The notes under the pieces are model-generated. The model searched no databases. It was not told where the DNA came from and saw only the letters and a program-made list of their open reading frames with translations. DNA of 32,356 nucleotides from Pseudomonadota bacterium (GTDB lineage: Bacteria; Myxococcota_A; Polyangia; Polyangiales; JAKSBK01), in contig JAKSBK010000275.1 of assembly GCA_022361155.1 (NCBI GenBank), positions 1-32,356 of the forward strand, in the 5' to 3' direction. The position numbers and the translations under genes were made by a program. This document shows positions 1-32,356 of the stretch, piece after piece; within the stretch, counting starts at the first letter, position 1, and the number at the start of each line of letters is the position of its first letter.

Positions 1-104
1 AACCGAGCCGCATGGTCGAACCGAGCCGCATGGTCGAACCGAGCCGCATGGTCGAACCGAGCCGCATGGTCGAACCGAGCCGCATGGTCGAACCGAGCCG
101 CATG
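1..104. repeat. 18-bp tandem repeat array at left edge
   Basis: Five perfect copies of an 18-bp unit (AACCGAGCCGCATGGTCG) start at 1, 19, 37, 55 and 73. A sixth copy, from 91, breaks off after 14 bases. The array probably continues beyond the left edge. The unit is a multiple of three with no stop in any of the six frames, so the open frame across it (peptide repeat MVEPSR, closing at 236) is not by itself evidence for a gene. It could be the tail of an upstream protein or plain intergenic minisatellite DNA; the latter is favoured because other short arrays in this window lie between genes. Confidence 0.95.
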
Positions 105-272
105 CCCGATCCACCCGCGCTGGTCGCCGCGCCCTCGTTTCCAGAGCATCCTCCAGGATCGCAACAGCGCAGCGACGAGAACTCCGATGGTGTCAACTAT
201 GGTTCCGGTGCCTCGACTACGGATCGGCGGCGTTAGAAGCGGCCTCGGGCACGCGGATGTGGATCGATGGAG

Positions 273-308
273 CGGCTCGACGTTGGTGACCGGCTCGACG
301 TTGGTGAC
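273..308. repeat. Two-copy 18-bp direct duplication upstream of the M16 gene
   Basis: The unit CGGCTCGACGTTGGTGAC occurs twice in perfect tandem, at 273-290 and 291-308, and ends 35 bases before the proposed start of the M16 peptidase gene. It has the same 18-bp period as the array at 1-104 but a different sequence. The stretch between the two arrays (105-272) shows no recognisable gene or site. The duplication lies where the promoter or leader of the downstream operon would be expected. Confidence 0.9.
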
Positions 309-343
309 CGATGGGGCCAGCGCCGCGTTCTCGCAAGGCAGTC

Positions 344-1783
344 ATGAATAGGCACACTCGGGTTGTGTTCGCCCTCGCCCTCGCAGTTTCGCTTGCCGCC
401 ACAGCTGCCGGTGCCGACAAGCCCGCCAGCAAGGCGTCGGTCGGCGGGGAGCTCGAGTTGCCCCATCAGGCCCATACACTCGACAACGGCCTCCAAGTCC
501 TGCTGCACGAAGACCACCGGCTTCCGTTGGTGGCCGTGAGCATCTGGTATCATGTTGGCGCTTTTCATGAGGCCCCGGGGCGCACGGGGTTTGCTCATCT
601 ATTCGAACACATGATGTTTCAGGGCTCCGCCCACGTCGCCGACGATCAACACATCTCCTTGGTGCAGCAGATCGGCGGCACGGGCGTGAACGGAACGACC
701 TCCTTCGATCGAACCAACTACATCGAGACCGTTCCTACCCATCATCTGGAGACGGTGTTCTGGTTGGAAAGCGACCGCATGGGGTTTCTGCTACCCGAGC
801 TCACGGCGGAGAAGCTCGAGACGCAGCGTCAAGTGGTGAAAAACGAACGACGCCAAAGCGTCGAGACTCAACCTTACGGCATCGCCGAAGAAAGGCTGTG
901 GCAGGCGTTGTTTCCGCTGCCACACTCGTATTACGGCCGTGTGATCGGGTCGATGCAGGACCTGAACGCGGCCACCCTGCAGGATGTGCGCGACTTCTTC
1001 GTCACCTGGTACGCGCCGTCGAACGCTACCCTGGTGGTCGCGGGGGATATCGAGCCACGAGCGACCCTGAGACTGATCCGCAAGTACTTCGGAACACTGC
1101 CCGCGCGCCCCAGGCCCAAGCCGCCCAAGGTAGCCTCCGTGCGTCTCGATCGCGAGGTCGTCATCGAGCACGAGGAGGAGGTGGGACAGCTGGCAAGGGT
1201 CATGGTGGGCTGGCACTCACCGGCGTTTTTCGCGCCGGGAGACGCGGACGCGGACCTGCTTGCTTCCCTGCTGAGCGTGGGGCGATCGAGTCGACTGCAG
1301 GCACGGCTGGTTCACGAGCTTCAGCTCGCGCAGAGCGCCAACGCCAGCCAGGAGAGCCTGGGAAGCCAGTCGGTATTCAGCATCGAGGCCACCGCCCGAC
1401 CGGGTGTCAAGGCCGAGCGGCTACTCGAGGAGATCGACACCATCCTGGACTCCGTGCGCAACGGCGATCTCAGCCAGAGCGAAATCAAGCGAGCGGCCGC
1501 GCGCTTCGAAACCGCCTTCATCACGGACCTTCAGCGGCTTGGAGGCTTTCGCGGGCGGGCAGAACAACTGCAGCGCTACAACCACTTCCTGGGTGACCCC
1601 GACTACCTGGCCCGTGATCTCGCCCGGTACCGCAACGTAAGCGTCCAGTCGCTGACGGATTTCGTCCGCAAGCAGCTCCCAAAGAAGCGGCGGGCGGTCC
1701 TGTTCGCGCGACCGAAGATGCACTCGGCTCAGCCGACGCAAGCTGAGCCAGGACAAGCCCCGTCGCCCCCCGGGGACCACTGA
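344..1783 (+). CDS. M16 family zinc metallopeptidase (insulinase/pitrilysin type), secreted
   Basis: This is a 479-aa predicted M16 peptidase. The inverted zinc motif HxxEH is HLFEH at residues 85-89, and the third ligand is probably Glu168 in NERR, about 79 residues later as is usual. The N-terminal catalytic domain is followed by the M16C partner domain, so both halves are present. The ATG at 344 was chosen over the upstream in-frame ATG at 311 because it begins a clear signal peptide (basic start, long Ala/Leu/Val core, Ala-rich end near residue 23). The protein is therefore probably periplasmic or membrane-associated and degrades peptides or misfolded proteins. The C-terminus is Pro/Gln-rich. 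It lies upstream of ruvX and mltG on the same strand with a 211-bp spacer. Its substrate cannot be told. Confidence 0.93.
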   Translation: MNRHTRVVFALALAVSLAATAAGADKPASKASVGGELELPHQAHTLDNGLQVLLHEDHRLPLVAVSIWYHVGAFHEAPGRTGFAHLFEHMMFQGSAHVADDQHISLVQQIGGTGVNGTTSFDRTNYIETVPTHHLETVFWLESDRMGFLLPELTAEKLETQRQVVKNERRQSVETQPYGIAEERLWQALFPLPHSYYGRVIGSMQDLNAATLQDVRDFFVTWYAPSNATLVVAGDIEPRATLRLIRKYFGTLPARPRPKPPKVASVRLDREVVIEHEEEVGQLARVMVGWHSPAFFAPGDADADLLASLLSVGRSSRLQARLVHELQLAQSANASQESLGSQSVFSIEATARPGVKAERLLEEIDTILDSVRNGDLSQSEIKRAAARFETAFITDLQRLGGFRGRAEQLQRYNHFLGDPDYLARDLARYRNVSVQSLTDFVRKQLPKKRRAVLFARPKMHSAQPTQAEPGQAPSPPGDH

Positions 1784-1994
1784 CATGCCGAGCGCGTGGT
1801 CACCTGCGGCCAGGGAGTGTCGTCAAAATACTCCCGTCGATCCCGAGGCCCTCGAAATCGTGGGGTCTCCCGCCGCTCCTCAACGATGCACCACATCGCC
1901 TCGTCACGGCGAACCCCCCCACGATTCCGATCATCTTCGGGCTCTCGGTCCGATGTTGAAGACACTCCCTAGTACCTCGAATCACGAGTTCGGC

Positions 1995-2483
1995 ATGCGA
2001 AGCTTGGGTGTCGACCCGGGACGCCGGCGGGTGGGCCTGGCCCTGAGCGACAGCGAGCTCGGTCTCGCGCTGCCGCACCGCACCCTGCAGGTCGCCGATA
2101 CGGCTGAAGCGGCCAAGCTGATTGCGGCCGAAGCACGGCTGCAGGCCGTGGGGGAGATCGTGGTGGGCCTTCCGCTTCGCCTGGGCGGCGCCGAAGGTCC
2201 GTCGTCCCAACGTGCTCGCCGAATCGCAGCCATGGTGCAGGCCGAAACTGGCCTCGACACCGTGCTGTGGGATGAGCGGCTTTCGACCGCGGCAGCCCAG
2301 CGCTCGCTCGATGAGGTTGGAGCGCGCGGTACAAAACGACGTAAGCTGGTCGACCAAGTAGCGGCCGCCTGGCTGCTCCAGAGCTACCTTGATTCCAAGA
2401 GCGAGCCCGGCGATGGGCAAAGGAGCACAGCGTGCAAAGACCGTGATGCCAGCACGCCCGAGCCAAACGGGGGCACATCGTAG
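1995..2483 (+). CDS. ruvX: Putative pre-16S rRNA nuclease / Holliday junction resolvase-like RuvX (YqgF)
   Basis: A 162-aa protein of the YqgF/RuvX family with an RNase H-like fold. The N-terminal GVDPGRRRVGLA motif carries the first catalytic Asp. The family segments follow in order: VVGLPLRLGG, then LWDERLST with the conserved Glu, then KLVDQVAAAWLLQ with the last acidic residue. The family matures the 5' end of 16S rRNA. The ATG at 1995 is used because the conserved domain begins at once; an ATG at 1953 and the longer frame from 1785 are possible but add unrelated residues. The 3' end overlaps the start of mltG, suggesting a coupled pair. Confidence 0.93.
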   Translation: MRSLGVDPGRRRVGLALSDSELGLALPHRTLQVADTAEAAKLIAAEARLQAVGEIVVGLPLRLGGAEGPSSQRARRIAAMVQAETGLDTVLWDERLSTAAAQRSLDEVGARGTKRRKLVDQVAAAWLLQSYLDSKSEPGDGQRSTACKDRDASTPEPNGGTS

Positions 2484-3564
2484 GTTGCGCAGGGCCCTGG
2501 GCCTGGCTGCGTTGCTGGTAGCCGCGACCCTGCTCGCGGCTCTGGGTTGGCTGGTCCTGATCTTCCCGAACCAGACCGGACCGGGACGGGGAACCATCGT
2601 GGCGGTGCGGATGGCAGCAGACGCGAGCCTTCCTCATGTTTCGAGCGCGCTGGGCCGTGAGGGAGCCGTTGTCCGACCTCGGGTTTGGTCGGCGTACGCC
2701 GCCCTGCTGGGAAGCGCAGACCGACTCCGGCGCGGCAAGACCGTTCTGCTGCGAGACAACATGACCCCGCGGCAAATCCTACAGCGGTTGGCCCGAGGCT
2801 ACGGTGTGGCTCCCGTGCGTGTCGCGGTTCCGGAGGGACTCAATCGCTTCGATATCGCGCGCTTGCTCGAGCGCTGGGGGTTGTGCCGGCGCAGCGCGTT
2901 CCTCGCAGCCAGCAAAGACCCGGCGCTGCTGAATGAGCTCGGCATCCCCGCCGCAACTGCCGAGGGCTACCTGTTTCCCGACACGTACGAGCTGCACGAG
3001 AAGCTAAGCCCAAGGGAAATCGCGCGGCGCATGGTCCGCAACGGCCAGAGGCGGATCGGACGACTGCTGGCCGAGGGAGGCCGAGGCGACCTGGCCCAGC
3101 TTCAAGGCAAGCTTGGATGGCGCCTGCACGAAGTGCTCACCCTGGCATCCATCGTGGAGAAGGAGGCCAGAATTCGCAGCGAGCAGGCGCTCATCGCAGG
3201 CGTCTTCGTCAACAGACTGAGCAAGCCGGGCTTTGCGCCGCGTCGATTGCAGGCCGACCCCACCGTGGCCTATGGCTGCGTATCCACGCCCGAAAGCAGC
3301 CCGGCATGTGCCCGTTTCGATGGTAGGCGCGTCAGCCGTGCGATGCTCGCAGACTCCCACAACCCGTTCAACACCTACCGTCACGAGGGGCTGCCTCCCG
3401 GCCCCATCGCAAACCCGGGCCTGTCGGCGCTCCGCGCCACACTCCAACCGGCGGAGCACGATTACTACTACTTCGTAGCCCGCGGAGACGGCCACCACGA
3501 GTTCAGCGTCACGCTGGCGGAGCACAACGCAGCCGTGGACGCATATCGCCGCCGCGCCCGCTGA
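2446..3564 (+). CDS. mltG: Endolytic transglycosylase MltG (YceG-like)
   Basis: A predicted inner-membrane lytic transglycosylase that cuts nascent peptidoglycan glycan strands. From the proposed ATG it has 372 aa: a basic N-terminus, one membrane helix at about residues 17-38, a LysM-like region, then the YceG catalytic domain. Family motifs are VPEGLNRFDIA, TAEGYLFPDTYEL, LASIVEKEA (catalytic Glu near residue 238), QADPTVAYG and HNPFNTYRHEGLPPGPIANPG. Its start lies inside ruvX, overlapping by about 38 nt. In-frame alternatives are TTG 2389, ATG 2413 and GTG 2443. An AAAGGAG at 2419-2425 lies too far from 2446 to settle the choice. The ruvX-mltG overlap fits one transcript. Confidence 0.94.
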   Translation: MPARPSQTGAHRRLRRALGLAALLVAATLLAALGWLVLIFPNQTGPGRGTIVAVRMAADASLPHVSSALGREGAVVRPRVWSAYAALLGSADRLRRGKTVLLRDNMTPRQILQRLARGYGVAPVRVAVPEGLNRFDIARLLERWGLCRRSAFLAASKDPALLNELGIPAATAEGYLFPDTYELHEKLSPREIARRMVRNGQRRIGRLLAEGGRGDLAQLQGKLGWRLHEVLTLASIVEKEARIRSEQALIAGVFVNRLSKPGFAPRRLQADPTVAYGCVSTPESSPACARFDGRRVSRAMLADSHNPFNTYRHEGLPPGPIANPGLSALRATLQPAEHDYYYFVARGDGHHEFSVTLAEHNAAVDAYRRRAR

Positions 3565-3949
3565 CAGGTCGTATGACAAAAAAGCCGCGCCTGAGCGCCG
3601 AGTCAGGCCTCGGGGCTCGCCGCAACCAGCGCAAACCCATGGAGGGCTCCGTGAGGCGGGCCTGACGCGCAACGAGATTTCCGGGTCAGCTCCGCGACCG
3701 GCCCTCGGCCGCGCCGTTCGAGCAAGGGACAAGCCCGAGCCGGAAATGGGAGTTTCACGTCAGCTGGTTTGTCCGTGCAATCCCGATTCGTCGGATAATC
3801 CATATGGCCGCAAAAGTCCGGCGGAAACGCGAAACTACCGGCGCAATCCTGGCAGTCGTGCTATGAGCCGCCCCATCTAAGGAACATCTGGACCCTCTAG
3901 CCGGTACGCCACAGGTTCGGAGGCCAGAGGTCGGAGAGCCGAGGTCAGT
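3565..3949. other. Intergenic region between mltG and the TetR gene
   Basis: No coding signal is convincing in these 385 bases. The left part holds a 26-nt hairpin (listed separately). A possible sigma70-type promoter for the TetR gene is TTGTCC at 3769-3774 and GATAAT at 3794-3799, but the 19-bp spacer is longer than optimal, so this is weak. Upstream of the TetR start are Gly-rich purine stretches and a GAGGT at 3941-3945, which serves as ribosome binding site. No tRNA-like cloverleaf was seen. Confidence 0.5.
3593..3618. terminator. Hairpin downstream of mltG, possible terminator
   Basis: GAGCGCCGAG (3593-3602) pairs with CTCGGGGCTC (3609-3618) with a single G-G mismatch and a six-base loop. 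It lies 29 bases after the mltG stop. There is no T run after it on the plus strand. On the minus strand it is followed, nine bases later, by TTTTTT (3578-3583). The position suits the end of the M16-ruvX-mltG unit, but the geometry is not that of a classic intrinsic terminator. Confidence 0.35.
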
Positions 3950-4699
3950 ATGAACGGCACAAACACCACGGAGGGGCGAGTCGAACCACAGCCCGCGGAT
4001 CCGGCCACGTTGGCCGGAGCGCACGCCAAGAGCGGCAGTCAGAAGCGGCGCCGCGATCCGCAGGATTCCCAGCGTCGCATCCTGCAGGCGGCGGAGCAGG
4101 CGTTCGCCCGGCGAGGCTTCGAAGGCGCCCGGCTGCGAGATATCGCACACACAGCAGGCGTGCACCACGCGCTCGTGCATCACTACTACGAGGACAAGGA
4201 AGGCCTTTTCCGCGCGGTGCTGGAGAGCGCCCTGCAGCAGGTCTCTGCCCCGGCTCCCCCGCGTCCGGCCCCGGTGAGCGATCTGGGTGATGCACTGGAC
4301 ATGCTGGTCGATTTCGCAACCAACTTTTTCAGCTCGCACCGCAATCTGACGCTGATCATGGATGCGGCCTACCGCGATCCGGGCTCCACCGCCCACCGCG
4401 TGGTAAGCTGCGCCTACGATCAGCGGGTCAGACCGCTCTTCGGCAGGTTCGTGGATCGGATCAAGAGCGCGCAGCAGCACGGCTTGCTGCGTGACGACAT
4501 TGATGCCCAGCAGCTGCTGGTCCTGACACTCGGAGTGGTGGCGTATCGATTTCAGAGCGGCACCGCAGCGCAGGTGCTCCACGAAGACAACTTCCAAGAC
4601 CCCTCGGAAAGCAAGCGCACGCTTGTTGATTTCCTGGCGCGAGCGCTCATGCCGCAACGTTCAGGTGTTGGTTCCCTGCAGGCCCGGGATACGCAGTGA
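3950..4699 (+). CDS. TetR/AcrR family transcriptional regulator
   Basis: A 249-aa regulator with a typical TetR N-terminal DNA-binding domain. After about 35 polar residues comes RRILQAAEQAFARRGFEG, then LRDIAHTAGVHHALVHHYY with the recognition helix, then EDKEGLFRAVLES. The C-terminal ligand/dimer domain is helical and of the longer type that includes an ALMPQ tail. GAGGT sits a few bases before the ATG. No efflux pump or enzyme gene that it might control is adjacent on the same strand. Its last 39 bases overlap the convergent gene at 4661-5290. The ligand and targets are unknown. Confidence 0.93.
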   Translation: MNGTNTTEGRVEPQPADPATLAGAHAKSGSQKRRRDPQDSQRRILQAAEQAFARRGFEGARLRDIAHTAGVHHALVHHYYEDKEGLFRAVLESALQQVSAPAPPRPAPVSDLGDALDMLVDFATNFFSSHRNLTLIMDAAYRDPGSTAHRVVSCAYDQRVRPLFGRFVDRIKSAQQHGLLRDDIDAQQLLVLTLGVVAYRFQSGTAAQVLHEDNFQDPSESKRTLVDFLARALMPQRSGVGSLQARDTQ

Positions 4700-5290
4700 C
4701 AGCCACAGCATGCCTTCGTCCGCCTGGACGTCGAGCACGTCCAGCGCGTCCATGACCGCAGCGCTGTATCGGCGTCTCATAGCGCTTCGCACCGCCGGTA
4801 CGTCGCGAAGGTCGACCGTCACCCGATCGTGATCGCACAGGGAGACCGGCAGTCCGCCGGAAGCGTCAGCTCGGCCAAGGAGCACGCCCCACAAGGTGTG
4901 AGCGATCTCGCGAGCCACGACGGCGACGGTGTCCTGCGCCATACGGGCGGCATCGGCCGGCTGCACGCGAAAGCACACCTCTTTGGCTCCACCGGGAGCA
5001 AAGCGGCTCGAATACGGTATGAGGCGCGCGGCCAGCACGCGGCCGTCAGCATAGCTCACGTCCACCCGCAGACAGCCGGCGCTGGCCCTGACCGTGGCGG
5101 CTGCGACGCCGGGAAGGCAAGCGACCTTGCTCGTCAACACATGATCTGCAACCGCTACCCGGCCTTGCTTCAGCCCTCCTATCAGGCGGCGCAGCGGCCG
5201 GCCGGGCAAGGCCCGCAGACCCCGAGCCGCGGAACCGATCGCCCCGTGCACGAGACTGCGCAGCAGATCAACACGCGGGCTCACGAACAT
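4661..5290 (-). CDS. Conserved-looking hypothetical protein coupled to radical SAM gene
   Basis: A 209-aa predicted protein that I do not recognise. The ATG at 5290 lies inside the 3' end of the radical SAM gene, whose stop is at 5281-5283, giving a 10-nt overlap and probable translational coupling. An upstream in-frame extension to 5506 exists but is only the shadow of that gene. The sequence is moderately Arg/Ala-rich, with a possible short amphipathic N-terminus (VDLLRSLVHGAIGSAARGL), a mixed alpha/beta middle and no membrane helix or clear catalytic motif. GC-rich third positions match the neighbours, and coupling to a real gene supports it. It ends 39 nt inside the convergent TetR gene. 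Shared function with the radical SAM protein is inference. Confidence 0.8.
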   Translation of the reverse strand: MFVSPRVDLLRSLVHGAIGSAARGLRALPGRPLRRLIGGLKQGRVAVADHVLTSKVACLPGVAAATVRASAGCLRVDVSYADGRVLAARLIPYSSRFAPGGAKEVCFRVQPADAARMAQDTVAVVAREIAHTLWGVLLGRADASGGLPVSLCDHDRVTVDLRDVPAVRSAMRRRYSAAVMDALDVLDVQADEGMLWLSLRIPGLQGTNT

Positions 5291-8253
5291 GTAGCCCAAC
5301 CCGGACCAACATGGGCGCCCGGCGCCCGAGGGCGCAATCGATCGAGATCCGTGGGCACGATCCGCAGGCTTCCACGCACGGCAAAGCACCCGGTACGAAC
5401 CCAGCGCGCCGGCAGATCGGGCACACCGCTGAGTGCTTCGAGGATCTCGCGGGGTCTGGCGGTGGTCGGCGCTGTGAGCCGGACCCGAAGGGACAGGGCC
5501 AGACACGCTCCGGCCACTCCGGCCCGCTCGAGCGCGTCGTTCACGGCGCTATCGTGCGCCACGGCCAGGCGGTTGGACTGCGTGGCTTCGCCGCCCGGGT
5601 CGCACGAAAGCCCCAGCTCCACGAGCGACTCCCTTACGTCGAGCGTCGCAGGCTCGGGCACGCGGCCGGCACGCCGGCGTTTGGTAGCGTGGCGCAGAAC
5701 CCGCAAATCGGCACTCCGGTAGCGATGCGCGATCAGCCGGGCGAGGGCATCCGGGGAGGCCACATTGGCCGCTTGGAGCACCACGGCGGGCAGCGCGGCA
5801 ACGTAGGTCGCTTCGTCGACAAGCCGGCTGAGGGAGGCGTCGTGAGCGGCCAGGGAGCGGACCACGAAGAACTCGAGGCCGGTTGCACAGACGCGCCCCA
5901 GCTCCTGGAGCAGCTGCTGGCTGTCAAGCGGGCCGGTTCCCGCGAGCTTCAGATCCACGTACTCAGCCAAGCTCGAGGTCCCCACGGCAAGCGCGGGTCC
6001 AAAGGTGAGCAAGGGCTTCGGGTGGAAGCCTGCCGAGCAGCGCAACGACAGCCCGGCCCGCCGGAACACCCTGGGAAGCATGCGCACCAGATCAAGATGG
6101 GATAGAAACGCCACCCGCCCGAGCTTGCGGTAACCGAGCCGAAGCCGGGCCGGCTCCTGCGACTCGCTGCCGGTCGAGCGCGACCCGTTTCCAGTTGAGC
6201 CAGTCCGCCCCATCGAGGCAGCGCGCCCGGTGCCGCCGGGCGTGTCGCCAACCACGCCGGGATCGTGCTGCCGCGAGCCCACGAGCGAGCCAGCCTGCGC
6301 GTGCTCGGCCTCCGGTTCGAGCGCGCCAAGGGCGCGCAGGTAAGACTCGCGCGTGTGGCGCATCTCATCGAGATCACAAGCGATCCCACAGTCGTAACAA
6401 ACCAGGCGCCGCCGGTCGGCCCGAGCCTCCTTCAGGTTGGAGCTGTGAACGAACGCCCCCACCGCCTTGCCGCACGGTGGGCTTAGCCAATCGCGCAGCG
6501 CCTTACGATACTCCCGGGCCAGGAAGCCGTCCTCCAGGCCCACGTCGATGTGATCCCAGGGTAGTCTGGCGGAGACCGGCAACGTTCGTAGGCTAGCGGT
6601 CGGGTCGACGCCGGCCCGCGCAAACGCCTGCCTCCAGACCTCGGGCTCGAGCCGCTCCTCCCAGGAGTCGAAGCGGGCACCGCCGCGGTACGCACACTCG
6701 ATGACACGAGCCAGGCGGCGGTCGCCACGGGCGAGCACGCCCTCGAGCCAGCTGCCGTGCGATGCGTGCATGCGCAACTTGACCCTGGTGCGGCGCGCCT
6801 GCTCCCGCAACAGCCCCTGCTTGCGCTGGATCTCGTCGAGCGGATCCATCGCACACCATTGGAAGGGCGTGTGCGGCTTGGGCACGTGGGTGCTGACGCT
6901 CACCGTGACTTGCGGGTAGCGGCCCGAAACCTCCCGGCCGACGCGCTGAGCGCGCGCTCCTGTCCGCACGATACCCTGAACGTCTTCGTCCTGCTCGGTG
7001 GGCAGGCCCAACATGAAATACAGCTTCATCTTCCCCCAGCCTCGCTCGAACACCCGCCGTGCGGTCTCCAGAAGCTGCTCCTCGGTGACATTCTTGTTCA
7101 CCACGTCCCGCATGCGTTGAGTGCCGGCCTCGGGCGCAAAGGTCAGCCCACCCGCCCGCACACTGCGGAGCTCGTCCAGCAGCCCACCAGCCAACCCGTA
7201 GGCTCGCAGCGAGGAAACCGAAAGCGAGACGTTCTCCTGCTTGAGCTCGCGAGCGACCTTGCGTACCAGCGGCGCGATAGCGCTGTAGTCGGCGGTGGAA
7301 AGGCTGGTCAGAGAGGCCTCGTCGTAGCCTCCTTCGCGTACGGTGCGGCGCACCACGTCCACGATGTGCTGCGGGTCGCGCTCCCGCACGGGACGGTAGA
7401 TCATGCCGGCCTGGCAGAAACGACAGCCTTCGGTGCAGCCGCGGGCGATCTCGACCGAAACGCGATCGAACACGGTCTCGCTGTTCGCCACGGGCCCGTC
7501 GCTCGGGTACGGATGCTCGCTCAAGTCGGCTACGAGGGCACGCTGGATCGGCAGCGGGGCCTCGGCCACCACCGGCCGGCTCACCACGAGCAACCCGGTC
7601 TCGGGCTCGAGCTCGGTTGCATACAGGCTGGGAACGTACACGCCGCCGAGAGCCGCCAGCCGGATCAGGCGCTCTCGCCGCGGCAACCCCGCCCGGGTGA
7701 GCGCCGACCAGGTCAACAACAGCTCCGGCGTCTTCGCTTCACCGTCGCCGATGACGAAGGCGTCGATGAAGGGTGCGACAGGCTCCGGGTGGGTGGCCGT
7801 GGGCCCTCCGGCGATCACCAGCGGGTCCTGCTCCGAGCGCTCGGAGCTACGAAGCGGAATGCCCCCAAGGTCGAGCATCAGCAGCACGTTGGTGAAGGTG
7901 AGCTCGAATTGCAGCGAAAAGCCGACCACGTCGAAGTCCCGCAGCGCACGCCAGCTTTCGAGCGATCGCAAGGGCTCGCGGTGGGCACGCAGCTCGGCCT
8001 CCATGTCCTGCCAAGGCGCGTACGCGCGCTCGGCGAGCAGCTTGGGGTGCTGGTTCAAGACGCCGTACAGGATCTTGAATCCCAGATGGCTCATCCCCAC
8101 TTCGTACAGGTCCGGGAATGCCAAGCACATGCGGCACGCGGCGGCGTCCCAGTCCTTGACCACCTCGCCATGCTCGCCTCCCAAGTAACGAGCAGGCTTT
8201 TGCACGCGCTGCACAAAGCTCGTATACGGATGTTCCTCGGTAGGACGCGCCAC
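5281..8253 (-). CDS. Radical SAM protein with DUF2344 C-terminal domain (TIGR03960/TIGR03936-like)
   Basis: About 990 aa. The N-terminal third resembles a cobalamin-binding-like domain (CLAFPDLYEVGMSHLG, VVGFSLQFELTFTNVL, PLVIAGGPTATHPEP). The radical SAM core carries CTEGCRFC (Cx3Cx2C for the 4Fe-4S cluster) at about residues 272-279. A further cysteine group CYDCGIACD lies near residue 620. After a Ser/Gly-rich linker comes the DUF2344 domain (YRKLGRVAFLSHLDLVRMLPR, SAGFHPKPLLTFGPAL). In other bacteria the two parts are often found together, fused or adjacent, near ribonuclease G and ribosomal protein genes; the function is not established. GTG at 8253 is preferred because GAGGTGG sits six bases upstream; GTG at 8262 overlaps that motif. 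Confidence 0.93.
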   Translation of the reverse strand: MARPTEEHPYTSFVQRVQKPARYLGGEHGEVVKDWDAAACRMCLAFPDLYEVGMSHLGFKILYGVLNQHPKLLAERAYAPWQDMEAELRAHREPLRSLESWRALRDFDVVGFSLQFELTFTNVLLMLDLGGIPLRSSERSEQDPLVIAGGPTATHPEPVAPFIDAFVIGDGEAKTPELLLTWSALTRAGLPRRERLIRLAALGGVYVPSLYATELEPETGLLVVSRPVVAEAPLPIQRALVADLSEHPYPSDGPVANSETVFDRVSVEIARGCTEGCRFCQAGMIYRPVRERDPQHIVDVVRRTVREGGYDEASLTSLSTADYSAIAPLVRKVARELKQENVSLSVSSLRAYGLAGGLLDELRSVRAGGLTFAPEAGTQRMRDVVNKNVTEEQLLETARRVFERGWGKMKLYFMLGLPTEQDEDVQGIVRTGARAQRVGREVSGRYPQVTVSVSTHVPKPHTPFQWCAMDPLDEIQRKQGLLREQARRTRVKLRMHASHGSWLEGVLARGDRRLARVIECAYRGGARFDSWEERLEPEVWRQAFARAGVDPTASLRTLPVSARLPWDHIDVGLEDGFLAREYRKALRDWLSPPCGKAVGAFVHSSNLKEARADRRRLVCYDCGIACDLDEMRHTRESYLRALGALEPEAEHAQAGSLVGSRQHDPGVVGDTPGGTGRAASMGRTGSTGNGSRSTGSESQEPARLRLGYRKLGRVAFLSHLDLVRMLPRVFRRAGLSLRCSAGFHPKPLLTFGPALAVGTSSLAEYVDLKLAGTGPLDSQQLLQELGRVCATGLEFFVVRSLAAHDASLSRLVDEATYVAALPAVVLQAANVASPDALARLIAHRYRSADLRVLRHATKRRRAGRVPEPATLDVRESLVELGLSCDPGGEATQSNRLAVAHDSAVNDALERAGVAGACLALSLRVRLTAPTTARPREILEALSGVPDLPARWVRTGCFAVRGSLRIVPTDLDRLRPRAPGAHVGPGWATCS

Positions 8254-8312
8254 GCGAGCCACCTCAGCCCACGGTCTTGAGCCCCCGGCGCTGGCGTGTC
8301 AAGAGCAGCGTC

Positions 8313-8359
8313 GGCTGTCGGCAGCCAGGTCGCAGCCGCTACGCGCGCAACCGTTGCGC
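8313..8359. other. Two small hairpins between the OMP gene and the radical SAM gene
   Basis: GGCTG (8313-8317) and CAGCC (8322-8326) enclose a TCGG loop, and GCGCAAC (8345-8351) and GTTGCGC (8353-8359) form a near-perfect palindrome. Both lie in the 123-bp spacer after the OMP gene stop on the minus strand. Neither is followed by a T run, so calling them terminators would be speculative; they may mark the end of the OMP transcript. Confidence 0.3.
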
Positions 8360-8376
8360 ACGCAGGGGCCGGGGAG

Positions 8377-9135
8377 CTACATCGCGAAGTAGTAGATGAC
8401 GGCCAGGCTCGACGCCGCCCCGACCCCGGTCCCGAGGAAGGATTGCTTGACCGAAGCCTCCGAGCCCATGCTCTCAGCCGTCGCGGTCAGCGAAGCGTAG
8501 TGCAGCCCGGCAGTGGCCTGCAGCGAAAGACTGGGCAGGTCCACGAAACCGAAGTGCATCTCGGCGCCGACGCGCCCGCCCACCTGCAGCAGGAAGCCGC
8601 CCAAATCGGTCATGGGACCGCCGGAGCCGGACAGGAAGCCCAGGTTGAGCTCGGGTATCAACTCGAAGACCAAGTGCTTGTACGCACCCAGCACGACGGG
8701 CACGGCGCCGTGCAGCAGGAAGACGGTTGCCGACATCTCCTGCTTCGCTCCTCCGACCTCCATCGTGATGCCGGAGTTGGCGAACCCCAGCGCGGCCTCG
8801 ATGGCGAGCTTGTCGCTCGTCCAGTGGCGGATGCCGAGGGCCGGAACATCAAGCTCCAGCGGGTTTTCGTCCGTGCCGGCAAGGAATTGCTGCCGGCCGA
8901 AGTAACCGAGACCCAACTTGCCCACGACCCCTGCGTGGTCGCCCGATCCGTGTCCAGCGTGATCTCCGTGCGGCTTGGGGGCCGGTCCCCACTGGTGACC
9001 GGACGAAGCGTCGTGAGAAGCATGACCCACGTCACCGAGCTCGGGGTTGTCCTGGGCCCGAGCCCCGCTGGCAAGGCTCGCCAGCAGCGGCAGTGCCGCA
9101 GCTACCAAGGACCGACCAAACGACCGTACATGCAT
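8377..9135 (-). CDS. Putative outer-membrane beta-barrel protein with His-rich N-terminal segment
   Basis: 252 aa with a signal peptide (residues 1 to about 27, ending ASGARA). The mature N-terminus has seven histidines between residues 38 and 67 in Gly/Asp/Ala-rich sequence (GDHAGHGSGDHAG), which looks able to bind metal. The remainder is made of alternating hydrophobic strands separated by Gly-rich turns and ends in aromatic-rich VIYYFAM, as in small beta-barrel outer membrane proteins. ATG 9135 is chosen because TTGGA lies just upstream and the signal peptide starts there; the longer frame to 9387 is not credible. Minus-strand TTGATC (9270-9275) and TATGGA (9248-9253), 16 bp apart, could be its promoter. 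No family name can be given. Confidence 0.85.
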   Translation of the reverse strand: MHVRSFGRSLVAAALPLLASLASGARAQDNPELGDVGHASHDASSGHQWGPAPKPHGDHAGHGSGDHAGVVGKLGLGYFGRQQFLAGTDENPLELDVPALGIRHWTSDKLAIEAALGFANSGITMEVGGAKQEMSATVFLLHGAVPVVLGAYKHLVFELIPELNLGFLSGSGGPMTDLGGFLLQVGGRVGAEMHFGFVDLPSLSLQATAGLHYASLTATAESMGSEASVKQSFLGTGVGAASSLAVIYYFAM

Positions 9136-9482
9136 TCCAAGCCTCCGGGTTTTGGAGCAGGCCACGTGAGAGTCTTCTCGGGCTGGCGTTCCCAAGAGCA
9201 TCACGTTAGCCACACCCCACGGTCTGCCACAGGATCTACGCGACGCCTCCATATCACATCTCCTGGCGGGATCAAAAGCTTGCGGCGGGGAATCTTGGGG
9301 CCAAGGGCCCGCAACATAACTCGAGCCTTGCGACCGCGTTGCCGCGCGCCCGCGGGCCCTTGCGTCCCAAGGACTTGCGCTGCGCAACGATCGACTTCAG
9401 GCTCAAGGCTGGAAGGTCCGCAGTGCGACGCGGTCGGTGACTGCAGGGCGGACCCTGCGGGGGCTCGAGCCACGAGAGGCGT
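9136..9482. other. Divergent intergenic region between OMP gene and menG
   Basis: 347 bases without a convincing gene; the open frames seen are antisense, Arg/Pro-rich and typical of GC-rich noncoding DNA. The region should hold divergent promoters. The best candidate is on the minus strand (TTGATC 9270-9275, TATGGA 9248-9253). At 9441-9460 CTGCAGGG and CCCTGCGG form an eight-pair stem, one of the pairs a T-G wobble, around a CGGA tetraloop, 22 bases before the menG start. It could influence menG translation or mark a leader structure. GAGAGG precedes the menG GTG. Confidence 0.45.
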
Positions 9483-10256
9483 GTGACACCACGAGTACCG
9501 CGACAACCGCCAGCCGCGCTGCCGGTGGCGAGCATCCAGGCACGCTCCGAGTCGCGCGCGCTGGGTCACGGGCTTGCGGTCCGCTCGATGTTCGATCGCA
9601 TCGCCGCAACGTACGATCTGCTCAATCGCTTGCTCTCGTTCGGCCTCGACCGCAGCTGGCGCAATCGCGCCTTGGCCGCTTTGGGTGCGCGGCTCGACGC
9701 GGGGGCGCCGCCCGGCCCCGTGCTGGACTTGTGTGCGGGCACGCTGGACCTATCCGTCTTGACGCTGCGCCGCCTGCCGGGGCGTGCCGTGGTGGCCACG
9801 GACTTTGCACGGGACATGTTGGTTCGAGGCCGCGCAAAGCTCCGGGACCGAGGCCATATCGCCATCTCGGACGCTCAGAAGCTGCCTTTTCGAGAGCGCA
9901 GCTTCGCAGGGGCAATCTGTGGCTTTGGTATGCGCAACCTCGCTCAGCCGACGCTGGGTCTGGCGGAAGTACATCGCGTGCTCAAGCCGAAGGGTGCCCT
10001 CGTTGTCCTCGACTTCTTCCGCCCCACGCGCGCCACCACCCGGGCGTTTCACGCCCTGTACGGTCAGGGCGTACTGCCGGCCGTGGGCGCGCTGGTTTCG
10101 GGCGACCGCCATGCCTACGGCTATCTGGCTCGGTCCATGCGGGGCTTCGTCACGCGCAGCGAATTCGCTCAAGCCATGCGGGCTGCCGGCTTCCGCGATG
10201 TCTGCGAAACCGACCTGACCTTCGGTGTGGCTTCTTTGGTGGGAGGCCTCAAGTGA
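9483..10256 (+). CDS. menG: Demethylmenaquinone methyltransferase (MenG/UbiE family)
   Basis: 257-aa class I SAM-dependent methyltransferase of the UbiE/MenG family, predicted to add the final methyl group of menaquinone. Family marks are MFDRIAATYDLLNRLLSFGLDRSWR, the SAM motif at residues 80-90 and the UbiE signature segments CGFGMRNL and EVHRVLKPKGALVVLDFF. Motif I reads DLCAGTLDLS, where most members have a second glycine (GTGD); Leu replaces Gly88. The start is a GTG (9483) with GAGAGG close by; the next Met is already inside the domain at residue 36. The stop overlaps the ubiX GTG as GTGA, so the two genes are probably translationally coupled. Placement next to mqn genes supports a menaquinone rather than ubiquinone role. 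Confidence 0.92.
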   Translation: MTPRVPRQPPAALPVASIQARSESRALGHGLAVRSMFDRIAATYDLLNRLLSFGLDRSWRNRALAALGARLDAGAPPGPVLDLCAGTLDLSVLTLRRLPGRAVVATDFARDMLVRGRAKLRDRGHIAISDAQKLPFRERSFAGAICGFGMRNLAQPTLGLAEVHRVLKPKGALVVLDFFRPTRATTRAFHALYGQGVLPAVGALVSGDRHAYGYLARSMRGFVTRSEFAQAMRAAGFRDVCETDLTFGVASLVGGLK

Positions 10257-10840
10257 GACTCGTGGTGGGCATCAGCGGCGCCTCGGGCGCACCGTACGCC
10301 AAGCGGATGCTGCAGCGGCTGGCAGAGCAGCGCTCGTCGCACGAGGTGCAGGTGCTTCTATCGAGAACCGCCGAGCAGGTCTGGGCGCACGAGTGCGACG
10401 GTCACCCCCGAGAGCTCGGCTGGCCGACTTTCGCAGGACGAGACTACGACGCTGCCTGCGCGAGCGGGTCCGCCGGGTTCGAGGCGATGGTGGTGATTCC
10501 GGCCTCGATGTCGTGCGTGGCCCGTGTAGCGCACGGCATCAGCGACGACCTGCTCACGCGCGCCGCGGATGTGGTGCTCAAGGAGCGCCGCAAGCTCATC
10601 GTCGTGCCGCGCGAGGCCCCGTACTCGGCGCTGCACATGGAGAACATGCTGGCTCTGACACGGCTCGGCGTGCTGGTGATCCCTGCCTCGCCCGCGTTCT
10701 ACGCCCATCCCACGACCATCCGAGATCTGCTCGATACGGTGATCGATCGAGTCTTCGTGCACCTCGGGCTCTCGCACAGCCAGAAGCGATGGGGTTACGA
10801 GGTGCTTAGCCGCCACAAGACGACCCACGGCAATGCGTGA
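10253..10840 (+). CDS. ubiX: Flavin prenyltransferase UbiX
   Basis: 195 aa. UbiX joins dimethylallyl phosphate to FMN to make prenylated FMN, the cofactor of UbiD-type decarboxylases. The N-terminal GISGASGAPYAKRML is the flavin-binding motif, followed by VVIPASMSCVARVAHGISDDLLTRAADV, then LIVVPREAPYSALHMENMLAL and FYAHPTTIRDLLDTVIDRVFVHLGL, all typical. The GTG start at 10253 overlaps the menG stop and has GGGAGG upstream. In futalosine-type menaquinone synthesis a UbiD-like decarboxylase acts late, so this UbiX most likely feeds that step; that partner gene is not in the window. A 359-bp gap separates it from the next gene. Confidence 0.95.
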   Translation: MRLVVGISGASGAPYAKRMLQRLAEQRSSHEVQVLLSRTAEQVWAHECDGHPRELGWPTFAGRDYDAACASGSAGFEAMVVIPASMSCVARVAHGISDDLLTRAADVVLKERRKLIVVPREAPYSALHMENMLALTRLGVLVIPASPAFYAHPTTIRDLLDTVIDRVFVHLGLSHSQKRWGYEVLSRHKTTHGNA

Positions 10841-11199
10841 CGCGCTCGACCTTGCCAACCGCCTCTGTCTGGGCCCCGCCAGCCGCCTCTGGGCCCTGCC
10901 AGCCGCCTGTGGACCTCGCGGACCGCGCCCGTTCGCCGGTCCGGGACGCCAGCTTCCAATTCTCGGTAACCAGAGCAGGCCCGCCGGTCTCATGAGCCCG
11001 ATGCGATGGACCACGCCTTTTGGACCCGCGGAACAATCACTCATCCATTTCGCCGGTTGTGGCCACCGCTGGCTATGTTGCTCCTCCTCGAAGTATCCCC
11101 AATACTCCTCGTCGCGCCTCGCCGGCGGTGCCCAGTCCTCGCCGAAACACACGAGTTGTTCTTCCGCGGGCCCTTAGGATCCTGCTAGAGGAAAGCCGC
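10841..11199. other. Intergenic region between ubiX and the MqnE-like gene
   Basis: 359 bases. The first part holds a degenerate 20-bp repeat (listed separately). The remainder shows no strong plus-strand gene. On the minus strand a frame from ATG 11152 begins with unusually protein-like, acidic and aromatic residues (RRDEEYWGYFEEEQ) but soon becomes Arg/Pro-rich and runs into antisense ubiX, so it is not called. AGAGGA at 11187-11192 is the ribosome binding site of the next gene. Confidence 0.45.
10854..10917. repeat. Degenerate about 20-bp tandem repeat after ubiX
   Basis: Related units beginning GCCAACCGCCTCTG (10854), GCCAGCCGCCTCTGGGCCCT (10878) and GCCAGCCGCCTGTGGACCTC (10898) follow each other at spacings of 24 and 20 bases. 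The copies carry a few changes each. The array begins 14 bases after the ubiX stop and is clearly less uniform than the 18-bp arrays elsewhere in the window, which suggests an older, decayed array. Confidence 0.7.
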
Positions 11200-11730
11200 A
11201 TGGAACCGTTGCTCGAGCGTGCAATCCAGGAAGCCGACCTCGCGGATATCGCCTGTCGCATCCTACAAGGCGAGCATCTTCGCGGCGACGATCTCGCGCG
11301 TCTGCGCCGCAGCGACGTGCTGCTTGCTGCAGCCCTGGCAGACGCTTTCAGGGCCAGGTACCGGGGCGGCACGGTTCTTCTGCTGCGTGGCGAACCGTCG
11401 AGCTGCGCGCTGGACGCCCACACCGTCGAAGTGGATCTCGATCCCGTGCGTGGGATCACTGGACAGGAGGCCCTCGTGGAGGTCTCCATGGCACGGCTCA
11501 GCGTACCGGCCAAGCGAGGTATCGCGGTGTGCTGGAATGCGCTGGGAGTCGAGTTGGCCCAAACCGCGCTGCTCTTTGGCGCAGACGTGCTGTGGGGCGG
11601 AGTCGGCAGGCCCGGCGGCCTTCCGCTGGTGGGACAGGGCAGCCAGGCGGAGCTGGAGGGGCTCGTCGAACGCGCGGGCCGCAGCCCACGCTGGCACAGC
11701 GCACCTTGCGGGCCGGAGGAGCGACTGTGA
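11200..11730 (+). CDS. MqnE-like protein lacking the radical SAM barrel
   Basis: 176 aa with no CxxxCxxC motif. Residues 17-56 align with residues 8-48 of MqnE encoded downstream, sharing the pattern IAxR(I/V)xxGExL..DD....L...DVL....LA...R.R..G with one gap. Residues 119-133 (LAQTALLFGADVLWG) match the MqnE C-terminal AQVALRFGADDLDG at 10 of 14 positions, and the stretch before it keeps the spaced Ile, Trp and Leu. The central barrel of roughly 200 residues is replaced by about 40. It therefore looks like an internally shortened MqnE/MqnC-type paralogue. AGAGGA precedes the ATG at 11200 and GC-rich third positions match the cluster, so it is probably expressed. It cannot do radical SAM chemistry; a structural or partner role is speculation. 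Confidence 0.85.
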   Translation: MEPLLERAIQEADLADIACRILQGEHLRGDDLARLRRSDVLLAAALADAFRARYRGGTVLLLRGEPSSCALDAHTVEVDLDPVRGITGQEALVEVSMARLSVPAKRGIAVCWNALGVELAQTALLFGADVLWGGVGRPGGLPLVGQGSQAELEGLVERAGRSPRWHSAPCGPEERL

Positions 11731-11888
11731 GCTCGACCACGCCAGCAACCGCCTTGTTGCAACCAACCGCCTTGTTGCAACCAACCGCCTTGTTGCAGCC
11801 AACCGCCTTGTTGCAGCCAACCGCCTTGTTGCAACCAACCGCAGGGCCGAGCCCTACCGTTCCGGTTCGAAGCGAGGTGGTGAAATGA
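11727..11888 (+). CDS. Possible 53-aa repeat peptide (ALLQPT x5) between MqnE-like gene and mqnE
   Basis: A GTG at 11727 overlaps the upstream stop (GTGA), has GGAGGAG at 11714-11720 six bases before it, and reads to a TGA at 11886-11888 that overlaps the mqnE start (ATGA). The product would be SSTTPAT, five copies of a six-residue unit (ALLQPT), then AGPSPTVPVRSEVVK. The double four-base overlap and strong ribosome binding site favour translation. Against this, the 18-bp repeat is open in all six frames, so the length of the frame proves nothing, and the peptide has no known counterpart. It may be a coupling ORF that lets ribosomes cross the array, or chance. Confidence 0.35.
   Translation: MSSTTPATALLQPTALLQPTALLQPTALLQPTALLQPTAGPSPTVPVRSEVVK
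11746..11842. repeat. 18-bp tandem repeat array inside the menaquinone cluster
   Basis: Five full copies of CAACCGCCTTGTTGCAAC, the third and fourth with one A-to-G change near the end, start at 11746, 11764, 11782, 11800 and 11818, followed by seven bases of a sixth. The array occupies most of the 154-bp junction between the MqnE-like gene and mqnE. Each unit holds a local GTTGCAAC-type inverted symmetry and no stop codon in any frame. Changes in copy number would keep all reading frames in phase. Confidence 0.95.
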
Positions 11889-13048
11889 GAGGGCGCATCG
11901 ACGGGATTGCCGCGCGGGTGCGCAGAGGCGAACGGCTGTGCTTTGACGACGCAATGGCGCTCTTTTTGGAACCCGACGTGCTCGCCGTGGGGTCCCTGGC
12001 AAACGAAATGCGGGAGCGGCTGCATGGGGATCGCACCTATTTCAACGTGAACATGCGCTTCGAGGCCACCAATGTGTGCGAGGCTTCCTGCCGCTTCTGC
12101 GCGTTTGCCAAGCTCGAAGAAGGGGCTGCGGGCGCCCATACCACGACCCTCGCACAAGCGCGGGAGGCTCTCGAGGCTCACCCCGACCCGGGCCTGACCG
12201 AGCTGCACATGGTCAACGGCTTACACCCCGGTTTGCCGTTCGAGTGGTACGAAGACCTGCTTCGGGGTTTCAAGCGCGTGCGTCCGTCGATCCACCTGAA
12301 ATGCTTCACCGCGGTCGAGATCCACTACTTCGCGCAGAAGTTCCACATGACCTACAGCGAGGTGCTGAAACGCCTGCGCGACGCCGGCTTGGGCTCGCTG
12401 CCCGGTGGCGGGGCCGAGATCTTCCACCCCGACGTGCGCCAGCGCATCGCCCGAGACAAAGCCGACGCCGGCCAGTACCTGGCCGTACATGACACGGCCC
12501 ACCAACTGGGCATCGCCAGCAACTGCACGATGCTCTATGGACACGTCGAGACCTTCGAGCACCGAGTCGACCATCTGCTGCGCCTGCGCGAGCAGCAGGA
12601 TCGCTCCGGCGGATTCCAGTGTTTCGTTCCACTTGCTTTCCACAATGAAAACAACAGCTTGAAGCGTCTGCCAGAGCCTACCGCGATCGACGATCTGCGC
12701 ACGATGGCGGTCAGCCGCCTGCTGCTCGACAACATCCCTCACATCAAGGCGTATTGGGTCTCGTTGACGGTGCCCACAGCGCAGGTGGCACTCCGCTTCG
12801 GGGCAGACGATCTGGACGGCACGATCGTTCACGAAACCATCTACCATGCCGCCGGAAGCACCGCGCCCATGGCCCTCACGCGCGACGAGCTCATACGACT
12901 GATTCGCGAGGCGGGACGCGTGCCAATCGAGCGCGGCACACTGTACGACGTGATCGAGGAGCTGTCACCCAAGCCACCCGAAGCCGCCCGCAAGGTCAGA
13001 GAACGGCACCTCCCGAGCCGAGCCTTGCGGCTTGCCGACAGGGCTTGA
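11885..13048 (+). CDS. mqnE: Aminofutalosine synthase MqnE (radical SAM)
   Basis: 387-aa radical SAM enzyme that joins SAM-derived adenosine to 3-(1-carboxyvinyloxy)benzoate to give aminofutalosine, the second step of the futalosine menaquinone route. The cluster motif is CEASCRFC at residues 65-72. Family segments include TELHMVNGLHPGLPFEWYED, LPGGGAEIFHPDVR, ASNCTMLYGHVE, FVPLAFHNENN and AQVALRFGADDLDGTIVHE. The last of these and KFHMTYSEVLKRLRDAG distinguish it from MqnC. The ATG at 11885 follows GAGGTGG and is the first Met before the conserved N-terminus; the longer upstream frame only translates the 18-bp array. It is followed by the mqnA-mqnC gene after 14 bases, indicating one transcript. 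Confidence 0.95.
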   Translation: MRGRIDGIAARVRRGERLCFDDAMALFLEPDVLAVGSLANEMRERLHGDRTYFNVNMRFEATNVCEASCRFCAFAKLEEGAAGAHTTTLAQAREALEAHPDPGLTELHMVNGLHPGLPFEWYEDLLRGFKRVRPSIHLKCFTAVEIHYFAQKFHMTYSEVLKRLRDAGLGSLPGGGAEIFHPDVRQRIARDKADAGQYLAVHDTAHQLGIASNCTMLYGHVETFEHRVDHLLRLREQQDRSGGFQCFVPLAFHNENNSLKRLPEPTAIDDLRTMAVSRLLLDNIPHIKAYWVSLTVPTAQVALRFGADDLDGTIVHETIYHAAGSTAPMALTRDELIRLIREAGRVPIERGTLYDVIEELSPKPPEAARKVRERHLPSRALRLADRA

Positions 13049-13062
13049 TCGAGCGAAGGCAC

Positions 13063-15132
13063 ATGAACCACAAGCCAGAGAAGTCGAGCACGCCACCCTT
13101 GCAAACCCGCGAGCCGGCGCCACGCAAGAAGCTGGTGGCGAATCGTTACGGTAGCGCGCCCAAAGCGGCCGCGCCTGAACAGCTCCGGCTCGTGGGCGTG
13201 AGCTACCTCAACGCTCAGCCGGTCCTACACGGGCTGCTGCAGGGGCTCGGCGCAGGTCGCATATGCTTGCGACTCGCCACACCGTCGGAGCTGAGTCGCA
13301 AGCTCCTCGAAGATGAAGCGGACGCGGCTCTGGCCCCCACGGCCACGTTGGCCAACCACGGAGCGCTCGAGCTCGTTCCAGGCATCGGGATCGGCTGCGA
13401 CGGTGCCGTGGGCTCGGTGCTCGTGCTCGGGGAGCGCCCCCTCGAGGAGCTCGACACGCTGCTGCTCGATTCCTCCAGCCGCACCAGCGTAACCCTGGCT
13501 CGCCTCGTGGCCCGGCGGCTCAGGCGCGGCGGTGAGCCCAGGTGCTGGATTCATGCCCCCCAGGACATCCCGGAGCGTATCGGTGGCCGCACCGGCGGGC
13601 TGCTGATCGGAGATGCGGCGCTGGCTCAGCGGCAGCGCTTTCCCTACCAACTCGACCTGGGCGAAGCCTGGACAAAGTGGACCGGTTTGCCCTTCGTCTT
13701 TGCAGCTTGGGCGGCGCGCCCCGGCCTCCTGCAGCGTGGCGATGTGCTGCTTCTCGAAGCCTCCCTCGCTGCGGGCCTGAATGCAAGAGGCTCGATTGCA
13801 GAAGCCTGGGCTCGGGAACACGGTGGCGACGCGGGTGGTTACCTGCGCTACTTGACCGAAGGCGTGCGTTACGAGCTCGACGATTCCGCACTCGCCGGAG
13901 CCCGCGAGTTCCTCGAACGCGCGGCCGAGGCAGGCTTGCTTCCCCCGTGTGAGCTCACGTTCGTTGGCAAACGGAAGCAAGCCACCGGAGGACAGCGTCG
14001 CGGAAACGGTCTGTCGCAACCGAACCATCGAGAGGCACGGACGCGCGCAGGCGACACCCGTGCATCGCTCGATGGTCTGCTCGAACGGGGCGCTCGCGGG
14101 GGGCGCCTGTCCTTCGAAGACGCAATGGCCCTGGGACGCGACGCCACTACCCACGAGCTGGGGTGGGCCGCGGATCGGCGGCGCCGACAGCTGCATCCGG
14201 ACAACGTGGTCACCTACATCGTCGACCGCAACATCAACTACACCAACGTGTGTACGACCTCCTGCCGCTTCTGCGCGTTCTATCGCCCCGTCAACCACCG
14301 CGAGGGCTATGTCTTGTCGCGTGACGAGCTTGCCAGCAAGATTCGCGAAACCGTGGATGCCGGCGGAGTTCAGATTCTGTTGCAGGGAGGGCTCAACCCC
14401 GAGCTGCATCTCGAATGGTACGAGGACCTGTTTCGCTGGATGAAGCGGAAGTTTCCGATCGCCTTGCACGCACTGAGCCCCGAGGAGATTCTGCATCTGG
14501 CGCGCCTCGAGGATCTGCCCGTTGAGGAGGTGCTCAAGCGCCTGCGCGCGGCTGGCATGGATTCCCTGCCCGGCGGTGGCGCCGAAGTGCTTACGGACCG
14601 CGTCCGCCGCAAGATCGCGGCGGCGAAGTGCACCAGCCTCGAGTGGCTCGAAGTCATGCGCAGCGCGCACCACCTCGGCATGCGAAGCACGGCTACCATG
14701 ATGTTCGGCACTGCGGACACACTGGCGGACCGCGTACTGCATCTTCTGAAGATCCGCCAACTGCAGGACGAAACCGAGGGATTCACCGCGTTCATCTGCT
14801 GGGACTACCAGCACGAGCAAGGCACGCGCGCCGTCGCGGGCGAAACGGGCACGGTGCTCTACTTGCGGACGCAGGCTCTCGCCCGCCTCGTACTGGACAA
14901 CGTCAGCAATATCCAATCCTCCTGGGTCACGCAGGGTCCTGGCATAGGCCAGCTAGCGCTGCGCTTCGGCGCCAACGATATGGGAAGCGTCATGTTCGAA
15001 GAGAACGTGGTTTCCTCCGCAGGAACCACGTTCGCCATGGACGCGCAGCAAATCGAGCGTCACGCCCGCGCTGCCGGGTTCAAGGTGGCCAGACGCAATA
15101 TGCGCTACGAACGCTTGGCCGAGCCCTGCTAA
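13063..15132 (+). CDS. mqnA-mqnC: Fused chorismate dehydratase and dehypoxanthine futalosine cyclase (MqnA-MqnC)
   Basis: One uninterrupted 689-aa frame carries two enzymes. Residues about 39-303 are MqnA (chorismate dehydratase): GVSYLNAQPVLHGL, DAALAPTATLANHG, LDSSSRTSVTLARL, FVFAAWAARPG. Residues about 334-689 are MqnC (cyclises dehypoxanthine futalosine): radical SAM motif CTTSCRFC at 397-404, then LLQGGLNPELHLEWYEDLF, LPGGGAEVLTDRVR, RSTATMMFGT and QLALRFGANDMGSVMFEENVVSSAG. A polar linker of about 30 residues joins them. The first 38 residues are Pro/Lys-rich and probably disordered. GAAGG lies just before the ATG. MqnA and MqnC catalyse non-consecutive steps, so channelling is not obvious. 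Both halves look intact. Confidence 0.93.
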   Translation: MNHKPEKSSTPPLQTREPAPRKKLVANRYGSAPKAAAPEQLRLVGVSYLNAQPVLHGLLQGLGAGRICLRLATPSELSRKLLEDEADAALAPTATLANHGALELVPGIGIGCDGAVGSVLVLGERPLEELDTLLLDSSSRTSVTLARLVARRLRRGGEPRCWIHAPQDIPERIGGRTGGLLIGDAALAQRQRFPYQLDLGEAWTKWTGLPFVFAAWAARPGLLQRGDVLLLEASLAAGLNARGSIAEAWAREHGGDAGGYLRYLTEGVRYELDDSALAGAREFLERAAEAGLLPPCELTFVGKRKQATGGQRRGNGLSQPNHREARTRAGDTRASLDGLLERGARGGRLSFEDAMALGRDATTHELGWAADRRRRQLHPDNVVTYIVDRNINYTNVCTTSCRFCAFYRPVNHREGYVLSRDELASKIRETVDAGGVQILLQGGLNPELHLEWYEDLFRWMKRKFPIALHALSPEEILHLARLEDLPVEEVLKRLRAAGMDSLPGGGAEVLTDRVRRKIAAAKCTSLEWLEVMRSAHHLGMRSTATMMFGTADTLADRVLHLLKIRQLQDETEGFTAFICWDYQHEQGTRAVAGETGTVLYLRTQALARLVLDNVSNIQSSWVTQGPGIGQLALRFGANDMGSVMFEENVVSSAGTTFAMDAQQIERHARAAGFKVARRNMRYERLAEPC

Positions 15133-15224
15133 GGGCCCGCCAGAGCCAGCGCGCCCGCAGGCATGCGGTTGGAATCGACACTGCCCGCAGGAATAGCAGC
15201 GCTAGTTCGAGGACGTAAGCGGCT

Positions 15225-16985
15225 ATGGCTGGACAGGAACTAGCGCGCGGCGCGATCTTGTTGCTGGCAGCAGCCCTACTGCTCACCGCGCAAGCCCGAG
15301 CCCTGGATCCAACCTATGAGGACCGGCGTTTAGCCAGGTTGCTCCACGACGAGGGCTTCGAGCGCCATCCCCGCCCGGAAGGCAAGCTGATCGCGTTCGT
15401 TCGCGTCTTCACCCGCGACGTGCTGACCACAGACGAGCCTTGGCCCACGTTCCTCAACGCGTTGCACTGGATAACCCGCGAGTCCATGGTCCGGCGGGAG
15501 TTGTTGTTTGCAGTGGGAGGCCGCTTCCGGGACGCTCGCAGCGAGGAAACCATGCGCAACCTGCGTGGACTCGGGATCTTCTCGTTTGTACGGATCGTCG
15601 CGGTGCGAACCGCCAGCGACACCCAGGTCGGCGTTGTGGTCCTGACCAGGGACCTTTGGAGCCTGCGGCTGGAGCAGGAATTCTCGGGAGCGGGAACGCG
15701 TTTCAACCAACTGTTTCTTCAAGCAATCGAGCGCAATCTCCTCGGTCGAAACAAACGGTTTGCAGCAAACTTCCGCTTGATGCCCATCAGCTACCGGATC
15801 GGCCAGCGCTACTTCGACTACCGCGTCTGGGGCGGGACGTTGCTGCTGTCTCAGCGCGCGGGATTGCGCTTCCACCGGCACAGCCACGCCTTCGAAGGCG
15901 GCAGCGTCGAGTTGAGCCTGCTCAAGCCTTACTACAATCTTGCCCAGCGCTTTTCCTGTCGTCTCGACGTCAGCGCCTACCGCCTGATCCAACGCAACAT
16001 CGACAGCCACGGTGTGAGGACCTGGGACGACCCGGCAACTGCAGCGATGGAGGCGATTCCAGTGGCCTACGACGACGAAGGGCTCGAAATCGGAGCCGCC
16101 GCCGGGTTGCGTCGCGGCGATCGGTTCAAGCAGTCCGTTTCCTTGGGCGTGGGTCTGTCCGATCGCAACGTCGGTTTCCTCCCCGAGCCCAAGCTCGACC
16201 AACGGCAGGCGCGCGCCTTTGCCGGCCGGTTCTTTCCCAGGGTTCGAAGACAGGTCTTCCCTTCCCTGGGCTATAGCCTGTGGCTGACCCGTTTCGCCAC
16301 GCTGCGAAACCTCGGCACGTTTGGCCGCAGCGAGAACGTGCGCACCGGTCCCAGTGTCCAGGCCCGTCTCAGCCTTCCGCTGCGTCACTTTGGCTCATCC
16401 ACGAGCTCCATGGTCGTGCGCGGATTCCTCGGCTGGATAGGCGCCTCCGACGAAGCCTTGTTGGAGCTCGCACTGGCAGGATCCGCGCGTCTCGAAGACG
16501 GTCGAGCCATAAATCAGCTGTTGGACCTGTCCGTGCGCGGCGCCACGCCTCCCTGGTTTTTCGGACGGCTGGTAGCACGGGCGCGAGTGGAAGCACGCCG
16601 GCACGATACCAACAACACTTGGGTTACGCTGGGTGCAGAAAACGGCCTCAGAGGCTATGGTCTGCGGGCTTTTTACGGGGTCGGCAAGAGCCGCATGCGC
16701 TTCAACCTGGAGTATCGAACCGACCCCTTGGTTCTGCTGACCGTGCACGCGGGCTTCGCGCTTTTCTACGACGCGGGCAGCCTGTACTCGACGCTGCGCA
16801 ACGCCCGCATGCGCCATGCGGCAGGTCTTGGGCTGCGCCTGCTCTTTCCCCAGCTCAACGCCTACGTGTTCCGTTTCGATCTCGGCCTGCCGCTCGATCG
16901 GCCCGGCATCGGCCTGCTGGTCAGCTTCGGGAGCAGTCAGATGATCACGCTTACAGCCGCCGAAGACGCGTCTGCCGCACCCTAG
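15225..16985 (+). CDS. Omp85/BamA-superfamily outer membrane protein (surface antigen type)
   Basis: 586 aa with an N-terminal signal peptide (residues 1 to about 26, ending AQARA). Residues about 70-160 look like POTRA-type repeats (RRELLFAVGGRFRDARSEETMRNLRGLG, then VGVVVLTRDLWSL). The remainder is strand-rich and ends in the bacterial surface antigen barrel: GLRGYGLRAFYG carries the conserved RGY of the Omp85 lid loop, followed by FNLEYRT, GFALFYDAGSLY, GLGLRLLFPQLNAYVFRFDLGLPL. It is shorter than BamA (about 800 aa) and nearer TamA in size, so it is probably a specialised Omp85 protein rather than BamA. It follows the mqn genes by 92 bp on the same strand, with no evident functional link. 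Confidence 0.85.
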   Translation: MAGQELARGAILLLAAALLLTAQARALDPTYEDRRLARLLHDEGFERHPRPEGKLIAFVRVFTRDVLTTDEPWPTFLNALHWITRESMVRRELLFAVGGRFRDARSEETMRNLRGLGIFSFVRIVAVRTASDTQVGVVVLTRDLWSLRLEQEFSGAGTRFNQLFLQAIERNLLGRNKRFAANFRLMPISYRIGQRYFDYRVWGGTLLLSQRAGLRFHRHSHAFEGGSVELSLLKPYYNLAQRFSCRLDVSAYRLIQRNIDSHGVRTWDDPATAAMEAIPVAYDDEGLEIGAAAGLRRGDRFKQSVSLGVGLSDRNVGFLPEPKLDQRQARAFAGRFFPRVRRQVFPSLGYSLWLTRFATLRNLGTFGRSENVRTGPSVQARLSLPLRHFGSSTSSMVVRGFLGWIGASDEALLELALAGSARLEDGRAINQLLDLSVRGATPPWFFGRLVARARVEARRHDTNNTWVTLGAENGLRGYGLRAFYGVGKSRMRFNLEYRTDPLVLLTVHAGFALFYDAGSLYSTLRNARMRHAAGLGLRLLFPQLNAYVFRFDLGLPLDRPGIGLLVSFGSSQMITLTAAEDASAAP

Positions 16986-17016
16986 GTCCTAGGTTTATGG
17001 CTGTGCCCTTCATGCA

Positions 17017-17037
17017 GGCGGGTGTTACTCTCCCGCC
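17017..17037 (+). other. Hairpin between the Omp85 gene and the symporter gene
   Basis: GGCGGG (17017-17022) and CCCGCC (17032-17037) pair around a nine-base loop, 17 bases before the proposed symporter start and just before its ribosome binding site (TTGGAG). There is no T run after it. It may end the upstream transcript or affect translation start; CCTAGG also occurs twice nearby (16981-16993), at the Omp85 stop codon. Confidence 0.3.
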
Positions 17038-17054
17038 CCGCTTGGAGCGTCGCC

Positions 17055-18824
17055 GTGATACTGAGTACCTTGGACTGGGCGATCGTCGTCGCCTTCTTCG
17101 TGTTTTCGCTGGTGGTCGGCGTGGCAACGTCACGCCGTGCAGGCAAGAATGCCGGCGAGTTCTTTCTGTCGGGTCGCCAGATGCCCTGGTGGCTTCTGGG
17201 CGTGTCCATGGTGGCCACGACGTTCTCGTCGGACACCCCCAACCTGGTAACCGACATCGTGCGCAAGCACGGGGTATCGGGCAACTGGCTGTGGTGGGCC
17301 TTCCTGCTGACGGGCATGCTCACGGTGTTCGTGTACGCCAAGCTGTGGCGCCGCTCGGGCGTGCTCACGGATCTGGAGTTCTACGAGCTGCGCTACAGCG
17401 GAAGGTCCGCCGCGTTCTTGCGAGGCTTTCGCGCGATCTACCTCGGCGTCTTCTTCAACGTGATGATCATGGCCACGGTCTCCCTGGCCGCGATCAAGAT
17501 AGGAAGCGTGACACTCGGCCTCAAGCCCCTGGAAACGCTGGTCATCGCCTCGGTAGTCACGGTGATCTACAGCTCGCTTGGCGGCCTGCGCAGCGTGCTC
17601 TTGACCGATTTCGCGCTCTTTGTCGTGGCCATGGTCGGCTCGCTGGCGGCCGCATGGGTCGTGGTGCGGCTGCCTGAAGTAGGCGGTCTCGAAGCACTGC
17701 TCGAAAACGACATGGTGCGGCGGCGATTGGACTTCGTTCCGGACCTGTCGGATCCGGAAACGTTCGTGCCCCTGTTTCTGATGCCTTTGGCAGTGCAATG
17801 GTGGAGTACGTGGTACCCGGGCGCAGAGCCCGGTGGTGGCGGCTACATCGCCCAGCGGATGCTGGCTGCCCGCAACGAAGAGCACGCCGCGTCGGCGACC
17901 CTCTTCTTCAACATAGCCCACTATGCGCTGCGCCCCTGGCCTTGGATCATCGTGGCACTTGCGTCGCTCGTGGTGTTCCCCGACCTCGCGGCACTGTCCG
18001 CCGCGTTTCCCGAGCTGGATGCAAACCTCGTGGATCACGATCTAGCGTACCCGGCAATGCTGCGGCGGCTTCCTCACGGTCTGCTCGGCATCGTGATGGC
18101 CTCGTTGATCGCCGCCTACATGTCCACCATCTCGACTCATTTGAACTGGGGCTCCTCCTACATCGTCAACGACTTCTACCTGCGTTTTCTGCGCCCCGAA
18201 GCGAGCGAGCGAGCGCTCGTGCTGCTCGGCCGCGTCAGCACAGCGCTGCTCATGCTCGTCACGGCTTGCCTGGCCCTTTACCTGCATAGCGCCCTTCAGG
18301 CCTTCCAAATCCTGCTTCAGATCGGCGCGGGAACCGGGCTCCTGTTCATCATGCGTTGGTTTTGGTGGCGCGTGAATGCGGCGAGTGAGATCACCGCGAT
18401 GGTGGTGTCCTTCGCGATAGCCGTCTACTTCCAGCTCGGCGACTCCGCGCTGCCGCCGCACGTGCAGCTGCTGGTCGGTGTTTCGATCACGACCGTCTCG
18501 TGGCTGCTTGCTGCCTTTATCGCCCCCCCCACCGAGCGCACCAGGCTCGCTGCCTTCTGTCGCAAGGTGCGTCCCGGCGGTCCCGGCTGGCGCACGGTCG
18601 AGCGCGAGCTGCCACCCGAGGATCGGCGCCCAGACGCCGCCTGGGACGTACCGGGAGGCCTGCTGAACATGGCCATCGGCTGTGCCCTGGTCTACGGAAC
18701 GCTCTTCGCAACCGGATATTTCATCAAGGGCAACCTCGGATCGGCGCTCGTGCTGCTTGCCATCGCAGTACTCGCCAGTTTCTGGCTCATTCGCCGCAAA
18801 AGCCGTACGGCTTCAATGGCCTAG
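17055..18824 (+). CDS. Sodium/solute symporter (SSS family)
   Basis: 589-aa integral membrane transporter of the SSS (SLC5-like) family, predicted to import a small solute with Na+. It has around 13-15 hydrophobic helices. Recognisable segments are DWAIVVAFFVFSLVVGV (helix 1), FFLSGRQMPWWLLGVSMVATTFSSDTPN (helix 2 with family GR(x)MPWW pattern) and MASLIAAYMSTISTHLNWGSSYIVNDFYLRF, where the Ser/Thr pair forms the sodium site in relatives. A cytoplasmic loop rich in charged residues precedes the last two helices. GTG 17055 is preferred because TTGGAG lies upstream; GTG 17022 adds 11 residues without a good site. The substrate cannot be predicted from sequence alone; sugars, amino acids or organic acids are all possible. 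Confidence 0.92.
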   Translation: MILSTLDWAIVVAFFVFSLVVGVATSRRAGKNAGEFFLSGRQMPWWLLGVSMVATTFSSDTPNLVTDIVRKHGVSGNWLWWAFLLTGMLTVFVYAKLWRRSGVLTDLEFYELRYSGRSAAFLRGFRAIYLGVFFNVMIMATVSLAAIKIGSVTLGLKPLETLVIASVVTVIYSSLGGLRSVLLTDFALFVVAMVGSLAAAWVVVRLPEVGGLEALLENDMVRRRLDFVPDLSDPETFVPLFLMPLAVQWWSTWYPGAEPGGGGYIAQRMLAARNEEHAASATLFFNIAHYALRPWPWIIVALASLVVFPDLAALSAAFPELDANLVDHDLAYPAMLRRLPHGLLGIVMASLIAAYMSTISTHLNWGSSYIVNDFYLRFLRPEASERALVLLGRVSTALLMLVTACLALYLHSALQAFQILLQIGAGTGLLFIMRWFWWRVNAASEITAMVVSFAIAVYFQLGDSALPPHVQLLVGVSITTVSWLLAAFIAPPTERTRLAAFCRKVRPGGPGWRTVERELPPEDRRPDAAWDVPGGLLNMAIGCALVYGTLFATGYFIKGNLGSALVLLAIAVLASFWLIRRKSRTASMA

Positions 18825-18864
18825 TTTGTGCCCTTTCCAAAACTCACTCCCGTCGCCCGGCTTA

Positions 18865-18921
18865 CAGCGCGGCTCCGTATCCACAGCGCGGCTCCGTATC
18901 CACAGCGCGGCTCCGTATCTA
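18865..18921. repeat. 19-bp tandem repeat, three copies, between convergent genes
   Basis: Three copies of CAGCGCGGCTCCGTATCCA lie at 18865-18883, 18884-18902 and 18903-18921, the last with one changed base (TCTA). The array lies between the ends of the symporter gene and the DUF2817 gene. Here the period is 19, not a multiple of three. It joins directly to a palindrome at 18915-18928. Confidence 0.95.
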
Positions 18922-18928
18922 GAGATAC
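18915..18928. other. Perfect inverted repeat at the end of the 19-bp array
   Basis: GTATCT (18915-18920) and AGATAC (18923-18928) are separated by two bases. The left arm uses the end of the third repeat unit. It lies between two convergent genes, so it might belong to a bidirectional transcription end, but no T tract follows on either strand. Confidence 0.5.
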
Positions 18929-18991
18929 GCGTGCTGCTGTTGCCGGGCACCCTCACCGAGCAGCAGCCGTATCATAGGGTTGAAGAGCGGG

Positions 18992-20098
18992 CTAGCGCAC
19001 GAACGTGCGTTGATTCAGCATCGTCTCTATCGTGCCTACCGCAGCATCGAGCGTCTGAGTGCGCCAAGCGGAGCTTGAGGGGTAGAACAGCTCCGAGAAG
19101 CGCTGCTTTACGGCGCGTTCCGCTTCGGGATCGATCGCGCCGTGCAGGCGCGCCTGGTTCTCCAACACCATGGTGCGAAGATCGTAAAGCTGCTGCGCCA
19201 GGCCCAGCCCGTGCGTGCCGAGCTCCAAGACCATTCCGTTGAAGATGCGGTCTGGATGCTTGCGTTTGACCGTCGTGCGACAGTAGGCGACGAGCTCACC
19301 CCGCGCGCTATAGCTCTTGTCCCTACCGTACCGATCCCGGATGCCGCCGGCAGTCATCCGGCGCAGCGAGGGACTGTCGGCCCCCGCGAACAGAGCGTAT
19401 ACGCGGCCGCGTTCGCCGTAGCCCGTGTGAAGGTCGATCAGTAGAATCTCCACGTACCTGTCCTTGATGGCCTCGTAGAGGTTGCTGAAGCAGCGAGCTT
19501 CGCCCGTCAAAGCGGAACCACCATAGAACAGCCCTTTCGGGTGGGTGTATTGGCCCTGGAGCGCCGCGGCACGAACCGCGCCCGGCCCTCGGCGCGCAGC
19601 AGCTGCCAGCATCCGAGCCGCAAAACGCACGTCGGCAAGCGGACCCGGGCCGCAGGCCCCGCCGGGCTGAAGCGCAGCTGCGATTTGGTCGTAGGCGGGC
19701 GAGAGGGTGCCGTACAGACGCACACCGTCGGGTTCGAAGTTGCGATTCAGATCGACGTTATCCTCGTTGACTCGGCAGCGATGGTGAAAGCCCCATGGGT
19801 TGAGCGCATGCACCAAGATCACGCCGGCGGTTCGCAGATCGAGCCGGCCAAGGACTCCCAGCATGAGCGAGCGCTGAATGGCCGATCCCATGTAGCCCTC
19901 GACTCCGTGCGTACCGCTGATGCAGACAAAGGCGCGCTGGCACGAGTCGGGGACGAACTCTGCTGTGTCGATCGACAGATCGAGCTCCGACTGGACTTGG
20001 GTGCGCTGGCGGATGGGTTCGCGACCAAGCTTGCGAGCCAGCGACGCAAGGTCCTGTTCGAAGCCTGCCCGCGCCTGATGGTATGTGTGTGCGAACAT
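18992..20098 (-). CDS. DUF2817 / M14-like zinc carboxypeptidase-type protein
   Basis: 368 aa. The pattern fits DUF2817, a branch of the M14 carboxypeptidase superfamily: SGTHGVEGYMGSAIQ gives the HxxE zinc motif (His64, Glu67), NPWGFHHRCRVNEDNVDLNRNF holds the conserved Asn-Arg pair near 118-120, IDLHTGYG supplies the third ligand (His224) and MVLELGTHG a likely catalytic Glu292. No signal peptide is visible, so it is probably cytoplasmic. ATG 20098 is used; a TTG at 20128 would add ten residues. AGG sits four bases before the ATG. Substrates of this family are poorly known; it could act on small amidated or peptide compounds. Confidence 0.88.
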   Translation of the reverse strand: MFAHTYHQARAGFEQDLASLARKLGREPIRQRTQVQSELDLSIDTAEFVPDSCQRAFVCISGTHGVEGYMGSAIQRSLMLGVLGRLDLRTAGVILVHALNPWGFHHRCRVNEDNVDLNRNFEPDGVRLYGTLSPAYDQIAAALQPGGACGPGPLADVRFAARMLAAAARRGPGAVRAAALQGQYTHPKGLFYGGSALTGEARCFSNLYEAIKDRYVEILLIDLHTGYGERGRVYALFAGADSPSLRRMTAGGIRDRYGRDKSYSARGELVAYCRTTVKRKHPDRIFNGMVLELGTHGLGLAQQLYDLRTMVLENQARLHGAIDPEAERAVKQRFSELFYPSSSAWRTQTLDAAVGTIETMLNQRTFVR

Positions 20099-20281
20099 GT
20101 GGCCTGAGCTTGGACGAGACTTGCCCAAAGACGCAACAGATCGTTATCGATCGCCCGGCCGACGGCAAGCGCGGCGCCAAGCTGCTCGCGACTCGCCCGC
20201 AAGGCTTGAACACCCGGCTACGGCGTGTCCGATTGTCCCGTAGGCCCGTAGCAACCGCAGCGAGCTCGGCAGCAGCACCTC

Positions 20282-21766
20282 CTATGGACTTGCCCCAGAC
20301 AGGTCGTCAGACGACGACGAGGACGAGGGGGCGCCGCCGGGTTCGAGAGGAAGCCGAAGGACGAACGTTGTGCCTCGGCCAGGTTCCGTTTCGAATCTCA
20401 GCGACCCGGCATGTTTGTTCACGACCACGGCACGACAGATGGCGAGACCTTGGCCTGTGCCGCGCCCTACCTCCTTGGTTGTGAAGAAGGGATCGAAGAC
20501 TCGGTCTTGCACGTCACATGGAATGCCTGTGCCGGTGTCGCGGACGCGTATTTCCGCGCTGCCATCGATCGCACGCGCGCTGATGTGAATCTCGCCCTTG
20601 GCGTTGGACCCGTCGCCGACTACGTCCGCAACGGCATGGGCGGCGTTGACAACCAAGTTCAACAGCACTTGGTTGATCTCGCTCAACAGGCATGGGACCG
20701 GCGGCAGCGCCGGATCCAGATCCAGAACCATCTCGGCGACGTACTTCCACTCGTTGCGACTGACCGTGACGACGCTTGAAATGGCATCTGCGAGGTTGAC
20801 TTGCGTCTTCTTCTCCGTGCCTACGTGAGAGAAGCTCTTCATGGCCAGCACGATTCCTGCAATGTGACCGATTCCCTCCGCCGACTGCTTCGCGGCTCTT
20901 GGCATCTCGGCACGCAGGTAATCGAGGTCGATCTCTTGCTGCAGCGCCTTCAGGTCCTCGCACATGTCGCTGTGTGCACCAGTCTGCGCCACCTCGGCGC
21001 GTAGCGCTTCAAAGGCGGCAAGCATGCGCTCGATGTCGGCGAAGGCATCGCTCAGGAAGGAGATGTTATCGCCCACGTACTGCGCGGGAGTATTGATCTC
21101 GTGTGCCACTCCGGCGGCGAGCTGTCCGATGCTCTCGAGCTTTTGTGCCAAGCGCAGGTCTGCCTCCATGCGCTCGCGGTTTTCGGTCTCCTTGTGCAGT
21201 CTTGTGTTGGCGGCCTGCAGCTCGGCTGTGCGCTCCCTAACCAGCTCGTCCAGTGACTGGAAGCGCTCCTGAAGCTCGTGGCGAAGAGACCGTTTCCGAG
21301 TAAGCGCATGTGCGAGCTGGACCACCTCGACACTGTCGAAGGGCTTCTTCAGGAGCACGAGTTGATCGGTGCTACCCACGCGATCCACGATCTTGGACCA
21401 CGACGTGTCGGAGTAGGCGGTACAGATGACCACTTCGAGGTGGGGGTCGACCGTCCACAAGTGCGTGATGGTTTCCAGACCGTCCCAGCCAGGGGGCATT
21501 CTCATGTCGACGAACGCGAGCGAATACGGTTTGCGCTCTCGGGCCGCTCGCTCGACGAGGGTCAGCCCCTCGTTGCCCTGGTAGGCCGAAACCACGTCGA
21601 AGCCGGCCGGGCTGCTGGCACGCGTCGGGTGACCAAAGAGATCTCGCTCCAGCTGCGCCAGCTCCGCGTCGTGCCCGGGCAGGTCGAGGACCTTGCGATA
21701 ATCGTCATGAACGGAGCGGTTGTCGTCGATTAGCAGGATCCGCGCTGGGGCTGCAGTGGCATTCAT
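20282..21766 (-). CDS. Response regulator receiver-histidine kinase fusion
   Basis: 494 aa, soluble. Residues 8-150 form a receiver domain (LLIDDN acidic pair, phosphoacceptor Asp87 in FVDMRMP, Lys in LLKKPF), with an unusually long insert after the first helix. A coiled coil (about 155-210) leads to a histidine kinase core: GVAHEINTP with His222, then a long helical insert, the N box NLVVNAAHAV, DTGTGIP, DPFFTTK and GTGQGLAI. The C-terminal tail carries six consecutive serines. The architecture (REC first, kinase second) suggests that an upstream phosphodonor controls its kinase activity. The start ATG 21766 is 227 bp from the divergent heme-type sensor kinase, a plausible partner. Confidence 0.93.
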   Translation of the reverse strand: MNATAAPARILLIDDNRSVHDDYRKVLDLPGHDAELAQLERDLFGHPTRASSPAGFDVVSAYQGNEGLTLVERAARERKPYSLAFVDMRMPPGWDGLETITHLWTVDPHLEVVICTAYSDTSWSKIVDRVGSTDQLVLLKKPFDSVEVVQLAHALTRKRSLRHELQERFQSLDELVRERTAELQAANTRLHKETENRERMEADLRLAQKLESIGQLAAGVAHEINTPAQYVGDNISFLSDAFADIERMLAAFEALRAEVAQTGAHSDMCEDLKALQQEIDLDYLRAEMPRAAKQSAEGIGHIAGIVLAMKSFSHVGTEKKTQVNLADAISSVVTVSRNEWKYVAEMVLDLDPALPPVPCLLSEINQVLLNLVVNAAHAVADVVGDGSNAKGEIHISARAIDGSAEIRVRDTGTGIPCDVQDRVFDPFFTTKEVGRGTGQGLAICRAVVVNKHAGSLRFETEPGRGTTFVLRLPLEPGGAPSSSSSSDDLSGASP

Positions 21767-21993
21767 GGGCTGAGCGCGGGCGCCTGGATCGGAGCGAGAT
21801 ACCGTGGGTGGCCCCGCCGTGGCCGGTACATGTAGGGCATTTCGGCAAATGCGGTGGCTGCTCCCGCACTGTCAACATCGGCGCGGTGCGCCATCGTTGA
21901 ACTACGTTGAACTGGGTCCCTGCAGCCAAAGCGGGCGCTCCGGCCTTTAGGGGATCAGGAACGGACCGTACGCACGGCTAGGGCAGGTGGAGC
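21767..21993. promoter_or_regulatory. Divergent control region between two histidine kinase genes
   Basis: 227 bases that must contain promoters for both kinase genes. GCATTT (21837-21842) and AAATGC (21847-21852) form a perfect stem with a CGGC loop, a candidate regulator binding site or hairpin. CGTTGAACT occurs twice in tandem (21895-21903 and 21905-21913). No clear -35/-10 pair stands out. The kinase on the plus strand has GGTGGAG before its GTG. Confidence 0.4.
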
Positions 21994-24087
21994 GTGTCGT
22001 CTGATCCCAACAGCGGCCGGCGTTCCGGCAAGGGCATCCGCGGGCTTCTTCCTGCTGTGGATGCAGCCTTGAGGCAGAGCGTCAGGCAGACGCTGCTCGT
22101 TGCATCTCTCCTATTCGCATCAGGCATCGCTGTCATCTACGTCCATCTCGCCAGAAGCCAGCAGGCGCTCGTCAGGCAGACGGCCCTTCAGCATGCGGAC
22201 GTGTACTCGACAGCCATCAGGGAGTTCAGAACGTTGTACGCCAGCGAAGTCGTCGAGGCGGCCCGAGGACATGGCGTCCGCGTCACCCACGACTACCGCG
22301 CGCACAAGGGAGCCATACCTCTTCCCGCGACCTTGAGCATGCTGCTCGCCGGGAAGTTGGGACAGGGCGACTCGGGAAGTCAGGCGGCGCTGTACAGCCC
22401 CTACCCCTTCCCATGGCGGCAAGACCGCGGCGGCCTCCGAGACCGCTTCGCCCGCGATGCCTGGCGTTCTCTTTCTCAGCGCCCTGATGAACCGTTCTAC
22501 CGGATGGAAAACAAGGACGGCCGTTACGTGCTTCGATACGCTACCGCCGATCGCATGAGGGAAGCGTGCGTCGGCTGCCACAATGCGCATCCCGACACTC
22601 CGAAGCGAGATTGGCAGGAAGGCGACCTCCGGGGTGTGCTCGAGATTCGCTATCCGGTCGGGTACGCGCGAACCCTGGCCCAGGGCAGCACACGGAGCAC
22701 GCTTTGGATACTGGGAACGGTATCCGGCTTGGCGCTTCTGGTGTTCGGGCTGATTCTCTCACGGTCTCGCCGCTGGACGCGCGAGCTTGAAGGCACCGTC
22801 GAGGCGCGAACCCTTGATTTCAAGAGGAGCCAGCAGCTCAGCCAGGCGGTGATTCACAACATGGGTGATGCCGTGGTCACGATCGACGGTCGCCGGCGCA
22901 TTGTCGGCTTCAACAAGAGCGCGTCCTCGATGTGGGGCTACACCCGCGAGGAGGTGGTGGGCCTCGAGGCATGCGCCCTCTTCGCGTGTCAGGATGGATC
23001 ATCCCCGGCGCTACCGCGGCTCGACCGCGAGGCAGGCGCAACCAATGAAGTCGCGGCGCGAGCCGAAGCGGTGGCTGTGCGCAAGTGCGGCACGAGTTTC
23101 CCCGTCGAAGTCGCCGTAAGCAGTGCATCCGAGCTGCAGGACGTCAGTGTATTGCTTGTGCGCGATCTAACGCAGAGCAGGCGCGCCGAGCAGAAGCTGC
23201 GGGCGCTGAACGACGAATACGTCAGGGCATCGCGCCAGGCTGGCATGGCGGACATCGCCACCGGTGTGCTGCACAACGTTGGCAACGTGCTGAACGGCAT
23301 CAACGTGTCCGCCGGGATCCTGATGGACCGGCTCCGAGCATCACGAATCAAGCAGGTGCGAAAGACCGTCGAGCTGCTCGAGTCGCGCACGGACGATCTT
23401 TCCAAGCCCCTACACCACGATGAGCACGGAAGGAAGGTTTTGTCCTATCTCTTGAAGCTCGGACACAAGCTCGAGGAAGAGCAACAGCAGCTAGTCGCCG
23501 AAAGCCGGCACCTGCAGCAGCGTGTCAAACACGTCGGTGCCATCATCGCCAAACAACAGGAGCATGCGACCGGCGGCGTGTTGTTAGAAGACTGTACCAT
23601 CGGACGACTGGTGGACGAAGCGACCATCCTGCTAGGTTCCACGTACGATCATCATCGGATACAGTTCCTTCGCACCGGAAATGGGGATACAGAGGTTACC
23701 GTCGACCGTCATCGGGTTCTTCAGATTCTGGTAAACCTGCTGTCGAATGCGAAGGACGCGCTCGAGCCCGTGAAGAGCGGGAGGCAGGTTCGAATCGACA
23801 CTGGACTCCATGGGAAAGATCGGTTTCTGATCCGGGTAATCGACAACGGCGCCGGTATATCGACCGGGGACAAACAGCAGGTGTTCAGCCAGGGCTTCAC
23901 TACCAAGGAAAATGGGCACGGGTTTGGGCTGCACAACGCGTCCAATGCCGCCAAAGCCATGGGGGGAGCCCTCAGTTGCCAAAGTATGGGAGTAGGCAGG
24001 GGAGCCTCCTTCACCCTGGAGCTACCGATCCGCCCAGCCCACCGGAAACAACCTCGAACGAACGGAAACGCCCAGGCAGACCTTTGA
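21994..24087 (+). CDS. Membrane sensor histidine kinase with DUF3365 heme-type sensor and PAS domain
   Basis: 697 aa. Membrane helices lie at about 33-52 and 236-256. Between them is a periplasmic DUF3365 (Tll0287-like) sensor domain with ACVGCHNAHPDTPKRDW, whose CxxCH at 192-196 is a c-type heme attachment motif. A PAS domain (about 283-395; VIHNMGDAVVTIDGRRRIVGFN) and a kinase core follow: GVLHNVGNVLN with His427 as probable phosphoacceptor, NLLSNAKDAL, DNGAGI, TTKENGHGFGLH. The start is GTG 21994 behind GGTGGAG. It probably senses redox state or a small ligand in the periplasm. No receiver is on the same protein; the divergent receiver-kinase protein is the natural candidate for its target. 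Confidence 0.93.
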   Translation: MSSDPNSGRRSGKGIRGLLPAVDAALRQSVRQTLLVASLLFASGIAVIYVHLARSQQALVRQTALQHADVYSTAIREFRTLYASEVVEAARGHGVRVTHDYRAHKGAIPLPATLSMLLAGKLGQGDSGSQAALYSPYPFPWRQDRGGLRDRFARDAWRSLSQRPDEPFYRMENKDGRYVLRYATADRMREACVGCHNAHPDTPKRDWQEGDLRGVLEIRYPVGYARTLAQGSTRSTLWILGTVSGLALLVFGLILSRSRRWTRELEGTVEARTLDFKRSQQLSQAVIHNMGDAVVTIDGRRRIVGFNKSASSMWGYTREEVVGLEACALFACQDGSSPALPRLDREAGATNEVAARAEAVAVRKCGTSFPVEVAVSSASELQDVSVLLVRDLTQSRRAEQKLRALNDEYVRASRQAGMADIATGVLHNVGNVLNGINVSAGILMDRLRASRIKQVRKTVELLESRTDDLSKPLHHDEHGRKVLSYLLKLGHKLEEEQQQLVAESRHLQQRVKHVGAIIAKQQEHATGGVLLEDCTIGRLVDEATILLGSTYDHHRIQFLRTGNGDTEVTVDRHRVLQILVNLLSNAKDALEPVKSGRQVRIDTGLHGKDRFLIRVIDNGAGISTGDKQQVFSQGFTTKENGHGFGLHNASNAAKAMGGALSCQSMGVGRGASFTLELPIRPAHRKQPRTNGNAQADL

Positions 24088-24186
24088 TCGAGCCCCCAAG
24101 AAAGCGCAGCTTCGGACCGCGGCCCAGCTATCCGGCAGCCGAGATCATTGACCCAGCGCACCTTTCCCTGGACGGGCTCTTAGGAC

Positions 24187-25746
24187 TTAGTGCCGGAAGT
24201 GACGCACTCCGGTTAGAAGCATCGCCATGCCCGCTTGGTTGGCGGCCGCTATGACGTCGGAGTCCTTCTTGGAGCCGCCGGGTTGGACCACGGCCGTTAC
24301 GCCCGCCGCGGCCGCGGCCTGCACGCCGTCGGGAAAGGGAAAGAACGCGTCGGAAGCCAGGACGCTGCCGGCAGCCCGCTCGGCGGCCTTCTTGGTCGCG
24401 ATCTGGACGCTGTCCACACGCGACATTTGGCCAGCGCCCACACCGACGGTGCACAGGCCCTTCGCCAACACAATAGCGTTGGATTTGACGTGCTTGCAGA
24501 CGCGCCACGCGAAGTCCAGCGCTGCGCGCTCGCTCGCGTTCGGCTCGCGCTCCGTTGCTACGCGGGCCGATTGAAGGTCGCTCGCCGCGCTGGCGTCGCG
24601 ATCCTGCAGCAGCAGGCCGCCTCCCACACGCTTGACCTGCAAGGCCTGGTGCTCGGCCGGGAGCCGCTGCCCGGTGGCCAGCAGGCGCAGGCTCTTCTTG
24701 CGGCGCAGGACACCGAGTGCTGCCTCGTCGTAGGCCGGCGCGATCACGCATTCGAGGAACGTCTCGGCCAACACGCGTGCGGTAGTCTCGTCCACGCCTC
24801 GGTTGAGCGCAACGATGCCCCCGAATGCGCTCAGCGGATCCGCTTCCCGCGCGGTCCGGTAAGCCTCGTCCAGCGTCTCGGCAAGTGCCACTCCGCACGG
24901 GTTCGTGTGCTTGACCAGGACTGCCGCCGGGCGCTCGAACTCGAGCACCGCATCCAAGGCAGCCTCGCAGTCCACCAGGTTGTTGAACGACAGCTCCTTG
25001 CCACCAGCCCCCAGACTCTGACTGCTGGCCAGGCAGCCTGGGGCAGCGTTGCGTTCTACGTAGAAGGCTGCGCGCTGGTGGGGATTCTCTCCGTAGCGCA
25101 ACTCGGAGGCCTTGTGCAAGCTGAGTCGCAGCGTAGCCGGGAAGCGTCCCGGTGTGTCCTCCCCGGTCCGGGCCGCAAGGTAGTCGGCGATCGCGCTGTC
25201 GTAGGCGGCCGTGTGGGCAAAGGCCTTGGCCGCGAGCCTTGCGCGCAGCGAAGCGTCGGGGCTTGCACCGCCGCTGGCGAGCTCGGCGATCTGCGAGTAG
25301 TCAGCCGGATCGACGACGACCGTAACGCGTGCGGAGTTCTTGGCGGCCGAGCGGATCATGGCGGGACCACCAATATCGATATTGTCGACGATCTCGTCTG
25401 GGGGAGCCCCTCGAGCCACCGTGGCCTCAAACGGGTAGAGGTTCACCGCTACCAGGTCGATGGGCTTGCCGCCGATGCCCGAGAGCGCATGCTCGTCCTC
25501 CCGCTCGGAACGCATCAGGATGCCGCCATGCACGCGCGGGTGCAGGGTCTTGACGCGCCCGTCCATGATCTCCGGGCTATCGGTGTACGCAGAGACCTCG
25601 GTCACTGGAACGCCTGCCTGGCGCAGCGCCCGCCCGGTACCGCCGGTCGACAGGATTTCCGTGCCTGTGGCCGCTAACCGTCCCGCGAATTCAACCACGC
25701 CGCTCTTGTCTGTGACCGAGATGAGTGCTCGCTTGACTACCACCAT
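24187..25746 (-). CDS. purH: Bifunctional AICAR formyltransferase/IMP cyclohydrolase PurH
   Basis: 519 aa, normal length for PurH, which catalyses the last two steps of IMP synthesis. The N-terminal cyclohydrolase domain (1 to about 200) shows ALISVTDKSGVVEFA, ILSTGGTG, MDGRVKTLHPRVHGGIL and NIDIGGPAMIRSAAKN. The transformylase domain has ELRYGENPHQRAAFY, KHTNPCGVA, DPLSAFGGIVALNR, KSNAIVLAK, AFFPFPDGV and the C-terminal RHFRH. AAAGGAG lies eight bases before the ATG at 25746. It lies 41 bp downstream of the metalloprotease gene on the same strand, and converges on the heme-sensor kinase gene with a 99-bp spacer that contains no clear terminator. Confidence 0.97.
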   Translation of the reverse strand: MVVVKRALISVTDKSGVVEFAGRLAATGTEILSTGGTGRALRQAGVPVTEVSAYTDSPEIMDGRVKTLHPRVHGGILMRSEREDEHALSGIGGKPIDLVAVNLYPFEATVARGAPPDEIVDNIDIGGPAMIRSAAKNSARVTVVVDPADYSQIAELASGGASPDASLRARLAAKAFAHTAAYDSAIADYLAARTGEDTPGRFPATLRLSLHKASELRYGENPHQRAAFYVERNAAPGCLASSQSLGAGGKELSFNNLVDCEAALDAVLEFERPAAVLVKHTNPCGVALAETLDEAYRTAREADPLSAFGGIVALNRGVDETTARVLAETFLECVIAPAYDEAALGVLRRKKSLRLLATGQRLPAEHQALQVKRVGGGLLLQDRDASAASDLQSARVATEREPNASERAALDFAWRVCKHVKSNAIVLAKGLCTVGVGAGQMSRVDSVQIATKKAAERAAGSVLASDAFFPFPDGVQAAAAAGVTAVVQPGGSKKDSDVIAAANQAGMAMLLTGVRHFRH

Positions 25747-25787
25747 CTGCTGCTCCTTTGGTGTCGCGTCAGAATAGCCCTTCCATG

Positions 25788-26714
25788 TCAACTCCGATCC
25801 TGCAAAGCCATTTTGACCCGGCGCCTCTGGCGTCGCGTGCGCGCTATGAAGACCGCCGCGAGGCCCAGCGCCAGCGCGGTCCATGGAAGGCGAAGAGGAA
25901 TTCGGCTCCCGGGAAGACTGCAACCGCAGCCGCCGGCCAGCGGCACGCCGCACTCGGCAGCCCAGCCGTTGACGGGCATGAAGTCGCACTCGGCCGGCAG
26001 CGTGCCGGGCTTGTAGATCGTGCACAGGCCCAATCGATCGTCGTCCGCCAGGGTGCGCTTGGTGATCTCCCCGCCGGTGGCCTGGAACGCCATGGTCGCA
26101 CGGCTGAACTGGGAATGGCCCAGGCCGAGGAAGTGGCCGGCCTCGTGGGTGACGACGTTCTGAAGGTCGACCGTACCCGATGGGCAGCCCGTATCCGGAC
26201 ATACCGCGAGTCTGTCTTGGCGCGCATCGTTGAGCTCCATGTCGGCGTCGACGATTTCACCGTTGGTCGTGTTGTGCCATACGAAGGTCAGGCCAAAGGC
26301 GTTGGAACCGTTGCCGCGCCTCGACCAGTCGTCCACGAAAAGGATGGCGTTGGCGTTGAGGCCGTCGACGTTGTGTTCCGGCTCCCTGCACGCCACGGGT
26401 TGGGGTGGTGAGGGAAACTCCACGATCTCGATGCCCGTCTTGTGCCCCCCGTCGCAGGTGACGTCTTGCCAGCTTTGAAACGACGCTTCGATGACCGTGC
26501 GAGCTTGCGAAAAGGTCAATCCACCCTTGGGCTCGGACACGGAGTACGACATGCAGCGCCGTTGCCAAGCTAGCGGAATGCCTGTGGAGGTGCCATCACA
26601 GCCCGGCGCCGCCACCTGGGAGCCGACCATGAGGCGGCAGAAGGCGCTGGCAAGAGCGGGGACGCCAAGCTGAGTCAGCTGCAGCACGAGCAGGACCGCC
26701 GGCGTGCGGAACAT
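25788..26714 (-). CDS. Matrixin-like zinc metalloprotease with MYXO-CTERM-type tail
   Basis: 308 aa. A signal peptide (1 to about 24) precedes a metzincin-type protease domain with VVTHEAGHFLGLGHS, giving HExxHxxGxxH zinc ligands His190, His194 and His200 with catalytic Glu191, and a following Met208 (ATMAFQ) as the Met-turn. Eleven or more cysteines suggest disulfides. The C-terminus has GGCGCS (Cys263, Cys265), a hydrophobic helix (about 277-291) and RTRRQRRR, the three-part MYXO-CTERM pattern used in myxobacteria for sorting secreted proteins to the outer surface. About 17 residues follow the Arg cluster, a little longer than usual. It is likely exported and then processed near the cysteines. 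Confidence 0.9.
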   Translation of the reverse strand: MFRTPAVLLVLQLTQLGVPALASAFCRLMVGSQVAAPGCDGTSTGIPLAWQRRCMSYSVSEPKGGLTFSQARTVIEASFQSWQDVTCDGGHKTGIEIVEFPSPPQPVACREPEHNVDGLNANAILFVDDWSRRGNGSNAFGLTFVWHNTTNGEIVDADMELNDARQDRLAVCPDTGCPSGTVDLQNVVTHEAGHFLGLGHSQFSRATMAFQATGGEITKRTLADDDRLGLCTIYKPGTLPAECDFMPVNGWAAECGVPLAGGCGCSLPGSRIPLRLPWTALALGLAAVFIARTRRQRRRVKMALQDRS

Positions 26715-26953
26715 GGGCTCTTGCCTAGCACGAGGCGCCCGCTTGGCGCCAACCCCGCTCGGCGCAACCGGTCACGGGGTCCTTCGACGACGGCTTCCCA
26801 GGCGTTCTTCTGGGCGGTTTACGTCCTCGTCGCCGCCCTGCGCTGCCTCTGATCCGAACCGCAGCCCAGGCAATGCTCGGGCGATTCCTGCGGGCGCACT
26901 CGGCCACAAGAGCGCCTGAAAAGCCGATTTTCTGGGGCCTGAACGGCTACCGC

Positions 26954-29151
<2,198 letters not shown>

Positions 29152-29286
29152 GGGACCCGCCCGAGGATTCTTGCGATGACGAAAGCCGCGAGCGCGCCGC
29201 CCTGCACGGACGCAGCCGATCGAGCTATTCTCCCGCGGGCCCCAAGCCGCAAGCAGCAGGTTGGCCAGCTGGCTGCCCTTCGGAGG

Positions 29287-31227
29287 TCATTCGGGCATGA
29301 CCGGCCCGGAGGCGGGCGTGTGCTCGCGTCGTCGCCGGGGGCGCTTGGACTTGGCACCCCCTCTCCTGGACGCTGCGCTGCGGCGCGCGGATACGAAGAC
29401 GAACGCGGCTCGTACGCTGGGCACGGACTGCAGGCCGGCGGTATCGGAGCGGACCGGTTGCACTCCGCTCGCCAACCCCGCCACGCGCACCCAGCTGCGT
29501 GGTGCGATGGCCTTCGCGGACCAGTAGCTCACCCAAAGTGGGCAGCCTCCCTTGACCGGGCAGGTGCCGACGTGGATCTGCAGGCTGGTGCCCTCGCGGC
29601 TGTCCACGTTGTACACCAGCCCCTCGAAGGCCACTTTCTCGCCACGATGCCCTTCGGGATCCTTGGACAACATCGCGTAGCCGAGCTTGGCGTCCGCTGC
29701 ATAACGAGCTGCACTGGCCCTGAGGTCTCGCACCCGGTGGACCTTCAGGGTCTTGTGCCGCGGCGCCGCCTCGGACGAGCGTGCAACGACAACCAGGGTG
29801 TAGTCTCCGCGCTGGGGCAGGGGATAGTTCAGGCTGAAGCGTCCGTCACGAACCTGCGCCGGCTTGTCATGGACGCGGACCTGCGTCGCAGACCCCACGG
29901 ACCCGACTACCATGACGTGACTGGCATCGGTCCATACTTCGGAATCCGGGCGCTCGATCTCCAGCGAAACACGAGGAATCGTCCTCGAGACCTTGCCGCG
30001 GACGCTGCTGCCGTCAGGCAACAAGAGCTCGTACGGGATGTTTACCTGGACCTCTTGATCGCCGGTTTCGGTCGCTTCGACCGGGTGGCGATAGGCAACC
30101 TGGCCCCGCGAGTCGAGCTGCAGCGGTTTGCCGGCCACGCTGACCTTGGTCCCCATTCGAGCTTGCACCATCACTTCCAGCGCGGGCTGCTCGCTCGCAA
30201 GGGGGGCAAGCTGCACGAGCACACGATGAGGCACCGTTAGGGTGTGGCTGTGCGTGCGGGTCTCGCCTGCCGCAGTAGTCACGTCGAGCTTTAGCGCATT
30301 GTCCCCAACTCGGAGGGTATCCAGGCCGGCCTCGAACGAGGCCCGCCCGCCCTTGAGCTCCCGTTCTTGACCGTCGAGGCGAACCCTCGTGCCTGGTGCG
30401 GCGTTGGTGACCGTAACATGCAGCTGCTCTTGCCCATTGTGTTGGGAGAGGCTCACCTGCAGCTGGGTAGGGGAACGCCCCACGAACCACCACGCAGCAA
30501 GCCCGCCTGCTACCGCCAGCACCAGCAGCAGCGCGGCACGTCCTCCTGATTTGCCCCGCCTCGTCTTCACCTCGTAGGCGTCGTCGGCGCCCTGCATGGC
30601 AGACGGCGCCGCGGGTCGAGCCACGGCAGGGCGACTGCCTCCGCCTGGCTCCGATGGCTGTGCTTGGTCCGATGGCTGCGCTCGCTCCGATGGTTGTGCC
30701 GTGCGCTCCGGCTGAGCCTGGACCCGGGCCCGCGCGCTGGGAGGAGACACTGGGCTGTGCAGCTCGAGCTCGGTGGAAGCATAGGCGAGCGGGTCCTCGG
30801 CCTGCGGCGGCACGGGATCGACCGGCTTCCCGGTCGCCCCGCCAGCCTGCGGCATGGCCGCGGGCAGCCCCAGCATGGTCTTCTGGGTGCGTGGACCAGC
30901 AGGAGCCGGCGCCGCCCCTGCCGGCGGGGGCGGCATGGGCCGGGCGGCCTGGCCCGGCGCGGGAACGCCTGCGATCGTGCCCGGCCCCGTCTGCGCAGCC
31001 TCTCGCTGCGCGGACGCCGCATCTGCGGTTGGTCCCTGCTGATCCAGCCCCTTCGCTCCGACAGCGGAATAGGCAGGCATTCCCAGCATGGTCTTCTTGG
31101 CCATCGCGGCGCCGCCGCGAACCTCGACGGGTGCCACCACCGACTGCCCGCACACGTGGCAGAAGCGGGGGTCCGCAACCAGCTCGGCGCCGCACTTCGG
31201 GCATTTCTTTGGAGGGTTGGCGCTCAC
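29287..31227 (-). CDS. Zinc-ribbon, KTMLG-motif membrane protein of unknown function
   Basis: 646 aa. The N-terminus is a zinc ribbon (Cys9, Cys12, Cys23, Cys26; KKCPKCGAEL...RFCHVCGQ). A Pro/Ala-rich disordered region follows with two KTMLG motifs (46-50 and 117-121), and an Arg/Gln/Ser/Pro-rich stretch with a six-residue repeat (AQPSER-like, about 177-193). A membrane helix lies at about 230-250. Beyond it are several strand-rich repeats of Ig-like or PEGA-like appearance and a very basic C-terminal tail. This puts the zinc ribbon in the cytoplasm and the beta repeats outside. GTG 31227 is used; only a weak GAAAG precedes it. KTMLG-type motifs are recurrent in myxobacterial regulatory proteins to my knowledge, but the function here is unknown. 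Confidence 0.88.
   Translation of the reverse strand: MSANPPKKCPKCGAELVADPRFCHVCGQSVVAPVEVRGGAAMAKKTMLGMPAYSAVGAKGLDQQGPTADAASAQREAAQTGPGTIAGVPAPGQAARPMPPPPAGAAPAPAGPRTQKTMLGLPAAMPQAGGATGKPVDPVPPQAEDPLAYASTELELHSPVSPPSARARVQAQPERTAQPSERAQPSDQAQPSEPGGGSRPAVARPAAPSAMQGADDAYEVKTRRGKSGGRAALLLVLAVAGGLAAWWFVGRSPTQLQVSLSQHNGQEQLHVTVTNAAPGTRVRLDGQERELKGGRASFEAGLDTLRVGDNALKLDVTTAAGETRTHSHTLTVPHRVLVQLAPLASEQPALEVMVQARMGTKVSVAGKPLQLDSRGQVAYRHPVEATETGDQEVQVNIPYELLLPDGSSVRGKVSRTIPRVSLEIERPDSEVWTDASHVMVVGSVGSATQVRVHDKPAQVRDGRFSLNYPLPQRGDYTLVVVARSSEAAPRHKTLKVHRVRDLRASAARYAADAKLGYAMLSKDPEGHRGEKVAFEGLVYNVDSREGTSLQIHVGTCPVKGGCPLWVSYWSAKAIAPRSWVRVAGLASGVQPVRSDTAGLQSVPSVRAAFVFVSARRSAASRRGGAKSKRPRRRREHTPASGPVMPE
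30650..30703. repeat. In-gene 18-bp tandem repeat
   Basis: Three units beginning TCCGATGG start at 30650, 30668 and 30686, 18 bases apart, with small differences; a related TCCG unit follows at 30707. On the minus strand they encode the six-residue repeats of the zinc-ribbon protein (AQPSER, AQPSDQ, AQPSEP). The period equals that of the intergenic arrays. Confidence 0.85.
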
Positions 31228-31326
31228 GGGCTTTCAGTTGGAGCCAAGGGGGCCCCTAATGTAGCAAACCTTGCGGCGTGCTGTCCCCAGGCTCCGCTTG
31301 CCAGCGTTCGAAGGGGGCTAGGAGGG

Positions 31327-32356
31327 CTAGGAGACCGTCTCTAGCGCGGGAGCGGGTTCGGTTGCCAGGCCAGGCGCGCAGGGGGCCCCTCGGGGCCGGG
31401 CGAGCGAAGCGATGAAAGCGTCCAGGCCCATGGCCCCGAGCTCACCCCCGTCGCGGGAGCGAACGTTCACGGTTTTCGCCGAGACTTCCTTTTCGCCCAC
31501 CACCAGCACGTACGGAATCTTCTGCAGGCTCGCCTCGCGGATCTTGTAGCCCACACGCTCGTCCTTGGCGTTGACGTCCGAGCGCACGCCATGCTCGCTC
31601 AAGGCGGCATTCACCTCCCGCGCATACGCGTTGAACTTCTCGCTGATCGGCAGGATGCGTACCTGACACGGCGCCAGCCAGAAAGGAAAAGCGCCGGCGT
31701 AGTGCTCGACGAGAATTCCCAGAAAGCGCTCGACGCTGCCGTAGCAGGCCCGGTGGATCATGACCGGAGTATGCCGCTGCCCATCCGCCCCCGCATAGGA
31801 GAGCCCGAAGCGCTCGGGCATGGAAAAATCGAGTTGAATCGTGCCGCACTGCCACGAGCGTTTGAGCGCATCGCGGATGTGAAAATCGATCTTGGGCCCG
31901 TAGAAGGCGCCCTCGCCTTCGTTCAGCTCGTAGTCGATCTTTTCGGACTCCAGGGCCTGCTTTAGCGCTCGCTCCGCCTGTTGCCACATTGCGTCGCTTC
32001 CGATGCTCTTTTCAGGCCGCGTCGAGAATTCGATCCGCACGTCGTGCAGATCGAACGCCAGGTACAGCTCCTGGAAGAAATCGATCAGCATACGAATCTC
32101 GCCACCGATCTGGTCTGGAGTGCAGAAATGGTGCGCGTCGTCTTGTGTGAAGGCCTGCACCCGAAACAGGCCATGGCGCACACCCGAGAGCTCGCGTCGA
32201 TGCACCAGTCCCATTTCCGCGATTCTCAACGGAAACTCGTTGTAAGACCGCAAACGAGTCTTGTAGATGAGCAAGTGACCTGGGCAGTTCATGGGTTTGA
32301 CCGCCATCGGCCGGTCCTCGCATACATTGTCGTGAATCTTCGCGGGGTCATCCTCG
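31327..32356 (-). CDS. thrS: Threonyl-tRNA synthetase ThrS (3' part, runs off right edge)
   Basis: The last 342 codons of thrS are present; the frame stays open to the right edge, so the 5' part is missing. Class II synthetase motifs are visible: MAVKPMNCPGH, RIAEMGLVHRRELSGVRHGLFRVQAFTQDDAHHFC (motif 2 region), FYGPKIDFHIRDALKRSWQCGTIQLDF and MIHRACYGSVERFLGILVEHYAGAFPFWLAP (motif 3), followed by the anticodon-binding domain (CQVRILPISEKFNAYA, ERVGYKIREA, IPYVLVVGEKE). It charges tRNA-Thr. The C-terminus has about 20 extra low-complexity residues (Pro/Ala-rich). A 99-bp spacer separates it from the zinc-ribbon gene, and no translation-factor gene follows it here. Confidence 0.97.
   Translation of the reverse strand, partial: EDDPAKIHDNVCEDRPMAVKPMNCPGHLLIYKTRLRSYNEFPLRIAEMGLVHRRELSGVRHGLFRVQAFTQDDAHHFCTPDQIGGEIRMLIDFFQELYLAFDLHDVRIEFSTRPEKSIGSDAMWQQAERALKQALESEKIDYELNEGEGAFYGPKIDFHIRDALKRSWQCGTIQLDFSMPERFGLSYAGADGQRHTPVMIHRACYGSVERFLGILVEHYAGAFPFWLAPCQVRILPISEKFNAYAREVNAALSEHGVRSDVNAKDERVGYKIREASLQKIPYVLVVGEKEVSAKTVNVRSRDGGELGAMGLDAFIASLARPRGAPCAPGLATEPAPALETVS

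Follow-up and report, generated by a model that had tools for sequence, protein, structure and literature searches.

In the window, the whole 32,356-nucleotide stretch of DNA analysed here, a ubiE/menG-type methyltransferase gene (9483..10256, +; TIGR01934) is followed by what we take, from similarity recognised in its translation and from matches to relatives, to be a gene for a ubiX-like flavin prenyltransferase (10253..10840, +), the start of which was inferred from a GTGA overlap with ubiE. About 360 bp, which may hold a promoter, separate ubiX from the next gene (10841-11199), and in several relatives the two are close or overlapping. This next gene, hereafter the partner gene (11200..11730, +), runs from an ATG at 11200 to a TGA at 11728-11730, and encodes a 176-aa protein that open reading frame analysis, BLASTP, hhalign and structural modelling identify as MqnE-derived and lacking CX3CX2C. 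As a first-pass annotation of the locus had noted, it has its own likely ribosome binding site in the sequence (AGAGGA, 11187..11192, +), about 8 nt 5' of the ATG, and shares the codon bias of neighbouring genes; the match in codon usage holds in this frame only. Downstream lies an intact mqnE (11885..13048, +), encoding aminodeoxyfutalosine synthase, an iron-sulfur enzyme of menaquinone (vitamin K2) synthesis; the product carries CX3CX2C as CEASCRFC and scores 490 bits against TIGR03700, over the cut-off. The final gene considered here is an mqnA-mqnC fusion (13063..15132, +; Pfam), a single ORF of 689 aa, although MqnA and MqnC act at non-consecutive steps of the pathway. The fusion is one in-frame ORF in 26/26 Polyangia operons checked (the window and L016, L018-L027, L029, L031-L033, L139-L147 and L150), whereas mqnA and mqnC are separate in Acidobacteriota and the other loci checked.

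In the window, 154 nt and a tandem repeat (11746..11842, +; 18-bp unit x 5.4 with 97% matches, by repeat search) separate the partner gene from mqnE, an arrangement unlike that of most relatives, in which the two genes overlap. A possible bridging ORF of 53 codons (VSSTTPATALLQPTALLQ...; 11727..11888, +), evident as a reading frame, spans this interval, its GTG at 11727 overlapping the partner stop by 4 nt and its TGA at 11888 overlapping the mqnE ATG by 4 nt; it may be due to chance. In this frame the 18-bp repeat encodes LLQPTA repeats.

Pairwise similarity between the partner and both ends of the window MqnE is weak, with BLASTP aligning residues 17-56 to MqnE 8-48 (E 7e-4) and 65-163 to MqnE 264-347 (E 0.001). 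Comparison of profiles built from 18 partner relatives and 112 MqnE sequences (hhalign) makes the match decisive, at E 5.6e-14 for residues ~82-164 against MqnE 260-348, and E 2.8e-6 for the N-terminal part. The two-ended resemblance first proposed is therefore confirmed, except that the C-terminal match, initially placed at residues 105-133, is longer, since the profile comparison spans ~82-164. The partner thus comprises an N-terminal MqnE-like module of helices and the first barrel strand (residues ~11-63, 11230..11388, +; hhalign, model and conserved columns), and a C-terminal module containing the last barrel strand and a CofH_C-like end (residues ~82-164, 11443..11691, +; hhalign, and TIGR03700 at E 3.5e-5). 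In other genomes, a profile of the small family also matches both ends within one and the same MqnE ORF, in order and with the middle skipped, for example at 5.5e-13 and 3.5e-9 in G092. Between the modules, some 205 central MqnE residues, CX3CX2C included, are replaced by about 18. Loss of the iron-sulfur motif had been recognised at the outset and extends to all three groups compared, as none of their 49 proteins contains CX3CX2C. The same annotation described the radical SAM barrel as deleted, which holds for its middle but not for its ends, as the beta-1 and beta-8 regions are still present and, by prediction, fold.

Standard family models do not claim the partner. It reaches only 22.9 bits against TIGR03700 (E 3.5e-5, residues 84-136; cut-off 434.55 bits) and only 12 bits against PF19288, the CofH/MqnC C-terminal region (gathering score 27 bits), none of the Polyangia proteins is covered at cut-off by a Pfam or NCBIfam model, and querying the PDB with its sequence gave no match even at E 10. 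The partner is a homologue of MqnE that lies outside the MqnE enzyme family, as a search for the defining motif showed it to be absent. Profile and fold searches, run as a refutation test for membership of an unrelated family, lead to MqnE.

The AlphaFold2 model of the partner (18 sequences) is confident, with pLDDT 88 and pTM 0.84, and its four best PDB matches in Foldseek, all at probability 1.00 and E 7e-4 to 3e-3, are MqnE structures (6xig/6xi9); weaker matches include ThiH, BioB, HydE and PylB. As TM-scores to MqnE are low (0.41-0.42) and the rmsd is high, the match does not fix the relative placing of the two modules. Residues invariant in the partner and largely kept in MqnE are D39, A47, R51, G56, L92, R99, Q121, G127, A128 and G160, while those of MqnE that are lost comprise Cys65/69/72, N283, H286, K288, Y290, E317 and A323-G324. 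The retained residues are largely scaffold residues common to both proteins, the motifs of the cluster and of the C-terminal active-site region having gone. Catalytic residues lost, a fold kept (by prediction) and selection maintained are the marks of a pseudoenzyme, and the partner bears all three.

Full-length MqnE was detected over the curated cut-off in 56 of 193 sampled Polyangia genomes, and in 54 of these the gene directly 5' of mqnE, in the same orientation, is the partner gene (53 by profile, and G492 on closer reading). The occurrence of homologues beside mqn genes in relatives, a check named beforehand, was thereby borne out. In a search of 57 genomes from the same taxonomic order, relatives of the partner occupy the same place, ubiE-ubiX-partner-mqnE and then mqnA-mqnC, at 25-46% identity over the alignment. 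Sister families encode longer versions at this position (196-262 aa, plus one of 167 aa). In Nannocystis, the partner gene stays with mqnE although mqnA-mqnC lies ~0.5 Mb away. No partner without mqnE was found among the sampled Polyangia genomes: of three matches in genomes lacking a full-length MqnE match, two adjoin split mqnE pieces and one is at a contig end. The partner is absent too from three genomes of this taxonomic order that lack the pathway (G001, G002 and G005). It was not found between ubiX and mqnE in G009 and G567, where ubiX is followed by mqnE, and therefore is not strictly required; these two loci (L150 and L219, respectively) are candidate natural losses. All Polyangia forms make up one supported group in the tree (98/99), and since this group spans several families of the class, the partner is evidently old and has been kept. 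Most loci in one broader list of relatives proved to be simply MqnE C-termini.

The partner ORF is intact in all relatives read, and its dN/dS (Nei-Gojobori) is 0.16-0.40 in 11 pairs, well below one, compared with 0.06-0.14 for mqnE in the nine pairs in which both genes were measured; its ratio is thus roughly 2 to 6 times that of mqnE, consistent with a protein that is constrained, but more loosely than the enzyme. Together with its retention in nearly all MqnE-bearing Polyangia genomes sampled, this upholds the early suggestion that the gene persists next to mqnE under selection. Of 20 operons, 12 have a 4-nt overlap between the partner stop and the likely mqnE start, and three more an 8-nt overlap (15/20 in total), although single cases may be wrong, as mqnE starts were picked by codon and position. 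Overlaps of 4 or 8 nt between stop and start are the usual sign of coupled translation.

Cluster-less relatives also occur in Acidobacteriota, where 12 of 149 sampled genomes encode a ~295-aa MqnE-like protein that lacks the cluster motif but keeps most of the barrel (loci include L040, L034 and L187-L197). Its gene is directly upstream of unfused mqnA-mqnC in all cases read, with mqnE elsewhere, and true MqnE is encoded elsewhere in 5/5 such genomes tested. This form aligns with MqnE over its full length (hhalign, E 1.1e-40), its model (pLDDT 92.9) matches MqnE in Foldseek at TM 0.80, and two members pass PF19288 (30.4 and 33.6 bits). Conserved polar residues are T54, E77, R79, Y214, D216, Q234, W237 and K243. 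The free tree separates the Polyangia and Acidobacteriota groups, whereas an AU test, on only 96 columns, does not reject a single clade (p 0.405). At E 1e-46, no full-barrel cluster-less form was found in 247 Thermodesulfobacteriota and 237 Myxococcota genomes, a result that bears on the full-barrel type only and does not establish its absence. A second cluster-less family in Acidobacteriota is MqnC-like (~305-320 aa, 33-39% identical to MqnC, without CX3CX2C; L182:4710-5624, L183:4740-5699 (-), L184:4363-5319 (-), L185:3948-4895 and L186:1652-2605 (-)); in the tree, four of them fall next to MqnC, and no other mqn genes were found within the 8-10 kb read around these loci.

On the evidence of homology, motif loss, conservation, synteny, purifying selection, stop-start overlap and a predicted fold, a helper subunit is the most likely identity of the partner, ahead of an enzyme or a decaying duplicate. 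Adjacency to mqnE, gene overlap, loss of catalytic motifs with retention of the scaffold, and linkage to mqnE in Nannocystis argue for a structural subunit of MqnE. In this scenario, an ancient copy of mqnE would have become the gene for a non-catalytic subunit: once the [4Fe-4S] motif and most of the barrel had gone, a compact remnant would have been left, in which the N-terminal helices of MqnE are combined with its first and last barrel strands and its C-terminal module. The remnant would be translated together with MqnE and most likely bind it as a pseudoenzyme subunit, presumably stabilising or activating MqnE, or holding it in a menaquinone enzyme assembly. That the partner is a non-catalytic pseudoenzyme subunit both made and bound with MqnE is, in our estimation, evenly balanced. 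The original proposal of a catalytically dead partner of MqnE or MqnC thus stands as regards descent from MqnE, inactivity judged by motif and retention beside mqnE, with binding to MqnE the best inference. Counting against an MqnE subunit are the two genomes without a partner, the association of the Acidobacteriota form with mqnA-mqnC and not mqnE, the faster evolution of the partner relative to mqnE, and the spacer and repeat in the window. More broadly, and at slightly less than even confidence, we propose a class-wide family of radical-SAM-derived pseudoenzyme subunits that are co-translated partners of MqnE and whose barrel has been progressively reduced to a seam, consisting of the first and last strands and the end modules. 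Cluster-less MqnE-like proteins of this kind may have had two origins, one in Polyangia and one in Acidobacteriota.

The role of the partner could extend beyond MqnE alone, to that of a scaffold which docks MqnA-MqnC to MqnE or UbiX in a menaquinone enzyme assembly. We consider this unlikely, yet it is kept alive by the linkage of the Acidobacteriota gene to mqnA-mqnC, directly 5' of the unfused pair and apart from mqnE, and by the MqnA-MqnC fusion in every Polyangia operon checked, which points to an organised assembly; MqnC is, moreover, itself a homologue of MqnE. However, the Nannocystis partner stays with mqnE and not with mqnA-mqnC, and G009 keeps the fusion without a partner. The partner might instead regulate MqnE negatively, by competing for its self-association or by limiting its activity: a dead paralogue may be a repressor just as it may be an activator, and coupled translation would fix the ratio of the two proteins. 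Such a regulator is improbable, as genes that nearly always occur together and often overlap suggest a constitutive subunit more than a switch, and no regulatory domain was found in the partner with Pfam or NCBIfam. It is quite improbable, too, that the partner binds a ligand or performs non-radical catalysis on a futalosine intermediate. The conserved polar residues of the full-barrel Acidobacteriota form could line a pocket, but the middle of the barrel is gone in Polyangia, where the remaining invariant residues are mostly MqnE scaffold, and every pathway step tested has a known enzyme family. In the genomes tested, the pathway appears complete without the partner, with MqnE, MqnC, two MqnA/MqnD-family copies and PF01048 nucleosidases; as these known enzymes are present, the partner need not supply a missing step, and its candidacy as a replacement enzyme was rejected for the steps tested. 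A degraded, non-functional mqnE duplicate, an option raised in the first-pass annotation, is suggested by loss of the catalytic motif and about half of the protein and by evolution faster than that of mqnE, but is extremely improbable given the open frames, low dN/dS, well-folded model and old, supported group spanning several families.

The partner brings to the futalosine menaquinone route an uncharacterised component that is near-universal in a whole bacterial class, and the partner series is an unusual natural example of a radical SAM barrel being dismantled while a folded remnant remains under selection. If the partner binds MqnE, it may offer a way to stabilise and study an oxygen-sensitive enzyme, and would serve as a test case of a pseudoenzyme partner beyond the examples already known. 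We found no description of it in literature searches on MqnE, cluster-less paralogues and MqnA-MqnC fusions, which covered few subscription papers.

Among known systems, the partner most resembles MqnE itself (TIGR03700; 6xi9/6xig), in its N-terminal helices and first strand, CofH_C-like C-terminal module, operon position and best PDB fold match, but differs in having no CX3CX2C, no conserved EExxxxxxAG motif and ~205 fewer central residues. The ~295-aa Acidobacteriota form is likewise an MqnE homologue without a cluster motif, beside mqn genes and with a true MqnE elsewhere in the genomes tested, but it retains most of the barrel and is linked to mqnA-mqnC. The radical SAM heterodimer Dph1-Dph2 pairs homologous subunits, the cluster of one being described as regulatory and not catalytic, and mutating the motif in either of them reduces the levels of the two subunits alike (PMC11048331). 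Unlike the partner, however, Dph2 keeps its Fe-S cluster and full length, and the pair, an established heterodimer, is a non-canonical radical SAM system of another pathway. Inactive methyltransferase paralogues that activate a relative include DNMT3L, METTL14 and T. brucei PRMT1-PRO (PMC10908127). These belong to other enzyme superfamilies and are not homologous to the partner; the likeness is that of a works-like model only, in which a dead paralogue binds, and activates or stabilises, a live enzyme.
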